This document shows positions 1 through 64,000 of a stretch of DNA of 64,000 bases, piece after piece. The notes under the pieces are model-generated. The model saw only the letters and a list, made by a program, of their open reading frames with translations, did no database searches and was not told where the DNA came from. Numbering within the stretch: the stretch's first letter is position 1; every line of letters begins with the position of its first letter. Source of the stretch: Thermocatellispora tengchongensis (lineage in GTDB: Bacteria > Actinomycetota > Actinomycetes > Streptosporangiales > Streptosporangiaceae); assembly GCF_014202315.1 (NCBI RefSeq), contig NZ_JACHGN010000016.1, forward strand, positions 248,001 to 312,000, given 5' to 3'. Position numbers and translations under genes: made by a program.

Positions 1-525
1 GCGCCCATCGACACCGGCCGCTTCATCCAGCCCAGGATCGAGCCGGAGATCGCCTTCGTGCTGCGCCGCCCCCTGGCCGGCCCCGGCGTGACCGCGGCCG
101 ACGCGGTCGCCGCGGTCGACTTCGTGCTGCCCGCGCTGGAGATCATCGACTCCCGGATCGCCGACTGGCGGATCACCCTGGCCGACACGATCGCCGACAA
201 CGCCTCCAGCGGCGGCGTGGTGCTCGGCAACCGCCCGGTCCGCCTGGACGCCGTGGACCTGGTCCTGGCCGGGTGCCTGCTGCACCGCAACGGCGCCCTG
301 ATCGACACCGGGGCGGGCGGCGCGGTGCTCGGCTCCCCGCTCAACGCCCTGGTCTGGCTGGCCAACGTGCTCGGCGAGCAGGGCGTGACCCTGGAGGCCG
401 GGCACGTCGTCCTGCCCGGCTCGATCACCGCCGCGATCCCGGTGGCGCCGGGCGACGTCGTCACCGCCACCCTGGCCGGAATCGGCACCGTCACCGCCCG
501 CTTCGCGGCAGAGGAGGCCAGGTGA
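1..525 (+). CDS. 2-keto-4-pentenoate hydratase, C-terminal part (5' end outside window)
   Basis: The 174 C-terminal residues of an MhpD/HsaE-fold hydratase; the family is about 260 residues, so the start lies left of the window. It hydrates 2-oxopent-4-enoate-type dienols produced after meta-cleavage, giving 4-hydroxy-2-oxo acids in the cytoplasm. Visible family sequence: EPEIAFVL near the left edge, [14 protein letters not shown], and [12 protein letters not shown] in the C-terminal half. The stop overlaps the GTG of the next gene as GTGA, so the three genes are probably translationally coupled. The order hydratase, acetaldehyde dehydrogenase, aldolase matches hsaE-hsaG-hsaF of actinobacterial steroid catabolism, but the same trio serves phenol, biphenyl and phenylpropionate routes, so the substrate is inference. 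Confidence 0.9.
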
Positions 526-1418
526 GCACGCTGACCGCGGCCATCGTCGGCCCGGGGAACATCGGCACCGACCTGCTGGTCAAGCTGCTGCGCGGCGGGG
601 CCGTGCAGGTCCACTCCATGGTGGGCGTCGATCCGGCCTCCGACGGCCTGGCCCGCGCCCGCGCGCTGGGCGTGGAGGCGTCGGCCGGCGGCGTGGACTG
701 GCTGCTGGCCCAGGACACGCTGCCGGACCTGGTCTTCGAGGCGACCTCCGCCAAGGCGCACCTGGCCAACGCGCCCCGCTACGCCGAGGCGGGCATCAAG
801 GCGATCGACCTCACCCCCGCCGCCGCCGGCCCGTTCGTGTGCCCGCCGGTGAACCTGGACGGCCTGGCCGACGCGCCGAACCTGAACATGATCACCTGCG
901 GCGGGCAGGCCACCATCCCGATCGTGCACGCGGTCTCCTCGGTCGTTCCCGTCGCGTACGCCGAGATCGTCGCCTCGATCGCCTCGCGCTCGGCCGGGCC
1001 GGGCACCCGGGCCAACATCGACGAGTTCACCCAGACCACCGCGCGCGCGATCGAGAGCGTCGGCGGCGCGGGCAGGGGCAAGGCGATCATCATCCTGAAC
1101 CCGGTGGACCCGCCGATGATCATGCGGGACACCGTGTTCTGCGCGATCCCCGCCGACGCCGACACCGACGCCGTCGCCGAGTCGATCCACGCGATGGTGG
1201 CCGAGGTCGCGGCGTACGTGCCCGGCTACACGCTGCGCGCCGACCCGCAGTTCGACGCCCCGCGCGAGGAGTGGTACGGCCACGCCCGCGTGGCCGTGTT
1301 CCTGGAGGTGCGCGGCAACGGCGACTACCTGCCGCCGTGGGCCGGGAACCTGGACATCATGACCGCCGCCGCCGCCCGCGTGGGCGAGCGCCTCGCCCTC
1401 GGGAAGGTGACCACGTGA
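522..1418 (+). CDS. acetaldehyde dehydrogenase (acetylating)
   Basis: 298-residue CoA-acylating aldehyde dehydrogenase of the MhpF/DmpF/HsaG family. It oxidises acetaldehyde or propanal, channelled from the aldolase encoded next, to the acyl-CoA with NAD. The N-terminal Rossmann motif is [12 protein letters not shown], and the catalytic Cys lies in [17 protein letters not shown], the family's standard active-site context. GTG start chosen because it overlaps the upstream TGA (GTGA) and gives a protein starting directly at the Rossmann strand; length is normal (about 300). Its own stop overlaps the aldolase start in the same way. Works as a heterotetrameric complex with the aldolase in characterised homologues. 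Confidence 0.95.
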
Positions 1419-2458
1419 GCGAGAACACCACCGCGGCCCCCGCGAAGATCAGGATCACCGACTCGACGCTGCGCGACGGCAGCCACGCCATGGCCCACCG
1501 CTTCACCGAGGAGCAGGTGCGCGGCGTGGTGCACGCCCTGGACCGCGCCGGGGTGGAGGTCATCGAGGTGACCCACGGCGACGGGCTCGGCGGCTCGTCG
1601 TTCAACTACGGGTTCTCGCTGGAAGACGACATCAAGCTGGTGGCCGCCGCGGTGGACGAGGCGACCTCCGCCAGGATCGCCGTGCTGCTGCTGCCCGGCC
1701 TGGGCACGGTGGAGGACCTGAAGCGGGCGCACGGCGCGGGCGCGTCGGTGGCCAGGATCGCCACCCACTGCACCGAGGCCGACGTGTCGCTGCAGCACTT
1801 CGCCGCGGCCCGCGAGCTGGGCATGGAGACCGTGGGCTTCCTGATGCTCTCGCACCGCATCGGCCCGGCCGAGCTGGCCCGCCAGGCGCGGATCATGGTG
1901 GACGGCGGCGCCCAGTGCGTCTACGTGGTCGACTCCGCCGGCGCGCTGGTGCTGGGCGAGGCGCAGGCGCGGATCAGCGCCCTGGTCGCCGAGATCGGGC
2001 ACGAGGCGCAGGTCGGCTTCCACGGCCACCAGAACCTCTCGCTGGGCGTGGCCAACTCGGTGCTGGCCGCGCAGAACGGCGCCCGGCAGATCGACGGGGC
2101 CCTGTGCGCGCTCGGCGCGGGCGCGGGCAACGCCCCCACCGAGGTGCTGGCCGCCACCTTCGACCGGCTGGGCATCCCCACCGGCGTGGACGTCCAGGGC
2201 GCCCTGGCCGCCGCCGAGGATGTGGTCAAGCCGTTCCTGCACCGCCTGCCCTTCGCCGACCGCTCCGCCATCACCCAGGGCCACGCCGGGGTCTACTCCA
2301 GCTTCCTGCTGCACGCCGAGCGGGCGGCCGAACGCTACGGGGTGCCGGCCCACGAGATCCTGCAGCGCGTGGGCCAGGCCGGCTACGTCGGCGGCCAGGA
2401 GGACATGATCATCGACGTCGCGTTGCAGCTCGTGGCCGAGCGCGAGCGCGCCGCCTGA
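1415..2458 (+). CDS. 4-hydroxy-2-oxovalerate aldolase
   Basis: 347-residue class II pyruvate aldolase of the DmpG/MhpE/HsaF family, splitting 4-hydroxy-2-oxo acids into pyruvate and acetaldehyde or propanal and passing the aldehyde to the dehydrogenase partner. The HMGL-type N-terminus [13 protein letters not shown] carries the catalytic Arg-Asp and the first metal ligand; [15 protein letters not shown] carries the paired His metal ligands; the C-terminal communication domain is present. GTG start overlaps the preceding stop. Immediately after the stop the 12-mer CGCGCCGCCTGA, which includes the stop codon, recurs twice. No further gene follows on this strand for about 560 bases, so the operon probably ends here. 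Confidence 0.95.
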
Positions 2459-2497
2459 GCGCGCCGTTCGCACGCGCCGCCTGAACGCGCCGCCTGA
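2447..2497 (+). repeat. three copies of a 12-mer covering the aldolase stop
   Basis: The sequence CGCGCCGCCTGA occurs exactly at 2447-2458 (ending with the aldolase stop), 2473-2484 and 2486-2497. A shorter relative, GGCGCCTGA, follows. The pattern looks like repeated duplication of a gene end; no function is evident. Confidence 0.6.
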
Positions 2498-2561
2498 GCC
2501 GGGCGCCTGAGTGTGAACAGTGGGCGCCCGGCCGGGCGCAGGCCCGCTCCGGCGAACGCGA

Positions 2562-2771
2562 TCAGGTGGCGAAGGAGGGACCGGGCGCGCCGCCCACGAC
2601 GCACGCGATGTCGTCCACGCCGCAGCTCAGCAGAGTGCCGTCCATGCCGAGCACCGTCACGATCTCGGCCCGGCGCGACCGCGCGGCCAGGACCACCCGG
2701 CCGGCCACGCCGTTGCACATGATCACTATTCTGCCGATCCAGGCGGGCATCGCCGACGCCTCGACGCTCAT
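2562..2771 (-). CDS. small hypothetical protein
   Basis: 69-residue protein of unknown function on the minus strand. It has an excellent ribosome-binding site (GGAAGGAG, 10 nt before the ATG) and codons with high third-position GC, which is why I accept it as a gene. No signal peptide or clear membrane span; the middle contains three Val/Ile-rich beta-like segments (RIVIMCN, RVVLAA, EIVTVLG) and two well-separated Cys residues. It stands alone between the catabolic operon and a divergent RNA methyltransferase. Function not recognised. Confidence 0.65.
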   Translation of the reverse strand: MSVEASAMPAWIGRIVIMCNGVAGRVVLAARSRRAEIVTVLGMDGTLLSCGVDDIACVVGGAPGPSFAT

Positions 2772-3019
2772 CCGATCACGACTCCTTCCGGGTCCAGGAC
2801 AGGTCTCCCACCTGGCCCGTCCACACCAGGATGGCCGCCATGCAACGCCTCCGCATCGGTCATTCGGCTGTACTCCTCCGATCCTTCCGCATGCGGCGCG
2901 CCCATGTGATCGACTACAGTGAAAACGACCGGATCGTCCGTCGATGGCCCCGGGCGCGCCGCCGAAGCGCCCGTTCCCATGCTCCTTCCCCTCCTCGCGG
3001 GAGACATCCGCGCGCCGCG

Positions 3020-3541
3020 GTGACCCGCCCGTCCATCCGGGTGCGCACCCCGTCCGAGCTGCGCGCCCAGCGCCGCCGCCGGCCGCCCCGCTGCCTGGGC
3101 CACCTGTGCGCAGCGCCGCTGTGGCCGTTGCACAACGCCAATCTGGGCACCCTGCTGCGCACCTGTGACGCCGCCGGGGCCTGCCTGGCCGTGCCCCGCC
3201 TGCCGTGGGTGCCCGAGGCGCTGGCCCGGGGCAACACGCTGCGCCGTCCCGCCTGCGTGCACTGGGTCGGCGACCCGCCGGCCTGGCTGGCGCGGCGGCG
3301 GGCGGAGGGCGCGCACGTGCTCGGCGTGGAACTGGCCGAGGACGCCGTCCGCCTCGCCGATCTGCCCATGGCCCGCCGCCCCACCGTCGCGGTGCTCGGC
3401 CACGAGCGCGACGGCATCCCGCCCGAGGCACTGGACCTGCTGGACGCCGTGGTCGAGATCCCCATGGTGGGCACGGGCGCCAGCCTGAACGTCGCCGTGG
3501 CCGGGTCACTGGTGCTGTACAAGCTCGCCGGGTTCGCCTGA
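3020..3541 (+). CDS. TrmH/SpoU-family RNA methyltransferase
   Basis: 173-residue SPOUT methyltransferase, expected to 2'-O-methylate a tRNA or rRNA nucleotide with S-adenosylmethionine. The N-terminal motif NLGTLLRTCDAAGA (residues about 42-55), the middle AVLGHERDGIPPEA, and the C-terminal knot motif IPMVGTGASLNVAVA are the three SpoU signatures in the right order. I prefer the GTG at 3020, which puts the domain near the N-terminus as in short TrmL-like proteins; an in-frame ATG at 2831 would add 63 Arg/Pro-rich residues unlike the family. No ribosome-binding site is strong here. Substrate cannot be told from sequence. Confidence 0.85.
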   Translation: MTRPSIRVRTPSELRAQRRRRPPRCLGHLCAAPLWPLHNANLGTLLRTCDAAGACLAVPRLPWVPEALARGNTLRRPACVHWVGDPPAWLARRRAEGAHVLGVELAEDAVRLADLPMARRPTVAVLGHERDGIPPEALDLLDAVVEIPMVGTGASLNVAVAGSLVLYKLAGFA

Positions 3542-3654
3542 CGTACGTACGCCGGCGTACGGCCGTGGCCGCTCCACGGCGGATTCGCCGCACGGCGCCG
3601 CCGGAGACGATGGCGCCGAGCCGAGGGGCGAGCCGAGAGTAAGGAGTGGTGACC

Positions 3655-4197
3655 ATGGTGCTCACACAGGAGCGCGTGGCGACGGCGCGGGCCGCGCGCA
3701 CGTGGCGGCTGGGCGCGCGGACCCGCAAGACCGTCCTGCTGATCCACATCGTGGCCGCGGGGGCGTGGATCGGCATCGACGTGGTGATGGCCGTCGTGGT
3801 GTTCACGGCGCTCCTCACCGGCGACGACGCGACCAGGGCGCTGTGCTACCAGATCCTGGAGCTGATCACGTTCTGGCCGCTGCTGGCCGCGGGGCTGGTG
3901 TGCCTGGCCAGCGGGGTGGTGCTGGGCCTGGGCACCAAGTACGGCCTGGTGCGCTACTGGTGGGTGGCCGTGAAGCTGGTGGCCAACCTGGTGCTGACCG
4001 TGCTGGTGGTGGTCGCGCTCGGCCCCGGGGTGCGCGAGCTGGGGCGGGCGGGCCGGGACCTGGCCGCCGGGCAGGCGGTCGCGGTCCCGGTCGGCGACAT
4101 GATCTTCCCGCCGATCGTCTCGCCCACGGTGCTGCTGATCGCGTTCGCGCTGTCGGTCTTCAAGCCGTGGGGCCGGATCAGGAGGCGGGCGCGGTGA
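3655..4197 (+). CDS. integral membrane protein, DUF2269-like
   Basis: 180-residue membrane protein with four predicted transmembrane segments: TVLLIHIVAAGAWIGIDVV, ITFWPLLAAGLVCLASGVV, a WWVAVKLVANLVLTVLVVV segment and a C-terminal SPTVLLIAFALSVF segment, ending in a basic tail. The His and Gly/Trp in the first helix resemble DUF2269-type proteins. The ATG at 3655 is chosen because AAGGAG lies at 3641-3646, 8 nt before it; the GTG at 3646 would overlap that site. Its last 20 bases overlap the end of the convergent oxidoreductase gene. Function unknown. Confidence 0.8.
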   Translation: MVLTQERVATARAARTWRLGARTRKTVLLIHIVAAGAWIGIDVVMAVVVFTALLTGDDATRALCYQILELITFWPLLAAGLVCLASGVVLGLGTKYGLVRYWWVAVKLVANLVLTVLVVVALGPGVRELGRAGRDLAAGQAVAVPVGDMIFPPIVSPTVLLIAFALSVFKPWGRIRRRAR

Positions 4198-5530
4198 GGT
4201 CGAGCAGATCGGCCACCCGCACCGGCGCGCCGGTGTCCAGCGACTGGTTGCCGGCCAGGCCGGTGAGCAGCGACAGGGCGCCGTCGCGCTCGGTGGCGCT
4301 GCGGCCGAGCGGGTCGGGCTCGCCGTCGCCGCCGAACAGGACCGCCGCCATGCGGGCGTCGGCGCCGCCGTGCCCCTCGCGGACGTACCCCGGGACCTCC
4401 ACGTCGTAGGCCGGGCGCCAGAACGGGCACACGCGCACTCGCGCCGAGCCCTGCTCGGCGGCGGCCTCGGCGCCGTGCAGGGAGGCGCCGCGCAGCTCCC
4501 CGCCCTGCCGGGGGGCCACGTGGTCGCTCTCCACGACCTCCAGCTCCAGGCGGCCCCTGCTGCCGTTGAACATCACGCGGTAGCCCTCCCACGGCGCGTA
4601 CGCCGTGAGGTGGTAGCTCATGGTGGCCCCGGTCGAGTAGCGCACCACCAGGGCCAGGTCGTCCTCGATGGTGACGCCCTCGCCGAAGACGTTCTGGTCG
4701 CGGTGGTAGCCGTCGTGCTCCTCGGCCTCCAGGTAGAGCCGGCGCAGGCCCTCGCCGTCGGCCAGGCGCAGCGCGAACGGGTCGCCCTCGGCCTGCGGCG
4801 AGCCGTGGGCGCGCTCGTAGTCGCGGGCGTAGCCGTGCCGCAGGCCGGCCTCGCGGCCGTAGAAGAACAGCCGGCCCTGGGCGTACACCTGTTCGGGGGC
4901 GGCGCCGAGCCACCAGTTGACCAGGTCGAAGTGGTGGGTGGCCTTGTGCACGAGCAGGCCGCCGGAGTTGGCCTTGTCGCGGTGCCAGCGGCGGAAGTAG
5001 TCGGCGCCGTGGCGCACGTCGAGCAGCCACTCGAAGTGCACCGAGCCGACCTCGCCGATCTCGCCGCCGGCGAGCAGGCGGCGCACGGTCTCGTGCAGGG
5101 GGTTGTAGCGGTAGTTGAAGGTCACGGTCACCTTGCGGCCGGTGCGCGCCACGGCGTCGAGGACGGCGCGGCACTTGCCGGCGTCGATGGTCATCGGCTT
5201 CTCGGTGACCACGTCGCGGCCGGCGTCGAGCGCGGCCACGATGTACTCGTGGTGGTAGCGGTCCACCGTGGCCACCAGCGCGACGTCCACGCGCTCCTTG
5301 TCCAGCATGTGCCGGAAGTCGGCGGCGTCGTACTCCGCGGCCTGCGGCGCGCCGAGCGCCGCCAGGGCCTCGTTGTGGTAGCGGACGCGCGCCGGGTTGG
5401 TGTCGGCCAGCGCGACCAGCTCGCAGCGGTCGGCGTGGTCCACCGCGATGGCGCGGGCGAACATCTCGGCGCGGGCGCCGGTGCCGATGATCGCGTAGCG
5501 CAGCCGCCCACCGGACGGTTCGGGGGCCAT
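4178..5530 (-). CDS. Gfo/Idh/MocA-family oxidoreductase
   Basis: 450-residue NAD(P)-dependent sugar-type oxidoreductase. An N-terminal Rossmann fold (YAIIGTGARAEMFARAI, residues about 11-27) is followed by the family's EKP motif in VVTEKPMTIDAGKC and by the alpha/beta Gfo/Idh C-terminal domain (FNYRYNPLHETVRRLLAGG, VHKATHHFDLVNWWLG). Such enzymes oxidise or epimerise free or modified sugars. Third gene of the leftward LacI-GH5-oxidoreductase operon; GGAGG 5 nt before the ATG at 5530 decides the start over an in-frame ATG at 5557. Context suggests it acts on the sugar released by the neighbouring glycosidases; the actual substrate is not visible. Confidence 0.9.
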   Translation of the reverse strand: MAPEPSGGRLRYAIIGTGARAEMFARAIAVDHADRCELVALADTNPARVRYHNEALAALGAPQAAEYDAADFRHMLDKERVDVALVATVDRYHHEYIVAALDAGRDVVTEKPMTIDAGKCRAVLDAVARTGRKVTVTFNYRYNPLHETVRRLLAGGEIGEVGSVHFEWLLDVRHGADYFRRWHRDKANSGGLLVHKATHHFDLVNWWLGAAPEQVYAQGRLFFYGREAGLRHGYARDYERAHGSPQAEGDPFALRLADGEGLRRLYLEAEEHDGYHRDQNVFGEGVTIEDDLALVVRYSTGATMSYHLTAYAPWEGYRVMFNGSRGRLELEVVESDHVAPRQGGELRGASLHGAEAAAEQGSARVRVCPFWRPAYDVEVPGYVREGHGGADARMAAVLFGGDGEPDPLGRSATERDGALSLLTGLAGNQSLDTGAPVRVADLLDLTAPAS

Positions 5531-5562
5531 GGTGCCTCCATCGGGGGAAGTGATCATGTGGT

Positions 5563-6951
5563 TCAGGCCGCCAGGTGCTCGCGCAGGACCTCGGCCAGGC
5601 CCTCGCGGGGCTCGCAGGCGGCGAAGTCGAAGCAGGCCGCCAGCCGCTCGGCCTCGTCGGGGTCCACCCCGGTGAAGCACCGGCCGAAGTCCTCGACCAG
5701 CGGCTCGGCGAGCAGGATGTTGCGCACGAGCAGGTTGATCCAGCCCCTGCGGCCCCAGGGGTAGGGCTGGAAGCCGGGGAACTCCTTGTCGAACAGCTCC
5801 TCGATGGGGTCGAGGATGTGCCGCACGTGGGTGTCCACGCCGCCCCAGGAGTCGGCGCCGAGGCGGTCCTTCTTCTCCCGGGCGGGGGCGATGCGGCGCA
5901 GGTAGGCGCTGTCCTCGCGCACGCGCACGAGCCCCTGCAGCCCGATGTCCTTGTAGGTCCACAGCGCCCAGCTCGCGCCGTGCTCGCGGTAGATGCCGAG
6001 CTGGTCGCGCAGCAGCCGGTAGCGGGCGGAGTCGCGCTCCGGGTCGCCGGTGTAGACGGGCCCGAACTCGCCGATCCAGATCGGGGTGCCGGTGCGGCGC
6101 ATGTACTCGGTGCGGCGCAGGAAGGTCTGCTCCACCACCGACCGGTCGAAGTACTCCCCGCGGGTGACGCCCGGGTACTCGCCGCCGGCCGCGATCCCGG
6201 GCAGCGCGTAGTCGTGCGCGGCGTACACGGTGTTGGGCAGCGGCTCGCCGAAGGCGGAGAAGTCGGAGGCGTAGCGGTTGCCGTCGAGGAAGAGCACGTG
6301 CCGGGGGTCCACGGCGCGGATGGCGCGTTCGAGCCGCTCGTAGAACGGGCCGATCGCCTCGCCGGTGGGGTCGCCGGGCTCGTTGACCGGGTTGTAGCCG
6401 GCGACCGCGGGGTTGTCGCGGTAGCGGTCGGCGATGGCCTCCCACAGGTGCACGACCCGGTCCTGGAAGTGGCGGTGGATCCAGAACTGCGCCCAGTGGG
6501 TGGGGTTGTCGCTGTGCCAGTGCTGGTTCTGCGCGCCGGGCAGGGCGTGCAGGTCGAGGATCGTGTACAGCCCGGCCTCGGCGCAGGCGGCGACGACCCG
6601 GTCGAGCCGGTCGAAGCCCTCCTGCTTCAGCTCGAAGGGCCGCTCGTCGTCCTCGAAGTGGCGGTAGTTGAACGGGACGCGGACGGAGTTCATGCCCAGC
6701 GACGCCAGGTAGCGGGCGTCGTCGGGGCCGAAGAACCCGGTCAGGAACCGCTCGAAGAACCGGGTGTAGCCCTCCTCGCCCAGGGCGGCGCGCATCGCCC
6801 CGCGCGCCAGGGTCTCGGTGGCGGGGTGGCCGGTGATGAAGTTCTCCATGTTCATCCAGCCGCCCAGGCCGATCCCGGCCAGCGTGACCTCGTTGCCGGA
6901 GCCGTCCACGAGGCGGTCCCCCCGGACGGCGATCCACGACTGCTCGTTCAT
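5563..6951 (-). CDS. glycoside hydrolase family 5 (cellulase-fold) enzyme
   Basis: 462-residue GH5-type TIM-barrel hydrolase. The acid/base Glu is in NPVNEP (E191) and the nucleophile in IGEFGP (E295), the spacing and context expected for GH5; GIGLGGWMNMENF and NSVRVPFNY are typical strand-1/2 sequences. There is no signal peptide, so it should act in the cytoplasm on short beta-linked oligosaccharides imported by the divergent ABC transporter rather than on polymer. AAGGAAG lies 5 nt before the ATG, and the ATG overlaps the LacI stop as ATGA, implying coupling. The roughly 110 residues after the barrel, around NLLVRNILLAEPLVEDF, are an extension I cannot assign. Sugar specificity is not readable. 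Confidence 0.9.
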   Translation of the reverse strand: MNEQSWIAVRGDRLVDGSGNEVTLAGIGLGGWMNMENFITGHPATETLARGAMRAALGEEGYTRFFERFLTGFFGPDDARYLASLGMNSVRVPFNYRHFEDDERPFELKQEGFDRLDRVVAACAEAGLYTILDLHALPGAQNQHWHSDNPTHWAQFWIHRHFQDRVVHLWEAIADRYRDNPAVAGYNPVNEPGDPTGEAIGPFYERLERAIRAVDPRHVLFLDGNRYASDFSAFGEPLPNTVYAAHDYALPGIAAGGEYPGVTRGEYFDRSVVEQTFLRRTEYMRRTGTPIWIGEFGPVYTGDPERDSARYRLLRDQLGIYREHGASWALWTYKDIGLQGLVRVREDSAYLRRIAPAREKKDRLGADSWGGVDTHVRHILDPIEELFDKEFPGFQPYPWGRRGWINLLVRNILLAEPLVEDFGRCFTGVDPDEAERLAACFDFAACEPREGLAEVLREHLAA

Positions 6952-8060
6952 GCACTTCCTTTGCGGCGCCTGCCGGAGGCGGGCCTGTCGGGGACGGGGC
7001 CGGTGCTGTCGCGTACGAGCAGCCTCGGCTGGAAGCGGACGTTGTGCGCGACGGGCCCGCCGTTCATCAGCGCCCACAGCCGGCCCCACGCCTGCCTGCC
7101 CAGCTCGTTCCTGGGGATGGAGGCCGTGGTCAGCGGCGGGGAGGTGTAGCGGGCGAAGGGGATGTCGTCGAAGCCGGTGATGGAGATGTCGCCGGGGATG
7201 TCCAGGCCCAGCTCGCGCAGCCCGCTCATCGCGCCGAAGGCGACCATGTCGTTGTAGGCGACGACGGCGGTGGCGCCGGTGGCCACCGCGGCGCGGGCCG
7301 CCTGGTGGCCGTCTTCGAAGGTGGCCCCGCAGGCCAGCTCGGTGAGGGTGAAGCCGGGGCCGAGCACGGCCGCGGCGTGCAGGGCGGCGATCCGGTCGCG
7401 GTTGGAGGTGCTGGCCTCCGGCCCGGACAGGTAGACCAGGTGGCGGTGGCCGAAGGCGACCAGGTGGGCCACGATCTCCTTGATGCCGGCGGCGTAGTCG
7501 ACCGACAGCGACGGCACGCTGGAGCCGGGGAGCTCCCGGTTGAGCAGCACGAGGGGGGCCAGCCGCTCGCTGAGCGAGCGCAGCTCCTCCTCGGGCACCC
7601 TCGGCGAGGCGAGGACCAGGCCGTCGGAGCGGCGGCGGGCCTCGACCGCCAGGATGGCCTCCTCCCCGGCGTTCTCGTTGGACTCGGCGACCAGCAGCCG
7701 GTGCCCCTCCTCGGCCGCGGCGTTGCTCAGGCCGCGCAGCACGTCCTGGAACATCGGGTTGGCCAGGTCGGGGACGATGAGCGAGACGGTGCTGGTGCGC
7801 CCCAGCGCGAGGCTGCGCGCCACGGGACTGGGCTCGTAGTTCAGCGCCTCGGCGGCGGCGCGCACCCGGGCGACCAGCTCGGGCGCGACGGTTGAGGTGC
7901 CGTTCATCACGCGGGACACGGTCGCCCGCGACACTCCGGCCGCGTCCGCGACGCGGCTGATCGTCGCCTTCGCGCGCTCAGGATGACCACCGCGTCTTCG
8001 GGGCGGCCTGGGGGGCGCGTCCTCCTCGCCCCGCCCGCGGTCCCCGGTCCTGGAACTCAT
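6948..8060 (-). CDS. LacI-family transcriptional regulator
   Basis: 370-residue repressor with a DNA-binding helix-turn-helix (ISRVADAAGVSRATVSRVMN, about residues 34-53) after a 30-residue charged, Arg/Pro-rich extension, then a periplasmic-binding-like effector domain (SLIVPDLANPMFQDVLRG; DISITGFDDIPFARYTSPPL). First gene of the leftward operon and divergent from the sugar transporter operon, so it very likely controls both in response to the imported oligosaccharide or a product. Start ATG 8060 has AGGGAGAG upstream. Candidate binding sites centred on AACCGGTT/ACCGGT lie in the 326-base divergent region. Confidence 0.93.
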   Translation of the reverse strand: MSSRTGDRGRGEEDAPPRPPRRRGGHPERAKATISRVADAAGVSRATVSRVMNGTSTVAPELVARVRAAAEALNYEPSPVARSLALGRTSTVSLIVPDLANPMFQDVLRGLSNAAAEEGHRLLVAESNENAGEEAILAVEARRRSDGLVLASPRVPEEELRSLSERLAPLVLLNRELPGSSVPSLSVDYAAGIKEIVAHLVAFGHRHLVYLSGPEASTSNRDRIAALHAAAVLGPGFTLTELACGATFEDGHQAARAAVATGATAVVAYNDMVAFGAMSGLRELGLDIPGDISITGFDDIPFARYTSPPLTTASIPRNELGRQAWGRLWALMNGGPVAHNVRFQPRLLVRDSTGPVPDRPASGRRRKGSA

Positions 8061-8178
8061 CTCGACTCTCCCTGTACGCCCGAGCTTTCACCTGCGGTGC
8101 AATGGTCGTCCAGCGGCCCGCCCCCGGGAAGGCCAGGGGCCTCCCGCACGGGCGGCGTGACTCCGCCGTGGTGAAGAT

Positions 8179-8309
8179 ACCGGTTTCCCAAATCCTTCAG
8201 CAACCGGTTCCCCAGATTTCGGCATCGACCTGGACTAATTCGTTTCCCCAGGTCAACGGAGGACTAACCGACCGTTGACAGTCCATGTTGGCTCTGTTAG
8301 AAACTGGTT
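8179..8309. promoter_or_regulatory. candidate LacI-family operators in the divergent region
   Basis: Three related short palindromic sites: ACCGGT at 8179-8184, the perfect AACCGGTT at 8202-8209, and AACTGGTT at 8302-8309. The first two lie in a direct repeat, 8179-8193 and 8203-8217, identical at 13 of 15 bases (ACCGGTTTCCCAAAT and ACCGGTTCCCCAGAT). LacI-family operators are palindromes centred on CG, which fits the first two. The third overlaps the end of the rightward -10 box, a position suited to repression. A separate inverted repeat, GTCAACGG at 8252-8259 and CCGTTGAC at 8272-8279, overlaps the -35 box. Assignment to the LacI protein is inference. Confidence 0.5.
8275..8303 (+). promoter_or_regulatory. 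promoter of the sugar transporter operon
   Basis: TTGACA at 8275-8280, a 17-base spacer, and TAGAAA at 8298-8303: a near-consensus vegetative promoter about 80 bases before the first permease start. It is flanked and overlapped by the inverted repeats listed as candidate operators. Confidence 0.7.
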
Positions 8310-8386
8310 ACTCGCCAGCCGGGGCCCCGCGGCGCTGCATACCCCCCCAACCCTCTCAACCCTGCGTATCGGCAAGGGGTGATTCG

Positions 8387-9382
8387 ATGAGCGATCGCGT
8401 GGGCGCGCCGCCGCCCTCGCCTCCGGCCGAAGGCGCCACCGCAGTGGCGCCTCCCCCGGACGAGCCGCCCGCTCCCCCGCGGACCCGTCACCGGCGCGCC
8501 GCGTCCGGCGCGCTCCGCCAGGACCGGGCCGGATACCTGTTCCTGGCTCCGTGGTTCGCGGGCATGGCCCTGTTCACCATCGGGCCGATCCTGGCCTCGC
8601 TGTACCTGTCCTTCACCGAGTACTCGCTGGTCAAGCCGCCCGAGTGGCTCGGCCTGGACAACTACCGGCGGATGCTGGAGGACCCCCGGCTGGCCAAGTC
8701 GCTGCTCGTCACCGTGCAGTACGTGTTCGTCTCGGTGCCGGTGCAGCTCGGCCTGGCCCTGGCGCTCGCGCTGCTGCTCAACCGGGGCGTGCGCGGCCTG
8801 AGCTTCTACCGGTCGGTGTACTACCTGCCCTCGCTGCTGGCCGGGAGCGTGTCCATCGCGATCCTGTGGCGGCAGATCTTCGGCAGCGACGGCCTGGTCA
8901 ACCAGGTCCTGGCCCTGTTCGGCGTCGAGGGCGTGAGCTGGGTGGCGCACCCGGACTTCGCCCTGGGCACGCTGATCGTGCTCAACGCCTGGACGTTCGG
9001 CGCGCCGATGGTCATCTTCCTCGCCGGCCTGCGCCAGATACCGGTTTCCTACTACGAGGCGGCCGAGGTGGACGGCGCCAGCACGGTGCGGAAGTTCTTC
9101 CACATCACGCTCCCGCTGCTGACGCCGATCATCTTCTTCAACCTGGTGCTGCAGATGATCGGGGCGTTCCAGAGCTTCACCCAGGCGTTCGTGGTCAGCG
9201 GCGGCCAGGGCGGCCCGGCCGACTCCACGCTGCTGTACACCCTCTACCTGTACCAGCGCGGCTTCGGCTCCTTCGACATGGGCTACGCCTCGGCGATGGC
9301 CTGGACCCTGCTGGTCATCATCGCGGCCCTGACCGGGCTGAACTTCCTCCTGGCCAAGCGGTGGGTGTTCTACAGTGGCTGA
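8387..9382 (+). CDS. sugar ABC transporter permease (MalF-like)
   Basis: 331-residue binding-protein-dependent permease of the MalF/UgpA type. A Pro-rich cytoplasmic N-terminus of about 50 residues precedes six predicted membrane helices starting at YLFLAPWFAGMALFTIGPIL; the EAA loop that contacts the ATPase is YEAAEVDGASTVRKFFHITLPLL. ATG at 8387 is preceded by AAGGGGTG, which sets the start. It forms a pair with the next gene (8-base overlap) and works with the binding lipoprotein downstream. No ATPase gene is in the operon; as is usual in actinomycetes a shared MsiK-type ATPase elsewhere is probably used. Substrate is inferred as an oligosaccharide from the flanking glycosidases. Confidence 0.93.
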   Translation: MSDRVGAPPPSPPAEGATAVAPPPDEPPAPPRTRHRRAASGALRQDRAGYLFLAPWFAGMALFTIGPILASLYLSFTEYSLVKPPEWLGLDNYRRMLEDPRLAKSLLVTVQYVFVSVPVQLGLALALALLLNRGVRGLSFYRSVYYLPSLLAGSVSIAILWRQIFGSDGLVNQVLALFGVEGVSWVAHPDFALGTLIVLNAWTFGAPMVIFLAGLRQIPVSYYEAAEVDGASTVRKFFHITLPLLTPIIFFNLVLQMIGAFQSFTQAFVVSGGQGGPADSTLLYTLYLYQRGFGSFDMGYASAMAWTLLVIIAALTGLNFLLAKRWVFYSG

Positions 9383-10250
9383 CACGACGATGACGCGCCC
9401 GGCCATGGGGCGCGACGAGCTGCCGAGCCGGCCGCGGCGGGCGCTGAAGCACACCCTGCTGATCGCCTTCGGCGTGGTGATGCTCTACCCGCTGCTGTGG
9501 ATGGTCTCCAGCTCGGTCAAACCCGACGACCTGATCTTCCGCGACCCGTCCATCTGGCCCACCGAGCTGGACCTGAGCAACTACACCAACGGCTGGACCG
9601 CGCTGGAGCACCCCTTCCAGCACTACCTGTGGAACTCCGCGGTGATCGCCATCGCCTCGGTGGTGGGCAACCTGCTGTCGTGCTCGCTGGCGGCCTACGC
9701 CTTCGCCCGGCTGAGGTTCCGGGGCAGGAACGTGTTCTTCGCGCTCATGCTCTCGACGCTGATGCTGCCCATCCACGTGCTGATCGTGCCGCAGTACGTG
9801 CTGTTCTCCTGGCTGGACTGGATCAACACCGACCTGCCGCTGATCGTGCCGAAGTTCCTGGCCCACGACGCGTTCTTCATCTTCCTGATGGTGCAGTTCA
9901 TCCGCTCGCTGCCCAGGGAGCTGGACGAGGCGGCCCGCATCGACGGCTGCGGCCACTTCCGGATCTACTGGCGGATCATCATGCCGCTGTCGGCGCCGGC
10001 ACTGGCGACCTCGGCCCTGTTCACGTTCATCTGGACCTGGAACGACTTCTTCAGCCAGCTCATCTTCCTGACCAACCCCGACCTGTACACCGTGCCGGTC
10101 GCCCTGCGCTCGTTCCTGGACGGCCAGGGTGAGACCGCCTGGGGCCAGCTGTTCGCCATGTCGATCGTCGGCCTCGTCCCCATCTTCGGCTTCTTCCTGG
10201 CCGGGCAGCGCTACCTCACCCAGGGAATCGCCACCACCGGCATCAAGTGA
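9375..10250 (+). CDS. sugar ABC transporter permease (MalG-like)
   Basis: 291-residue inner-membrane permease of the MalG/UgpE type with six predicted helices (first at HTLLIAFGVVMLYPLLWMV). The EAA loop reads LDEAARIDGCGHFRIYWRIIMPL. GTG start at 9375 overlaps the end of the preceding permease; an ATG at 9390 is an alternative that would shorten the cytoplasmic tail by five residues. Partner of the MalF-like subunit; the pair plus the downstream lipoprotein make an importer lacking its own ATPase gene here. Confidence 0.93.
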   Translation: MADTTMTRPAMGRDELPSRPRRALKHTLLIAFGVVMLYPLLWMVSSSVKPDDLIFRDPSIWPTELDLSNYTNGWTALEHPFQHYLWNSAVIAIASVVGNLLSCSLAAYAFARLRFRGRNVFFALMLSTLMLPIHVLIVPQYVLFSWLDWINTDLPLIVPKFLAHDAFFIFLMVQFIRSLPRELDEAARIDGCGHFRIYWRIIMPLSAPALATSALFTFIWTWNDFFSQLIFLTNPDLYTVPVALRSFLDGQGETAWGQLFAMSIVGLVPIFGFFLAGQRYLTQGIATTGIK

Positions 10251-10304
10251 GTCATCCCCTTCGTTAAATCGTTCCACTCCATCGGCATCCATGGAGGTTC
10301 TCCC

Positions 10305-11600
10305 ATGTCCATCCGCTCCTTAAGGCGTCTCGGGGCGCTCGGCCTGGCCGGCGCGCTGCTCGCGGCCACCGCGGCCTGCGGCGGCTCCTCCGGCGGCGAC
10401 GACGGCACCGTCGAGCTCCGCTTCAGTTGGTGGGGCAACAACGACCGGGCCGCCGCGACGCAGAAGGTCATCGACGCCTTCCAGAAGCAGAACCCGGGCA
10501 TCAAGGTCACCGGCTCGTTCGCCGACTTCAACGCCTATTTCGACCGCCTGGCCACCGAGGTCGCCTCCGGCGACGCCCCCGACGTCATCACCCTGGGCGG
10601 CGCGTACCCGCGCGAGTACGGCGACCGCGGCGCCCTGCTCGACCTGGCCACCGTCAAGGACGTGCTGAAGACCGACAAGATCGACAAGGCGGCGCTCGGC
10701 AACGGCAACTTCGGCGACACCCAGTACGGCGTCCCGAGCGGCGTGAACGCGATCGGGGTCGTGGTCGACCCGGTCGTCTTCGAGAAGGCGGGCGTGGAGC
10801 TGCCCGACGACGAGACGTGGACCTGGGACGACTTCAAGAGGATCGCCAAGGAGATCGCCGCCAAGTCGCCCAAGGGCACCTTCGGCCTGGCCGACCCCAC
10901 CAAGACCGACATGCTGGACATCTTCTCCCGGCAGCGCGGCGAGGCCCTCTACACCGCCGACGGCAAGGTCGGCATCAGCGAGCAGACGCTGATCGACTGG
11001 TGGAACATGACGCTGGAGCTGCGCGACTCCGGCGCCACCCCGTCCGCGTCGCAGACCGCCGAGCTGATCACCCAGCCCGCGCCGGAGCAGTCGCTGATCG
11101 GCCGCGGCCTGGCGGGGATGCAGTTCGACTGGAGCAACCAGATCGGCGCGCTGCGCAAGGCGTCGGGGCACCCGCTGAGGCTGATGCGCGTGCCCGGCGA
11201 GACGGGCGCCAAGCAGCCGGGCTCCTGGCTCCAGGCGTCGCAGCTCTACACGATCAACGCCAAGACCGAGCACCCCAAGGAGGCCGCCAAGTTCGTCGAC
11301 TTCCTGGTCAACAGCCCCGAGGCCGGGAAGATCATCCTCACCGACCGCGGCATCCCGTCCAACTCCGACGTCCGCACCGCCATCGAGCCCGGACTGGACG
11401 AGGACCAGAAGGTCCAGGTCGACTACATCTCCGGCCTGACCCCGAAGGCCGGGCCGCCGCTGGTGATTGGGCCGACGGGCTCCACCGACACGCCGCACAT
11501 CCTGGACCGGGTCAACGCCGAGGTCCTGTTCAACCGGCTCAAGCCGGCCGACGCGGCCAAGGAGTTCATCAGCCAGGTCACGGCGGCGATCCAGCAGTGA
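10305..11600 (+). CDS. sugar-binding lipoprotein of ABC transporter (family 1)
   Basis: 431-residue extracellular solute-binding protein. An N-terminal lipoprotein signal ends at Cys25 (LAATAACGG), after which a Gly/Ser linker leads into the type 1 sugar-binding fold (VELRFSWWGNNDRA, VIDAFQKQNPGIKVTG, DVITLGGAYPREYGDRGALL). GGAGG lies 9 nt before the ATG. Tethered outside the membrane, it delivers oligosaccharide to the two permeases encoded just upstream. The stop overlaps the GTG of the following glycosidase-like gene, joining uptake and breakdown in one transcript. Confidence 0.95.
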   Translation: MSIRSLRRLGALGLAGALLAATAACGGSSGGDDGTVELRFSWWGNNDRAAATQKVIDAFQKQNPGIKVTGSFADFNAYFDRLATEVASGDAPDVITLGGAYPREYGDRGALLDLATVKDVLKTDKIDKAALGNGNFGDTQYGVPSGVNAIGVVVDPVVFEKAGVELPDDETWTWDDFKRIAKEIAAKSPKGTFGLADPTKTDMLDIFSRQRGEALYTADGKVGISEQTLIDWWNMTLELRDSGATPSASQTAELITQPAPEQSLIGRGLAGMQFDWSNQIGALRKASGHPLRLMRVPGETGAKQPGSWLQASQLYTINAKTEHPKEAAKFVDFLVNSPEAGKIILTDRGIPSNSDVRTAIEPGLDEDQKVQVDYISGLTPKAGPPLVIGPTGSTDTPHILDRVNAEVLFNRLKPADAAKEFISQVTAAIQQ

Positions 11601-13690
11601 GCGGGACGGGCCCGGGGATCGACCGCCGCGCCCTGGTCGCGCGGCACGCGGTCGAGGTGAGCGGTGTCGTGGCGGAGTCACCGCTGTCGGTGGGCAACGG
11701 CGAGTTCTGCTACACCGCGGACGTCACCGGTCTGCAGACCTTCCCGGGCCTGTACCCGGTCCAGGACCCGGGCGGCGGCGGGCGCGGCACCCTGCTGGGC
11801 ACCATGTCCTCCTGGGGCTGGCACAGCGTGCCCGCCGCCGAGCCGTACGACCTGGCGGCCACGATGCGGACGTACCGGACGCCGCGGGGCCCGGTGGCGT
11901 ACGTGGACATGCGGGGCGGGCTGAGCGCGCACGGCGAGTCGCCCTCCTCGGCCGCCGAGTCGTGGCTGCGCGCCAACCCGCACCGCCTCGACCTGGGCCG
12001 GGTCGGCCTGGTCCTGCACGGCGCGCCGCCCGCGCCCGCGGACCTGGCCGGCGCGCGCCAGCGCCTCGACCTGTGGACCGGCGCCATCGGCAGCCGGTTC
12101 CGGCTCGGGGGCGTGCCGGTCCGGGTCACCACGGTCTGCCACCCGCGGCGGGACGTGCTGGCCCTGCGCGTCGAGTCGGACCTGCTCGCCTCGGGGCTGG
12201 CGGTCCGGTTCGCGTTCCCGTACGGGTCGCAGGCGTGGAGCGACGCGGCCGACTGGTCCCGCCCCGAGGCCCACTCCTCCGAGCTGAGCCGGGTGGACGG
12301 CGGGTGGCGGGTGACGCGGACCCTGGACGAGACCATGTACGCGGTGACGCTCGCGCTCTCCCCCGGCGCGGAGCCGGCCCGCACCGGCCCGCACGAGTTC
12401 ACCGTCACGACGGCGGCGGCCGTCCTGGAGGTGGTGGCCGAGTTCACGCCGCGGGCGACCGACGGCGCGCTCCCCTCCTTCGAGGAGACCCTGGCCGCCT
12501 CGCGCGACCACTGGGCCGCGTTCTGGAGCGGCGGCGGCGCGGTGGACCTGTCCGGCAGCGCAGACCCGCGCGCCCCCGAGCTGGAGCGCCGGATCGTGCT
12601 GTCGCAGTACCTGACCGCGATCCACTGCGCGGGGTCGTACCCGCCGCAGGAGACCGGCCTGATGGTCAACAGCTGGCGGGGCCGCTTCCATCTGGAGATG
12701 CACTGGTGGCACGGCGCGCACTTCCCGCTGTGGGGACGCCCGGAGCTGCTGGAGCGCAGCCTGGGCTGGTACTCCTCCATCCTGCCCCGGGCCCGCGAGA
12801 CGGCCCGCCGGCAGGGGTGCGCGGGGGCGCGCTGGCCCAAGCAGGTCGGCCCGGACGGCCGGGAGAGCCCGAGCCCGATCGGCCCGTTCCTGGTCTGGCA
12901 GCAGCCGCACCCGATCTACCTGGCCGAGCTGGTGCGCCGCTGCTCCCCCCGGCCCGAGGAGGTCCTGCACCGGTACGCCGACATCGTGCTGGAGAGCGCG
13001 GCGTTCATGGCCGGCTTCGCGGTCAAGGGCGCGGCCGGCTACGGGCTGGGGCCGCCGCTGGTGCCCGCGCAGGAGTCGTACGAGGCGGTGCGCGCCACCG
13101 CCGCCGACCCGGCCTTCGAGCTGGCGTACTGGTCCTGGGCGCTCGGCGTCGCGATACGGTGGCGCGACATGCTGGGGCTCCCACCGGAGCCCTCCTGGGA
13201 GCGGGTCTCCGCCGGGATGGCCCCGCCGCTGGTGCGCGGCGGCGTGTACGCGGCCATGCGCGCCGAGCCGTACACGCTGCTGGACGACCACCCGTCCATG
13301 CTGTACGCGCTCGGCTTCGTCCCGCACACCGGCCTGATCGACCCGGAGATCATGCGCGCGACCCTGCGTCACGTCCTGGAGGTGTGGCCCTGGGAGACCA
13401 CCTGGGGCTGGGACTACCCCGCCATCGCCATGACGGCGGCGCGGCTGGGCGAGACCACGACCGCGCTCGACGCCCTGCTGCTGCCGGTCACCAAGAACAC
13501 GTACCTGCCCAACGGGCACAACCGGCAGACCGCGTCGTTGCCGATCTACCTGCCCGGCAACGGCGGGCTGCTGGCCGCGACCGCGCTGATGGCCCGCGGC
13601 TGGGACGGCGCCCCCGCCCACGACGCCCCCGGCTTCCCGCCCGGCGGCGCCTGGATCGTCCGGCACGAGGGCCTGCACCCCATGCCCTGA
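11597..13690 (+). CDS. putative (alpha/alpha)6-barrel glycosidase
   Basis: 697-residue protein without a signal peptide, resembling six-hairpin glycosidases related to GH65-type enzymes: an N-terminal beta-sandwich-like half (to about residue 330) and a helical C-terminal half. Notable conserved-looking stretches are QETGLMVNSWRGRFHLEMHWW, WPKQVGPDGRESPSP, PLVPAQESYEAV and WPWETTWGWDYPAIAMTAARL; the acidic residues in HLEMHWWHG and PAQESY are candidates for catalysis. GTG start overlaps the binding-protein stop (GTGA). Last gene of the operon, presumably degrading or trimming the imported oligosaccharide in the cytoplasm. The family assignment is by fold-like pattern; I cannot name the substrate. 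Confidence 0.75.
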   Translation: MSGTGPGIDRRALVARHAVEVSGVVAESPLSVGNGEFCYTADVTGLQTFPGLYPVQDPGGGGRGTLLGTMSSWGWHSVPAAEPYDLAATMRTYRTPRGPVAYVDMRGGLSAHGESPSSAAESWLRANPHRLDLGRVGLVLHGAPPAPADLAGARQRLDLWTGAIGSRFRLGGVPVRVTTVCHPRRDVLALRVESDLLASGLAVRFAFPYGSQAWSDAADWSRPEAHSSELSRVDGGWRVTRTLDETMYAVTLALSPGAEPARTGPHEFTVTTAAAVLEVVAEFTPRATDGALPSFEETLAASRDHWAAFWSGGGAVDLSGSADPRAPELERRIVLSQYLTAIHCAGSYPPQETGLMVNSWRGRFHLEMHWWHGAHFPLWGRPELLERSLGWYSSILPRARETARRQGCAGARWPKQVGPDGRESPSPIGPFLVWQQPHPIYLAELVRRCSPRPEEVLHRYADIVLESAAFMAGFAVKGAAGYGLGPPLVPAQESYEAVRATAADPAFELAYWSWALGVAIRWRDMLGLPPEPSWERVSAGMAPPLVRGGVYAAMRAEPYTLLDDHPSMLYALGFVPHTGLIDPEIMRATLRHVLEVWPWETTWGWDYPAIAMTAARLGETTTALDALLLPVTKNTYLPNGHNRQTASLPIYLPGNGGLLAATALMARGWDGAPAHDAPGFPPGGAWIVRHEGLHPMP

Positions 13691-13714
13691 GCACGCCGCC
13701 CCGGCCGCCCCGTG

Positions 13715-14590
13715 CTAGCCGGGGTTCGGGCCCGAGGTCAGGTCGCGTGCGGCGGCCCAGGCGTCCAGGCGCCGGACGGCGGCGTGGTCGGGGCCGCCGG
13801 GGGCCGCGCTGGCCACCGCCACGACCTGCTCGCTGTCGATCGTGGCCAGGATCTGCCAGTCCAGGGTGAAGGTCCCGGCCGCGGGGTGGCTCAGCCGGCT
13901 GCGGCCGAAGGTGCGCACGGTGACGACGTGCTCGGCCCACCAGGTGCGGAAGTCGTCATCGCGCACCGACAGCTCGCCCACCAGCTCGTGCAGCCGCGGC
14001 TGGTCGTGCCAGGCGCAGGTGGCCATGCGCAGCGTGGAGACCGCCACCTGCGCCTGCTCGCGCCAGTCCACCATCAGGGCGCGGGTGTGCGGGTGCAGGA
14101 AGATCATCCGGACGTAGTTGCGCTGCCGGGGCTCGATCGCCTCCAGGTCGCCCATCAGGGCCGAGCCCAGCCGGTTCCAGGCCAGGATGTCCAGGTAGCG
14201 GCCCATGACCAGCGCCGGGGTGTCCACGAGGTTGTCCAGCAGCCGCAAGATCAGCGGGCAGACGGTCTGGTCGTCCTCGTCGCAGTGGTCGGGGCCGTCG
14301 GGGTGGGCGAGCTGGAGCAGGTGGCGCTGCTCGTCCTCGTTCAACCGCAGGGCGCGGCCGATGGAGTTGAGCACGGCGCGCGAGGCGGTGCGCACCCGGC
14401 CTTGCTCCAGCCGGGTGTAGTAGTCCACGCTGATCCCGGCGAGCTGGGCCACCTCCTCGCGCCGCAGCCCCGGCACCCGGCGGGGATAGCCGATGGCGGG
14501 CAGGCCGGCCTCGGTGGTGCTGATCGTGGCGCGGCGGGCGGCGAGGAAGGCCGCCAGCGGTCCGCGCGCTTCGGCGTCCGCGTGGTCCAT
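13715..14590 (-). CDS. XRE-family regulator with MmyB-like ligand domain
   Basis: 291-residue regulator. The N-terminal helix-turn-helix (LRREEVAQLAGISVDYYTRL, about residues 43-62) is followed by the MmyB-type C-terminal domain (PALVMGRYLDILAWNRLGSA, RTWWAEHVVTVRTFGRSRL, HPAAGTFTLDWQIL). Such proteins sense small, probably fatty-acid-like ligands and usually control an adjacent gene. ATG 14590 chosen; an ATG six codons upstream (14608) is also possible and neither has a strong ribosome-binding site. Convergent with the glycosidase operon. The 864 bases upstream contain no gene, so its target is not obvious. Confidence 0.88.
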   Translation of the reverse strand: MDHADAEARGPLAAFLAARRATISTTEAGLPAIGYPRRVPGLRREEVAQLAGISVDYYTRLEQGRVRTASRAVLNSIGRALRLNEDEQRHLLQLAHPDGPDHCDEDDQTVCPLILRLLDNLVDTPALVMGRYLDILAWNRLGSALMGDLEAIEPRQRNYVRMIFLHPHTRALMVDWREQAQVAVSTLRMATCAWHDQPRLHELVGELSVRDDDFRTWWAEHVVTVRTFGRSRLSHPAAGTFTLDWQILATIDSEQVVAVASAAPGGPDHAAVRRLDAWAAARDLTSGPNPG

Positions 14591-15454
14591 ACCCGCCGAT
14601 TGTGACATCAGAGTGGGCCAATTAGCTGGGAAAACCGTTCCCTGGAAGACGACGGTCCTTCCTGGATCGGCGCGGGGCCGCCACCCTGGGACCAGGGGAG
14701 GGAAGCCGGCCCTGGGCGGGAGCACCGGAGGGGCGCTCGCGGCCGGCTTCCCGGCCTCCTCCGCGCGCCTGGAGCCGGCGGAGGCGCTCCCGAGGCTCGG
14801 TTTCCTGGATTGGTGGTTCCGCGTGACCCTGACGTGCCCGTCCCCGGCGTCGTTTCCGCCGCCGTTCCCTTCGCCGTTCCCGTCGTCGCCATCCACGTTC
14901 CCTTCGCGACCGGCGCCCCGGGGCGCCGGCGTGATCTGGCTCGGCGGGAGCGGGCCGGGCCAGGACCAGGACAAGGACCAGGACAAGGACCAGGACAGGA
15001 CCGCCGCGCCGGCCGCGACGGCGTCCGGCGCGGGCCCGGAGCGGCCCGCCGGGGAGGGCCGGGCCACCCGCCGGGGAAGGCGTGCCCGCCGGGCGGGGTG
15101 ATCCGCGCGCCCCGGTGCGCCGCCTGATCGATCGCGTGCCGCGACGATCCCGGTTCGGGTCGCCTCCCACCGCCCCGGCGTGACGCTCCGCCAGGCACCC
15201 GGCCTGATAGCGTGGCCGGTGCGGGGCCATGGGAGGGCGCCCTTCTCCACGCGTTCTTGACATCCGGCCTTCCCGCCTTCCGCGCCCACCGGTCGTGAGG
15301 CTCCGAGCGGGCTCCCTGCTCTACAGGACGCGGGCCCGCTCCCGGCATTGCTCATGCACCCTTCGTCCCTTGATCAGCTCCCGTACGCCCGCGTGTCGCC
15401 TGCGCGCCCCACCTTGTGACGTGCTTCGCACGAAAACGTACGGACGGATGTCAT
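14591..15454. other. 864-base gene-free interval
   Basis: No reading frame here has both a plausible start and a recognisable product. Long open frames on both strands translate to Pro/Arg/Gly-rich low-complexity sequence. It contains a perfect 12-bp tandem repeat at 14963-14998 and, near the right end, a small inverted repeat CGTGC-TTC-GCACG at 15420-15432 just before the phosphodiesterase gene. Confidence 0.6.
14963..14998. repeat. 12-bp tandem repeat, three units
   Basis: Unit GGACCAGGACAA at 14963-14974 and 14975-14986, with a third unit differing at the last base at 14987-14998. It lies in a gene-free interval; the period is a multiple of three, so it reads as Gln-Asp-Lys-Asp repeats on one strand, but no credible gene frame surrounds it. 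Confidence 0.8.
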
Positions 15455-16519
15455 ATGAACAAGTGGCGCGCACTCGCCGCGACGGCGGTTCTCGGCACGG
15501 CGCTGGCCTCCCTGCCGGCGACGGCGGCGCAGGCCGACCGCATCCACGACCGCTCCACCCGCACCTTCGACCTCCAGGCCCACCGGGGCGGGCTCGGGCT
15601 GGTGGTGGAGAGCTCGCTGGCCGGGTTCGCCAACGCGCTGGAGCTCGGGGTCAGCACGCTGGAGCTCGACGTGCAGATCACCGAGGACGGGCAGGCGGTC
15701 GTCACCCACGACCGCAGGATCAGCGACCGCAAGTGCCGTGACACGGCGCCGGTCGTGCCCGGCGACCCCGAGTTCCCCTACGTCGGCAAGTACATCAACA
15801 CCCTGACGCTGGCCCAGGTGCGCACGATGGACTGCGGCTCGCTCACGCTGGCGGAGTTCCCCGGCCAGCGGGCGGTCCCCGGCGCGCCGATGGCCACGCT
15901 GCGCGAGGTGTTCGACCTGGTCAACCGCTACCGGGCCCGCCAGGTCACGCTGAACGTGGAGACCAAGGTGGAGGCGGGCGCGCCGCACGAGACCGCGCCG
16001 CGCGAGCAGTTCGTCCAGGTGACGGCGGCCGAGATCCGCCGGGCGGGCCTGCTGCGCCAGGTGACCGTCCAGAGCTTCGACTGGGGCGCGCTGATGCGCA
16101 TGCGCGAGGTCGAGCCGCGGCTGCCGCTGGTGGCGCTCACCAACCGCGACTTCCTGCAGACGGGCCTGCCGGGCGCCTCGCCGTGGCTGGGCGGCATCGA
16201 CATCGACGACTTCGGCGGCGACCCGCTCAAGGCGGTCGAGTCCTTCGGCGCGGACGCGTTCTCGCCGGTGCACGGCTTCCCGCAGAACGGCAAGGTGACC
16301 GACCCGGGCTACCAGCCGTACGTCACCAAGGCGATGGTGGACCAGGCGCACGCCATGGGCATCAAGGTGATCCCGTGGACGATCGACGACGAGGCCACCA
16401 TGAACAAGCTCATCGACGACGGCGTGGACGGCATCATCACCGACTACCCCGACCGGCTGCGCCAGGTCATGGAGCAGCGTGGTCTCAAGCTGCCCAAGCA
16501 GTACCGTCTGAAGCGTTGA
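15455..16519 (+). CDS. secreted glycerophosphodiester phosphodiesterase
   Basis: 354-residue GDPD-family phosphodiesterase that hydrolyses glycerophosphodiesters to glycerol-3-phosphate and an alcohol outside the cell. A Sec signal peptide (about residues 1-27, ending ATAAQA) is followed by the TIM-barrel start LQAHRGGLGLVVESSLAGF and LELDVQITEDGQAVVTHDRR, carrying the catalytic His pair and metal-binding Glu/Asp; the C-terminal IPWTIDDEATMNKLIDDGVD and GIITDYPDRL are typical. ATG 15455 is the start that gives an intact signal peptide. The next gene, another secreted phosphoester hydrolase, follows after 45 bases and is probably cotranscribed. Confidence 0.95.
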   Translation: MNKWRALAATAVLGTALASLPATAAQADRIHDRSTRTFDLQAHRGGLGLVVESSLAGFANALELGVSTLELDVQITEDGQAVVTHDRRISDRKCRDTAPVVPGDPEFPYVGKYINTLTLAQVRTMDCGSLTLAEFPGQRAVPGAPMATLREVFDLVNRYRARQVTLNVETKVEAGAPHETAPREQFVQVTAAEIRRAGLLRQVTVQSFDWGALMRMREVEPRLPLVALTNRDFLQTGLPGASPWLGGIDIDDFGGDPLKAVESFGADAFSPVHGFPQNGKVTDPGYQPYVTKAMVDQAHAMGIKVIPWTIDDEATMNKLIDDGVDGIITDYPDRLRQVMEQRGLKLPKQYRLKR

Positions 16520-16564
16520 TCAGGCTCCCCCAGATCCCCTCGTAACCCGATGCTAGGAGCAGAC

Positions 16565-17803
16565 ATGATCCTCCGGCGTGTTCTGGCCGTCGCCGCGGCG
16601 GCGGCCCTGGTCCCCGTGTGGGCGGGCACGGCCACCGCGGACGACGGCCACCGCGGCAAGGCGAAGGTGCGGTTCGCCACCTTCAACGCCTCACTCAACC
16701 GCAACGCGGAAGGCGACCTCGTCCGCGACCTGTCCACGCCGGGGAACACCCAGGCGAAGGTGATCGCCGAGATCATCCAGCGGGCGCGTCCCGACGTGCT
16801 GGTCATCAACGAGTTCGACTACGACGAGAACGGCACGGCCGCGCGGCTGTTCCAGCAGAACTACCTGTCGGTGGGCCAGGGAGGCGCGGAGCCGATCTCC
16901 TACCGGTACCGGTTCACCGCGCCGAGCAACACCGGCATCGCCTCCGGCTTCGACCTGAACAACAACGGCGCCACGGTCACCGAGCCCGGCGCCGCCGGTT
17001 ACGGCGACGACGCCCTCGGCTTCGGCAACTTCCCCGGCCAGTACGGCATGGTCGTCTACTCGAAGTACCCGATCGACGTCCGCGACGTGCGGACCTTCCA
17101 GAAGTTCCTGTGGAAGGACATGCCCGGCGCGCTGCTGCCGGACGACCCCGCCACCGCCGCCCCGGCCGACTGGTACTCGCCGGAGGAGCTGGCGGTGTTC
17201 CGCCTGTCCTCCAAGAGCCACTGGGACGTGCCCGTCCGCATCGGCAAGGAGAAGGTGCACTTCCTGGTCAGCCACCCGACGCCGCCCACCTTCGACGGCG
17301 CCGAGGACCGCAACGGCCGCCGCAACCACGACGAGATCCGGTTCTGGGCCGACTACGTGCGTCCCGGGCACGGGCGTTACATCTACGACGACCGCGGCCG
17401 GCGCGGCGGCCTCAAGCCGGGCGAGCCGTTCGTGATCGCCGGTGACGAGAACGCCGACCCCAACGACGGCGACAGCTACGACAAGGCGATCCACCAGCTC
17501 CTCGACCACCCGATGATCAACGGCCGTTTCGCGCCGTCCAGCGAGGGGGCCGCGGAGGCGTCGTCGCTGCAGGGCGGGGCCAACACCGCCCACACCGGCG
17601 ACCCGAAGTACGACACGGCGGACTTCGCGGACACGGCCCCGGGCAACCTGCGGGCCGACTACGTGCTGCCCGCCAAGTGGCTGAAGACGGCCGGCGGCGG
17701 CGTCTTCTGGCCGGTGTCGAGCGACCCGCTGTCGCGGCTCACCGGGGTGTTCCCCTTCCCCAGCTCCGACCACCGCCTGGTCTGGCTGGACCTGAAGCTG
17801 TAG
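16565..17803 (+). CDS. secreted endonuclease/exonuclease/phosphatase-family protein
   Basis: 412-residue secreted hydrolase of the EEP (DNase I-like) superfamily. Signal peptide of about 28 residues ends ATADD. Core motifs: RFATFNASLNRN, DVLVINEFDYDENG (metal Glu), HFLVSHPTPP, FVIAGDENADPNDGDSYD, and the C-terminal PSSDHRLVWLDLKL with the catalytic Asp-His. AGGAG 5 nt before ATG 16565 sets the start over an ATG at 16550. Probable target is an extracellular phosphodiester or phosphomonoester; pairing with the GDPD gene suggests a shared role in phosphate or phospholipid scavenging, which is inference. Confidence 0.9.
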   Translation: MILRRVLAVAAAAALVPVWAGTATADDGHRGKAKVRFATFNASLNRNAEGDLVRDLSTPGNTQAKVIAEIIQRARPDVLVINEFDYDENGTAARLFQQNYLSVGQGGAEPISYRYRFTAPSNTGIASGFDLNNNGATVTEPGAAGYGDDALGFGNFPGQYGMVVYSKYPIDVRDVRTFQKFLWKDMPGALLPDDPATAAPADWYSPEELAVFRLSSKSHWDVPVRIGKEKVHFLVSHPTPPTFDGAEDRNGRRNHDEIRFWADYVRPGHGRYIYDDRGRRGGLKPGEPFVIAGDENADPNDGDSYDKAIHQLLDHPMINGRFAPSSEGAAEASSLQGGANTAHTGDPKYDTADFADTAPGNLRADYVLPAKWLKTAGGGVFWPVSSDPLSRLTGVFPFPSSDHRLVWLDLKL

Positions 17804-17851
17804 CGGCCCCCCGCCGCGCGGTGGCGTCCCGCACCGGGCGCCGCCGCGCGG

Positions 17852-18556
17852 TCACCAGGTCCACATCCCGACGCGCACCGGCACCCCGGGCGAGGCGTGC
17901 ACGACGGGATCGTGGGCGGGTGGCGGCACCCCGGCCGCGGCCAGCAGTCCCTGCTCCAGGCCGGCCAGCGCCGCCCGGTGCAGCGGCCAGGGCGGATGCT
18001 CCACCTCGGCCGAGGCGAGCCGGTTGGCGACCCGGGTGAACAGCCGGTACCTGGCGGTCAGGAACTCCGCGAGCCCGTCGTCCCCGCCCAGGGGCGGGCC
18101 GATCTCGACCTCGGCGTCGCAGCGGGCTCCGGCGGGCCCGGGCCACAGGCGGCGGCAGCGGTACCGCCACCGGGAGCCCTCGGCGCGTACCGACATGTCG
18201 GACCAGAAGTACGGCAGCCAGTAGCCGGCGCGCCCGCCGAGGGCGGCCGGGAGGCGGCCCGCGTCCAGCGACAGGAACCAGATGCCGCCGCGCCCCCGCC
18301 CGTCGCGTACGTAGGTGCGCAGGTTGGTCTCCGGGAAGCGCGACACCCACGGCAGGGCCGGAACCCCCGGGGGCCGCACCCCCTCCATGAGGAACGGGGT
18401 CAGCCCGATCCACGCCGATCCGTCGAAGGTCTCCACCGTCAGGTCGCCGGGCACCAGCGGCCGGACGGCTTCGACGGGGTAGCGCCAGTGCACGAAGGTC
18501 ATGGTGGACCAGTGGTGGTGCATCACCGGCCGGGCGACCCGGGGCGGGGCCTCCAT
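17852..18556 (-). CDS. DUF2071 (YqjF-like) protein
   Basis: 234-residue protein of the DUF2071/YqjF family, related in fold to acetoacetate decarboxylase-like proteins but without a known reaction. Typical sequence: MHHHWSTMTFVHWRYPVEAV near the start, FDGSAWIGLTPFLMEGVRPP, PETNLRTYVRDGRGRGGIWF, and the C-terminal LTARYRLFTR. The ATG shares its A with the stop of the upstream metallo-hydrolase gene (TGATG), so the two are translated together. Ligand or reaction unknown. Confidence 0.88.
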   Translation of the reverse strand: MEAPPRVARPVMHHHWSTMTFVHWRYPVEAVRPLVPGDLTVETFDGSAWIGLTPFLMEGVRPPGVPALPWVSRFPETNLRTYVRDGRGRGGIWFLSLDAGRLPAALGGRAGYWLPYFWSDMSVRAEGSRWRYRCRRLWPGPAGARCDAEVEIGPPLGGDDGLAEFLTARYRLFTRVANRLASAEVEHPPWPLHRAALAGLEQGLLAAAGVPPPAHDPVVHASPGVPVRVGMWTW

Positions 18557-19398
18557 CAGCTCCTCCGGCCCGGCGCGGGGCCCGGGGAGCTGGGGGCGAT
18601 CTCCAGGCTCTCGCCCCGCCTCAGGTACGCGACCCGGCCGCCGTACGCGGTCTGCTCCATGTGCTCGCGGAAGTCGCCCAGCGAGGAGTGGAACACCGTG
18701 TAGTCGTCGTAGTGGACGGGCAGCACCTTGCGCGGCCGGATCAGATCCACCCAGTTCGCGCCCTGCTCGCCGTCCATTGTCACGGTGACCAGGCCGAGCA
18801 GCCGGGTGCCGCCCAGGTGCACGATGCCCAGGTCGATGTCGGGGAACCGGCGCGGGATCTCGTCCAGTTCGCCGGTCATCAGCGTGTCGCCGCTGACGTG
18901 CACACGCAGCGAGACCCGGCCCCCTTCCTCGGCGAACTCCAGCACGCTGCCCATGACGGGCGGCAGCAGCCTGCCCACCGGGCCGGTCGCGTGCCTGGCG
19001 GGCACGGCGGTGACGTTCAGCGACCCGCGCGGGCCGGTCAGCTCGTGCTCGTGCCAGGTGCCGAGCCCCACCGCCGCCTCGAACCCCTGCCGCCGCAGCG
19101 CCCGCGCGGCCTCCGGCGTGGTGATGATCGGGACGTCCTTGTCCAGCCCCGCGCGGGCCACCCGGTCCCAGTGGTCGCCGTGCATGTGGGAGAGCACGAC
19201 GGCGTCCAGCGGCGGCAGTTCGCCGACGGTCAGCGCCGGGTCGGTCAGCCGCTTGGAGCTCAGCCCGTACCCCAGGTACGCGCGCTGCCCCCGGTGCAGG
19301 AAGTTGGGGTCGGTGAGCAGGGTGAAGCCGTGGTAGCGGATCAGCGTGGTGGCGTTGCCGACGAACAGCACGCTGCCCGTCTCGTGGCCGGGCATCAT
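18556..19398 (-). CDS. MBL-fold metallo-hydrolase (UlaG-like)
   Basis: 280-residue metallo-beta-lactamase-fold hydrolase. LSHMHGDHWDRVA is the metal-binding HxHxDH motif, with further ligands in VPARHATGPVG and HVSGDTLMTG and the C-terminal LPVHYDDYTVF; VLFVGNATTLIRYHGFTLLTDPNF is the UlaG-like N-terminus. ATG 19398 follows a purine-rich GGGGGGCGGG stretch and begins two codons before the fold; a GTG at 19458 would add a disordered Gly/Pro tail. Coupled to the DUF2071 gene downstream. Substrate unknown, with lactone or phosphodiester hydrolysis possible. Confidence 0.88.
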   Translation of the reverse strand: MMPGHETGSVLFVGNATTLIRYHGFTLLTDPNFLHRGQRAYLGYGLSSKRLTDPALTVGELPPLDAVVLSHMHGDHWDRVARAGLDKDVPIITTPEAARALRRQGFEAAVGLGTWHEHELTGPRGSLNVTAVPARHATGPVGRLLPPVMGSVLEFAEEGGRVSLRVHVSGDTLMTGELDEIPRRFPDIDLGIVHLGGTRLLGLVTVTMDGEQGANWVDLIRPRKVLPVHYDDYTVFHSSLGDFREHMEQTAYGGRVAYLRRGESLEIAPSSPGPAPGRRS

Positions 19399-19565
19399 CG
19401 GGCCCGCCCCCCGTCTATCGGCTCCGGGACCGGCCGGGGTCCCGGGAGTGCTCGTCACGTGCGGTCATACCGTCCCGCTGCCCCCGGACGGGGACACCAC
19501 ACCGGATGGCGGGCCCCGGCCGCGCCGGGCTCAGCCGCTGAGGTCCACCTTGCCAAAGAGCATGG

Positions 19566-19586
19566 CGTAGCTGGACGGGAGCTACG
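19566..19586. terminator. hairpin over the DUF2267 stop codon
   Basis: Inverted repeat CGTAGCT (19566-19572) and AGCTACG (19580-19586) with a 7-base loop. The stop codon of the DUF2267 gene lies inside the right arm, so the hairpin may end that transcript. No T-run follows. Confidence 0.4.
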
Positions 19587-19923
19587 TGAACAGGTGGTTC
19601 AGCTCGCCGCCGGAGACGGCCTCGGCCAGGGTGCTCAGCACGGCGCTGGCGTCCCACTGCGCCGTGCCGGGCCGTGCGCCCACCTGGTCGGCGACGCGCC
19701 GGCAGAACTCCTCCACGCCGAACGTCGCGGTGGCGCGATCGGGATCGCTGTCGATGCACTCGTGCAACTGCTTGGGGAGCTGGGCCGCCAGGCTCGCGGC
19801 CTCCCCTGGCGTGATCCGCGACGACAGCACCCCCAGCACGGCCGCCGTCACCTGGGCGGCCTCCTGCTGCGAGCCGTACTCGCCACGCTCACGCACTTTG
19901 GCCAGGAACTCGTCATACCTCAC
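19582..19923 (-). CDS. DUF2267 protein
   Basis: 113-residue DUF2267 protein: VRYDEFLAKVRERGEY at the start, VLGVLSSRITPGEAASLAAQLP in the middle, and FGVEEFCRRVADQVG near the end. All-helical domain of unknown function, common in actinobacteria and often in stress gene neighbourhoods. GTG 19923 is supported by GGGGAGG 7 nt upstream. A longer open frame continues upstream but its sequence is Arg/Ser-rich antisense of the AfsR-type gene and not real. Confidence 0.85.
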   Translation of the reverse strand: MRYDEFLAKVRERGEYGSQQEAAQVTAAVLGVLSSRITPGEAASLAAQLPKQLHECIDSDPDRATATFGVEEFCRRVADQVGARPGTAQWDASAVLSTLAEAVSGGELNHLFT

Positions 19924-20095
19924 CGTTCGTCCTCCCCTGGGCTCGGTTAGGAGATGTACGGCGGGTCGCCGGCGGCTCCGGGGTCCCCGTCCCCGCCACC
20001 GGCCCGATGCGGCGCTATCGCGTATGCCCTTACCAGCGCACGTACGCCCCAAACCGGCGGCGTCCGCCACGGCCGCGGGGCGCGGCGGGCTCGCG

Positions 20096-20101
20096 TACCC
20101 T
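20096..20101 (+). promoter_or_regulatory. -10 box placing the AfsR-type start at +1
   Basis: TACCCT ends 6 bases before the GTG at 20108, and there is no ribosome-binding site between them. This spacing is the pattern of actinobacterial leaderless transcripts. Confidence 0.45.
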
Positions 20102-20107
20102 GGCGGG

Positions 20108-23100
20108 GTGCGATTCGGGGTGCTGGGGCCGCTGGGCGTGTGGACCGACGACGGGGAGCCGGTCGCGATCCCCGGGCGCAAGGTGCGCGCCCTGCTGGCC
20201 GACCTGCTGGTCCACGAGGGGCGTCCGGTCCCGGTGGACCGGCTGATCGAGGACCTGTGGGGTGAGTCTCCGCCCGCCGATCCCGCCGCCGCGCTGCACG
20301 TGCGGGTCTCGCAACTGCGCCGCGCCCTGGCCGGGGCGGAGCCGGGAGGCCGCGAGCTGGTCGTCTCCCAGGCCCCGGGGTACGCGCTGCGGGCGGCGCC
20401 CGGCGCGGTGGACGCGGCGCGGTTCGCCGGCCTGACCGGGCAGGCGTCGGCGGCCGGTGAGCCGCGGACCCGGGCCCGGCTGCTGGCCGAGGCGCTGAAC
20501 CTGTGGCGCGGGCCCGCCCTGGCCGACTTCGCCGACGAGGCGTTCGCCGGGGCGGCGGTGGCCCGGTGGGAGGAGCAGCGGCTGGCGGCGGCCGAGTCCT
20601 GCGCCGAGGCCCGGCTGGAGCTGGGCGAGCACCGCGAGCTGGCCGGTGAGCTGGGCGAGCTGGTGAGCAGGCACCCGTACCGGGAGCGGCTGCGGGCGGC
20701 CCACATGCGGGCCCTGTACCGGGCGGGCCGTACGGGCGAGGCCCTGGAGAGCTTCCGGGATCTGCGGCACCGGCTGGCCGACGAGCTGGGCCTGGACCCG
20801 GGGCCGGGACTGGTCGCGCTGCACCGGGCCATCCTGGCCGGCGACCCCGCCGAGGACGCGCCGGCGCCGGCGCCGCGGCCGGTCAAGCCCACCACGAACC
20901 TGCCGGCGCCGGTGACCGAGCTGATCGGACGGGATCACGCCGTCCGGCGGGTGCGGGAGCTGCTGGAGTCGGGCCGGCTGGTCACGCTCACCGGGCCGGG
21001 TGGCGTGGGCAAGACCAGCGTCGCCATCGCCGCCGCCCGGGGCCTGGCCGAGGCGTACCCGCATGGCGCCTGGCTGGTCGATCTGACCACCTGGGACGGG
21101 CTCGGCGACCCGGCCGAGCCGGTGCTGTCCGCCCTGTCCATCCCCGACCCGCCGGGTGCCTGCGAACCGGCGGGCGAGCGGCTGGCGGCGGCCCTGCGGG
21201 AGCGGCGCACGCTGCTGGTGCTGGACAACTGCGAGCATGTGATCGAGCCGGTGGCCGGGCTGGTCGCGGCGCTGCTGGCGGCGGCGCCCGGCCTGCGGGT
21301 GCTGGCCACCGGCCGCGAGCCGCTGCGGCTGCGCGGCGAGGCGCGCTGGGATCTGCCGCCCCTGGACGTCCCCGACACCGACGACCCGGTCCGGCTGGCC
21401 CGGAGCCCGGCCGTCCGGCTGTTCCTCACCCGGGCCGGGCTGGACCCCGCGCCCGAGACCGCCGCCGGCGCGGCCGAGGTGTGCCGGCGGCTGGACGGCA
21501 TTCCGCTGGCGCTGGAGCTGGCGGCCGCCCGGGTGCCGGCGCTGGGGGTCTCCGAGCTGGCGGCCCGGCTGCGCGTGCCCCGGGACCGGTTCGGGGTGCT
21601 GGGCAGCGGCCCGCGCGACGCGCCGGACCGCCAGCGCACCCTGGCCGCGGTGATCGACTGGAGCTGGCGGCTGCTGACCGAGGCCGAGCGGGTGGTGCTG
21701 CGCCGGCTGGCCGTGCACTCCGGCGGGTGCACGCTGGACGCGGCCGAGGCGGTGTGCGCGGGCGACGGGGTGGCCGCGGGCGAGGTGCTGGACCTGCTGG
21801 CCGGGCTGGTGGACCGCTCGCTGGTGGTGCGCGGTGACGGGCCCCGGTTCCGGCTGCTGGAATCGGTGGCGGCGTACTGCCTGGACCGGCTGCGCGAGAG
21901 CGGTGAGGAGGCGGCGCTGCGGCGCAGGCACGCCGAGCACTACCTGGCCCTGGCCGAACGGGCCGAGCCGCGGTTGCGCGGGCCCGGCCAGCGCGAGTGG
22001 CTGGGCCGGTTGGACGCCGAGGCCGCCAACCTGCGGGCGGCCCTGGACACGTTCCGGCGCGAGGGCGCGGCCGAGGCGGCGCTGCGGCTGAGCGGGGGCC
22101 TGGTGTGGTACTGGTGCCTGCGCGGCCGGTTCGCCGAGGCGCGCCGGGCCCTGGCGGCGGCGCTGGCCGTGCCGGGCGAGGCGCCCGCCGCGATCCGGGG
22201 CAGGGCGGAGGTCTGGGACGCCGGCCTGGCGATCCGGCAGGGGCAGGCCCGGCCGGAGCGGGCGGCGGAGGTGCTGCGGGCGTACGAGAAGGCGGTGGAG
22301 CCGGTCGAGCTCGCCCGCGCCGAGTGGTTCCTGGCCACGGCGATGCTGGACCTCGGCGACGAGAAGGCGGGGGAGCTTCTGGAGCGGGCGCTGGACACCT
22401 TCCGGCCGGCCGGCGACCGATGGGGCGAGGCGGCGGCGCTGAGCAGCCGGGCCATACTGGCGCACATGCGCAACGACCTGGCCGCGCTGGAGCACGACGC
22501 CCGGCGCGGCGCCGAGCTGTTCGGCGAGCTGGGCGACGACTGGGGGGTGCTGCAGGCCACGGAGTGGCTGATCGGCCTGGCCGACATGACCGGCGACCAC
22601 GCCGAGGCGGCCCGGCTGAGCCGGGCCGACCTGAAGGTCGCCGAGGATCTGGGGCTGTGGTCCGACGTGGCGGGCCGGCTGGGCTGGCTGGCGTGGGTCT
22701 CGATGCAGTCCGGCGACTACCCGAGCGCCCTGGAGTACGGCGAGCAGGCCAGGCGGCTGGCCGCCGAGCAGGGGCAGCGGGCCGGGGAGGCGTTCGCCGC
22801 CATCGGCCTGGCGTTCGCCGCCGGCCGGGGCGGCCACCTCGACACGGCCGAGGAGCACCTGCGGCGGCTGCTGGCCTCCGCGCGGCGGCAGCAGCGGGAG
22901 GGCGCGCGGCCGCCGTACCTGTCGATGGTCCTGGTCGAGCTGGGGATGCTGGCCGGGCGGCGGGGCGACCCGGCCGCGGCGCTGGAGCTGCACCGCGAGG
23001 GCTTCGACGTCTTCCGCGACCAGGGCTCGGCGTACGGGATGGCGTGGGCGCTGGCGGGCATGGCCGACGCGGCGCTGCGGGACGGCCGGCCCGATCTGGC

Positions 23101-23332
23101 CGCGCGGCTGCTGGGCGCGGCCGAGTCGGCCCGGCGCGAGTCCGGGCAGCCGCAGTCGGCCTCGGATCGCGACGAACTGGCCCGGATCACGGCCGCGGTA
23201 CGCGGCGCCGAGCCCGATTTCGCCGGCCTGTTCGCGCGCGGCGCCGAACTCACCCCGGAGCGGGCCCGGACCCTGCTGGACGGGACCGGACCCGGCTCGC
23301 GGCCCGGCTCATCGGCCTACTTGGGGACGTAG
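20108..23332 (+). CDS. AfsR/SARP-type regulator (BTAD, NB-ARC-like ATPase, TPR)
   Basis: 1074-residue signalling regulator. N-terminal winged-helix DNA-binding domain (VRFGVLGPLGVWTDDGEPV; LRRALAG) and bacterial transcriptional activation domain to about residue 255, then an NTPase with Walker A GPGGVGKTS (about residue 297), LLVLDNCEHVIEP as Walker B and GIPLALELAAARVPALGV, and a C-terminal half of TPR-like helices. Such proteins activate secondary metabolism or local genes after a nucleotide-dependent switch. The GTG start has no ribosome-binding site and looks leaderless. Flanking genes are not biosynthetic, so the target is unclear. Its last 16 bases overlap the end of the convergent reductase gene. 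Confidence 0.93.
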   Translation: MRFGVLGPLGVWTDDGEPVAIPGRKVRALLADLLVHEGRPVPVDRLIEDLWGESPPADPAAALHVRVSQLRRALAGAEPGGRELVVSQAPGYALRAAPGAVDAARFAGLTGQASAAGEPRTRARLLAEALNLWRGPALADFADEAFAGAAVARWEEQRLAAAESCAEARLELGEHRELAGELGELVSRHPYRERLRAAHMRALYRAGRTGEALESFRDLRHRLADELGLDPGPGLVALHRAILAGDPAEDAPAPAPRPVKPTTNLPAPVTELIGRDHAVRRVRELLESGRLVTLTGPGGVGKTSVAIAAARGLAEAYPHGAWLVDLTTWDGLGDPAEPVLSALSIPDPPGACEPAGERLAAALRERRTLLVLDNCEHVIEPVAGLVAALLAAAPGLRVLATGREPLRLRGEARWDLPPLDVPDTDDPVRLARSPAVRLFLTRAGLDPAPETAAGAAEVCRRLDGIPLALELAAARVPALGVSELAARLRVPRDRFGVLGSGPRDAPDRQRTLAAVIDWSWRLLTEAERVVLRRLAVHSGGCTLDAAEAVCAGDGVAAGEVLDLLAGLVDRSLVVRGDGPRFRLLESVAAYCLDRLRESGEEAALRRRHAEHYLALAERAEPRLRGPGQREWLGRLDAEAANLRAALDTFRREGAAEAALRLSGGLVWYWCLRGRFAEARRALAAALAVPGEAPAAIRGRAEVWDAGLAIRQGQARPERAAEVLRAYEKAVEPVELARAEWFLATAMLDLGDEKAGELLERALDTFRPAGDRWGEAAALSSRAILAHMRNDLAALEHDARRGAELFGELGDDWGVLQATEWLIGLADMTGDHAEAARLSRADLKVAEDLGLWSDVAGRLGWLAWVSMQSGDYPSALEYGEQARRLAAEQGQRAGEAFAAIGLAFAAGRGGHLDTAEEHLRRLLASARRQQREGARPPYLSMVLVELGMLAGRRGDPAAALELHREGFDVFRDQGSAYGMAWALAGMADAALRDGRPDLAARLLGAAESARRESGQPQSASDRDELARITAAVRGAEPDFAGLFARGAELTPERARTLLDGTGPGSRPGSSAYLGT

Positions 23333-23883
23333 ACGTGGACGACGATCCCGGAGCCGAACCGGTTGACGTCGGCCAGCTTCAGGTGGGTGGTGTCGAACCC
23401 GGCGCCCTCGAACAGGTGCTTGCCGGCGCCGACGATGACCGGGAAGTACCAGAAGTGGAACTCGTCGATCAGGCCGTGCTCCACCAGGGTGCGGTCCAGC
23501 TCACCGGTGCCCCACTTCACGATGTTCCGGCCCGGCTGTTCCTTCAGCTTCGCGACCTCCTCGGCCACGTCGCCCTTGAGCAGGGTGGCGTTCCAGGTGG
23601 TCTCGGTCAGGGTCCGCGACGCCACGTACTTGGGCATGGCGTTCATGTGCTCGGCTTCGGGGCCTTCGCGCCCCGACCACGCCTCCGCGAACCCCTCGTA
23701 CGTCACCCGCCCGAGCAGCAGCGCGTCGGCCGAGGCCGACAGCTTCTCGGCGTAGCCGGCGTGGTCCTCGTCCCAGTAGGGCTGACCCCAGTGGTGGGGC
23801 TCCGCGCGGGACGCGGTGGACGGTCGGGTGTCGTCGATGACGCCGTCCAGTGACACGAAGGTGGACTCGATGAGCTTGCGCAT
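23317..23883 (-). CDS. dihydrofolate reductase-family (RibD C-terminal) protein
   Basis: 188-residue RibD_C/DHFR-like reductase: MRKLIESTFVSLDGVIDDT at the N-terminus, ADALLLGRVTYEGFAEAW and WGTGELDRTLVEHGLIDEF are typical. These proteins bind NADPH and a pterin- or flavin-like substrate, but few have known reactions and most are not folate enzymes. Stand-alone gene between a convergent AfsR-type regulator and the lipoprotein terminator. Confidence 0.9.
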   Translation of the reverse strand: MRKLIESTFVSLDGVIDDTRPSTASRAEPHHWGQPYWDEDHAGYAEKLSASADALLLGRVTYEGFAEAWSGREGPEAEHMNAMPKYVASRTLTETTWNATLLKGDVAEEVAKLKEQPGRNIVKWGTGELDRTLVEHGLIDEFHFWYFPVIVGAGKHLFEGAGFDTTHLKLADVNRFGSGIVVHVYVPK

Positions 23884-23971
23884 GGTCTGCTCCCGGTTGC
23901 CGGTGAGTGCGGTGCGGTCTCGCCCCGCCTGATGACCACAAGCCTGCCGGGAGCGCCTTACGGTTTCCTTC

Positions 23972-24005
23972 AGGTCGCCCTTCAGGTCGTCCTGAAGGGC
24001 GACCT
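23972..24005 (-). terminator. intrinsic terminator-like hairpin after the FtsX-like lipoprotein gene
   Basis: Perfect 14-bp stem AGGTCGCCCTTCAG (23972-23985) and CTGAAGGGCGACCT (23992-24005) with a 6-base loop, starting 23 bases past the lipoprotein stop. No T-run, as is usual in high-GC actinomycetes. Confidence 0.8.
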
Positions 24006-24028
24006 TCGGCTCGCCCCGGGGCCGCCGG

Positions 24029-24583
24029 TCAGCAGGTCGCCTTGCCCGTGACGCAGTTCATGCTCACCACGTTGCCGACCCCCGGCATGCCCTGCAGCGT
24101 GCTCAGCAGCTTCTTCGAATCCAGTGACGGCGAGGCCGTCACCACGTACGACTCGGGCAGGTCCTCGGGGCGCATGGACTTCACCAGCAGGCTGTCCTCC
24201 TCGGCGTACTGCTCGCGCAGCTTGCGGTAGGCGGCCTCCTGGTCCTGGAAGTCGACCCTCTCGACGCCGGGGAAGCCGGTCAGCGCGTCCCGCACGGACT
24301 TCTTCTGCCCGGCGGTGGCGCCCTTGCCGTGGCAGGTGGGGAACTCGTCGTTCTTGACGCACAGGAAGACGGTGATCTGGTCTCCGGCCGCGCGGGCCGG
24401 GCCGGTCGCGGCGGGCGCCTGGCTGGCGGCGCGCCGCTCCCGCTCCTGCGGCTCGGCCGCCGGTTCCGCCCCGCCGCACGCCACCGCGCCGCCGCCCGCG
24501 ATGACCGCGGCGAGGACGGCGGCCGCCAACGGCCGCCACCCGCCTGCGCGCCGCCGGTGGTGGGCCTGTGCGGGCTCGTTCAT
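24029..24583 (-). CDS. orphan FtsX extracellular-domain lipoprotein
   Basis: 184-residue exported protein: basic N-terminus, hydrophobic segment and a weak lipobox ending at Cys36 (GGGAVACGG), a 30-residue Glu/Ala-rich linker, then one domain matching the extracellular loop of the cell-division permease FtsX (ITVFLCVKNDEFPTC, KKSVRDALTGFPGVERVDF, EEAAYRKL-like helix, MRPEDLPESYVV, LQGMPGVGNV). The membrane helices and the FtsE partner are absent. Four Cys remain in the mature domain (two in FLC...PTC and two in the MNCVTGKATC tail) and could make disulfides. In FtsX this loop activates peptidoglycan hydrolases; a similar role for the orphan is inference. Confidence 0.8.
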   Translation of the reverse strand: MNEPAQAHHRRRAGGWRPLAAAVLAAVIAGGGAVACGGAEPAAEPQERERRAASQAPAATGPARAAGDQITVFLCVKNDEFPTCHGKGATAGQKKSVRDALTGFPGVERVDFQDQEAAYRKLREQYAEEDSLLVKSMRPEDLPESYVVTASPSLDSKKLLSTLQGMPGVGNVVSMNCVTGKATC

Positions 24584-24687
24584 GCCGTGCTCCCTGTCTG
24601 CTCCCTGTGCTGCCTGCCGGGGGAGCTCCCCCGCGGCCGATCTTGCCCCTTCCGGCCGTTCCTGTCATCCGGGACGCCACGCCCGGA

Positions 24688-24702
24688 TTGCCAATGTGGC
24701 AA
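24688..24702. promoter_or_regulatory. 15-bp palindrome in the lipoprotein/flavoprotein divergent region
   Basis: TTGCC-AATGT-GGCAA, a perfect inverted repeat with 5-bp arms, located 60 bases before the flavoprotein start in a 179-base divergent intergenic region. Likely a regulator site; no dedicated regulator gene is adjacent. Confidence 0.4.
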
Positions 24703-24762
24703 AAGACTTTGTCATCTCCTGCACCTACGACCGATGCTGTCAGCCCGGAAGGAAGGTGCGAG

Positions 24763-25797
24763 ATGGAACAGACAAGGCGGAGCGGCTACGACGTGGTCGT
24801 GATCGGGGGCGGCGCCGCGGGGCTGGGCGGGGCACTGGCCCTGAGCCGCGCCCGGCGGTCGGTGCTGGTGGTGGACGCGGGGCAGCCGCGCAACGCCCCG
24901 GCGGAGGGCGTGCACAACTACCTGGGCGCCGAGGGCACTCCCCCCGGCGAGCTGCTGGCGCGGGGCCGCCGGGAGGTGGCCGCGTACGGCGGCGAGATCA
25001 CCGAGGGCACGGTGACCCGGGCGCGGCCCCTCGACGGCGGCGGCTTCCAGGTGGATCTCGCCGACGGCCGCTCGGTGCGCGCCAGGAGGCTGCTGGTGAC
25101 CACCGGGCTGGTGGACGAGCTGCCGGACGTGCCGGGCCTTGCCGAGCGGTGGGGGCGCGAGGTGCTGCACTGCCCCTACTGCCACGGCTGGGAGGTGCGC
25201 GACCAGCCGATCGGGGTGCTGGGCGGGCCCAGGGGGGTGGAGCAGGCGCTGCTGTGGCGGCAGTGGAGCGAGCGGATCACGCTGTTCCGGCACACCGGCC
25301 CCGAGCCCACCGAGGACGAGCGCGAGCGGCTCGCCGCCCGCGGTGTGACCGTGGTCGAGGGCGAGGTCGCCGGCCTGCGGGTGGAGGACGACCGGCTGAC
25401 CGGCGTGGTCCTGACCGGGGGCCGGTTCGTCCCGGTTCGGGCGCTGGCGGTGGCCCCGCTGTTCACCGCCCGCGCCGACGTCCTGGCCGGCCTGGACCTG
25501 AAGGTGAGCGAGGTGGAGATGCACGGGCACGTCATGGGCACCCAGGTCACCGTGGACGGCTCGGGGGCGACGGACGTGCCGGGCGTGTGGGCCGCGGGCA
25601 ACGTCGCCGGCGTCGCCGAGGTCGTCATCGGCTCGGTGGCGGCGGCCACGCGGGCGGCCGGGGCGATCAACGCCGACCTGATCGCCGAGGACACCCGCGA
25701 GGCCGTGGCCGCGTACCGCGCGCCGTTCTCGCCGGCGGCGGAGCGCGAGGTCACCGAGCGCGTGCTCGGCGACCGCAGGCACGGCCTGACGCCCTGA
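24763..25797 (+). CDS. thioredoxin reductase-like FAD oxidoreductase with CxxC
   Basis: 344-residue two-dinucleotide-binding flavoprotein. FAD site VVVIGGGAAGLGGALAL (residues about 10-26), redox motif CPYCHGWE (C137, C140), a degenerate NAD(P) half (IGVLGGPRGVEQALL), and the closing FAD motif VWAAGNVAGVAEVVIGS. This is the pattern of thioredoxin-reductase-like and dithiol-oxidising enzymes in actinomycetes, some of which act in natural-product maturation. GGAAGG precedes the ATG at 24763. No thioredoxin gene is adjacent, so the partner is unknown. Its stop abuts the stop of the convergent cold-shock gene with no base between. Confidence 0.9.
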   Translation: MEQTRRSGYDVVVIGGGAAGLGGALALSRARRSVLVVDAGQPRNAPAEGVHNYLGAEGTPPGELLARGRREVAAYGGEITEGTVTRARPLDGGGFQVDLADGRSVRARRLLVTTGLVDELPDVPGLAERWGREVLHCPYCHGWEVRDQPIGVLGGPRGVEQALLWRQWSERITLFRHTGPEPTEDERERLAARGVTVVEGEVAGLRVEDDRLTGVVLTGGRFVPVRALAVAPLFTARADVLAGLDLKVSEVEMHGHVMGTQVTVDGSGATDVPGVWAAGNVAGVAEVVIGSVAAATRAAGAINADLIAEDTREAVAAYRAPFSPAAEREVTERVLGDRRHGLTP

Positions 25798-26208
25798 TCA
25801 GGCGTCGACCCAGCCGTGGGTGCGCGCGAGGGTCAGCAGGTGGTGGCGGACCTGGCCGATCTGGGTGCCGGTGAGGCTGGGAACGTGCTCGATGAGCATC
25901 TCGGTGACCTCGGCGGTGAAGTCGCGCGCCGACAGCACGTCGCACATCCCGTCGTCGTCGCCGTACTGGTCGGCGGCGGCGGGGCGGCGCGCGGGCGAGG
26001 GCTGCTGGTCCAGGATGCTGACGGTGGCGACCTTCAGGCCGCGCTCGCCCTCGGCGACCTCGTAGCGCACCCGCAGCCCCGACTGGATCGCGTGCCGGTG
26101 CTCACCGAAGTCGTTGGCGTGGAAGAACACGTCCTCGCCGCCCCCCGCGGGGGCGATGAACCCGTAACCCCGCACGTCGTCGAATCGGAGAATGGTACCG
26201 ACGGCCAC
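25798..26208 (-). CDS. cold-shock domain protein with C-terminal extension
   Basis: 136-residue protein. An N-terminal cold-shock fold (VGTILRFDDVRGYGFIAP, GEDVFFHANDF) carries RNP1/RNP2-like aromatic residues for single-stranded nucleic acid binding; a Pro/Ala linker leads to a helical C-terminal half (DFTAEVTEMLIEHVPSLTG, IGQVRHHLLTLARTHGWVDA). This two-part form is common in actinobacteria. GTG 26208 after a GGTGGGGG stretch is preferred; a longer in-frame version would add Arg-rich sequence. Expected role is RNA chaperoning or regulation. Confidence 0.85.
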   Translation of the reverse strand: MAVGTILRFDDVRGYGFIAPAGGGEDVFFHANDFGEHRHAIQSGLRVRYEVAEGERGLKVATVSILDQQPSPARRPAAADQYGDDDGMCDVLSARDFTAEVTEMLIEHVPSLTGTQIGQVRHHLLTLARTHGWVDA

Positions 26209-26381
26209 AACAACCCCCACCACAACAGTGAACCGCATAGAAAACAAACCGGCGGACGTCGAAGACATCCGCTGACGCTGCCGCAAGACTACCGCCGTCG
26301 CGGGGCCGGCATCCCGCTTCGCCGCCCTGTGCCGGGTCCCCCGAATCCGCGATACCGTGGCCATTCGGATGATGAGACCAT

Positions 26382-26410
26382 CTGACCTCAGCGCCAGCAC
26401 GACGTACGCT
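26382..26410 (+). promoter_or_regulatory. candidate clpX promoter
   Basis: CTGACC at 26382-26387, 17-base spacer, TACGCT at 26405-26410, 42 bases before the clpX GTG, whose ribosome-binding site is GAGGAG. Confidence 0.5.
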
Positions 26411-26451
26411 GAAGCTCAGAAGAACCCGGCCCCTAGCGAGGAGACGTCCGA

Positions 26452-27762
<1,311 letters not shown>

Positions 27763-27785
27763 TCCCGCAGCCGTCCCCGCCGCGC

Positions 27786-28166
27786 TCAGCCCGCGGCCGC
27801 GTCGTGGCGGGCGCGGGCGGCCCGGATGTCGTCACGGTGGGCGACGGCCCAGGCGTCCAGCGCCCGCAGCGGCACGAGCAGGGTACGCCCGAGGTCGGTG
27901 AGCGAGTAGTCCACCCGGGGCGGGACCGTGGGGTGCGCGGTCCGGCACACCAGCCCGTCACGGACGAGCCTGCTCAGGGTCAGGGTCAGCATGCGCTGAC
28001 TGATCCCGTCGATGGCGCGGTGCAGCTCGCCGAAGCGATGGGTACGCTGCCCCAGCAGGACCACGATCAGCACACTCCACTTGTCACCGACCCTGTCGAG
28101 CACCTCCCGCACCGGGCAGTCGTCATCGACAGAGATCGCAGGCCCGCGCGCCCCTACCTCACGCAC
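27786..28166 (-). CDS. HxlR-family transcriptional regulator
   Basis: 126-residue winged-helix regulator: CPVREVLDRVGDKWSVLIVVLL, HRFGELHRAIDGISQRMLTLTL and YSLTDLGRTLLVPLRALDAW are the HxlR signature, with the conserved early Cys (DDDCPV) that can act as redox or electrophile sensor. GTG 28166 is the best of several weak starts; GGAGG lies 14 nt upstream, unusually far. Convergent with clpX (23-base gap). It usually controls a divergent gene, but the sequence upstream is a repeat mosaic without genes. Confidence 0.85.
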   Translation of the reverse strand: MREVGARGPAISVDDDCPVREVLDRVGDKWSVLIVVLLGQRTHRFGELHRAIDGISQRMLTLTLSRLVRDGLVCRTAHPTVPPRVDYSLTDLGRTLLVPLRALDAWAVAHRDDIRAARARHDAAAG

Positions 28167-28174
28167 AAGAAGTA

Positions 28175-29490
28175 ACCCTACCTCCCCCACCACCACCGGG
28201 CCATGTGAACCGGACCAGGCCATACCGCACCACCGCCGGGCCCCACCACGCCGGGGCCACCCCCACCACCGCCGGGCCGCACCGCACCGCCCCGGGCCGA
28301 GTCGCCCCCGCGCCACCTCCGAGCCGGCTCCGCGCCGCCGCCGGGTCGCACCGGCCCACACCGCCCCAGGCCGGTGGGACTGGGGGCGGTGCCGCACCAC
28401 CGCCGGGCCGGGCCAGACCGCGCCGACGGGAGCGCGCCCAGCCCCCTTGGACGAGAAGGGCCCGAGGCCATCGGCCTGCCAGGGGTGGCTGGGTGTGGCC
28501 CCCGGTGTGCGCCGGATGCGCCACGGCATGCGGGCGGGTTTGCACCAGTGTGCTCCACACGCCCGGCCATGCGCCGGATGCGCCGCGGTGTGGGCCGGCC
28601 CCACCCCGGTGTGGGCGAGGTGCGCCCGGCTATGCGCCCGCTATATCCCGGTGCCCGCCGGTTGCGTCGCAGGTGCCCCGGGCATGGGAGCGGTGCCGGG
28701 TGCGCCGAGATCTGCGCCCGGTGAGCACCCGTTGCGTCCCGGGGCGCAGGCAGGTATGAGCCAGTGTGCTCCGGCAGACCCGGGTATGCGCAGGATGCGC
28801 CGCGGTGTGGGCCGGGCGCACCCCGGTGTAGGCCGCGGCGAGTCGGGGCGAGCCGGGCTGCGCCGAGCAGGCTATGCCGAACTGCGGCGAGGCTTGTCAG
28901 CCGCGCCGCGCCCGTGGGCCAGGCCACGCTACCGCAAGCGGGGGCGCGCGCCGTGCGTCGCGCCGAGCCGCCCAATGCCGCGCCATGCAGGGGGCCGGGC
29001 CGCGCCAGGTCAGGCCGTGCCAGGCCGTGCCAAGCCAGGCCGTGCAAGCCAGGCCAGGCCGAGCCGAGCCAGGCCACGCCGAGCGGGCTGCGCCGAGACG
29101 GGCCATGGCGGCCGCGCCGCACCGCGCCGGGCCACGGCACGGCGAGCCGGGTCGCCCGCATGCCGCGCTGGACCGCGCCGAGCGTAGTGAACCCGGCCGC
29201 TCACCGCCTGCGCACCATCCGGGCGCACCCGTCCCACGCCGGGCCGCACCCGGCCCACAGCGTGGCACACCCGGCGCATACCCGGGCGTACCGGGGCGCG
29301 TCGGGAGCGCACCCGGCGCCAACGGGGGACATCCGGCGCTACCCCGGCGCCCCGGCCACGTCTGCGCATACCCGGGGCATCCGGCCGCAGATCGTCGCGG
29401 GGATCGTCGGCGGGGGAACGATGCCGTGCGGGGGTGCTGCGGTGACCGGGGGTGTGCGCGGGCGGGCGCGCCATTCGGCGTGGGCACGTC
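28175..29490. repeat. mosaic of short degenerate GC-rich repeats, no gene
   Basis: The 1375 bases between the HxlR start and the oxidoreductase stop hold four adjoining blocks of different short repeats. Block 1 (about 28185-28430) has four copies of CACCACCGCCGGGCC (one with a mismatch), at 28188, 28228, 28264 and 28395. Block 2 (about 28480-28840) contains a roughly 72-base segment at 28545-28617 and a diverged copy at 28761-28833, both with GGATGCGCCGCGGTGTGGGC. Block 3 (about 28845-29160) repeats CAGGCC/GCCGAGC units, including CAGGCCGTGC at 29011, 29021 and 29036. Block 4 (about 29215-29400) repeats GCGCACCCGG/GCGCATACCC units. Long open frames exist only because stops are rare; their translations are low complexity. 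Confidence 0.75.
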
Positions 29491-29541
29491 CGGGGAGCGC
29501 CTCGCCGGTCATGGTGCGGCGCTCCCCGGGCACGGGGGCGG

Positions 29542-32500
29542 TCAGGGCTGGGGGGCAGGTTCGGTCAGGGTGGCCAGGGTTGCGGTGGCGCGGGCGCGGA
29601 ACTCTGCGACCCGGGCGAGCTTGATGTCCTCGTAGCCGCGGATGATCTCGGGCAGGGCCGCGATCTCGGCGACGGTCTCGGCGGTGGCCGGGGTGAGCCG
29701 GTCCAGGGCGGCGCGCACCAGTTCGCGGTACTCCGGTACCAGTGCCCGCTCCACGCGGCGCACTTCGGCGCGGCCGAACACGTCCAGGGCCGTGCCGCGC
29801 AGGACGCGGGCGGCGCGCAGGCCGCGGAAGAGGACTCCGGCCGAGCGGCGTAGCCTGATCTTGCGCTTCATGCCCATGGCCCGCAGCATCGGCGGGTGCA
29901 GCAGCACCGACACGGCCGCGCCGGGGCCGAACTCCCGCTCCCGCCTGGCCCGCTCCTGCGGGTCCAGGTGCAGCCGGGCGACCTCGTACTCGTCTTTGTA
30001 GGCCATCAGCTTGTGCAGGCCGCGGGCGTAGGCGAGCGCTATCGCGGTCCCGGCCTCCTCCCCCGCGCGCTCGGTGGCCAGGGCCGCCACGCGGCGCACG
30101 TCCTCGGCGTACGTACGGGCGTAGGCGGCGTTCTGGTAGCCGGTCAGGTCGGCCACGCGCCGGGCCAGCACCTCCTCCAGCCCGTCCGGCTCCGGGGCAG
30201 GATCGGGCCCGTCCAGCACCGCCCGTACGGCCTCGGGGGCGGCGACGGCGGCGCGGCCCCAGCGGAAGGCGGCGAGGTTGCTCTCCACGGCGGCGCCGTT
30301 GAGCCGGATCGCCGCCTCGATCGACTCCGCCGACACCGGCAGGCACCCGTGCTGGTACGCCGCGCCGACCAGCACCATGTTCGCCGGCATGTGGTCCCGG
30401 AACAGCGCCTCCGACAGCCCGTGGGCGTCGAGGTAGAGGTTGTCGGGCCCCCGGGTGGCCGACTCCACCCGTACGATCGCGTCGGCGGGCGAGCCGGGCA
30501 CCGCCGCGCGGCCGGTCACCATGGCGGCGGTCGGCACGAGGCCGGTGTTGACCACCGCGATCGTGCGCTCCGGCGCCGCCACGGCCAGGTTGGCCTCGGC
30601 CGCCGCGCCGAGCAGGTCGAAGCCGAGCAGCACGTCGGCGGTGCCGGGCGAGGCGGCGGTGCTGCCGATGATCGGCTCGGGCGACAGGCGGACGTCGCTG
30701 ACGACCGGCCCGCCCTTCTGCGCCAGCCCGGTCTGCTCCAGCCCGGCGGCGTGCAGGCCGTCGAGGTGCGCGGCCATCTGCAGGATCTGCGAGACGGTGA
30801 CCACGCCGGTGCCGCCGATGCCGGGCATGCGCAGCAGCACGCCGGCGCCGACGCGGCGCACCGGCTCCGGCAGGCCGTCCGGGGGCGGGGGCACCGGCCG
30901 GTCGGGGCGGGCGCGGCCCGGCTCGACCAGCAGGAACGACGGGCAGTCGCCGTGCAGGCAGCTCAGGTCGGTGTTGCAGGACGCCTGGTGGATGCGGGTC
31001 TTGCGGCCGAACTCGGTCTCCACCGGCTGCACCGACAGGCAGGTGGACTTCTGCCCGCAGTCGCCGCAGCCCTCGCACACCCGCTCGTTGATCACGACCT
31101 TGGCCGCCGGGACCGGCAGCTTGCCGCGCTTGCGCAGCCTGCGTTCCTCGGCCGCGCAGCGGTCGTCGTGGATCAGCACGGTCACGCCGTCGATCGCGGC
31201 CAGCTCCTTCTCGGCCTCGGCCAGCTCGTCGCGGTGCCGTACGGCGGCGATCCGCGCGAGCCGCACGCCCCGGTAGGTCTCCGGCTCCGGCGTGGTGACG
31301 ATGACGCGGCGCACGCCCTCGATCTCCAGCCACCGGGTCAGCTCGGGCACCCCGAGCCGCCCCTCGGCGCGCTGGCCGCCGGTCATGGCGACGGCGTCGT
31401 TGTAGAGCAGCTTGTAGGTGATCGGCACGCCGGCGGCGACGGCGGCGCGGATGGCCAGCGAGCCGGAGTGGTGGAAGGTGCCGTCGCCGAGGTTCTGCAC
31501 GAAGTGGCGGTCGTCGGTGAACGGCGACAGGCCGATCCACTGCGCGCCCTCGCCGCCCATCTGGGTGATGCCGATCTTGGTGCCGCGGCCGGGACCGTCA
31601 AGCGCGACCATGGCGTGGCAGCCGATGCCCACGCCGACCAGCGTGTCGTCGGAGGTGCGGGTGGAGGAGTTGTGCGGGCACCCGGAGCAGAAGAACGGCG
31701 TGCGGGCGGGCACCAGCGGCAGCGCGCGGCGGACGGCCCGCGGCGGCTCGGGCGCGAGCGAGCGCAGCCGGACCGCCGCCGCCCGGGGCAGCCGGTCGGT
31801 CCCGACGCAGGCGGCGACCGCGGCGGCCACGTCGCCGGCCTTGAGGGTGCCGCGCGGGGTGAGCAGGTCGCGGCCCGACACCGCGGGCGGGCGCTCGGTG
31901 CCGTACAGGGCCTGCTTGATCTGCCCTTCCAGGAAGGGGACCTTGTCCTCCACGACCAGCACCCGCTCCAGGCCGGCGGTCATGGCGGCGAGGTGGCCGT
32001 GGTCGAGGGGGAACGGCATGGCCAGGCGGATCAGCCGCACCCCCAGGTCGTCCAGCGCGGCCTCGTCCAGGCCGAGGTCCGCCAGCGCGCGCCGTACGAC
32101 GGCGTACCCGGTGCCGGAGGCGACCACGCCGAGCCTGGCGCGGGCCGGGTCGCCCGGCTCCAGCATGATCCGGTTGAGCCCGTGTTCCCGGGCGTAGGCG
32201 CGGGCGAGGTCCAGCCTGCGGGTGAGCATGTCGTACTCGGCCTCCACCGCGGCCGGGCCGACCAGGGTCGGGGGCGCGCTCCGCTCCTGGCGCGGCGGTT
32301 CGGGGATGCCGGCGCGCAGGGGGGCGAGATCGACGGTGGCGGAGGCGTCGGCGATGTCGGCGACGATCTTCAGCCCGGTCCACAGCCCGCTCTCGCGCGA
32401 CAGCGCGACCGCGTGCAGCCCGAACTGGACGATCTCGGCGACGGTGCCCGGGGCGAGCAGCGGCAGCGACAGGCTCTGGCACATCGGCTCGCAGGAGCTG

Positions 32501-32973
32501 GGCACGGTGGAGGACTTGCTGGCCGGGTCGTCGCCGATCCAGGCGACGGCGCCGCCCAGGCGGGCCGTGCCGGCGATGGTGCCGTGCCTGATGGCGTCGG
32601 CGGCGCGGTCCAGGCCGGGGTTCTTGCCGTACCAGAAACCGGTCACCCCGTCGTGCCGCCGTCCCGGCACCTGGCCGAGGAGCTGGGTGCCGGCGACCGC
32701 CGTGGCGGCCAGTTCCTCGTTCAGGCCGGGCCGGAACGTCACGCCGGCCGGTTCCAGGAACCGCGCGGCCCGTCCCAGCTCCAGGTCCACGCCGCCCAGG
32801 GGCGAGCCGGGGTAGCCGGAGACGAAGACCCGGGTGTCCAGGCCGCGCGCCCGGTCCAGTCGGCGCTGCTCCAGGGTGAGGCGGACGAGTGCCTGGATGC
32901 CCGAGATCAGCACGCGGCCGGCGTCGGCGGCGTACTTGTCGTCGAGCGAGACGGGGGCGGATGCGACGCTCAC
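29542..32973 (-). CDS. indolepyruvate ferredoxin oxidoreductase, single-chain
   Basis: 1143-residue thiamine-diphosphate and iron-sulfur enzyme that decarboxylates aryl- or branched 2-oxo acids to acyl-CoA, passing electrons to ferredoxin. Order: pyrimidine-binding domain (FVSGYPGSPLGGVDLELG, GLNEELAATAVAG), central ThDP-binding region (FFCSGCPHNSST, about residue 428; GEGAQWIGLSPF), a ferredoxin-like Cys cluster CEGCGDCGQKSTC with CNTDLSCLHGDC (about residues 630-675), then the gamma-type domain (MPGIGGTGVVTVSQ, GLAQKGGPVVSDVR) and a C-terminal DUF6537-like part. GTG 32973 has GAGGAGG upstream. Divergent from an Lrp regulator, which suggests a role in amino-acid-derived 2-oxo acid breakdown. 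Confidence 0.95.
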   Translation of the reverse strand: MSVASAPVSLDDKYAADAGRVLISGIQALVRLTLEQRRLDRARGLDTRVFVSGYPGSPLGGVDLELGRAARFLEPAGVTFRPGLNEELAATAVAGTQLLGQVPGRRHDGVTGFWYGKNPGLDRAADAIRHGTIAGTARLGGAVAWIGDDPASKSSTVPSSCEPMCQSLSLPLLAPGTVAEIVQFGLHAVALSRESGLWTGLKIVADIADASATVDLAPLRAGIPEPPRQERSAPPTLVGPAAVEAEYDMLTRRLDLARAYAREHGLNRIMLEPGDPARARLGVVASGTGYAVVRRALADLGLDEAALDDLGVRLIRLAMPFPLDHGHLAAMTAGLERVLVVEDKVPFLEGQIKQALYGTERPPAVSGRDLLTPRGTLKAGDVAAAVAACVGTDRLPRAAAVRLRSLAPEPPRAVRRALPLVPARTPFFCSGCPHNSSTRTSDDTLVGVGIGCHAMVALDGPGRGTKIGITQMGGEGAQWIGLSPFTDDRHFVQNLGDGTFHHSGSLAIRAAVAAGVPITYKLLYNDAVAMTGGQRAEGRLGVPELTRWLEIEGVRRVIVTTPEPETYRGVRLARIAAVRHRDELAEAEKELAAIDGVTVLIHDDRCAAEERRLRKRGKLPVPAAKVVINERVCEGCGDCGQKSTCLSVQPVETEFGRKTRIHQASCNTDLSCLHGDCPSFLLVEPGRARPDRPVPPPPDGLPEPVRRVGAGVLLRMPGIGGTGVVTVSQILQMAAHLDGLHAAGLEQTGLAQKGGPVVSDVRLSPEPIIGSTAASPGTADVLLGFDLLGAAAEANLAVAAPERTIAVVNTGLVPTAAMVTGRAAVPGSPADAIVRVESATRGPDNLYLDAHGLSEALFRDHMPANMVLVGAAYQHGCLPVSAESIEAAIRLNGAAVESNLAAFRWGRAAVAAPEAVRAVLDGPDPAPEPDGLEEVLARRVADLTGYQNAAYARTYAEDVRRVAALATERAGEEAGTAIALAYARGLHKLMAYKDEYEVARLHLDPQERARREREFGPGAAVSVLLHPPMLRAMGMKRKIRLRRSAGVLFRGLRAARVLRGTALDVFGRAEVRRVERALVPEYRELVRAALDRLTPATAETVAEIAALPEIIRGYEDIKLARVAEFRARATATLATLTEPAPQP

Positions 32974-33064
32974 GCGGACCTCCTCGGCGTCGTGGGGGTG
33001 TGAGCCAAGCACAGCAACGGCATGCCTGGGCGCACAAGTATCCGCCGACAAATCCGCTCAAAGA

Positions 33065-33102
33065 CGCAAAGAGTTTGCGGAAGAGCGCGATCTCGCTAAC
33101 GT
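33065..33102. promoter_or_regulatory. Lrp-type operator and lrp promoter
   Basis: Perfect 15-bp palindrome CGCAAA-GAG-TTTGCG at 33065-33079, the size of Lrp/AsnC half-dimer sites. Its right arm is the -35 (TTTGCG, 33074-33079) of a promoter with a 17-base spacer and TAACGT at 33097-33102, reading toward the Lrp gene. The layout fits autoregulation and control of the divergent oxidoreductase. Confidence 0.6.
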
Positions 33103-33129
33103 TCCTTGCATGCGACCGGGGAGAACCAC

Positions 33130-33579
33130 ATGGCCGAGATAGACGACATCGACCACAAGGTGCTGCGGCTGCTGCGCGAGGACGGGCGCAGGACCTTCTC
33201 GGAGATGGCCGGCGAGGTCGGCTTGTCGGTGGCCGCGGTCAAGCGGCGGGTGGACCGGCTCCGCGAGCTCGGCGTGATCACCGGCTTCACCGCGCAGATC
33301 GACCACGCCAAGCTCGGCTGGGGCATCGAGGCGTTCGTCGAGCTGCGCTACGCCGGCACGACCCCGGTCGGCGAGATCGTGCGCACGGCCACCGACATCC
33401 CCGAGGTGCAGGCGGTGTTCACCATCGCGGGCGACCCCGACGCGCTGATGCACGTGCGGGTGCGCGACCTGGGCCACCTGCAGCAGGTGATCGACACCCT
33501 GCGCCGCGCGGGCACCATCACCGGCACCAAGACGCTGATGGTGCTCGGCTCCTGGACCCGCGAGACGCTGCGCCGCTGA
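33130..33579 (+). CDS. Lrp/AsnC-family transcriptional regulator
   Basis: 149-residue regulator. N-terminal winged helix (IDDIDHKVLRLLREDGRRTF, VGLSVAAVKRRVDRLRELG) and C-terminal RAM/ligand domain (AFVELRYAGTTPVGEIVRTA, VFTIAGDPDALMHVRV). ATG 33130 with GGGGAGA upstream; an ATG at 33106 lacks a site. Such proteins sense amino acids or 2-oxo acids as octamers. Divergent from the indolepyruvate oxidoreductase, which is its probable target. Confidence 0.93.
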   Translation: MAEIDDIDHKVLRLLREDGRRTFSEMAGEVGLSVAAVKRRVDRLRELGVITGFTAQIDHAKLGWGIEAFVELRYAGTTPVGEIVRTATDIPEVQAVFTIAGDPDALMHVRVRDLGHLQQVIDTLRRAGTITGTKTLMVLGSWTRETLRR

Positions 33580-33598
33580 CCCCGGCGGCGCGGGTGGT

Positions 33599-34559
33599 TC
33601 ACTCGCCGACGGTGAGCACGATCCTGCCGGTGGCCAGGCCGTCGGCCTGGCGGCGCCAGGCGGCCTCGGCGTCCTTCAGCGGCACCGCCTCGTACGCGAC
33701 CGCCAGCCGGCCCAGGGCCGACTGCTCGGCGATCAGCGTCATCGCCGCGGCGCGCTGCTCGGGGGCCAGCTCGTTGTTGGTGTACCCCAGCAGCCGCAGC
33801 GACCTGCTGCGGATCGTCGCGGAGTCGATCGGGCAGGTCTCGGCGGCCGAGGAGCCCAGGTTGACCAGCCTGCCGCCCGCGCGCAGCGTGCGCGCCGCCG
33901 CCGCGGCGGGGGCGCCGAAGAGCGGGTCGAGCACCAGGTCCACCGGGCCGGCGGCGACGGCGCGGAAGCGCTCGGCCAGCTCGGCGACGTCCTCGGTGTC
34001 CAGCGTGACCACGGCGTCGGCGCCGGCCCGCTCGGCGCGCTCGCGGCCCGCCGGGGAGCGCGCCCCCGCGATCACGCGGCGGGCGCCGGCGATGCGGGCG
34101 AGCTGGACGGCCGCCTGGCCGACCACCCCGCCCGCGCCGAGCACGAGCACCTGCTCCCCGGCCGCCAGCTCGCCGCGCCAGGTCAGCGCCATGTGCGCGG
34201 CGATGGCGGACAGCCCCCAGCGCGGCCACCGCGACCGGGTCGGCGCCCTCGGGCAGCGGGACCAGATCGGCGGCGGGCACGACCGCGTACTCGGCCATGC
34301 TGCCGTCGCCCGGCGCCATGCCGGCCGAGGTGGGGAACCACACCGGCCGGCTGCCGGACACGCCCACCCCCTGCACGCCCGGCACGTACGGGGTGCGCGG
34401 CACGCCGAAGTAGGACCTGCCGCCGGCGCACAGCACGTCCAGCGGCGTGATCGGGGCGGCGCCGACCTCGACCAGCGCCTCCCCCGGGCCCGGCTCGGGC
34501 ACGGGGCGTTCGGCCACGCGCGGCGGCCGGCCCGGGGTGTGGATCTCCGCGGCTCGCAT
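33599..34559 (-). pseudogene. quinone oxidoreductase-like (MDR) gene with a frameshift
   Basis: Two frames make one zinc-independent medium-chain dehydrogenase of about 319 residues. The N-terminal part (from ATG 34559: MRAAEIHTPGRPPRVAE, PYVPGVQGVGV) runs to VAVAALG, after which the frame turns to Arg/His-rich sequence; one frame over, LSAIAAHMALTWRGELAAGE resumes the family sequence, followed by the Rossmann motif VLVLGAGGVVGQAAVQLARI. Removing one base from the run of five C at 34214-34218 restores a continuous protein. Last gene of the ring-cleavage operon, starting 2 bases after the LigA stop. Either a real inactivating mutation or a base-calling error in a homopolymer. Confidence 0.85.
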
Positions 34560-34561
34560 GG

Positions 34562-34924
34562 TCACGTCGTGATGTCCGGGTAGGGCAGGGTGACGTGCGC
34601 GAGCTCGCGGGCGTAGTCGAGCTGCATGCCCAGCGGCTCGGTGGCGTCGCGCTCGAACATCGCGATCCACAGCGTCAGGGTGAGGAACGGGTGGGCGCCC
34701 ATCTCGAACAGCGCGACGTGGTCGTGCTGGGACAGGGCGCGCCGCTCCTCGTCGGTGAAGCGCAGCCAGGTGGACGCCTCGCCGGAGTGGCAGTTGAGGA
34801 TCTGGCCGGCCCGCTCCGCCTCCCACCAGGTGACGGTGCCGGCCGGGTCCTCGCGGTACCGCTCGACCAGCTCGGGGTCGCGGTCCACGGTGAACAGGAA
34901 CTTGTTCAGCAGATACTTGCTCAC
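34562..34924 (-). CDS. LigA-like small subunit of class III extradiol dioxygenase
   Basis: 120-residue helical protein of the LigA family (protocatechuate 4,5-dioxygenase alpha subunit-like): YLLNKFLFTVDRDPELVERY, REDPAGTV, LSQHDHVALFEMGAHPFLTL. It caps the active site of the catalytic LigB subunit. GTG 34924 has AAGGAGG upstream. It lies 40 bases after the LigB-like gene in the same operon; in Sphingobium ligAB the order is the reverse. Ring-cleavage substrate (protocatechuate, gallate or a methylated analogue) is not readable from this subunit. Confidence 0.9.
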   Translation of the reverse strand: MSKYLLNKFLFTVDRDPELVERYREDPAGTVTWWEAERAGQILNCHSGEASTWLRFTDEERRALSQHDHVALFEMGAHPFLTLTLWIAMFERDATEPLGMQLDYARELAHVTLPYPDITT

Positions 34925-34964
34925 AGCCCCTCCTTCGCCGGCGCCTGCCCGTCGGTTCGCTCGC

Positions 34965-35828
34965 TCACTGCCGGCCTCCGTCCGGGTACCAGGTGAAGTA
35001 CGCCTCCATGGTGTGGAACAGATCGTAGGTGTCCACGTAGTCGGCCTTGCGGCCCTCGCCCGCGACGCCCATCATCAGCATGAAGTCCATGAACCCGTGC
35101 GTGGCGTTGCCCGGCAGGTGCAGGCTCTCCAGGCTCACCTCGGCCAGGCAGCCCTCGATGTCGCCGGAGGAGATCCACTCCACGGCCTTGCGGTCGAACT
35201 CCGGGTCGGGGCCGTGCGGCCCGAACTGGCGCGGCCCGCCGAGCTCCAGCGACAGGTGGCCGGTGCCGATGACCGCCACCCGCTTGTCCGACGGCCACGA
35301 CTCCACCAGCTCGCGGATCGTCCGCCCGAGCTGCACGAACCGTTTCGGCTGCGGCAGAGGCGGGGCGAAGATGTTGGTGTAGATAGGCACGATCGGCAGG
35401 TCGTTCTGCGGGCGCAGCGTGATGATCGGGCACGTGATGGAGTGGTCGATGCGCAGCTCGTTGGAGAAGGCCAGGTCGAACCCGGCGTCCAGGCCCTCGC
35501 GCAGGATGTACGCCGACAGGTCCTCCTGCCCGGTGAAGAACATCCGGGGCAGCCCGAACTCGCGCTCCTCGTTGTACCAGTTCGCGTCGTAGAAGGGCGC
35601 CTTGCCGACGAGGAACTGCGGCATGTTGTCCAGCCAGAGCTGGTGGAAGTGGTCCGAACCCACCATGACCAGCACGTCGGGGCGCGCCCTGGTCAGGGTC
35701 TCCCGGAACGCCTCCACCTTGCGCACCCACTCGTCCGCGAACGGCGGCCGGTCCTCGCCGGTGGCGGTGCTGGCCCGGTAGTAGAAGGGGTGATGGGTGG
35801 ACGCGATCACCGCGACGAGCTCAGCCAT
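34965..35828 (-). CDS. LigB-like catalytic subunit of class III extradiol dioxygenase
   Basis: 287-residue LigB-family dioxygenase that opens a catecholic ring with Fe(II) and oxygen. Expected iron ligands: His12 in ASTHHPF and the His of VGSDHFHQLWLDN, with a later Glu; the general acid/base His is probably in VIGTGHLSLELGG. DRPPFADEWVRKVEAFRE and HGFMDFMLMMGVAGEG are typical of the protocatechuate/gallate-type branch. ATG overlaps the end of the lyase gene by 8 bases (ATGGCTGA). Together with the LigA-like gene it defines this operon as aromatic-ring-degrading. Confidence 0.9.
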   Translation of the reverse strand: MAELVAVIASTHHPFYYRASTATGEDRPPFADEWVRKVEAFRETLTRARPDVLVMVGSDHFHQLWLDNMPQFLVGKAPFYDANWYNEEREFGLPRMFFTGQEDLSAYILREGLDAGFDLAFSNELRIDHSITCPIITLRPQNDLPIVPIYTNIFAPPLPQPKRFVQLGRTIRELVESWPSDKRVAVIGTGHLSLELGGPRQFGPHGPDPEFDRKAVEWISSGDIEGCLAEVSLESLHLPGNATHGFMDFMLMMGVAGEGRKADYVDTYDLFHTMEAYFTWYPDGGRQ

Positions 35829-36654
35829 GCGAACCTCCAGTGGCGTCGATGTCGGGGGTGTACGGCTCGGGGGCGACGGACCGGTTGTTCAGGTCAACCG
35901 ACAGGAAGATGTCGTTGGCGACGGGGTTGCGCAGTTCCTCGGCGAGCTGCCCGATCAGCCCGGCGGTGCGGGCGAGCAGGGCGAAGCCGCGCAGCAGTTC
36001 CATGGGCAGGCCGAGGTCGGCCAGGGCCGCGCCGCACACGCCGGCGCCGTTGAGCGGCAGCGTACGGCCCAGGACCTGGGGGTGGACCCGGCCGATGGCG
36101 GCGAACAGCGACAGGTGCGGCCCGAACAGGCCCTCCTCGGCCGCGATGGTGAACAGGCGCGGGGTGCGCGGGTCGCCGTCCTTGTGCACGTGGTGGCCCA
36201 GGCCCGGGATGAACAGCCGGGCCTCGCGCCGCGCCCGCACGGTCTCCAGTGCCAGGGCGTCCCAGCCTGCGTCGTCGGCGGGCAGGGCGCCGTCGCGGGA
36301 GCGCAGCACCTCGTGCAGGAACCGGCCGCAGTCCTCGGTCACGCCGAGGAAGCGGGAGCCGCCGCCGAGCAGCCCGGCCGCCAGCGCGCCCTGGACGGAG
36401 TCGGGCGCCGACAGGTACGTCAGCCGGGTGACGATCGCGGTGGGCGTGAACCCGTGGTCGGCCAGCGCGGCCAGCACGGCCTCGAACACCCGGGTCTCGC
36501 CCGCCGTGGGGCGGCGCTGGGTGGCCAGCCAGAAGGCCAGCTCGCCGAACCCGACCTCGCCCATCACGTCCTCGGCGAGGTCGTGGCCGAGCAGCGTGAT
36601 CGAGGTCCGCGACGAGGCGCCCAGCGCGGTGGGGTACTCCGGCCGGTCAGCCAC
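35821..36654 (-). CDS. citryl-CoA lyase-like (citrate synthase-fold) protein
   Basis: 277-residue short citrate-synthase-fold protein, like the C-terminal lyase domain of ATP-citrate lyase and stand-alone citryl-CoA lyases: SSRTSITLLGHDLAEDVMG, LAFWLATQRRPTAGE, SVQGALAAGLLGGGSRFLG, FIPGLGHHVHKDGDPRTPRL, NGAGVCGAALADLGLP. It should cleave a 3-hydroxy-acyl-CoA of citryl type into acetyl-CoA or a related thioester plus a 2-oxo acid. The HHVHKDGDPR segment carries His and Asp-type active-site residues. GTG 36654 has GGAGG upstream and overlaps the CoA-transferase stop by 8 bases. An unusual partner for LigAB; see findings. Confidence 0.85.
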   Translation of the reverse strand: MADRPEYPTALGASSRTSITLLGHDLAEDVMGEVGFGELAFWLATQRRPTAGETRVFEAVLAALADHGFTPTAIVTRLTYLSAPDSVQGALAAGLLGGGSRFLGVTEDCGRFLHEVLRSRDGALPADDAGWDALALETVRARREARLFIPGLGHHVHKDGDPRTPRLFTIAAEEGLFGPHLSLFAAIGRVHPQVLGRTLPLNGAGVCGAALADLGLPMELLRGFALLARTAGLIGQLAEELRNPVANDIFLSVDLNNRSVAPEPYTPDIDATGGSHG

Positions 36655-37834
36655 GCTCGTCCTCCGCCTGGGTGAGCCACTTGCGCAGTTCCTCGCCGTG
36701 CTCGTCCAGCTCCGGCGGCGGCAGCCGGTACGCGGCCGGCGTCTCGGAGAAGCGGATCGGGTGCCGCGTCGTCGGCACGGCCCGCTCGCCCTCGCCGACC
36801 TCCACGATCGGCTCCAGCCCGAACCGCTCGGCCATGGCGAACCCGCCGTCGATGGTGTTGATCGGGCCGCACGGCACGCCGGCCGCGACCAGCAGGTCGA
36901 ACCACTCCACCGCGCCGCGGGTGGCCAGGCGCTCCTCCAGGATCGGCCGCAGCTCCTCCCGGTTGGCGGTGCGGTCGGCGTTGCGCGCGAAGCGCGGGTC
37001 GGACGGGACGTCCGGGATGCCCAGCACCTCGCACAGCCCGCGGAACTGGCCGTCATTGGCGGCGGCGATGATGATGTCGTTGTCGGCGGTGGGCAGCGGC
37101 TCGTAGGGGAAGACGCTGGGGTGGGCGTTGCCCATGCGGAACGGCACCACGCCGCCCGCGACGTACGCGCTGCTCTGGTTGACCAGGCCGGTCAGCGCCG
37201 AGGACAGCAGGTTGACCTCCACGTGCTGCCCGCGGCCGGTGCGGTCGCGGTGGCGCAGCGCGGCGAGGATGCCGATGACGGCGTGGTTGCCGGCCATCAC
37301 GTCGAAGACCGAGATCCCGGCCCGGTAGGGCGGCCCGTCGGGCTCGCCGGTCAGGCTCATCAGCCCGGAGATGGCCTGCACCATCAGGTCGTAGCCCGGC
37401 ACGTGCCGGCCGGCGCCGGAGCCGAAGCCGCTGATCGAGGCGTACACGACGCCGGGGTTGGCGGCGCGCACGTCGTCGTAGCCCAGGCCGTACTTGTCCA
37501 GCCCGCCCGGCTTGAAGTTCTCGATCATCACGTCGGCGCGGCGGGCCAGCTCGCGGGCCACGGCGGCGTCGGCCTCGTCGCGCAGGTCCAGCGCGATCGA
37601 GCGCTTGCCGCGGTTGACGCCGAGGTAGTAGGTCGAGGTCTCGCCGCGGGTCGGCGGCATCCAGCCGCGGGTGTCGTCGCCCTTCGGGCCCTCGACCTTG
37701 ACGACGTCGGCGCCCATGTCGGCCAGCAGCATCGTGGCGTACGGGCCGGCCAGGACGCGGGAGAAGTCGGCCACCAGCACGCCCGACAGCGGCCCACCCC
37801 CGGACGGCCTCTCCGTGACGGCTTCTTGTCTCAT
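36647..37834 (-). CDS. CaiB/BaiF-family CoA-transferase
   Basis: 395-residue class III CoA-transferase: LSGVLVADFSRVLAGPYATM, ADMGADVVKVEGPKGDDTRG (the catalytic Asp lies later in the family, here near GYDLMVQAISGLMS), YYLGVNRGKRSIALDLRD, IENFKPGGLDKYGLGYDDV, and the C-terminal GVPCGPINTIDGGFAM. It moves CoA between a donor such as succinyl-CoA and an organic acid. First gene of the leftward five-gene operon, so CoA activation is built into the ring-cleavage pathway. The ATG follows GGAGG by 10 nt. Confidence 0.92.
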   Translation of the reverse strand: MRQEAVTERPSGGGPLSGVLVADFSRVLAGPYATMLLADMGADVVKVEGPKGDDTRGWMPPTRGETSTYYLGVNRGKRSIALDLRDEADAAVARELARRADVMIENFKPGGLDKYGLGYDDVRAANPGVVYASISGFGSGAGRHVPGYDLMVQAISGLMSLTGEPDGPPYRAGISVFDVMAGNHAVIGILAALRHRDRTGRGQHVEVNLLSSALTGLVNQSSAYVAGGVVPFRMGNAHPSVFPYEPLPTADNDIIIAAANDGQFRGLCEVLGIPDVPSDPRFARNADRTANREELRPILEERLATRGAVEWFDLLVAAGVPCGPINTIDGGFAMAERFGLEPIVEVGEGERAVPTTRHPIRFSETPAAYRLPPPELDEHGEELRKWLTQAEDERG

Positions 37835-37861
37835 CCGGCTTCGCCCTCCAAGTCCGTTCAT

Positions 37862-37911
37862 CGGACATCTGTCCGCAAGCGCGATTCTGGCATATCCGAA
37901 GGCGGCGTCAA
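37862..37911 (-). promoter_or_regulatory. promoter and IclR-type site of the CoA-transferase operon
   Basis: Reading leftward: TTGACG (37906-37911), 16-base spacer, CAGAAT (37884-37889), then the perfect palindrome CGGACATCTGTCCG at 37862-37875 right where transcription should begin. The palindrome is the best copy of the four CGGACA-N3-GTNCG sites around this cluster and sits where a bound repressor would block initiation. Confidence 0.6.
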
Positions 37912-37973
37912 GTGCCCGTCCGCACGGCCGCTCCGGTACCGGCCGTACCGTGTCCCGGCCGGAGAGCGACCGC

Positions 37974-38042
37974 TTGACAGGGGCGCCCGCGCTCATCAGA
38001 GTAACGGCGAACAGAGGTGACCGTGCAGCGGACAGTCGTTCG
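37974..38042 (+). promoter_or_regulatory. promoter and IclR-type site of the amidohydrolase gene
   Basis: TTGACA at 37974-37979 with a 17-base spacer to CAGAGT at 37997-38002, then CGGACAGTCGTTCG at 38029-38042 in the untranslated leader, 43 bases before the start codon. The element repeats the motif found in front of the divergent operon with one mismatch in the right arm. Confidence 0.5.
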
Positions 38043-38084
38043 GAGAACCGGCGGCACCGCGCACCGGTCGGTGAGGAGCCAGCG

Positions 38085-39533
38085 ATGAACGAGCGGACCC
38101 AGTTCGAGCCCGGACGCCCCGTGGTGCTGCGGGGCGGCACGGTCCTGCCGATGGACGAGCGGCGCACGGTGCTCGCCGGCGCCGACGTCCTGGTGACCGG
38201 CGACCGGATCGCGGCCGTGGGCCCCGGCCTGGAGGCGCCCGAGGGCACCGTGGAAATCGACGCGAGCGGCGGCATCGTCATGCCGGGCATGATCGACACC
38301 CACCGGCACATGTGGCAGACCGTCATGCGCGGCTACGGGGCGGACTGGACGCTGACCCAGTACTTCGTGTGGTACTACCTCGAACACGGCAAGCTGTTCC
38401 GGCCCGAGGACGTCCACGCCGGCAACGTCCTGGCCGCGATCGAGGCGATCGACGCCGGCGTCACCACCGTCGTGGACTGGTCGCACGGCCTGCAGACCGT
38501 AGAGCACGCCGACGCCGCCGTGGACGCGCTGCGCTCGGTGCCCGGCCGGTTCGTGCTCGCCTACGGCAACATCCAGCGCCCGCCCGCGGAGTGGACGGCC
38601 GCGCCGGAGTTCCGCGACTTCGTCGCGCGCAGGATCACCGGCGACGACATGCTCGGCTTCCAGCTCGCCTTCGACGTCACCGGCGACCCCGCCTTCCCGG
38701 AGAAGCCCGCCTTCGAGGTGGCCCGCGAGCTGGGCGTCGCGGTCACCACGCACGCCGGGGTGTGGGGCGCCACCGGCGACGACGGCATCAAGCTGATGTA
38801 CGACCACGGCTTCATGACCCCCGAGACCGTGTACGTGCACGCCGCCTCGCTGTCGGCCGACTCCTACCACCGCATCGCGGCCACCGGCGGCTCCATCTCG
38901 GTCTCCACCGAGAGCGAGCAGAGCGCCGGCCAGGGCTACCCGCCCACCTGGGCGATCCGCGCGCACGGCATCCCGGTGTCGCTGTCGATGGACACCAGCG
39001 TGTGGTGGAGCGGCGACCTGTTCTCGGCCATGCGCACCACCCTGGGCGCCGACCGCTCGCGCGAGCACATGGAGGCGCACGCCAGGAACGAGACCGTTAC
39101 CCACTGCAGCCTGCGCGCCGACCAGGTGGTGGAGTGGGCCACCCGCGGCGGGGCCCACGCCATCGGCCGGGACGCCGACCTGGGCCGGATCGAGCCGGGC
39201 ATGAAGGCCGACCTCGTCCTGATCCAGAACGAGAACTCGCCGGTGTCGTTCCCGCTGCTCAACCCCTACGGCCACGTGGCGTTCCAGGCGCAGCGCGGGG
39301 ACGTGCGCACGGTGATCGTGAACGGCCGCGTGGTCAAGCACGACCACCGGCTGATCGGCGTGGACCTCGCCGCCGCCCGCCACGACGCCGAGCGGACCGT
39401 CGAGTACCTGCGCTCCAGCATGGGCGAGGAAGCCTGGGAGAAGGGCATGAACCCCGACATCCCGCCCACCAAGATCCTCGACAACCCGTACACCTACACC
39501 GACTACCGCAGCTCGTCCACCCACACCCGATGA
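38085..39533 (+). CDS. amidohydrolase-family metal-dependent deaminase/hydrolase
   Basis: 482-residue TRZ/ATZ-type amidohydrolase. MPGMIDTHRHMWQTVMRGYG has the HxH metal motif; further ligands are in VTTHAGVWG, VYVHAASLS and SMDTSVWWSGD; GRIEPGMKADLVLI closes the barrel. The family removes amino or chloro groups from heterocycles, or opens cyclic amides. The ATG has GAGGAG 8 nt upstream. Divergent from the ring-cleavage operon and followed by the IclR gene; the shared CGGACA motif suggests joint control, so it may act on a nitrogen-containing aromatic precursor. That link is inference. Confidence 0.9.
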   Translation: MNERTQFEPGRPVVLRGGTVLPMDERRTVLAGADVLVTGDRIAAVGPGLEAPEGTVEIDASGGIVMPGMIDTHRHMWQTVMRGYGADWTLTQYFVWYYLEHGKLFRPEDVHAGNVLAAIEAIDAGVTTVVDWSHGLQTVEHADAAVDALRSVPGRFVLAYGNIQRPPAEWTAAPEFRDFVARRITGDDMLGFQLAFDVTGDPAFPEKPAFEVARELGVAVTTHAGVWGATGDDGIKLMYDHGFMTPETVYVHAASLSADSYHRIAATGGSISVSTESEQSAGQGYPPTWAIRAHGIPVSLSMDTSVWWSGDLFSAMRTTLGADRSREHMEAHARNETVTHCSLRADQVVEWATRGGAHAIGRDADLGRIEPGMKADLVLIQNENSPVSFPLLNPYGHVAFQAQRGDVRTVIVNGRVVKHDHRLIGVDLAAARHDAERTVEYLRSSMGEEAWEKGMNPDIPPTKILDNPYTYTDYRSSSTHTR

Positions 39534-39537
39534 CAAA

Positions 39538-39681
39538 CGGACAGCCGTCCGGAACGTGGTCAGCGGAAGCATGGACGTAACGCCATCGGAGCACCGGCAT
39601 GATGTGATGGAAGGCGAAGCGGCGGGCGGCGCGGCCGGGCGGTCCCGGCCATCCGGCCGCCGCTGTGCGGACAACGGTGCG
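39538..39681. promoter_or_regulatory. two IclR-type sites upstream of the IclR gene
   Basis: CGGACAGCCGTCCG at 39538-39551 (perfect 5-bp arms) and CGGACAACGGTGCG at 39668-39681 (one mismatch). They flank the 205-base interval before the IclR gene, the first just after the amidohydrolase stop. Position fits autoregulation. Confidence 0.5.
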
Positions 39682-39738
39682 CCCACCCCGTCCAGAATTG
39701 GATGAGCGCACCCGGGCGAGACCAGGAAGAGGGCGTAC

Positions 39739-40539
39739 ATGGCGCGTGCCGACACCGGACCGGACTTCATCGAGGCGCTGGCCCGCGGCCTCGATGTGAT
39801 CAAGGCGTTCCAGCCCGGCCGCCCCGTCATGTCCCTCACCGAGGTGGCCACCGCGACCGGCCTGGCCCGGCCGACGGCCCGCCGCATCCTGCTCACGCTG
39901 CAGGACCTGGGCTACGCGCGGGCCGAGCGCGGCGGCTTCGCGCTCACCCCGCGGGTGCTCGAACTCGGCGTCACCTACGTGCGCTCGATGGGGCTGTGGG
40001 AGGTCGCCCGGCCACACCTGGAGCACCTTGTGGCCCAGACCAACGAGTCGTCCTCGATCGCCCAGCTCGACGGCTCCGACATCGTGTACGTCGCCCGGGT
40101 GGCGGTCCCCAAGATCGTCACCCTGTCGGTGCAGATCGGCACCCGTTTCCCCGCGCTGCAGACCTCCCTGGGCAAGGTCCTGCTGGCCGCCCTCCCGCCC
40201 GAGGAGGTCGAGCGCGTGCTGGCCGAGCCCAGCCGCTCGGGCATCGAGCCCCGCTGGCGTCCGGGCGCCGAGGAGCGCGAGGCGGCCCTGCGCGCGGTGC
40301 GCGCCCGCGGCTGGGCCCTGACCGACGAGGAGCTCGCCCTGGGCATCCGCTCCGTCGCGGCCCCCCTGCGCGACGGGCTCGGCAACGTCATCGCCGCGGT
40401 GAACGTCAACGCCCACGCCGCCGAGACCTCGGTGGCGAAGCTGACCGAGGAATACCTCCCCCTCCTGCTCAAGACCGCCGGCGCCATCAGCGCCGACTGG
40501 GCGCTGTACGAAACCGTCCCCCAGGTCACCGCCTCCTGA
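39739..40539 (+). CDS. IclR-family transcriptional regulator
   Basis: 266-residue IclR regulator of the PcaR/PobR-like branch. Winged helix SLTEVATATGLARPTARRIL (residues about 31-50), effector domain with LGKVLLAALPPEEVERVLAE and GWALTDEELALGIRSVAAPL, ending AVNVNAHAAETSVAKL. The branch often governs protocatechuate and hydroxybenzoate catabolism, in keeping with the neighbouring LigAB. GGAAGAGGG precedes the ATG. Probably controls the CoA-transferase operon, the amidohydrolase and itself through the CGGACA-N3-GTNCG sites. Confidence 0.93.
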   Translation: MARADTGPDFIEALARGLDVIKAFQPGRPVMSLTEVATATGLARPTARRILLTLQDLGYARAERGGFALTPRVLELGVTYVRSMGLWEVARPHLEHLVAQTNESSSIAQLDGSDIVYVARVAVPKIVTLSVQIGTRFPALQTSLGKVLLAALPPEEVERVLAEPSRSGIEPRWRPGAEEREAALRAVRARGWALTDEELALGIRSVAAPLRDGLGNVIAAVNVNAHAAETSVAKLTEEYLPLLLKTAGAISADWALYETVPQVTAS

Positions 40540-40656
40540 CCCGCCGGCTTCCCCGCAGAGGAATCCGCGCGGTACGCCACACGGCAGGAGCCGTCGCCCT
40601 CCGGCCGGCGGCGGAGATCGCACGGGAGAGCGACGGCACCGGCGGCGTGACGTTCG

Positions 40657-41415
40657 CTAGCGCGTCAGGTGCCGGCCTCCGGCCACCGACACGACCTCGC
40701 CGTTGACATGGCCGTTCGCGGCCGAGCCGAGATAGGCGACCGCGGAGGCGACGTCCTCGGGGGTGCAGATGCGGCGCGTGGGGGTCTTCGCCGCCTCGGC
40801 GTCGATGGCCCGCTGTCCGAACCCGGGAGAGGTCAGCGCCCGCTCGGTGAGGGTGAAGCCGGGCCGTACGACGTTGGTGAGGACGCCATGCTCGGCTTCG
40901 CGCACGGCGAGCACCTTCGCGGCCGTCTCCAGTGCGCCCTTGGCGGCCGGGTACACCACGCCCGCGGGTATGGGCTGATCCACCACGTCGGACGAGATGA
41001 TCACCACACGTCCCCACCCGGCGTCCCGCATGCCGGGCAGCACGGCGTCGATGAGCGCCAGCGTGCCGACCGCGTTCGCGGTGAAGCCGTCGGCCAGCGA
41101 GTCCCACGTCTCCGGCGCCCGGTCCGGCCAGGAGACCGCGTTGGCGACCAGGACCGCGACACCGCCGAGCTCGCCTTCGACCCGGCGCACCGCCTGCCGC
41201 GCCGAGTCGCGGTCGCGCTGGTCGATCCGCAGCGTCATGCCCGTGCCGCCCGCCCGCTCGATCGACTCGACGAGGGCCCGCGCCCGCTCCTCGTTACGGT
41301 GCCAGGACGCCGCGACGTACGCGCCCTCCTCCGCGTACGCCCGCGCGACCGCCCGGCCGATGTCGCCCGAGGCCCCGGTGACCAGCACGACCCGGCCCTG
41401 AAGTCCGAGATCCAT
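40657..41415 (-). CDS. short-chain dehydrogenase/reductase
   Basis: 252-residue classical SDR: cofactor motif VTGASGDIGRAVA, an unusual NAVS in place of NNAG (VLVANAVSW), catalytic Ser in VVIISSDVVD and Tyr-Lys in YPAAKGALETAAKV, and the closing VNGEVVSVAGGRHLTR. Reduces or oxidises an unknown alcohol/ketone. GGAGGC lies 5 nt before the ATG. Divergent from a MarR regulator across a perfect palindrome, which suggests induction by the regulator's ligand. Confidence 0.92.
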   Translation of the reverse strand: MDLGLQGRVVLVTGASGDIGRAVARAYAEEGAYVAASWHRNEERARALVESIERAGGTGMTLRIDQRDRDSARQAVRRVEGELGGVAVLVANAVSWPDRAPETWDSLADGFTANAVGTLALIDAVLPGMRDAGWGRVVIISSDVVDQPIPAGVVYPAAKGALETAAKVLAVREAEHGVLTNVVRPGFTLTERALTSPGFGQRAIDAEAAKTPTRRICTPEDVASAVAYLGSAANGHVNGEVVSVAGGRHLTR

Positions 41416-41432
41416 CCAATGCCTCCAATAAT

Positions 41433-41461
41433 TAGTCGGCTATCTATTAGCCGACTATACA
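41433..41461. promoter_or_regulatory. MarR operator and overlapping promoter
   Basis: Perfect 25-base inverted repeat, TAGTCGGCTA at 41433-41442 and TAGCCGACTA at 41448-41457 around TCTAT. The -10 of the MarR gene, TATACA (41456-41461), overlaps its right end, and the SDR start is 17 bases from its left end, so one bound dimer can repress both genes. Confidence 0.8.
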
Positions 41462-41469
41462 TCTGTAGG

Positions 41470-41940
41470 ATGGGCGCCGTGGATGCCAGTGAAGTGATGC
41501 GCGTCAACCGGGCGCTGAACAAGATGAGCAAGCTCTACCGCACCGCGAAGGCGCGCAAGCTGGAGGCGCTCGGGCTGCATCCCGGACAGGACGTGCTGTT
41601 GTGGCTGCTCGCCCAGGAGCCCGGCGGCATGACGGTCTCGGAGCTGGCGGGGCGGCTGGGCATCGAGCCGCCCACCGCGACCCGCAGCCTGAGCCGGCTG
41701 GAGGGCGGCGGCTGGTTCCGGCGCGAGCGGGTCCCCGGCGACCGCCGCCAGGTGCGCATCGTGGTCACCGACGCCGGCCACGAGCTGGTGCCCCGCATCG
41801 AACAGGTGTGGACGGAACTCGCCGAGGAGACGATGGGCGGCGCGAGCGACGAGCAGCGCGAGATCGCGGTCTCGACCCTGGAGCAGGCCAACGACCGGCT
41901 GCGCCGCCTGGTCGGCGAAGCCGTCCTGGCCGAGGAGTGA
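41470..41940 (+). CDS. MarR-family transcriptional regulator
   Basis: 156-residue MarR protein: VLLWLLAQEPGGMTVSELAG, IEPPTATRSLSRLEGGGWF (recognition helix) and RRERVPGDRRQVRIVVTD (wing). The ATG lies 8 bases after the -10 TATACA with no room for a ribosome-binding site, so the mRNA is probably leaderless; a GTG at 41479 with TAGGA 8 nt upstream is the alternative. Expected to bind the palindrome between it and the SDR gene. Confidence 0.9.
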   Translation: MGAVDASEVMRVNRALNKMSKLYRTAKARKLEALGLHPGQDVLLWLLAQEPGGMTVSELAGRLGIEPPTATRSLSRLEGGGWFRRERVPGDRRQVRIVVTDAGHELVPRIEQVWTELAEETMGGASDEQREIAVSTLEQANDRLRRLVGEAVLAEE

Positions 41941-42049
41941 CACGGGCGGCCAGGAGCCGGGTCGCCCGCCATGCCGCCGGGGAGATGCGAGGACGCGCAC
42001 GAGAGCCGTGTGCGACCATGTCATCACTCTCGGCGACGGAGGCGTGCTC

Positions 42050-42976
42050 ATGGGGTGGTGGCCGGCGCTGGCAGCCGTCCTGGCAGGGCTGGCGCAGTTC
42101 CTCCAGCCGTTCATGCTCAGCGCGCAGGCGCTGCGCGGGCTGCTGCACATCGCCCCCGGCATGGTGCGCTCCCTCCGGTCGCCCATGCCGGACCCGGACG
42201 GCGAAAGGGTGGCGCTGTTCTTCTCGATGCTCCTCGAATCCCGGGACATGCGGCGTGGTGTCGCCTACCCGTCGCTGCCCGTGTTCCCGGGTGTCTACCT
42301 CATGCTGGCGTGCAGCCCGGTGGTCGGGAACGTCGCCGCCTTCGCCCTGGGCGGCGCGGGGGACCACGTCCCCTCGTGGGCCGAGGTGTATCCCGAGCCC
42401 GAGGCCGTCCTGCTCGGCGCGGTGCCGCTCGCCTGGGCCGTCTCGGTGCTGTCCCTGCACATCGCCGTGCATCTGCACCTGTGGGAGTGCGGCATCCTCC
42501 GGCCGCGGGGGTTCGGCCTCCTCCTGCTGTGGGGCGGCTTCCTGCCGGCCACGACGCTGGCCTGCGCCTGGGGCTACCACCTCATTACGGACGTCAGCAT
42601 GTGGCTCGCCGTGACGACGTTGCTGGTCACCGCGACCGGCATCGGATGGAGCACCAACCGCCGGATGTGGGAGACGCTGGAGTCCTTCCAGGTGCTGCGC
42701 AGGCCCTGGAACGTGCGCAGCGAGTCGATCGCGCTGAGGCTGCCCCGGGCGGGGTCGGCCCTCGGCGGCCGGGTGTGGTTCGCGGCTCTGCTGCTGCTGA
42801 CCTCGATACCGGCGACGCTGGCCGCCTACGCCGATCTGTACGGCGCAGGGGTCGCCGCGGTCGAGTGGGCCGTGGCGCTGCCCATGACGGCCGCCGTGCT
42901 CCAGGTCGTCAAAGACCTCGTGCTGGACCTCAAATCCGCCCTGGCCAGGGCGCACCGGCTGCCCGACCTGGAGTAG
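42050..42976 (+). CDS. multi-pass membrane protein of unknown function
   Basis: 308-residue protein with about six hydrophobic spans (ALAAVLAGLAQFLQPFMLSA, PGVYLMLACSPVVGNVAAFA, AVPLAWAVSVLSLHIAVHL, GLLLLWGGFLPATTLACAW, MWLAVTTLLVTATGIGW, WFAALLLLTSIPATLAAYA) and a conserved-looking His-rich helix IAVHLHLWECGI. ATG 42050 follows GGAGG by 7 nt. No family recognised. It stands between the MarR gene and a convergent ABC-F gene, with 223 gene-free bases after it in which I see nothing notable. Confidence 0.75.
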   Translation: MGWWPALAAVLAGLAQFLQPFMLSAQALRGLLHIAPGMVRSLRSPMPDPDGERVALFFSMLLESRDMRRGVAYPSLPVFPGVYLMLACSPVVGNVAAFALGGAGDHVPSWAEVYPEPEAVLLGAVPLAWAVSVLSLHIAVHLHLWECGILRPRGFGLLLLWGGFLPATTLACAWGYHLITDVSMWLAVTTLLVTATGIGWSTNRRMWETLESFQVLRRPWNVRSESIALRLPRAGSALGGRVWFAALLLLTSIPATLAAYADLYGAGVAAVEWAVALPMTAAVLQVVKDLVLDLKSALARAHRLPDLE

Positions 42977-43199
42977 GGGCTCACGGCGGGGAGGCCGCCC
43001 GCTGCCGGGAGCGGGGCTTGGCGCGGACGTGCATGCGCTCTGCCCTGGCGGCCGGACAGGTTGAGCACCTCCGCCGGGGAGTCGCCGGCGGGGCCGAACC
43101 AGTGCGGAGGCGGGTGTCGCACTCGGCGGCCTCGCCCGGTCCCGTGATCAGGCCCGGCCGGGTGGTGCGACCGCCGCCTCGCCTTGATCGGCCGTGGGC

Positions 43200-44828
43200 T
43201 CAACGCGGGCGTTCGACCCGGCCCTCGTGCCAGACCGGCTCGTCGCTCTCGTAGACGCTCCCGTCGGCTCCGAAGATCAGGAAACGGTCGAAGTCGGCGG
43301 CGAACCAGCGGTCGTGGGTGACGGCCAGCACCGTGCCGGAGAAGGAGGCCAGGCCCTGCTGCAGGGCCTCGGCACTGGCCAGGTCCAGGTTGTCGGTGGG
43401 CTCGTCCAGCAGCAGCAACGTGGCGCCGGACAGCTCCAGCAGCAGGATCTGCAGCCGGGCCTGCTGGCCGCCCGACAGGCTCTCGAAGCGCCGGCCGGCG
43501 GCGGGGGCGAGCTCGTAGCGGGCCAGGGCGGCCATCGCCTCGTTCAAGGTGAGCGCGTGACCGGTCATGACCAGCTCGGCCGGGGTGCGGCCGTGCAGAT
43601 CGGGCCGGGTGTGGGTCTGCACGAACCGGCCGGGAACGACGCGTGCTCCCAGCCGCACCGAACCGCGGTGCGGCACCGCGGGCACCGCGCCGTCGGCGGC
43701 CTGTTCCAGCAGACGCAGGAACTGGGACTTGCCCGAGCCGTTGGAGCCGAGCACCCCGACGCGCTCGCCGTACCAGATCTCGGTGCCGAACGGCCGCATC
43801 AGCCCGACGAGCTCCAGGTTCTCGCAGATGACGGCCCGTTTGCCGGTACGGCCGCCACGCAGCCGCATCCGCACGTTCTGCGGCCTGGGCGGGCGCTGCG
43901 GCGGGCCGGCCTCCTCGAAGCGGCTCAGCCGGGTGCGCGCGGCCCGGTAGGCCGAGGACACCGCGTCGTTGTTGGCCGCGGTCTGCCGCAAGGTGTGCAC
44001 CAACTGCCTGAGCTTGGCGTGCTCCTCGTTCCAGCGCCGGCGCCGCTCCTCCAGCCGGGCGATGCGCTCCTCGCGGGCCCTGGCATAGGAGGCGAAGCCG
44101 CCGCCGTGCACCCAGACGCCCCGATCCTCCACGGTCACGATCCGGTCGGCGACGTTCGCGAGAAGCCACCGGTCGTGGGAGACCAGCAGGACCGTTTTGC
44201 CGGTGGCCCGCAACCGGGCCTCCAGCCACTGCTTGCCGGGCACGTCCAGGTAGTTGTCCGGCTCGTCCAGCAGCAGGACCTCGTCGGGGCCGCGCAGCAG
44301 GGCCTCCAGGACCAGGCGTTTCTGCTCCCCTCCCGACAGGGTGTTCACCGGACGGTCTCGGACCTCCTCGTAGGGCAGGCCCAGGGCCGCCGTGGCGCAG
44401 GTGTCCCAGACGACCTCCATGTCGTAGCCGCCGGCGTCGGTGTAGTCGGCGATGGCCTGCGCGTACGCGAGCTGCGTCGTCTCGTCGTCGCGGGCGGCGA
44501 GCGCGGCCTCCGCTCCCGCCAGGGCGGACGCGGCGGCGCGGACCCGGCCGGGCGCCACCGACAGCAGCAGGTCGTGCAGGGTCCGGTCATCGCGGATGCC
44601 GCCGATGAACTGCCGCATCACCCCCAGCCCGCCCGAGGAGACCACTCGGCCGTCCTCCGGCCGCAGATCCCCGGCGATCAGGCGGAGCAGGGTGGTCTTG
44701 CCCGCGCCGTTCGGCCCCACCAGCCCGGCCTTGACCCCGTCGCCGACGCGGAACGACACCTCGTGCAGGAGCAGCGGCCCGTCCGGCAGCACGTAGGTCA
44801 GCCGGTCCACCTCGACATGTCCCGCCAC
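43200..44828 (-). CDS. ABC-F family ATPase, probable antibiotic-resistance type
   Basis: 542-residue soluble protein with two ABC ATPase cassettes: first Walker [15 protein letters not shown] and signature TLSGGEQKRLVLEALL; second Walker A GVLGSNGSGKSQFL and SLSGGQQARLQILLLEL; both end in LLLDEP. Between them is the charged helical linker (RARTRLSRFEEAGP region) that in ABC-F proteins reaches into the ribosome to expel antibiotics. No membrane domain. GTG start 44828. Divergent from a TetR regulator over a perfect palindrome, typical of inducible self-protection; which antibiotic is not visible. Confidence 0.9.
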   Translation of the reverse strand: MAGHVEVDRLTYVLPDGPLLLHEVSFRVGDGVKAGLVGPNGAGKTTLLRLIAGDLRPEDGRVVSSGGLGVMRQFIGGIRDDRTLHDLLLSVAPGRVRAAASALAGAEAALAARDDETTQLAYAQAIADYTDAGGYDMEVVWDTCATAALGLPYEEVRDRPVNTLSGGEQKRLVLEALLRGPDEVLLLDEPDNYLDVPGKQWLEARLRATGKTVLLVSHDRWLLANVADRIVTVEDRGVWVHGGGFASYARAREERIARLEERRRRWNEEHAKLRQLVHTLRQTAANNDAVSSAYRAARTRLSRFEEAGPPQRPPRPQNVRMRLRGGRTGKRAVICENLELVGLMRPFGTEIWYGERVGVLGSNGSGKSQFLRLLEQAADGAVPAVPHRGSVRLGARVVPGRFVQTHTRPDLHGRTPAELVMTGHALTLNEAMAALARYELAPAAGRRFESLSGGQQARLQILLLELSGATLLLLDEPTDNLDLASAEALQQGLASFSGTVLAVTHDRWFAADFDRFLIFGADGSVYESDEPVWHEGRVERPR

Positions 44829-44864
44829 GGCGCCACCCCCACCTCTCGATCGGTGTTCTGGAGA

Positions 44865-44903
44865 CCGGATCAATGATCCGGTGCCCGATCGCCATACTAG
44901 ACT
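44865..44903. promoter_or_regulatory. TetR operator and leaderless -10 box
   Basis: Perfect 17-bp palindrome CCGGATCA-A-TGATCCGG at 44865-44881 in the 82-base gap between the ABC-F and TetR genes. TAGACT at 44898-44903 ends 7 bases before the TetR GTG, the spacing of a leaderless start. Confidence 0.75.
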
Positions 44904-44910
44904 CACCGCC

Positions 44911-45645
44911 GTGGACACGAGCAAGGCGAAATCGGCGACGCGCCGCCCAGCGGCAGGAGACGTGTGGCTGCGGCCATCCGGGCGGGCGGGGCGCGACGCC
45001 CCGCCGCTCAGCCGCGACCGGATCGTCGAGGAGGCCGTGGCCCTCCTGGACGCCGAGGGGGCCGACCGGCTGACCATGCGCCGCCTGGCCGAACGGCTCG
45101 GCACCGGCTCCACCACGCTGTACTGGCACGTGAAGACCAAGGACGACGTGCTCGACCTCGCCCTCGACACGATCTTCGCCGAGGTCGCCGTCCCGCGGCG
45201 GGGCGAGGGAGGATGGCGCGCCGACGTCACCGCGCTGATCAACGGATGGCGGGCGACCCTGCTGCGGCATCCCTGGTCGGCGGCGCTGCTGGGCCGTCCC
45301 ATGCTGGGCCCCAACGTCCTGGCCCGCAGCGAGTTCCTGTACGCCACCCTCCTGGAGGCCGGCGTCATCGAACCCCACCTCACCGCCGCGGCGTACGGGC
45401 TGTCCAACTACGTCATCGGCTCCGCGCTGATGGAGTCCACCTGGCTCACCACCACCGAGCGGGAGGTCGAGCATGCCGCCCGGGAGCATGTGCACGCCAA
45501 CCGGGACCGCTACCCGGCCCTCGCCGCCCACGGCCCGTTCGTCGCGGGCGACGACTGGGACACCACCTTCGCGCTCGGCCTGACCTGGCTGCTCGACGGC
45601 ATCCAGGCCACGATCGCCGGCGCCGACGGCGCCGCGCCCGCGTGA
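44911..45645 (+). CDS. TetR/AcrR-family regulator (TetR_C type)
   Basis: 244-residue repressor. After a 35-residue tail, LSRDRIVEEAVALLDAEGAD and MRRLAERLGTGSTTLYWHVK form the DNA-binding domain; the C-terminal ligand domain resembles TetR_C (WRATLLRHPWSAALLGRPML, LTWLLDGIQATIAG). GTG 44911 is likely the first transcribed base. An in-frame ATG at 44881 lies in the operator. Expected to sense a drug and release the divergent ABC-F gene. Confidence 0.9.
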   Translation: MDTSKAKSATRRPAAGDVWLRPSGRAGRDAPPLSRDRIVEEAVALLDAEGADRLTMRRLAERLGTGSTTLYWHVKTKDDVLDLALDTIFAEVAVPRRGEGGWRADVTALINGWRATLLRHPWSAALLGRPMLGPNVLARSEFLYATLLEAGVIEPHLTAAAYGLSNYVIGSALMESTWLTTTEREVEHAAREHVHANRDRYPALAAHGPFVAGDDWDTTFALGLTWLLDGIQATIAGADGAAPA

Positions 45646-45656
45646 GGCGGCCCGCG

Positions 45657-46481
45657 TCAGCGGGACACGATCCGCTCCACGTCGAACGACGACGGGCCCC
45701 ACAGAGCATGGCGGCCCGCTGGCTCGGCGGGCGGCCGGACGTACGCGTACGCGGGCTCCCCCGGGCCGACGCCGTCGGCGAGCAGCAGCGCCCGCATCAG
45801 CCGGGGGGCGTTGGCACGGCCGGCCGAGACCTTCCCGGGCCGCCGGTGATCGCGTCCGCGCACCCGCCGCCCGGACGGGACATGGGTGATCCAGACCGCC
45901 GAATCCGGCTCGCCCCCGCATGACGGTCCCCGCCGGCAGTAGACCTCTTCCCGCCAGTCCTCCGGCGCGCCGGGCAGTTCCGCGGGACCGCCATCGTCGG
46001 GCCAGACCCGCACCTCGACCCGCTCATCGGCCCGCTCATCGGCCCGGCCGGGCTCCTCCGGCGCGGCGTACGGGTCGAAGAACGCGTGGACCCCGCCCAG
46101 CCGTTTGAACACCGACCAGGCCCCGGCACCGCTCTCGCCCGCGTGCACCGCCACGGCCGACTCGCCGTCGAGGGGCACGGTCCGCCAGCCGAGCCGGGCG
46201 GCGTGCTCGCGGCAGGACCGCATGACGATGCCCGGCGCGACCGGCCAGGCCGGCGCCGGTTCGCCCGGCTCCCGGAGCGGCTCGACCACGATCACCGCGT
46301 CGTACGGGTCATAGGGGTCCCAGCGCTGCGCGGAGCCGTCGAACACGAGCGCCTCCATGGCCTCCATCTGCCGGCGCAGCCTGCGGCCCAGCCGGTGGTC
46401 TCGCAGGACGGCCGGCGTGTACAGCAGCCGTTCGATCTCGGCGTACTCGGCCATGAGGGCTTCGTATCCGGATGCGTCCAT
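45657..46481 (-). CDS. release-factor-derived protein lacking the GGQ motif
   Basis: 274-residue protein built like a class I peptide-chain release factor. The N-terminal helical PCRF part is YEALMAEYAEIERLL...RRLRRQMEAMEAL; the middle has GAGAWSVFKRLGGVHAFFDP, matching the release-factor stretch before the codon-reading loop; the C-terminal CRRGPSCGGEPDSAVWITH and VPSGRRVRGRD match the RF-1 domain around GGQSVNTTDSAVRITH. Two active features are lost: GGQ has become GGE (G189-G190-E191, 45909-45917) followed by a short deletion, and no PxT-type codon-recognition motif is present. It is about 80 residues shorter than RF1. Ribosome binding without peptide release is the natural inference. Divergent from two RNHCP genes. 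Confidence 0.75.
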   Translation of the reverse strand: MDASGYEALMAEYAEIERLLYTPAVLRDHRLGRRLRRQMEAMEALVFDGSAQRWDPYDPYDAVIVVEPLREPGEPAPAWPVAPGIVMRSCREHAARLGWRTVPLDGESAVAVHAGESGAGAWSVFKRLGGVHAFFDPYAAPEEPGRADERADERVEVRVWPDDGGPAELPGAPEDWREEVYCRRGPSCGGEPDSAVWITHVPSGRRVRGRDHRRPGKVSAGRANAPRLMRALLLADGVGPGEPAYAYVRPPAEPAGRHALWGPSSFDVERIVSR

Positions 46482-46899
46482 GCTCTCGATGGTGCAGCGA
46501 GCGGGCGCCTTTACAATGTAGATTTCCAGCTTTCCCCGGCACGCGCGAGGGGCCGGGGCCGGCGGAAAACCGCTGGCCGAGGCGCGGACCCCGCTGTTAC
46601 GCTCGGCGGCGTCGTGTCGGATTCCAACGTCGGGCCGTCGTGCCCTGGAAGGCTGTGAGTTGATGCCCGGGTCAGCGTCGAGTGTGCCTCGCCCCTTGGG
46701 CCTGAACCACCGCTGACGCACTCATGCGCATCGGCCTGCGGGCCGGTGCTCCGGCATGCCGCCGCACCCGTACGCCGTCGTGCCCTTCCGGCATGCCGTC
46801 GTGCCGTGACGCGGCCGGTGCCGGTCGCGGCCGTGCCCCGAGGCCCGCTCGACGCTTCCTTGCTGTCTTTCCACGACGATCCGGCAAGGAGCCACTCAG
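46482..46899. other. 418-base divergent interval before the RNHCP genes
   Basis: No annotated-size gene. It contains TACAATGTA (46512-46520), a small palindrome close to the release-factor-like start, a possible 17-codon upstream reading frame (46663-46716), and GC-rich direct repeats of GGCATGCCG near 46755 and 46790. The RNHCP leader may therefore be about 200 bases or more. Confidence 0.4.
46663..46716 (+). CDS. possible 17-residue leader peptide
   Basis: ATG with GGAAGG 10 nt upstream, coding MPGSASSVPRPLGLNHR and a TGA, about 180 bases before the first RNHCP start. Supported only by the ribosome-binding site and the long leader; could be chance. Confidence 0.2.
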   Translation: MPGSASSVPRPLGLNHR

Positions 46900-47259
46900 G
46901 TGTCCGACAACCGTTCCATCACCAGAACCGAGACCTTCGACTGCGTACGATGCGGCCTGACCGTGACCGCGTTCGCGCCCGACGGCGGCAGGCGCAACCA
47001 CTGCCCGAGCTGCCTGCACTCCCGGCACGTCCTGGACCGGGTGGAGGGCGGGCCGTCGCAGTGCGGCTCGCGGATGGCGCCGATCTCCATCGCGGTGCTC
47101 CGCAGCGGCGAATGGATGATCATCCATCGGTGCGCGCGCTGCGGCGAGCTGACGTCCAATCCCATCAGCGGCGATGACAACCAGCTCATCCTGATGCGGA
47201 TGGCCGTGCGCCCCCTCGCCCAGCCGCCGTTCCCGCTCGAATCCTTCGGCGACCTGTGA
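46900..47259 (+). CDS. RNHCP-domain protein, copy 1
   Basis: 119-residue RNHCP protein. Eight Cys in four pairs (FDCVRCG, RNHCPSCL, QCGSRMAPI, CARCGE) suggest two zinc ribbons; the family name motif RNHCP is at about residues 32-36. It ends with DDNQLILMRMAVRPLAQPPFP. Function unknown; small, basic, zinc-binding, perhaps nucleic-acid or ribosome associated (inference). GTG 46900 has AAGGAG upstream. Its stop overlaps a GTG in the frame of copy 2, so the two are cotranscribed. Confidence 0.9.
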   Translation: MSDNRSITRTETFDCVRCGLTVTAFAPDGGRRNHCPSCLHSRHVLDRVEGGPSQCGSRMAPISIAVLRSGEWMIIHRCARCGELTSNPISGDDNQLILMRMAVRPLAQPPFPLESFGDL

Positions 47260-47288
47260 GCCGCCGGCACGAGAGGGGGGACACGACG

Positions 47289-47693
47289 ATGCCACGCAGA
47301 AAGCCGCACCCGCGCCGGCCGCAGCGGCCCAAGGACCGGACTCCGGACGGCCGGGGCCGGGAGACGTTCCGCTGCGTCGGCTGCCGGCTGGACGTGCCGC
47401 TGGCCGCGCCGGGCACGGCCCACCGCAACCACTGCCCGCACTGCCTGACCAGCCTGCACCTGGACCGCAGGATCCCCGGCGACCGGCGCGCGAGCTGCCA
47501 CGGCCGCATGGCCGCGGTCGGCGTGACGGTCCGGGGCGACGGTGAATGGCTGATCATCCACCAGTGCCAGGCGTGCGGCGAGCTGAGCGCCAACCGCATC
47601 GCGGGAGACGACAACGCCCTGGTCCTGCTGCGCATGGCGGTCAGGCCGCTGTCCGGCGACCGCCTGCGCCTCGGCGCGCTGCTGGCGCTGTAG
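47289..47693 (+). CDS. RNHCP-domain protein, copy 2
   Basis: 134-residue second RNHCP protein, clearly paralogous to copy 1: FRCVGCRLDVPLAAPG, HRNHCPHCLTSLHLD, CHGRMAAVGV, WLIIHQCQACGELSANRIAG and LLRMAVRPLSGDRLRLG align along the whole length. It has a 30-residue Arg/Pro-rich N-terminal tail that copy 1 lacks. ATG 47289 has AGGGGGG upstream; a GTG at 47256 overlapping the copy 1 stop is the alternative. A strong hairpin follows 17 bases after the stop. Confidence 0.88.
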   Translation: MPRRKPHPRRPQRPKDRTPDGRGRETFRCVGCRLDVPLAAPGTAHRNHCPHCLTSLHLDRRIPGDRRASCHGRMAAVGVTVRGDGEWLIIHQCQACGELSANRIAGDDNALVLLRMAVRPLSGDRLRLGALLAL

Positions 47694-47710
47694 CCGGGGG
47701 CGCCGGGCGG

Positions 47711-47748
47711 CGACCATGACAGCGCTCGTACGGGCGCTGTCATGGTCG
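47711..47748. terminator. strong hairpin terminator after the RNHCP pair
   Basis: Perfect 15-bp stem CGACCATGACAGCGC (47711-47725) and GCGCTGTCATGGTCG (47734-47748), 8-base loop, between convergent transcription units. Can serve both directions. Confidence 0.85.
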
Positions 47749-47825
47749 CGCGGCGGGCACGTGACTCGACAGGCGGCGCGCATGGCTTGCCCGCACGGCG
47801 GCACGTCGCAGGCGTCGTGCCACAT

Positions 47826-47861
47826 GCGTGCCCGCGCGGCGGTGGCATGTCGCGGGCACGC
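47826..47861 (-). terminator. hairpin after the RidA gene
   Basis: Perfect 11-bp stem GCGTGCCCGCG (47826-47836) and CGCGGGCACGC (47851-47861) with a 14-base loop, 13 bases past the RidA stop on the minus strand. Confidence 0.65.
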
Positions 47862-47874
47862 CGCGCCTGAGCCG

Positions 47875-48282
47875 TCAGTCGATGACCGCGGTGGCCTCGA
47901 CCTCGACCAGAAGGTCGGGCTCCCCCAGCGCGGCGACGCCCAGCAGCGTGATCGGCTTGACCGGGTCGATCCCCAGCCTCGCGGCCGCCCGCGAGATGCC
48001 CTCGCCCAGCAGGGGCATCTTCTCCGGCTTCCAGTCCACGACGTAGACGGTCAGTTTCGCCACGTCGTCGAAGGAGCCGCCGATCCCGGCCAGGGCGGTG
48101 CCGATGTTGAGGTAGGCCTGCTCGACCTGGGCGGCCAGGTCGCCTTCGCCGACCTTGCGGCCCTCGGCGTCGCGGGCGACCTGCCCGGCGAGGAACACCA
48201 GCTTCGATCCGGTGGCGATCGACAGTTGCCGGTAGACCTCGGGTTTCGGCAACCCGTCGGGGTTCACCAATGTGACTGCCAT
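47875..48282 (-). CDS. RidA-family (YjgF/YER057c/UK114) deaminase-like protein
   Basis: 135-residue RidA-family protein: PEVYRQLSIATGSKLVFLAG, AAQVEQAYLNIGTALAGIGG, KLTVYVVDW, and the C-terminal LGVAALGEPDLLVEVEATAV. The usual Arg for 2-aminoacrylate hydrolysis would lie in the last third; there I see KPITLLGVAALGEPD without it, so imine deaminase activity is uncertain. AAGGAG precedes the ATG. Divergent from a TetR regulator across a palindrome. Confidence 0.9.
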   Translation of the reverse strand: MAVTLVNPDGLPKPEVYRQLSIATGSKLVFLAGQVARDAEGRKVGEGDLAAQVEQAYLNIGTALAGIGGSFDDVAKLTVYVVDWKPEKMPLLGEGISRAAARLGIDPVKPITLLGVAALGEPDLLVEVEATAVID

Positions 48283-48330
48283 GACTACTCCTTGTCGCGG
48301 GAAGCTGCGGACTCGAAACGCCGGGGAAAA

Positions 48331-48351
48331 CATAGCATTGCTATGTATTAT
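48331..48351. promoter_or_regulatory. TetR operator overlapping a leaderless promoter
   Basis: Perfect 15-bp palindrome CATAGCA-T-TGCTATG at 48331-48345, directly followed by TATTAT (48346-48351), which ends 6 bases before the GTG of the TetR gene. Repressor bound here would cover the -10. Confidence 0.75.
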
Positions 48352-48357
48352 TGGGCC

Positions 48358-48972
48358 GTGGTGAGGACGAAAGACCCCTCGATCCGCGCGCTGCTGATCG
48401 ACCGCGCCGCGCAGATGCTCCGGACCCGCCGGCCCGTCACCCTCCGCTCGCTGGTGGCCGGGACGGGCGCGTCCACGATGGCCGTCTACACCTACTTCGG
48501 CGGCATGGAGGGGCTGTGGAAGGCGCTGCGGCAAGAAGGCTTCACCCGCCTGGCGGCCGAACTCGCGAAGGTGCCGGCCACTGCCGACCCGGTACGCGAC
48601 CTGGCCGCCCTGAGCGCCGCCTATCTGTCCAACGCCATGGACAACCCCGACCTCTACCGGGTCATGTTCGACGCGACGTTCGAACTGGAGGACTCCAAGG
48701 CCGCGGACGAGACCCTGCACTGCCTGGTCCGCGGCGTCGAACGGGCCAAGAGCGCCGGCCGCTTCCGCGACGACATCGATCCGCTGGAACTGGCCGTCCA
48801 GGGCTGGGCCATCGGCCACGGCCTGGCCTCCCTCGTCACCACCGGCCCGCTGCCACGCCAGGCGCTCGCCCACGGCGTCCCCCTGCTGACGGCGCTGTTC
48901 GTCAGCGCGGGAGACGACCCCGGCAGATGCCGCCGATCGATCGAGCAGGGCTGGGAGCAGGTCCGCCTCTGA
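48358..48972 (+). CDS. TetR/AcrR-family regulator
   Basis: 204-residue repressor: IRALLIDRAAQMLRTRRPVT and LRSLVAGTGASTMAVYTYFG are the DNA-binding helices, MEGLWKALRQEGFTRLAAEL follows, and a WHG-type ligand domain (LSNAMDNPDLYRVMFDA, LELAVQGWAIGHGLASLV) completes it. GTG 48358 appears to be the transcription start too; GTG 48361 and ATG 48343 are alternatives. Divergent from the RidA gene, which is its likely target through the 15-bp palindrome. Confidence 0.9.
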   Translation: MVRTKDPSIRALLIDRAAQMLRTRRPVTLRSLVAGTGASTMAVYTYFGGMEGLWKALRQEGFTRLAAELAKVPATADPVRDLAALSAAYLSNAMDNPDLYRVMFDATFELEDSKAADETLHCLVRGVERAKSAGRFRDDIDPLELAVQGWAIGHGLASLVTTGPLPRQALAHGVPLLTALFVSAGDDPGRCRRSIEQGWEQVRL

Positions 48973-49047
48973 GGGCGAGAGGCCGCCTGGACGCGCTGTG
49001 CGCACCGAGCACCGCCGCCACCGGCGGCAGAGCCCGCGCGCCTGTCG

Positions 49048-49881
49048 TCATCCGGTCGGCGCGGAACGCCAGACGATGTAGTGCACGGCAATGCGGTCTT
49101 CGCGTTCGGGCAGGTCGGTGACCTTCAGGGCGCCGACGTTCCGCTCCGCGGTCTCCAGGCAGTACCACGCGTTCTTCTCCGCCCGTACGCTCCCGTAGTG
49201 GCGGCGCCGCAGTTCCCTGGCGCACTCGGCCGCCGTGGGCGTGCCGGAGAAGGGAGTGATCCAGAACCCGCCGCCTCCCTTGGTCCAGATCTCGTGGTAC
49301 GGGGCGTGATAGACGATGTCCGCCTCGGCGCTCACCTCGCTGATGACGCCGCCTTCGAGGTCGAGATAGTCCTGGTCGGCGAGCACGGCGTCGCCGGTGT
49401 TGACGACGTCCCCCTGGGGGGCGCCGGGTTCCGGGGAAGCGGAGGACGCCGAGGATGCGGAGCCGGACGCGCCGGTGGGCCGCTGGGACGACGGGCCGTC
49501 CGCGGCGGGCTGTGCGGGCGCCGGGGCGCTCCACGCGCGGTCCAGCGCCGCGCCCGCCGTTCCGGAGCCGACAACGATCAGGGCCGCCATGGCCAGGCCG
49601 CCGGCCCGCAGCGGCCTGCCGTACTGCCGGACCAGCCCGCCGAGTCCGAGCAGCGCCGCGAGGATGCCGGTGACCAGGACGCCCAGCAGCGGGCCGCTGG
49701 TGAACAACTGCCCGAGGGCCGCCACGTCGGCGACGAACCCCAGAGCGGTCAGCGCCGTGGTCTGCCAGTCCCCCGGCCCTCGCGCGGACTCACCACCCTG
49801 CGCGGACTCTTCCTGCGTGCCCTGCGTGGGCTCTCCACCGGTGGAGCCGGTCAACGGTGCTCCTTCCCCGGAACGGGTCAC
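49048..49881 (-). CDS. membrane-anchored hypothetical protein
   Basis: 277-residue protein: an acidic Gly/Glu/Gln-rich N-terminus, hydrophobic spans (ALTALGFVADVAALG, LLGVLVTGILAALLGLGGLV, GGLAMAALIVVGSGTAG), a Ser/Ala/Pro linker, and a C-terminal domain of about 115 residues (DYLDLEGGVISEVSAEADIV, WITPFSGTPTAAECARELRR, AWYCLETAERNVGALKV) with two Cys that may pair. The C-terminal domain resembles soluble domains found at the ends of some actinomycete signalling proteins, but I cannot name it. GTG start with GGAG upstream. Confidence 0.75.
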   Translation of the reverse strand: MTRSGEGAPLTGSTGGEPTQGTQEESAQGGESARGPGDWQTTALTALGFVADVAALGQLFTSGPLLGVLVTGILAALLGLGGLVRQYGRPLRAGGLAMAALIVVGSGTAGAALDRAWSAPAPAQPAADGPSSQRPTGASGSASSASSASPEPGAPQGDVVNTGDAVLADQDYLDLEGGVISEVSAEADIVYHAPYHEIWTKGGGGFWITPFSGTPTAAECARELRRRHYGSVRAEKNAWYCLETAERNVGALKVTDLPEREDRIAVHYIVWRSAPTG

Positions 49882-50009
49882 GGACAGCTCCAGCCTTCCA
49901 AACGGCCGCTCCCCCGGAACCCGGCGGGGGCTTCGGGGGTGGGCAAGGGTGATGCTCCGCCCCGGTCGTCTGGTCCGGGGCGGAGCATCGCGGTGGGTGG
50001 CTCAGATGG

Positions 50010-50630
50010 TCAGCAGTCGGGGTCGATGTTCCCCGGGCAGTTGCGCCACAGGCGGATGGCCACGTTGAACCCGTCGTTGTTGTCGCCGAGATTGGCGTCA
50101 TTGACCTTGAACTCGAACTGCGGGATGTACCTGGCGTGCCGTATGACCCGGGTGATCCGCAGACAGTCGCTGTCCGCGCCCGAGGTGTACCAGGTTCCGG
50201 CCGGGAGCCGGTGCCCGGCGTCGACGCCGCTGACGACCTGTGCGTTGGCGTAGTGAGGACGCACCAGCAGCGCGTACTTGGGTTCTCCCGACGCGGGCCA
50301 GCGGCCGTCGGCGGGGGCCAGATCGTCCCAGCCGTTGCCCCACGGGCCCTTGTGGTCCCCCCAGGTGGCGATCTGGGTCGTGCCCGAGGCCCGGAAGCGC
50401 AGCACGTCTCCGGCGCGCAGCGTCAGCCTGGGCGCCCAGTGGGTCTTGCGGTCTCCGGGGACGAACAACGTGGCCTTCAGCCGCCAGTTGCCGCTGCCCG
50501 CCCAGCTTCGCGTGTTCGCGCAGTCGTCGATGGGGCCCGCCGCGGCGGCGGGCTGCGCGCCGGCCAGGCCGATCGTGCCGAGCGTCAGGGCGGTGCCGAG
50601 GGACACCAGGAAACGGGTCGTCGCCCGCAT
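50010..50630 (-). CDS. secreted protein with two Cys pairs
   Basis: 206-residue exported protein. A Sec signal peptide (about residues 1-31, ending QPAAAA) precedes a mature domain with four Cys (DDCANTRSW, SDCLRITRV, RNCPGNIDPDC), many Trp and Gly residues (TTQIATWGDHKGPWGNGWDD), suggesting a disulfide-stabilised beta-rich fold, perhaps carbohydrate binding. ATG 50630 has AAGGAG 10 nt upstream. Divergent from the STAND-WD40 gene. No family recognised. Confidence 0.75.
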   Translation of the reverse strand: MRATTRFLVSLGTALTLGTIGLAGAQPAAAAGPIDDCANTRSWAGSGNWRLKATLFVPGDRKTHWAPRLTLRAGDVLRFRASGTTQIATWGDHKGPWGNGWDDLAPADGRWPASGEPKYALLVRPHYANAQVVSGVDAGHRLPAGTWYTSGADSDCLRITRVIRHARYIPQFEFKVNDANLGDNNDGFNVAIRLWRNCPGNIDPDC

Positions 50631-50814
50631 AGGCGTTTTCTCCTTCTCACGGGTTCGCGGGGTCTCGGGATCTCGGGGCCGGATGCGCCGGTGAGGCGCG
50701 GGCCGGGCCGCCTCACGGCGACCATGGCGGCGGTGGGCCGGAGCCGGGAAGGGCGCCGCGATTACCCGTACAAGCCCGTACAGGATGTAACCCTTCGTGT
50801 CTCCGGGGCGACTT

Positions 50815-50850
50815 CTCAGTGACCGGCTCAGTGACCGGCTCAGTGACCGG
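50815..50850 (+). repeat. 12-bp tandem repeat, three exact units, before the STAND gene
   Basis: CTCAGTGACCGG three times without gaps, ending 24 bases before the GTG. Just upstream, CCCGTACAAG and CCCGTACAGG form another direct repeat (50765-50784). The block occupies the 5' leader or promoter and could be a regulator array or a slippage product. Confidence 0.75.
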
Positions 50851-50874
50851 TGAGGACAGCCTGGAGGGAGCGCC

Positions 50875-53800
50875 GTGCCCGAGCCCGCGATCGAGCGCCC
50901 GTCGGACATCCGCAGCCGCGAGGACTTCGCCCGGCTGTTGTCGGCGCTGCGTGATCGGGCGGGCCTGACGGTGCGGCAGGTGGCGGCGCGGGCGGGCAGC
51001 GCCGGCGCGCACAGCACGATCGGCGACTGGTTCGCCGGCCGGGGCCTGCCCTCGCTCGCCCTGCGCGAGCTGTTCGTCCGGGTGCTGAAGGTGTGCGGCG
51101 TCGATGACGCCGAGCTGGTGGAGGAGTGGCTGTCGGCCTGGCAGCGGGTACGCCGGGCGCCCGGCCGGCGTGCGGGAGGGCCCGAGCCGTACCGAGGGCT
51201 GGCCGGGTTCCGGGAGGAGCACGCCGGGTGGTTCTTCGGACGCGAGACTCTGACCGCCAGGCTCCTCGCCCGCGTGGCCGAGCTGGACGGCGGCGGCGTG
51301 CAGCTCGTGGTGGGCGCGTCCGGCTCGGGGAAGTCCTCGCTGCTGCGCGCCGGGCTGATCCCCGCGCTCAAGGCGAAGGGGCGCTCGGTGACCCTGCTCA
51401 CCCCCTCCGTCGCGCCCGCCCCCGAGCCGCGGGGAGGTCAGGGGCTCGTGCTGGTCGTGGACCAGTTCGAGGAGGTGTTCACCGTGTTCGCCGACGAGGA
51501 GCGCCGTGCCGCGTTCATCGCGGCGTTGCTGGGGGCGGCGTCGGACGGGGCGGTCGTGGTGGCCGGGCTGCGGGCGGACTTCTACGCCCACGTCCTGCGC
51601 CGCCCGGACCTGGTGCGGGCGGTCCAGGAGGGGCCGCTCGCGGTGGGACCGCTGAGCGGCGAGGAGCTGCGCCAGGTCATCGTGGAGCCGGCGCGCAAGG
51701 CCCGGATCGACGTCGAGGACGGGCTGGTCGAGCTACTGGTGCGCGAGGCGGCCCGGGCGCATGACGCGGGCGTGTTGCCGTTGCTGTCCCACGCCCTGTA
51801 CGCCACCTGGCTGCACGGGCAGGGGCGCAGGCTGACCGTGGCCGGCTACCGGGAGGTGGGCGGCATCGAGGGGGCGATCGCGGCCAGCGCGGGCGACGTC
51901 TACGACGAACTGGACGACCGGCAGCGGGAACTGGCCCGCAGGCTCTTCCTCCACCTGGTCCACGTGGCCCCCGACACCGCCGACACCCGCCGCCGGGTGA
52001 CCAGGGCCGAGCTGCTCGCCGCGGAGTCCGGAGACGGCGAGCGGGAGATGGAGGATGTGCTCGGCCGTTTCGTGGCCCAGCGGCTCATCACCGTGGACGG
52101 GGACACGGTCGAGATCACCCACGAGGCGCTGCTGTGGGCCTGGCCGCTGCTCAGGGGCTGGATCGACGCCGGCCGGGTCGGCCTGCTCGTCGGCCGCAGG
52201 GTGCTCGCCGACGCCGAGGCGTGGCGGGCCGACCACCGCGACCCCGACGCGCTCTACCGCGGCGCCCGGCTGCTGGCCGCCCAGGAGTGGGCGCAGGCGC
52301 ACGGGGCCGGCGTGCCGCCCACGGTGCGGGAGTTCCTGCAGGCCGGCGCCGCCCAGGCCCGCCGCCGGGTACGTCGCCTCTACCAGGCGGTCACCGCGCT
52401 CGCGGTGGTGTCGGCCCTCGCCCTCATCGCCTCCGGCGTGGCGGTCCAGGCGCAGCGCACCGCCGTCCGGCAGCGTGACGAGGCGCTGTCGCGGAAGGTC
52501 GCGGCCGAGACCGCCGCGCTGCGGCGGGCCGACCCGGCGCTGGCCGTCCAGCTCAGCGTGGCCGCCCATCGGCTCGCGCCCACCGTGGAGGCGCGCGGCG
52601 CCGTCCTCAGCCTGTCCGCCGAGCCGTACGCCACCAGGGTGACCGGCCACACCGGCGCCGTGTACGCCACCGCGTTCGCCCCCGGGGGCGGGCTCATGGC
52701 CACCGCGGGCGATGAGGGAGTCGTCCGGTTGTGGGACACGGCCGACCCGCACCGGCCGCGCCCACTCGCCGCGGTGCCCGCGCACGAGGGCGGGGCGTTG
52801 ACGGCCGCCTTCGATCCCGGCGGGCGCACCCTGGCCACCGCCGGCGTGGACCAGGTGATCCGGCTGTGGGACGTGACCGATCCGCGGCGCCCGGCCCCGC
52901 TGGGCGTCCTCCGCGGGCACGCCGGCACCGTACGCCATGTGGCGTTCCGTGCCGACGGCCGGGTCCTGGCCAGCGCGAGCTACGACAGGACCGCGCGGCT
53001 GTGGGACGTGGCCGACCCGCGCGCTCCCCGGCCGCTCGCGGTGGGGCGAGGCAGCGGCGACGGGCTGTCCGCCGTGGCGTTCAGCCCCGACGGGCGCACC
53101 CTCGTCACGACGGCGGCCGACCGGGTCACGCGGGTGTGGGATGTCGCCGACCCCCGCAGGCCGCGCGCCGCCGCCACGCTCGGCGGGCACACCGCCCCGG
53201 TCCTGTCGGCCGCGTTCAGCCCCGACGGCCGGGTGTTCGCGACCGGCGCGTTCGACAACACGATCAGGCTGTGGGACGCCGGCACGCGCAAGACGCTCGC
53301 CGTACTGGAGGGCCACGCCAACGGCGTCGTCGCGCTCGCCTTCAGCCCCGACGGCCGGACTCTCGCCAGCGGCGGCTACGACCTCACGACCCGGCTGTGG
53401 GACCTCTCGGTCCCGGCGGCCGGCCGGGTCCCGCTCACGCTGGACGGGCACGGCGACATCGTGTACGCGGTCGCCTTCAGCCCTGACGGGCGCACGCTCG
53501 CCTCGGGGAGCAAGGACACCACGGCCAGGCTGTGGGACCTGTCCGCGCCGGTGCCGGCCGGGCACACCGGGCGGGTCTACGGGGCGGCCTTCGCTCCGGG
53601 CGGCGACCTGCTGGTCACGGGCACCGCCGACGGCGCCCGCCTGTGGCGCGCGAACGCCCGCCGGGAGCCACCGGTGCCGCTCGCCGGTCACACCGACTAC
53701 GTCGTCGCCACGGCGTTCCACCCCCGCGGACGCCTCCTGGCCACCGGCAGCCTCGACTACACGACCCGGTTGTGGGACCTGTCCTCCCCGGCGGAGCCCG

Positions 53801-54555
53801 TCGCCGTCCTGCGCGGCCACGGTGACAACGTGCTGGCCGTCGCCTTCGACCCGGCCAGTACGCTGCTCGCCACCGGCGGGGCCGACCGCCTGATCAAACT
53901 GTGGGACGTACGCGATCCGCGGCGCCCGGTGGCCGTGGCCACGCTGACCGGCCACACGGCCTCGGTGTCCTCGCTCGTGTTCGGCCCCGACGGCCGTACG
54001 CTCGCCTCGGCGAGCCTGGACGGGACGGCGCGGCTGTGGAACGTGCCCGACGCCCGCCGCGTCTCGGTCGCGGCCACCGTGCGCGGCCACTCGGGCGGCC
54101 TGTACGCCGTCGCCCGCCACGGCCGGGTGCTGGCCACCGCCGGCGCGGACGGCGCCGTACGGCTGTGGGACACCAGCGTCCCGGCTCGGCCCGCGCCGCT
54201 GGCCACCCTCACCGGGCACACCACCACGGTCTCCGGCCTGGCCTTCAGCCCCGACGGGCGTACGCTCGCCTCCGGCGGGTTCGACAAGACGGTCAGGCTC
54301 TGGGACGTCTCCGCCCCCGGCCGCCCGGCCCCGCTGGGCACCCTGACCGGGCACTCCGAACGCGTCGAATCGGTCGCCTTCAGCCCCGACGGCGCGGTTC
54401 TGGTCAGCGGCGGAGCCGACGGCACGGCCCGCCTGTGGCCCCTGGACGTGGACACCGTGTCCCGGGCGCTGTGCGCGATGGCCCATCCGCCCATCACCGC
54501 CGAGCAGTGGCGTACCTACCTGCCCGGCATCCCGTTCACCCCTCCGTGCGGGTGA
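50875..54555 (+). CDS. HTH-STAND NTPase-WD40 protein
   Basis: 1226-residue multidomain signalling protein. Residues 1-95: helix-turn-helix (LTVRQVAARAGSAGAHSTIG). About 105-490: nSTAND1-type NTPase with Walker A GASGSGKSS (about 148), Walker B LVLVVDQFEE (about 192), GLRADFYAH, and VEITHEALLWAWPLL. About 503-525: one hydrophobic span (AVTALAVVSALALIASGVAV). About 588-1226: 14 WD40 repeats, most ending LWD, enough for two seven-bladed propellers. The segment between Walker A and B is short. GTG start. Proteins of this plan are thought to sense a ligand with the propeller and switch by nucleotide; some are defence-associated. Ligand and output unknown. Confidence 0.92.
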   Translation: MPEPAIERPSDIRSREDFARLLSALRDRAGLTVRQVAARAGSAGAHSTIGDWFAGRGLPSLALRELFVRVLKVCGVDDAELVEEWLSAWQRVRRAPGRRAGGPEPYRGLAGFREEHAGWFFGRETLTARLLARVAELDGGGVQLVVGASGSGKSSLLRAGLIPALKAKGRSVTLLTPSVAPAPEPRGGQGLVLVVDQFEEVFTVFADEERRAAFIAALLGAASDGAVVVAGLRADFYAHVLRRPDLVRAVQEGPLAVGPLSGEELRQVIVEPARKARIDVEDGLVELLVREAARAHDAGVLPLLSHALYATWLHGQGRRLTVAGYREVGGIEGAIAASAGDVYDELDDRQRELARRLFLHLVHVAPDTADTRRRVTRAELLAAESGDGEREMEDVLGRFVAQRLITVDGDTVEITHEALLWAWPLLRGWIDAGRVGLLVGRRVLADAEAWRADHRDPDALYRGARLLAAQEWAQAHGAGVPPTVREFLQAGAAQARRRVRRLYQAVTALAVVSALALIASGVAVQAQRTAVRQRDEALSRKVAAETAALRRADPALAVQLSVAAHRLAPTVEARGAVLSLSAEPYATRVTGHTGAVYATAFAPGGGLMATAGDEGVVRLWDTADPHRPRPLAAVPAHEGGALTAAFDPGGRTLATAGVDQVIRLWDVTDPRRPAPLGVLRGHAGTVRHVAFRADGRVLASASYDRTARLWDVADPRAPRPLAVGRGSGDGLSAVAFSPDGRTLVTTAADRVTRVWDVADPRRPRAAATLGGHTAPVLSAAFSPDGRVFATGAFDNTIRLWDAGTRKTLAVLEGHANGVVALAFSPDGRTLASGGYDLTTRLWDLSVPAAGRVPLTLDGHGDIVYAVAFSPDGRTLASGSKDTTARLWDLSAPVPAGHTGRVYGAAFAPGGDLLVTGTADGARLWRANARREPPVPLAGHTDYVVATAFHPRGRLLATGSLDYTTRLWDLSSPAEPVAVLRGHGDNVLAVAFDPASTLLATGGADRLIKLWDVRDPRRPVAVATLTGHTASVSSLVFGPDGRTLASASLDGTARLWNVPDARRVSVAATVRGHSGGLYAVARHGRVLATAGADGAVRLWDTSVPARPAPLATLTGHTTTVSGLAFSPDGRTLASGGFDKTVRLWDVSAPGRPAPLGTLTGHSERVESVAFSPDGAVLVSGGADGTARLWPLDVDTVSRALCAMAHPPITAEQWRTYLPGIPFTPPCG

Positions 54556-54663
54556 CCGCCGCGACGGCCGCAGCCCGCACTCATGTTCGAACTCCGTCGG
54601 CGTGTCCACCTCGATGTCCTCCATGTTCTCGAACTCATCTGCGAATATGTGTCCTGCGTGCAG

Positions 54664-54689
54664 CGTCCAGAGAGAACGTCCAGAGAGAA
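54664..54689 (+). repeat. 13-bp tandem duplication in a ribosome-binding region
   Basis: CGTCCAGAGAGAA at 54664-54676 and again at 54677-54689, ending 9 bases before the GTG of the next gene and including its purine-rich ribosome-binding site, so the duplication also doubles that site. Confidence 0.75.
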
Positions 54690-54698
54690 GAGGACACC

Positions 54699-55160
54699 GT
54701 GAGCGACAACAGCTACGATCCGGCCCTGATGGACTGGCTTCTGGCCGGGAGGCGCCAAGTCCGGCGTACCGACCCCAGGTACGCCCCGCGCCGCCTGCCA
54801 CCGCGATCTCAGACCACGACGAGCGGCCGCGACGCCGATCCACGGCCGTACGGCGCGGATCGTCCCCGGCGGGAGCGGACACGCCACGACGACACCGGCC
54901 GGCACCGCCCGGCGCCGGATCGCCTCGGACCGGTCCGGCGACCGAAGCCCCCCATCGACCGCCAGACGGTGGACGGGCACCGGGAGCAGGCCGGCCCGCT
55001 CCACGCCGACCACGTCAAGGCGTTCCTCGCACAGGGCCTGCACCCGAGCGAGCTGAACGCGCGCGTCTACGGCAAGACCATCGCGGAGCACCTGAGAGAC
55101 GGCCAGCCGATGGACTGGTGCATCGAAGCGATCCGCTGGCACAAACGCCGAGCCGGATAG
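54699..55160 (+). CDS. hypothetical protein
   Basis: 153-residue hydrophilic protein. N-terminus YDPALMDWLLAGRRQVRR; a long Arg/Asp/Pro-rich disordered middle; a compact C-terminal part, HADHVKAFLAQGLHPSELNA and WCIEAIRWHKRRAG, which looks helical. GTG start preceded by AGAGGA inside a duplicated sequence. It follows the STAND gene by 143 bases on the same strand and could be cotranscribed. No family recognised. Confidence 0.65.
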   Translation: MSDNSYDPALMDWLLAGRRQVRRTDPRYAPRRLPPRSQTTTSGRDADPRPYGADRPRRERTRHDDTGRHRPAPDRLGPVRRPKPPIDRQTVDGHREQAGPLHADHVKAFLAQGLHPSELNARVYGKTIAEHLRDGQPMDWCIEAIRWHKRRAG

Positions 55161-55328
55161 AACCCGCCACCAGGCGAGCACACCGCTCCGGGAGGCCATG
55201 TCTCTGTGGCGGCCCCTCGGGATGACCATGTGGCACCTGTGGCGCTCCTCGCCGATCGTGGGCTCGACCGCCTGATCGGCCCGGGGCGCGGGCGGGAGCT
55301 TCTGGCCGTTCCCCGGGGCTGATGTCGT

Positions 55329-55350
55329 GGGCCGGCCTGGGGGCCGGCCC
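55329..55350 (-). terminator. hairpin after the polysaccharide-enzyme operon
   Basis: Nine-bp stem GGGCCGGCC (55329-55337) and GGCCGGCCC (55342-55350) with a 4-base loop, 29 bases past the DUF4832-like gene's stop on the minus strand. Confidence 0.6.
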
Positions 55351-55379
55351 GTGTGGCGTGGTGGAGGGAGGAGAACCGG

Positions 55380-57119
55380 CTAGCTGATGGTGATGGTGTG
55401 CAGGAGGTTGTTCAGCCCGGTGCCGGGCTCCCAGGTGCCGGTGTTGGCCAGGCGGATGGAGTACTCGGGACGGGAGCCGAGCTGCGGGTCGGGGAGGGCC
55501 AGGAGGAGGGCGTAGGAGCCGGCGGGCATCGAGGCCGGGAGCGTCACCGGCTGGGAGAGGGTCGTGGTGGTGCCCGCGAGCCACTTGCGCGGGTCGCCGG
55601 ACAGGGGCAGGCGGTAGGTGGCGGTGCCGCTCCGGAGCACCAGTTCCAGGTTGCGCGGGTTGACGGGCGCGGCCCATCCCTCGTTCTTGATGGTGATGCT
55701 GACCGGCAGCGTGCCGCCGCGGGTGGCCGTGGCCGGGTAGGTTCCGCTCTGCAGGGTGAGGCGGTAGCCGAGCCGCCGGCCGACCTCGGCCAGGCAGCCG
55801 CCGCTGTTCCAACCGCTCAGCACACCGGTGTGGTAGTCGGTGTTGAGGTAGGTCCAGTGGAAGCGGGACAGCTCGTCGAGCGCGGTCGGGCAGTCGGAGC
55901 GGGGCGGGTTGGGGTTGCAGGTCTCCCCGCCCATGGCCAGGTAGGTGGTCTCGGCCTCCAGGTAGGGGTACTCCACGGCCGGGTCGGTGTAGGTGCCGTA
56001 GTCGTCGGGGCCGGCCAGGAAGCAGTCGTTGTGGTGGCCGAGCCTCGCCTGAGGGCTGCCGCCGTGGGCCTGGGCCGGGGAGAGGGCGGCCGTGCCGTAC
56101 ATCGTGCGCTTGATCGCCGGAGTGCGGAGCTGGACCATCCGCGACGAGGGCAGCACGCTGAGGATCTTGTCGGTGACGGCCTTCCGGTTCGCCCAGTCCG
56201 TGGCGCTGACCACGCCCGCGTTGCCGAAGTTCTGCGTGTAGTACCACTCGCCCCAGGCCCCGACGAACCCGGCCTGCATCACGTGGATCACGTCGGCGTT
56301 GGCGCTCAGGTAGGGGGCGAGCTGGTCGAGGTGGGCCAGGACGCGGTCCTTCGGCGCGTCGGCGCCGTCGGTCGAGGCGGTGTAGGCGAAGCGGAGGATC
56401 ATCTTCAGGCCCGCGGCGCGCACGGTGGCGAACTGCTGCTGAAGCTGGTCCAGCGCGGCCTGGCCGATCGGCGCGTCGCGGTACTCCGACAGGTAGAACA
56501 CGCACATCACCAGGGAGATGTGCTGGCCGGCGCGGTAGTCCTGGAGGGTGGCGAGGGAGAAGTCGTTCTTGTCGCAGTCGCCGGTGTGGTGGTACAGGCC
56601 GCGGTCGGGGTTGGCGAAGGCGGCCGTGGACGGGGTGTAGGTGACGGTCGTACCGCTGCCGCCGCCGCTGTAGACGTGGGTGAGCTTGGCCGAGGTCTCC
56701 AGCGGGGCCTCGACCTGGAACACGAGGTCGGCGTCGTTGGGCGTGGCGCTCTCGCCGATGCCGGCCCGGTCGATCGTCCAGCGCGCCGTGCCGCCGGAGC
56801 CGGAGTAGGTGACCGGCGAGACGGGGGTCCAGCTCCAGCCGCCGCCGTTGTGCCGGTAGAGGCCGGCGTTCTCCAGCAGGTAGTCCGCCCCCACGCCGCC
56901 CTGGGCGAAGCCGGTGCCGGGGTCGCGGTCGGTGTCGATGTAGACGCGGGCGTAGGCGGGGCTGCCGGTGTAGGCGAACTGGTACGTCACGGTGGTGGCG
57001 GTGTTGGTGGCCGACTGGCCGGTGATGGCCGCCTGGGCGGGGGCGGCGATCAGCATCGAGGCGCACAGGAACGCCAGGATGGCGAGAATGCGCATCGCGG
57101 TGGCTCGGAGGAATCTCAT
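55380..57119 (-). CDS. secreted DUF4874/DUF4832-type protein with N-terminal accessory module
   Basis: 579-residue exported protein. Signal peptide of about 30 residues (ends APAQA). Residues about 32-160 form an accessory beta-sandwich-like module (YIDTDRDPGTGFAQGGVGAD, WSWTPVSPV) that is repeated at the C-terminus of the next gene's product. Then a TIM-barrel-like DUF4874 region (FANPDRGLYHHTG, LVMCVFYLSEY, GLKMILRFAY, GAWGEWYYTQNFG) and a C-terminal DUF4832 sandwich. The Glu in AWGEWYY is a plausible catalytic residue. Likely acts on an extracellular polysaccharide; activity unproved. Starts 3 bases past the upstream gene's stop, so cotranscribed with it. Confidence 0.85.
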   Translation of the reverse strand: MRFLRATAMRILAILAFLCASMLIAAPAQAAITGQSATNTATTVTYQFAYTGSPAYARVYIDTDRDPGTGFAQGGVGADYLLENAGLYRHNGGGWSWTPVSPVTYSGSGGTARWTIDRAGIGESATPNDADLVFQVEAPLETSAKLTHVYSGGGSGTTVTYTPSTAAFANPDRGLYHHTGDCDKNDFSLATLQDYRAGQHISLVMCVFYLSEYRDAPIGQAALDQLQQQFATVRAAGLKMILRFAYTASTDGADAPKDRVLAHLDQLAPYLSANADVIHVMQAGFVGAWGEWYYTQNFGNAGVVSATDWANRKAVTDKILSVLPSSRMVQLRTPAIKRTMYGTAALSPAQAHGGSPQARLGHHNDCFLAGPDDYGTYTDPAVEYPYLEAETTYLAMGGETCNPNPPRSDCPTALDELSRFHWTYLNTDYHTGVLSGWNSGGCLAEVGRRLGYRLTLQSGTYPATATRGGTLPVSITIKNEGWAAPVNPRNLELVLRSGTATYRLPLSGDPRKWLAGTTTTLSQPVTLPASMPAGSYALLLALPDPQLGSRPEYSIRLANTGTWEPGTGLNNLLHTITIS

Positions 57120-57122
57120 GCG

Positions 57123-58811
57123 CTACTCCACGGTGATGATCGGGCTGTACGCCTCGGGCGAGCTGCCGGCGCCGTGGAAGACCACGCGGTGCGGGCCGAT
57201 CTCGCCGCGGGGGACCCGCCAGACGAACAGGTCGCCGGCGGAGGAGACCAGCGGGCTGGGCCCTTCGACCGGCGCCCAGCTCCAGCCGGTGCCGGTGTGC
57301 CGGTAGAACCAGCCGTTCTCGATCAGGTAGTCCGCGCCGATGCCCGCGGTCGCGAAGCCGGTGGCGGCGTCGCCGTCCACGTCCATGAAGACGTGGTGGA
57401 AGTCGAAGGGCAGGTTGTACTGGGCGCGGTAGGTGACGGTGTCGCCGTCGATCGTGCCCTGCCCGTCGGTGATCGGCTCGCCGCTGGGCGTCGGGGTGGT
57501 GACGGTGAGCGGCCCGGCGGGCGCGGAGACGTTGCCGCTCGCGTCGCGCGCGGTGACGGTGAAGCCATAGGTGCGGCCGGGCGTCAGCCCGCTGACCGGC
57601 ACCGCCGCAGTGTCCGCGGGCAGCCGCAGCAGGGGCCGGCCGTCCACGGCCACGTCGTAGCCGGCCGCGTCGGGGACGGCCGTCCAGGCCAGCCGGACGC
57701 TCGCGACCTTGACCTGCGTGGCCCGCAGGTCCCCGGGCGAGGCGGGCGGCGAGCCGTCGGCGGGCCTCGTGGCGACCTGTACCGCGCGCCCGGCCGCCGA
57801 GGCGTTGCCGGCCAGGTCGCGGGCCCGTACGGCGAGGCTGTACCGGGTGCCCGGGGCCAGGTCCCGCAGGGTGATGGCCGGGGTGCGGCCGGCCGTGCCG
57901 GCGACGCGGACCCCGTCGAGGTAGACGTCGTAGCCGGCCGCGTCGCGCGTGGGCGGCCAGGCCAGCGTGAGCGAGGTGGACTCCCGCTCGACCGGGCGCA
58001 CCGGCCCGGGGCGGTGGGGCGGGCGGGTGTCGGCCGTGCGGGCCGCGGCCAGTTCCGCGTCCCAGTAGTCCGGCAGGGTGTCCCACGGGTTGGCCGGCGC
58101 GTCGGGGGTGACGTAGATGTAGCCCGCGCCGCGCTCCTTGCCCAGCCGCATGGCCTCGGCCATCTGCTCGGGGGTGGCGGTGGCGTGGACGAGGTGCCAG
58201 AAGCGGCGCGGGTCCTTGCCGCGCTGCCACGCCGGCGGCTGCCAGCTCAGGTAGGACTCGTAGGTGGCCTCGAAGGTCAGGCTCACATCGCCGATGTCGG
58301 AGTAGCACTCCTCGGTGCCGATACCGGGGTTGATCACGGTGAACGCGCCGCGGTGCAGGCTCTTGATGGAGGAGTCGAGCCAGCGGTAGGCGCCGGCGTA
58401 CTGGCAGACGTTCTGCACCTCGTCCAGGAAGATGCCGCCGAGCCCGTGCTCGCCGTACAGGCGGTACCAGGTGGCCACGTCCTGCTGCGCCTGGGCGAGC
58501 CACGCCTGCGGATCGCTCTCACCCAGCCAGGTGGCGCGGCCGGTGCTGCCCAGGTAGCCGGTGGCGACGTAGCCGAGCACGGTCACACCGGCCGCGCGGG
58601 CCTTGGCGATGGCGGCGGCGTAGGCGGGGTCGAAGTCCTTGCCGGGGCCGGAGAAGGGGTTGGCCACGACGATGCCGACCCCGGGGTCGTCGAGCCGTTC
58701 CCACAGGGGGCCCGGCTGGAAGTAGGCGGGCACGGCCAGCGCCTGCCCGACCTCGGGCGCGCTCGGAGGAGTGAGGAGGAAGGAGATTGCGACCAACAGA
58801 CGTACGACCAT
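57123..58811 (-). CDS. secreted spherulin-4-like glycosidase with two FN3 domains
   Basis: 562-residue exported protein. Signal peptide about 1-27, then a spherulin-4-like TIM barrel to about residue 240 (VPAYFQPGPLWERLDDP, GVTVLGYVATGYLGS, GLGGIFLDEVQN with acidic candidates, VINPGIGTEECY), two fibronectin type III domains (about 265-355 and 360-445), and a C-terminal module (FMDVDGDAATGFATAGIGAD, YRHTGTGWSWAPV) matching the N-terminal module of the downstream gene's product. Fungal spherulin-4 enzymes (GH135) cut galactosamine-containing exopolysaccharides, so a similar substrate is plausible. First gene of the two-gene operon. Confidence 0.88.
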   Translation of the reverse strand: MVVRLLVAISFLLTPPSAPEVGQALAVPAYFQPGPLWERLDDPGVGIVVANPFSGPGKDFDPAYAAAIAKARAAGVTVLGYVATGYLGSTGRATWLGESDPQAWLAQAQQDVATWYRLYGEHGLGGIFLDEVQNVCQYAGAYRWLDSSIKSLHRGAFTVINPGIGTEECYSDIGDVSLTFEATYESYLSWQPPAWQRGKDPRRFWHLVHATATPEQMAEAMRLGKERGAGYIYVTPDAPANPWDTLPDYWDAELAAARTADTRPPHRPGPVRPVERESTSLTLAWPPTRDAAGYDVYLDGVRVAGTAGRTPAITLRDLAPGTRYSLAVRARDLAGNASAAGRAVQVATRPADGSPPASPGDLRATQVKVASVRLAWTAVPDAAGYDVAVDGRPLLRLPADTAAVPVSGLTPGRTYGFTVTARDASGNVSAPAGPLTVTTPTPSGEPITDGQGTIDGDTVTYRAQYNLPFDFHHVFMDVDGDAATGFATAGIGADYLIENGWFYRHTGTGWSWAPVEGPSPLVSSAGDLFVWRVPRGEIGPHRVVFHGAGSSPEAYSPIITVE

Positions 58812-58882
58812 GTGTCAGCCCTTGATACCGGTGCGGGCGGGGGATCCCCCGCCTCCTGAGGGGTTCCCCAAGACTTGGGATT

Positions 58883-58911
58883 AATAATGGAGTCCAGGGA
58901 AACTAAGTCAA
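58883..58911 (-). promoter_or_regulatory. promoter of the spherulin-4/DUF4832 operon
   Basis: Reading leftward: TTGACT (58906-58911), 17-base spacer, ATTATT (58883-58888), about 70 bases before the start codon in an unusually AT-rich patch. The rest of the 325-base interval up to 59136 holds only the terminator palindrome of the gene to the right. Confidence 0.6.
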
Positions 58912-59072
58912 GACCCAATTCGGTCGCACGCCCGCCCGGCCCAGGGACCTTCCGGTCGATCCAGCAGTAGCCTCGGGGGGCGGATGCGCCCGCTCCCCTT
59001 GAGAAGAGCGCGGTGATCGTCTAATAATGACGGAGTCTCAGATAATCAGTCCTGGCAGGGCCCATGACCGGA

Positions 59073-59110
59073 CGGGGGTCGCGCAGGCGCCGGCGCCTGC
59101 GCGACCCCCG
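59073..59110 (-). terminator. 38-bp perfect palindrome, probable terminator
   Basis: Two 19-base arms, CGGGGGTCGCGCAGGCGCC at 59073-59091 and its exact complement at 59092-59110, with no unpaired loop base in the sequence. It lies 26 bases past the mycothiol-fold gene's stop on the minus strand. The hairpin would be extremely stable. Confidence 0.75.
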
Positions 59111-59136
59111 CGGGTGGGCCCGGCCGCGGGGTTCGG

Positions 59137-59760
59137 TTATCGCACCGTTCCGTCCCACTGCCAGGCGGTGCGCCGGGGCAGCCCGGGAAGCTCGCCGCGG
59201 CCGGTGCACCACAGCAGCGTGCCGGACGGGTCGTGCCCCGCCGGGGCGTCGGGGAAGATCCGGCCGAGGACGGCGCGGCTGAGGCCGCCGGCCGGGATCC
59301 AGGGGCGGCCGAGTGCACGGGTGATGTCGTAGGTGTGCACGGCCAGTTCGGTGATGCCCATCGCGGCGAACCCGCTCGCGTCGGAATGGCCCCAGGGGTG
59401 CCAGGCGCGCGCCTCGGCGGGCGTGTCCCGGACGGTGGACGTGAGGAGGGACGCGGCGATGCGGACGCCCTCCAGGCACGCGGGGACCGGGGCCTGCGGG
59501 TCGAGCGAGGCGAACAGGGTGATGTAACGGTCCTGCGGCCGGGCGATGAGCAGTCCGGCGTAGCCGACCAGGCCCAGGGCGATGTGGTCGAGGGTCTGGC
59601 GGCAGGTCCAGTCGAGGGCGTGGGCGGGTCGCGACCAGTCCTCGCCGGCCGCGTCGAGCAGGACGGCCAGGCACTCATCGGTGGCGGCCCGCAGCAGGTC
59701 CGGCCACGGGGCGGCGGTGGCATGCGCCGTGGGAGCGGGGGCGCCGGATGTGGTGGTCAC
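59137..59760 (-). CDS. maleylpyruvate isomerase-like (DinB/mycothiol fold) protein
   Basis: 207-residue protein with the actinobacterial mycothiol-dependent maleylpyruvate-isomerase-like N-terminal four-helix domain: WPDLLRAATDECLAVLLDAA, WTCRQTLDHIALGLVGYAGL (metal His) and ITELAVHTYDITRAL (further His). Members transfer or isomerise with mycothiol, but most have no known substrate. GTG 59760 overlaps the upstream reductase stop (GTGA), so the two are cotranslated and may work on one pathway. Confidence 0.85.
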   Translation of the reverse strand: MTTTSGAPAPTAHATAAPWPDLLRAATDECLAVLLDAAGEDWSRPAHALDWTCRQTLDHIALGLVGYAGLLIARPQDRYITLFASLDPQAPVPACLEGVRIAASLLTSTVRDTPAEARAWHPWGHSDASGFAAMGITELAVHTYDITRALGRPWIPAGGLSRAVLGRIFPDAPAGHDPSGTLLWCTGRGELPGLPRRTAWQWDGTVR

Positions 59761-60641
59761 CTCTCCCCCGCCGGGTTCCTCAGCACCTCGATGACGCTCG
59801 CGTAGCTGTCGCCGCCGTGGCCCGTGGCCCTGGCCCGTTCCATGGTGGCCTTCAGCAGCTCGGGCAGGGCGTTGTCGAGGCCCCGGGCCTCCGCCGCGTG
59901 GATGAGGTGGTCGATGGCCGCGATCTGCACGTCCACGGTCGCGTCGTCGCCCGGGTAGCGGCCGGCGTCCACCTGGGGCGCGTACGCGGTCAGGAACCGG
60001 TTCACGGTGCCCAGCCAGCGGATCGCGATGGGGGTGAACTCCGTGGCCGGCGTCTTCTCCGCGCCGACCAGGGCGGTGCCGTGCAGCCAGCCGGTCAGCG
60101 TGGACCACATCAGGCCGAGCAGGGCGGCGTCGTAGAGGGAGGCCAGCCCGGGATCGGCGCCCAGGTGCAACGGGTCGCCCAGGGCCGCCAGGGTCTCGCG
60201 GTGGGCCTCGAAGACGGCGTGCGGGCCGCTGTAGAGGAACATCACCTCGGGGCTGCCGACGCCGGGGGGCGTGGTCATGATCGCGCCATCGAGGTAGCCG
60301 GCGCCGCGGGATCGCGCCCAGGCGACGGCCTCGTGGGCCTGCTCCGGTGAGCCGGAGCTCAGGTTGACCAGCGTCCTGCCCGCGAGGGCCGCGGCGGCGG
60401 GGTCGAGCACGCCGTACAACGCGTCGTAGTCGAGCACGCAGGCGACGGTGAGCGGGCTCGCCGCGACCGCCTCCTCGGGCGTCGCGGCCAGGCGGGCGCC
60501 GCGCTCGGCCAGCGGCCGCGCCCTGGCCGCCGAGCGGTTCCACACGGTGGTCGGGTGGCCCCGGTCCAGGAACGCGGCGGCCAGCGCCGAGCCCATCGAG
60601 CCCAACCCGATGACGGTTACGGCCTGGCGATCAGAACTCAC
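59757..60641 (-). CDS. imine reductase-like NAD(P)-dependent oxidoreductase
   Basis: 294-residue protein of the 6-phosphogluconate/beta-hydroxyacid dehydrogenase superfamily, imine-reductase-like branch. Rossmann motif VTVIGLGSMGSALAAAFLDR, NRS after the second strand (TVWNRSAAR, NADP-type), LVNLSSGSPEQAHEAVAWA, GAIMTTPPGVGSPEVMFLYS, and a helical C-terminal dimerisation half with DLYDAALLG-like LYDAALLGLMWS. GTG 60641 has AAGGAG upstream. Substrate unknown (cyclic imine or similar). Divergent from the GlxA-type regulator. Confidence 0.88.
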   Translation of the reverse strand: MSSDRQAVTVIGLGSMGSALAAAFLDRGHPTTVWNRSAARARPLAERGARLAATPEEAVAASPLTVACVLDYDALYGVLDPAAAALAGRTLVNLSSGSPEQAHEAVAWARSRGAGYLDGAIMTTPPGVGSPEVMFLYSGPHAVFEAHRETLAALGDPLHLGADPGLASLYDAALLGLMWSTLTGWLHGTALVGAEKTPATEFTPIAIRWLGTVNRFLTAYAPQVDAGRYPGDDATVDVQIAAIDHLIHAAEARGLDNALPELLKATMERARATGHGGDSYASVIEVLRNPAGER

Positions 60642-60653
60642 GTACAACTCCTT

Positions 60654-60679
60654 GACACATGACGGTGACACATGACGGT
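60654..60679. repeat. 13-bp tandem duplication in the reductase/regulator divergent region
   Basis: GACACATGACGGT at 60654-60666 and 60667-60679, just upstream of the reductase start. Two adjacent identical 13-mers at one and a quarter helical turns could be paired AraC-type half sites or a chance duplication. Confidence 0.65.
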
Positions 60680-60772
60680 CGGAAACGCGGGACCAGGCTC
60701 CCAGCGCGCGGCGGACCGGAACAGTGACACCGGTGACGACTGCCACCAAATTCCTGCCATACCCTTCAGGGC

Positions 60773-61792
60773 ATGGGTGCTGGTTCCGTCGCCGTCGTCG
60801 TGACCGAGGAGATCGGAGTCCCCTCCTGGGACCTGTACGAGTTGAGCATCCCGTGCACCGTCTTCGGCAAACCGCAGCCCGACCTGGCCGATCCCTGGTA
60901 CGACCTGCGGCTGTGCGGGACCGGCGCGACGGCGCAGGACGGCCCGGCGGCCGGCACCGGGCTCGCCCTGCGCACCCGCTACGGGCTCGAGGACCTCGCC
61001 GGCGCCGACACGGTCATCGTGCCCTCGGTGCCCGACGCCTGTGTCGAGGACGGCGAACCGCTGCCGCCGGCGCTGATCACGGCGCTGCGCCGCGCGTACG
61101 ACGCCGGCGCCCGCATGGTCTCTCTGTGCACCGGCGCCTTCGCGCTCGCCGAGGCCGGCCTGCTCGACGGGCGCCGCGCCACGGCCCACTGGATGCACAC
61201 CGCCCAACTGGCCCGGCGCTACCCGAAGGTGCACGTGGACGACTCGGTGCTGTACGTGGACGACGGCGACGTGCTCACCAGCGCCGGGCTGACCGCCGGC
61301 CTCGACCTGTGCCTGCACCTGGTGCGGCGTGACCTGGGCGCGCGGGTGGCCAACCAGCTCGCCCGGCGCATGGTGGTGCCCGCCCACCGCGCGGGCGGCC
61401 AGGCGCAGTTCATCGACCTGTCGGTGCCCGGCACCGACGACGAGGGCCTGGGCCCGGTGCTCGACTGGGCCCGCGCCCACTTGGACCGGCCGCTGACCGT
61501 CGAGGACCTGGCACGGCGGGCGGCGATGAGCCCCCGGACGTTCTACCGCCGGCTCCGGGCGGCCACCGGGACGACCCCGCTTCAGTGGCTGCTCAACCAG
61601 CGCCTGGCACGCGCGCAGAACCTGCTGGAATCGACCGACCTCCCGATCGAGAAGGTCGGGGAGCTGACCGGCCTCGGCACCGCCAACAACCTCCGCCACC
61701 ACTTCGTCAAGCACATCGGCGTGTCCCCGGCCGACTACCGCCGCGCCTTCCCCCGCACGACGCCCGAGCCACCCTCGCAGTCCGGGGAATGA
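60773..61792 (+). CDS. GlxA-family AraC-type transcriptional regulator
   Basis: 339-residue regulator. N-terminal DJ-1/PfpI-like domain (VAVVVTEEIGVPSWDLYELS, nucleophile-elbow-like MVSLCTGAFALAEAGLLDGR, RATAHWMHTAQLARRYP) and C-terminal AraC domain with two helix-turn-helices (LTVEDLARRAAMSPRTFYRR; IEKVGELTGLGTANNLRHHF). TACCCT at 60760-60765 ends 7 bases before the ATG, suggesting a leaderless mRNA. Likely controls the divergent imine-reductase-like pair. Confidence 0.92.
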   Translation: MGAGSVAVVVTEEIGVPSWDLYELSIPCTVFGKPQPDLADPWYDLRLCGTGATAQDGPAAGTGLALRTRYGLEDLAGADTVIVPSVPDACVEDGEPLPPALITALRRAYDAGARMVSLCTGAFALAEAGLLDGRRATAHWMHTAQLARRYPKVHVDDSVLYVDDGDVLTSAGLTAGLDLCLHLVRRDLGARVANQLARRMVVPAHRAGGQAQFIDLSVPGTDDEGLGPVLDWARAHLDRPLTVEDLARRAAMSPRTFYRRLRAATGTTPLQWLLNQRLARAQNLLESTDLPIEKVGELTGLGTANNLRHHFVKHIGVSPADYRRAFPRTTPEPPSQSGE

Positions 61793-61838
61793 CCCGGCAC
61801 ACCGTCCCGGCCGAACGGACAGGCCGCCACGGGCCCGG

Positions 61839-61844
61839 TAGCCT
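61839..61844 (+). promoter_or_regulatory. -10 box of leaderless GrpB gene
   Basis: TAGCCT ends 7 bases before the GTG at 61852, with no ribosome-binding site between. Confidence 0.4.
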
Positions 61845-61851
61845 CGGCCGG

Positions 61852-62451
61852 GTGAGCGGAGAACCGGAGATCCAGCGTGTCCCGATGACCGAGGAGGAGA
61901 TCGAGGCGGCCCACATCGGGGGCGCTCCCCGGCTCGACGGCCGGGTCGAGCTGGCCGAGTACGACCCGGCCTGGCCGGCCCGGTACTCGCGGGAGGCGGC
62001 GACGATCCGCGGCGCGCTGGGCTCGGCGGTGCTGGCGCTTGAGCACGTGGGCTCCACCTCGGTTCCCGGCATGCCGGCCAAGCCGATCCTGGACATCCTG
62101 CTCGTCGTGGCCGACTCGGCCGACGAGGCCGCGTACGTGCCGGCGCTGGAGGCGGCGGGGTACGCGCTGGCGATCCGGGAGCCCGGCTGGTACGAGCACC
62201 GCGTCCTGCGGCGGCCGGGTGGCGAGATCGGGGTGAACCTGCACGTGCTGCCGAGGGGATGCCCCGAGATCGAGCGGATGCTGCTGTTCCGCGACCGGCT
62301 GCGCGGCGACGAAGCCGACCACGAGCTGTACGCGCGCACCAAGCGCGACCTGGCCGGCCGCGAGTGGCGGCACATACAGAACTACGCCGACGCCAAGACC
62401 GAGGTGGTCGAGGCGATCATCGCACGCGCCCGCCGGGCCGCGACGGCCTGA
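61852..62451 (+). CDS. GrpB-family protein (nucleotidyltransferase fold)
   Basis: 199-residue GrpB protein of the nucleotidyltransferase superfamily, often fused to dephospho-CoA kinase in actinobacteria but free-standing here: VELAEYDPAWPARYSREAAT, VLALEHVGSTSVPGMPAKPI (the GS...D motif), ILDILLVVADSADE and LHVLPRGCPEIERMLLFRD. Start GTG 61852 looks leaderless. Biochemical role unknown. Gap of 59 bases from the regulator upstream, so it may also be read from that promoter. Confidence 0.9.
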   Translation: MSGEPEIQRVPMTEEEIEAAHIGGAPRLDGRVELAEYDPAWPARYSREAATIRGALGSAVLALEHVGSTSVPGMPAKPILDILLVVADSADEAAYVPALEAAGYALAIREPGWYEHRVLRRPGGEIGVNLHVLPRGCPEIERMLLFRDRLRGDEADHELYARTKRDLAGREWRHIQNYADAKTEVVEAIIARARRAATA

Positions 62452-62704
62452 GCCTCGCACCGAGGCCCCGGCCCGCCTGGTGACGTGGTCGCCGGCGGCC
62501 AGGGCGTCCACCTTCTCCTGGCTGCCCGCGCGGCCCGGCGGCACGACGGCGAGGACGCCGGTCCTGGCCCTGACGGCGCCACACCGCGCGTATGGCGGCC
62601 CGCGCGTGCCCCCTGTCGGAGGGCGGTCTACCATGACTATCCACGCGTATAGTTTTCAGCACACGCGAGTAGTACGCTACACATACGAATAGGAGTGGGG
62701 CGAC

Positions 62705-63361
62705 GTGACGACGGCAGCGGCTCCGGAGGACCTGACGGCGCGGGCGCGCATCAGAGACGCGGCCCTGCAGCACTTCGGCCGGTTCGGCTACGAGCGGGCG
62801 ACGCTGCGGGGCATCGCCGAGACCGCGGGCGTCTCCCCCGGCCTGGTGCGGCACCACTTCGGGTCCAAGCAGGGCCTGCGCGAGGCCTGCGACGAGTACC
62901 TGATCAAGGTGATGCACCAGGCCAACGAGCAGATCAGGACCGGCCTCGACGTCGGCGCCCTGCGGCCCGTGCTGGCCACGCGCGCGGCGGTGGCCCCCTA
63001 CCAGGCCTACATCGCGCGGGCCCTGGCCGAGGGCTCGGCGACGGCCCTGTTCGACGAGCTCGTGCGCGCCACCGTGCCCTGGGTGCTCGAAGCCGACAAG
63101 GGCCGGTCCGATCCCCCCGAGGCCGACGCCAAGGTCCGCGCGGCCATCGTCACGGCGATGGCCCTGGGCGTCGGCATCCTGCGGGAGCACGTCTCACGCG
63201 CGATAGGCGTCGACGTGTCCAGCCCCGAAGGCGACCGCCTGCTCTCCCGGGGCCTCATCGACCTCTATTCGCACCCCCTGCTCGGCGTCGAGGACGCGCA
63301 GCGGATCCTGAGCGCCCTCGGCGAGGCCGAGTCCGCATCCCCTCAAGGAGAATCACGATGA
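62705..63361 (+). CDS. TetR/AcrR-family regulator of an ABC exporter
   Basis: 218-residue repressor: [20 protein letters not shown] and [20 protein letters not shown] are the DNA-binding helices, followed by a C-terminal domain with [23 protein letters not shown] start with AGGAG 9 nt upstream. The AT-rich leader (62632-62690) contains two similar elements, CACGCGTATAG and CACGCGAGTAG, candidate half sites. Its stop overlaps the ATG of the ABC ATPase gene (ATGA), so regulator and transporter share one mRNA. Confidence 0.9.
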
Positions 63362-64000
63362 CTGACGCCATCGCGGTGTCCGGTCTGGTCAAGTCGTTCG
63401 GCACGAGCCGGGCGTTGAACGGCCTGAATCTCACGGTCGGCACCGGTGAGGTGCACGGGTTCCTGGGTCCCAACGGCGCGGGCAAGACGACGACGATCCG
63501 CGTCCTGCTCGGGCTGCTGCGCGCCGACGCCGGGCAGGTGCGCCTGCTGGGCGGCGACCCCTGGCGCGACGCGGTGCGCCTGCACAAGAGGCTGGCGTAC
63601 GTGCCCGGGGATGTGAGCCTGTGGCCGAACCTCACCGGGGGCGAGGCCATCGACCTGTTCGGCGACCTGCGCGGCGGGCTCGACAGGACCCGCCGGGCCG
63701 AGCTGGTCGAGCGCTTCCAGCTCGACCCGTCCAAGCGCTGCCGTACCTACTCCAAGGGCAACAGGCAGAAGGTCGCCCTCGTCGCCGCCTTCGCCTCGGA
63801 CGTCGAGCTGTTCATCCTGGACGAGCCCACCTCCGGCCTGGACCCGCTGATGGAGGCCGCCTTCCAGCAGACCGTGCGCGAGGTCAGCGCCCGGGGCGCG
63901 ACGGTGCTGCTGTCCAGCCACATCTTCTCCGAGGTGGAGGCCCTGTGCTCGGCGGTGAGCATCATCCGTGACGGCGTCACCGTCGAGTCCGGCACCCTCG
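63358..64000 (+). CDS. ABC transporter ATP-binding protein (3' end outside window)
   Basis: First 214 residues of an exporter-type ABC ATPase of the drug/bacitracin-resistance class: Walker [21 protein letters not shown]-loop [14 protein letters not shown], signature [15 protein letters not shown] (in place of LSGGQ), Walker [15 protein letters not shown], and H-loop [19 protein letters not shown] precedes the ATG. The gene continues past the right edge; a membrane permease gene probably follows. Coupled to the TetR gene upstream. Confidence 0.93.

Follow-up and report, generated by a model that had tools for sequence, protein, structure and literature searches.

What polymer do two adjacent genes for predicted secreted enzymes act on when both proteins carry the same accessory module, and is that polymer made by the cell or obtained from outside? 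This question is raised by a locus in the window analysed here, the whole stretch of 64,000 nucleotides from the soil actinobacterium Thermocatellispora tengchongensis. The initial annotation had suggested that the pair cuts or remodels an amino-sugar exopolysaccharide, perhaps the cell's own matrix. The shared module and the two barrels stood up in our analysis, as did the view that the substrate is probably an amino-sugar polymer; the assignment to the cell's own matrix did not.

Two adjacent genes encode enzymes with a shared module

The ORF coordinates place the ATG of the DUF4832-protein gene 3 bp past the stop codon of the GH135 gene (Table 1). Pfam bore out that a GH135-like barrel (Spherulin4, PF12138; 124.2 bits, cut-off 30.2) adjoins a DUF4874/DUF4832 protein, and acidic residues are kept in both barrels.

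Table 1. Features of the enzyme operon and its operator region (positions in the window)
Feature	Position	Strand	Evidence
Promoter/operator CTTGACTTAGTTTCCCTGGACTCCATTATTAATCC of the enzyme operon, also present ahead of the contig C8 operon for the ABC importer	58878..58912	-	PWM
Second operator-like element, weaker, with a palindrome at its core (59025-59045)	59021..59055	-	PWM rank 2 in window, palindrome search
GH135-type (Spherulin4) protein, predicted secreted, 562 aa	57123..58811	-	ORF, Pfam, signal-like N-terminus in sequence
Spherulin4/GH135 barrel, residues 26-256	58044..58736	-	Pfam PF12138, E 7.9e-36
Two fibronectin type III linker domains, residues ~263-440	57492..58025	-	Pfam fn3, E 1.9e-16
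Accessory module copy 1, C-terminal in GH135 protein	57132..57476	-	BLASTP, HMM 5.6e-35
Module-DUF4874-DUF4832 protein, predicted secreted, 579 aa	55380..57119	-	ORF, Pfam
Accessory module copy 2, N-terminal in DUF4832 protein	56679..57029	-	BLASTP, HMM 1e-40
DUF4874, residues 170-335, first half of TIM barrel	56115..56612	-	Pfam, E 3.3e-52
DUF4832, residues 359-559, remainder of barrel and C-terminal beta-sandwich	55443..56045	-	Pfam, E 9.6e-68

When both proteins were compared by BLASTP, residues 442-539 of the GH135 protein matched residues 27-122 of the DUF4832 protein, with 43 of 99 positions identical (43%; E 2e-18). Since the HMM also recovered both copies (Table 1), the match is far beyond chance and, as far as could be tested, the two modules are homologous. 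The motifs noted earlier (D-x-D-x-D..TGFA, GIGADYLIEN/GVGADYLLEN and GWSW-PV) aligned column for column between the copies, and the order is indeed reversed, with the module C-terminal in the spherulin-4 protein and N-terminal in the DUF4832 protein. A genome-wide search detected no third copy; the one extra match (E 0.6) had an internal stop.

The module is a previously unnamed domain by sequence comparison

The module family comprises 56 copies, and among the 52 loci at which the module recurs the partner was spherulin-4 in 15, DUF4832 in 14 and others in 23. Phosphoesterase, GDSL lipase and CotH proteins also carry the module, which is thus not specific to GH135 and DUF4832 enzymes. None of the 56 members matched Pfam at E 0.01, and NCBIfam matched one member only, with a chance-like porin. 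A profile search of the PDB returned no relatives, and a PDB search with a single module sequence gave one chance-like match only (plastocyanin, E 0.35). By these comparisons, the module is a previously unnamed domain. Among secreted proteins it ranges from myxobacteria to archaea.

A module tree was constructed from 41 of the 56 alignment rows, leaving out 15 rows that were mostly archaeal. One starred set in this tree comprised 13 of the 15 spherulin-4 rows, and a second set comprised 13 of the 14 DUF4832 rows and two GDSL-lipase rows; the two rows of locus L023 and that of L042 fell outside both. The two module copies in the window are 79% and 87% identical to relatives of the respective kind but only 43% to each other, and a recent internal duplication of the module within the operon was therefore rejected.

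The structure of module copy 1 was predicted as an Ig-like beta-sandwich (pLDDT 97). Foldseek retrieved mostly immunoglobulin V domains (best E 3e-3), as did VIA (Z up to 9.5), and the CBM56 structure 5t7a was found at Foldseek rank 7 (E 5.4e-3). We do not read this as kinship to immunoglobulin V domains, the sandwich being a common arrangement. No known CBM family stood out in the Foldseek and VIA searches, and the module, which may nonetheless belong to one, was left without assignment to a CBM family because immunoglobulin domains score equally. In the Asp pattern, for which the initial annotation had suggested calcium, position 35 is D in 49/56 members, position 37 is D in 54/56, and position 39 is N, D or S in 24, 21 and 8 of the 56, respectively. 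This D-x-D-x-D pattern is compatible with a metal loop. The module may plausibly be a common polymer-binding module.

Both barrels retain acidic residues

In the GH135 protein, FLDEV (D130-E131) aligned with FFDET of Sph3 (PDB 5c5g, E 2.1e-5) and FEATYES (E181) with FEATYAT of the same structure. The acidic residues of these two motifs are catalytic in Sph3, and Sph3-like acids are conserved in the window protein as far as could be tested.

In the DUF4832 protein, E291 (GAWGEW, in DUF4874), D365 and E399 (GGETC, in DUF4832) were invariant in all 19 proteins compared, so that here too, to the extent testable, the barrel has its acids. In a model of moderate quality (pLDDT 78.2, pTM 0.67), E291 follows strand 4 and E399 lies on strand 7 of a TIM barrel, with pLDDT below 50 at residues 286-290 and 292-301, which flank E291. 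The best VIA-align match of this model was the beta-amylase 3voc (Z 14.6, 246 aligned, 3.8 A), and the matches listed were beta-amylases and GH5-type or similar endoglucanases. We propose from the model that E291 and E399 are placed as in retaining TIM-barrel hydrolases with two Glu residues.

The enzyme operon and a sugar importer share a predicted operator

A PWM built from the sites of 10 relatives scored 60.0 bits at the site before the enzyme operon, whereas the runner-up within the window reached -1.6 bits; the site before the importer operon on contig C8 scored 65.4 bits. When a 32-base operator pattern was searched with at most three mismatches, exactly two sites were found in 11.65 Mb, one before the importer and one before the enzyme operon, and the reversed-pattern control gave no site genome-wide. 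Of the seven SBP loci scanned on the plus strand, five contained the operator, the other two loci being on the opposite strand. The operator table covered 20 of 22 regions, and the sites of L034 and L039 were seen separately. The enzyme and importer operons share, on this evidence, a predicted operator, and its near identity at the two sites suggests that the polymer is digested and the pieces are taken up as food.

The C8 importer set consists of a ROK regulator, an SBP and permeases, which are 75-86% identical to those of N. soli. At 11 of the 52 module loci (L011-L018, L029, L035 and L036), the gene of a module enzyme comes after those of a ROK regulator and a sugar ABC importer, and the module genes there adjoin an SBP with an identity of 66% or more. 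Further, a non-orthologous ABC set lies upstream of the DUF4832-module gene at the Chloroflexota locus L042. Among 200 genomes of the family, SBP orthologues were present in five and the module in four, both occurring together only here, and this phylogenetic profile gave no support for coupling of importer and module. Four family genomes with importer and operator had no enzyme beside the importer locus, and Acrocarpospora has the enzyme without the importer; the importer may therefore serve other glycans too.

In five of the relatives (L011-L015), a third module enzyme (positions 5367-7811 in L011) resembles Deinococcus proteins annotated as endo alpha-1,4 polygalactosaminidase (E 3e-9, with 24% of the query covered). 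It had no Pfam match, its profile retrieved only an irrelevant PDB match (E 0.047), and no such enzyme was found in this genome at E 0.01.

Proposed substrate and mechanism

PMC12345266 reports that the DUF4832 protein SIR_1591, Sph3 and PelA disrupt GalNAc-rich Pel aggregates, and GH114, GH135, GH166 and GH191 are grouped as endo-galactosaminidases in PMC12054363. Since disruption of the same Pel aggregates is reported for the GH135 enzyme Sph3 as well as for a DUF4832 protein, alpha-1,4-galactosaminan is the likely substrate, which agrees with the amino-sugar polymer of the initial annotation. On balance we favor the reading that the two genes are the secreted depolymerizing arm of a ROK-controlled regulon for the utilization of GAG/Pel-type galactosaminan.

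The target would be a polymer of alpha-1,4-linked galactosamine and N-acetylgalactosamine, either fungal galactosaminogalactan or a bacterial Pel-like matrix. Signal peptides would export both proteins, and the Ig-like module of ~120 residues would anchor each enzyme to the polymer or to the surface of its producer. The GH135 barrel, with its Asp-Glu pair, and the DUF4874/4832 barrel, with E291 and E399, would then cut the chain in a complementary manner. A lipoprotein would bind the resulting oligosaccharides and a CUT1-type ABC transporter (on C8 here, beside the enzymes in relatives) would import them. Finally, a ROK regulator of the NagC/XylR type, whose gene lies with those of the importer, would control both operons through the operator TGGACTCCATNATTA, from which imported sugar would release it. 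In this scheme we infer the substrate, the binding by the module, the import of products and the repression by the C8 ROK protein. More tentatively, and with slightly less than even confidence, we suggest a dedicated bacterial system for eating GAG/Pel, in which one ROK regulon would combine GH135, DUF4832 and, in relatives, the third enzyme with the CUT1 importer, the new beta-sandwich module being present on all three enzymes.

Galactosamine polymers such as fungal GAG and bacterial Pel hold biofilms together. To our knowledge, no bacterial feeding route on the galactosamine matrix of fungi and biofilms was known before, and our literature search found no account of bacteria using galactosamine polymers as food. 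PMC11014887 describes galactosamine as a component of the extracellular polymer that microbes form in soil. If true, the dedicated system would be the first such route on this cationic matrix. It would offer genes with which the feeding step can be tested and a candidate set of enzymes for dispersing biofilms under the control of an inducer. It would also add a third enzyme that falls outside the Pfam families, as well as a new accessory domain found on other secreted proteins too.

Alternative explanations

The enzymes might instead trim or release an amino-sugar exopolysaccharide made by the cell itself. GH135 Sph3 is part of the fungal GAG biosynthetic cluster, which counts for this possibility. 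DUF4832 genes, moreover, adjoin pelDEADAFG in streptococci and clostridia (PMC7112168), and SIR_1591, a member of the family, is reported to lie beside a biosynthetic pel operon, where its context is that of the cell's own matrix (PMC12345266). However, PelG (PF16933) was absent from this genome in a search that was positive for the control genome of Thermotoga maritima, on which ground we reject own-matrix Pel synthesis. Reading the translated ORFs adjoining the two genes turned up no polysaccharide synthase, although a synthase of a different kind may be encoded in the genome. The operator common to importer and enzyme operon, together with the importer lying upstream of module genes in the 11 loci of relatives, points to feeding on an outside polymer, and we consider action on the cell's own matrix improbable.

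An outside polymer could also be attacked chiefly to disperse biofilms or to remove the GAG coat from fungi, feeding then being of secondary importance. Such competitive or predatory use fits the reported disruption of aggregates by Sph3, PelA and SIR_1591 and the presence of module proteins in Myxococcota, including Sorangium and Hyalangium. We regard it as unlikely to be the main role, since one operator with an ABC importer speaks for nutrition, and the two uses are compatible. It is likewise doubtful that the substrate is another galactose-containing glycan, to which the GH135-like and DUF4832 barrels would have drifted in specificity. Contig C20 encodes three DUF4832 paralogues, one of them neighbouring an ABC set together with genes for a ROK and a melibiase-like protein; a GH30-like gene adjoins the importer in two genomes (L016 and L099); the best NCBIfam match of the SBP is a galactooligosaccharide binder (GanS), far below the cut-off; and the similarity between Spherulin4 and Sph3 is modest (E 2e-5). 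Against these observations stands the co-occurrence of two or three unrelated enzyme types that have described members active on galactosamine polymers.

Comparison with known systems

The GH135 protein resembles Sph3, the spherulin-4 protein of Aspergillus (5c5g, 5d6t), in its Spherulin4 barrel and its aligned FxDE and FEATY motifs. Unlike Sph3, it comes from a bacterium, carries two FN3 domains and the module, and is predicted to be secreted. Its operon consists of the two enzyme genes and shares its operator with an importer, whereas Sph3 belongs to a cluster for polymer synthesis. The Pel hydrolase SIR_1591 of Streptococcus intermedius (PMC12345266) likewise has DUF4832 behind a beta-amylase-like TIM barrel. 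It differs in having a transmembrane helix in place of the N-terminal module and signal peptide found here, and the present genome has no PelG. The presumed substrate class is that of the GH114 and GH191 endo-alpha-1,4-galactosaminidases, and the third enzyme of the relatives resembles proteins so annotated; that enzyme has no Pfam match and is missing from this genome. The module is predicted to have an Ig-like beta-sandwich, as do carbohydrate-binding modules such as CBM56 (5t7a), but it has no sequence match to them, and immunoglobulin domains fit it equally well. Finally, the importer locus is similar to ROK-controlled CUT1 uptake loci of the NagC/XylR type, with a ROK regulator, an SBP, two permeases and a palindromic operator, but here the partner enzymes are GH135 and DUF4832 proteins, and enzymes and importer are split over two contigs.

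Architecture of the enzyme operon and distribution of its accessory module

The two enzyme genes lie head to tail, separated by 3 bp, and encode secreted proteins that share an accessory module of about 120 residues (43% identity over 99 residues, E 2e-18), as the initial annotation had proposed. A genome search found no copies outside this operon. An HMM seeded with both window copies and one from a relative detected 87 module domains, spread over 65 reading frames, in the window and 54 scanned loci, two of which (L009 and L019) appear to be one Acrocarpospora contig. Across 84,980 species genomes, the module was found at 52 loci. Its partner was a spherulin-4 barrel at 15, with the module C-terminal, and DUF4832 at 14, with the module N-terminal in 13 and C-terminal in a Chloroflexota locus (L042). 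The other 23 showed different partners, among them the phosphoesterase, GDSL lipase, CotH and SpvB/FG-GAP proteins of the Table, or none recognised (12 Pfam-checked: L030, L037, L041, L043-L048, L053, L057, L061).

Table. Features of the window (first two genes and first promoter), of other contigs of the genome (C8, C15, C20) and of retrieved loci (L).
Feature	Position	Strand	Description
Spherulin-4 module protein, 562 aa, upstream gene	57123-58811	-	signal-like start, Spherulin4/GH135 barrel (26-256), two FN3 domains, module
Module-DUF4874/DUF4832 protein, 579 aa, downstream gene	55380-57119	-	signal peptide ending AQA, module, DUF4874 (170-335), DUF4832 (359-559)
Promoter CTTGACTTAGTTTCCCTGGACTCCATTATTAATCC	58878-58912		before enzyme operon; weight matrix 60.0 bits
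Promoter CTTGACTTAATTTCTATGGACTCCATTATTAATCC	C8		before binding-protein gene; weight matrix 65.4 bits
Importer	C8 ~250.8-255.1 kb		ROK, binding protein, permeases
Third module protein	L011:5367-7811		N. soli
GH30-like gene	L016 5442-6773	-	Pfam hit
GH30-like gene	L099 5217-6548	-	judged from similar start
DUF4832 proteins	L093 3580-12157; L092 167-4490		C20; three, none with module
Second DUF4874/DUF4832 gene	L034 6628-8061; L036 6668-8173		Kribbella; module-less
ROK and divergent melibiase-like genes	L091 7871-10507		C15
Facing palindromes	C15:231205, 231310
Phosphoesterase partner	L030		Pfam
GDSL lipase partner	L041		Pfam
CotH partner	L044 (weak), L047		Pfam
SpvB/FG-GAP partner	L045		Pfam

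The module is absent from Pfam and NCBIfam; none of 56 copies matched a Pfam family and no PDB sequence matched its profile. AlphaFold2 predicted a confident Ig-like beta-sandwich (pLDDT 97.1, pTM 0.91), and D35, D37, T42, G43, G50, D52, E56, W68 and W70 are conserved across 56 rows. The acidic loop and two Trp are compatible with a metal-stabilised carbohydrate binder. Archaeal proteins of up to 1,900 aa (Thermoplasmata, Desulfurococcales and others; L043, L046, L048, L050-L052, L054-L062) carry at least one copy, mostly without a Pfam domain where scanned. The CotH domains found with the module in Thiotrichales are kinase-like; PMC7112168 reports that CotH genes also adjoin DUF4832 in streptococcal pel operons.

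Gene neighbourhoods in relatives

The spherulin-4-module gene directly follows genes for a ROK regulator, a solute-binding lipoprotein and two permeases in Nonomuraea soli, N. zeae, N. glycinis, four Catellatospora and Virgisporangium (L011-L018). The DUF4832-module gene directly follows such a set at L029, L035 and L036 (Pfam assignment run on L011 and L029), and at L034 follows a ROK gene alone. Glycan-utilisation loci have this layout. At five of the loci (L011-L015, N. soli and all Catellatospora), a third secreted module-bearing protein comes next; that of N. soli had no Pfam match, and the closest annotated relatives are Deinococcus 'endo alpha-1,4 polygalactosaminidase' proteins in the plasmid collection. 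The third proteins of L011-L015 are a candidate galactosaminidase family; their N-terminal part is barrel-like, and they also have a second stretch resembling a sandwich and either one or two modules. GH30-like genes face the importer or enzyme operon at two loci (Table).

A predicted promoter shared by enzymes and importer

Orthologues of the N. soli ROK, binding protein and permeases (75, 78, 85 and 86% identity) lie on C8, beside a divergent Gfo/Idh/MocA gene. Since the enzymes lie on C16, the set is split in this genome. The link between them is a predicted promoter. The weight matrix was built from ten sites of relatives, with both own-genome sites left out and the background set by hand; the runner-up in the window reached -1.6, and 50 Markov sequences of 64 kb peaked at 6.6. 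With up to three mismatches, the pattern matched the genome exactly twice, before the enzymes and before the importer, and the reversed pattern matched nowhere in it. An alignment of 20 sites shows hardly any variation in the core GGACTCCATNATTA, whereas the -35 side drifts. Stand-alone Nonomuraea DUF4832 genes (L025, L032, L038-L040) have the same site, and their genomes (G060, G071, G075-G077) hold the importer elsewhere. Together, these sites are good evidence that enzymes and importer belong to one regulon. The C15 ROK/melibiase-like locus, with its similar palindromes, probably represents a sister regulon whose operator is related.

Among 18 module-bearing genomes, 9 had an importer match (E 1e-90), 7 of these being 78-80% orthologues; no such orthologue was found in Acrocarpospora, Umezawaea, Actinosynnema, Kibdelosporangium, Saccharothrix, Hyalangium, Sorangium or Kribbella kalugense. 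Of 200 family genomes, five had the importer, four the module and only this one both; the other four with the importer have the operator and no adjacent enzyme. These distributions count against a tight coupling of importer and module; the importer may thus serve more than one polymer.

The barrels and their probable substrate

The GH135 barrel aligned with Aspergillus Sph3, whose structure is known (E 2.1e-5), and the alignment brings the acids of the FxDE and FEATY motifs into register. All 19 homologues of the DUF4874/DUF4832 barrel keep E291, H363-N364-D365 and E399; the model places E291 after strand 4 and E399 on strand 7, as in retaining two-glutamate TIM-barrel hydrolases. Of the C20 DUF4832 proteins, one adjoins a ROK regulator, a melibiase-like protein and an ABC sugar importer, and the remaining pair sits at the start of the contig. 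The module-bearing DUF4874/DUF4832 gene is followed by a second, module-less one in two Kribbella species (Table).

The initial annotation had suggested, as one possibility, remodelling of the cell's own matrix. On sequence and models, we prefer a feeding role, in which the secreted enzymes would digest a galactosaminan of the GAG/Pel kind and the pieces would be imported. GH135, DUF4832, ROK and CUT1 are ordinary parts; our literature searches turned up no description of their combination, to which the module missing from Pfam and NCBIfam is added. The closest folds to the DUF4874/DUF4832 model, beta-amylase and GH5 endoglucanases (Z 14.6), agree with the description of the Streptococcus intermedius Pel hydrolase SIR_1591 in PMC12345266. 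There, recombinant SIR_1591 (DUF4832), Sph3 and PelA are reported to disrupt GalNAc-rich Pel aggregates; thus, both enzyme kinds of the operon are reported active on the same polymer type.
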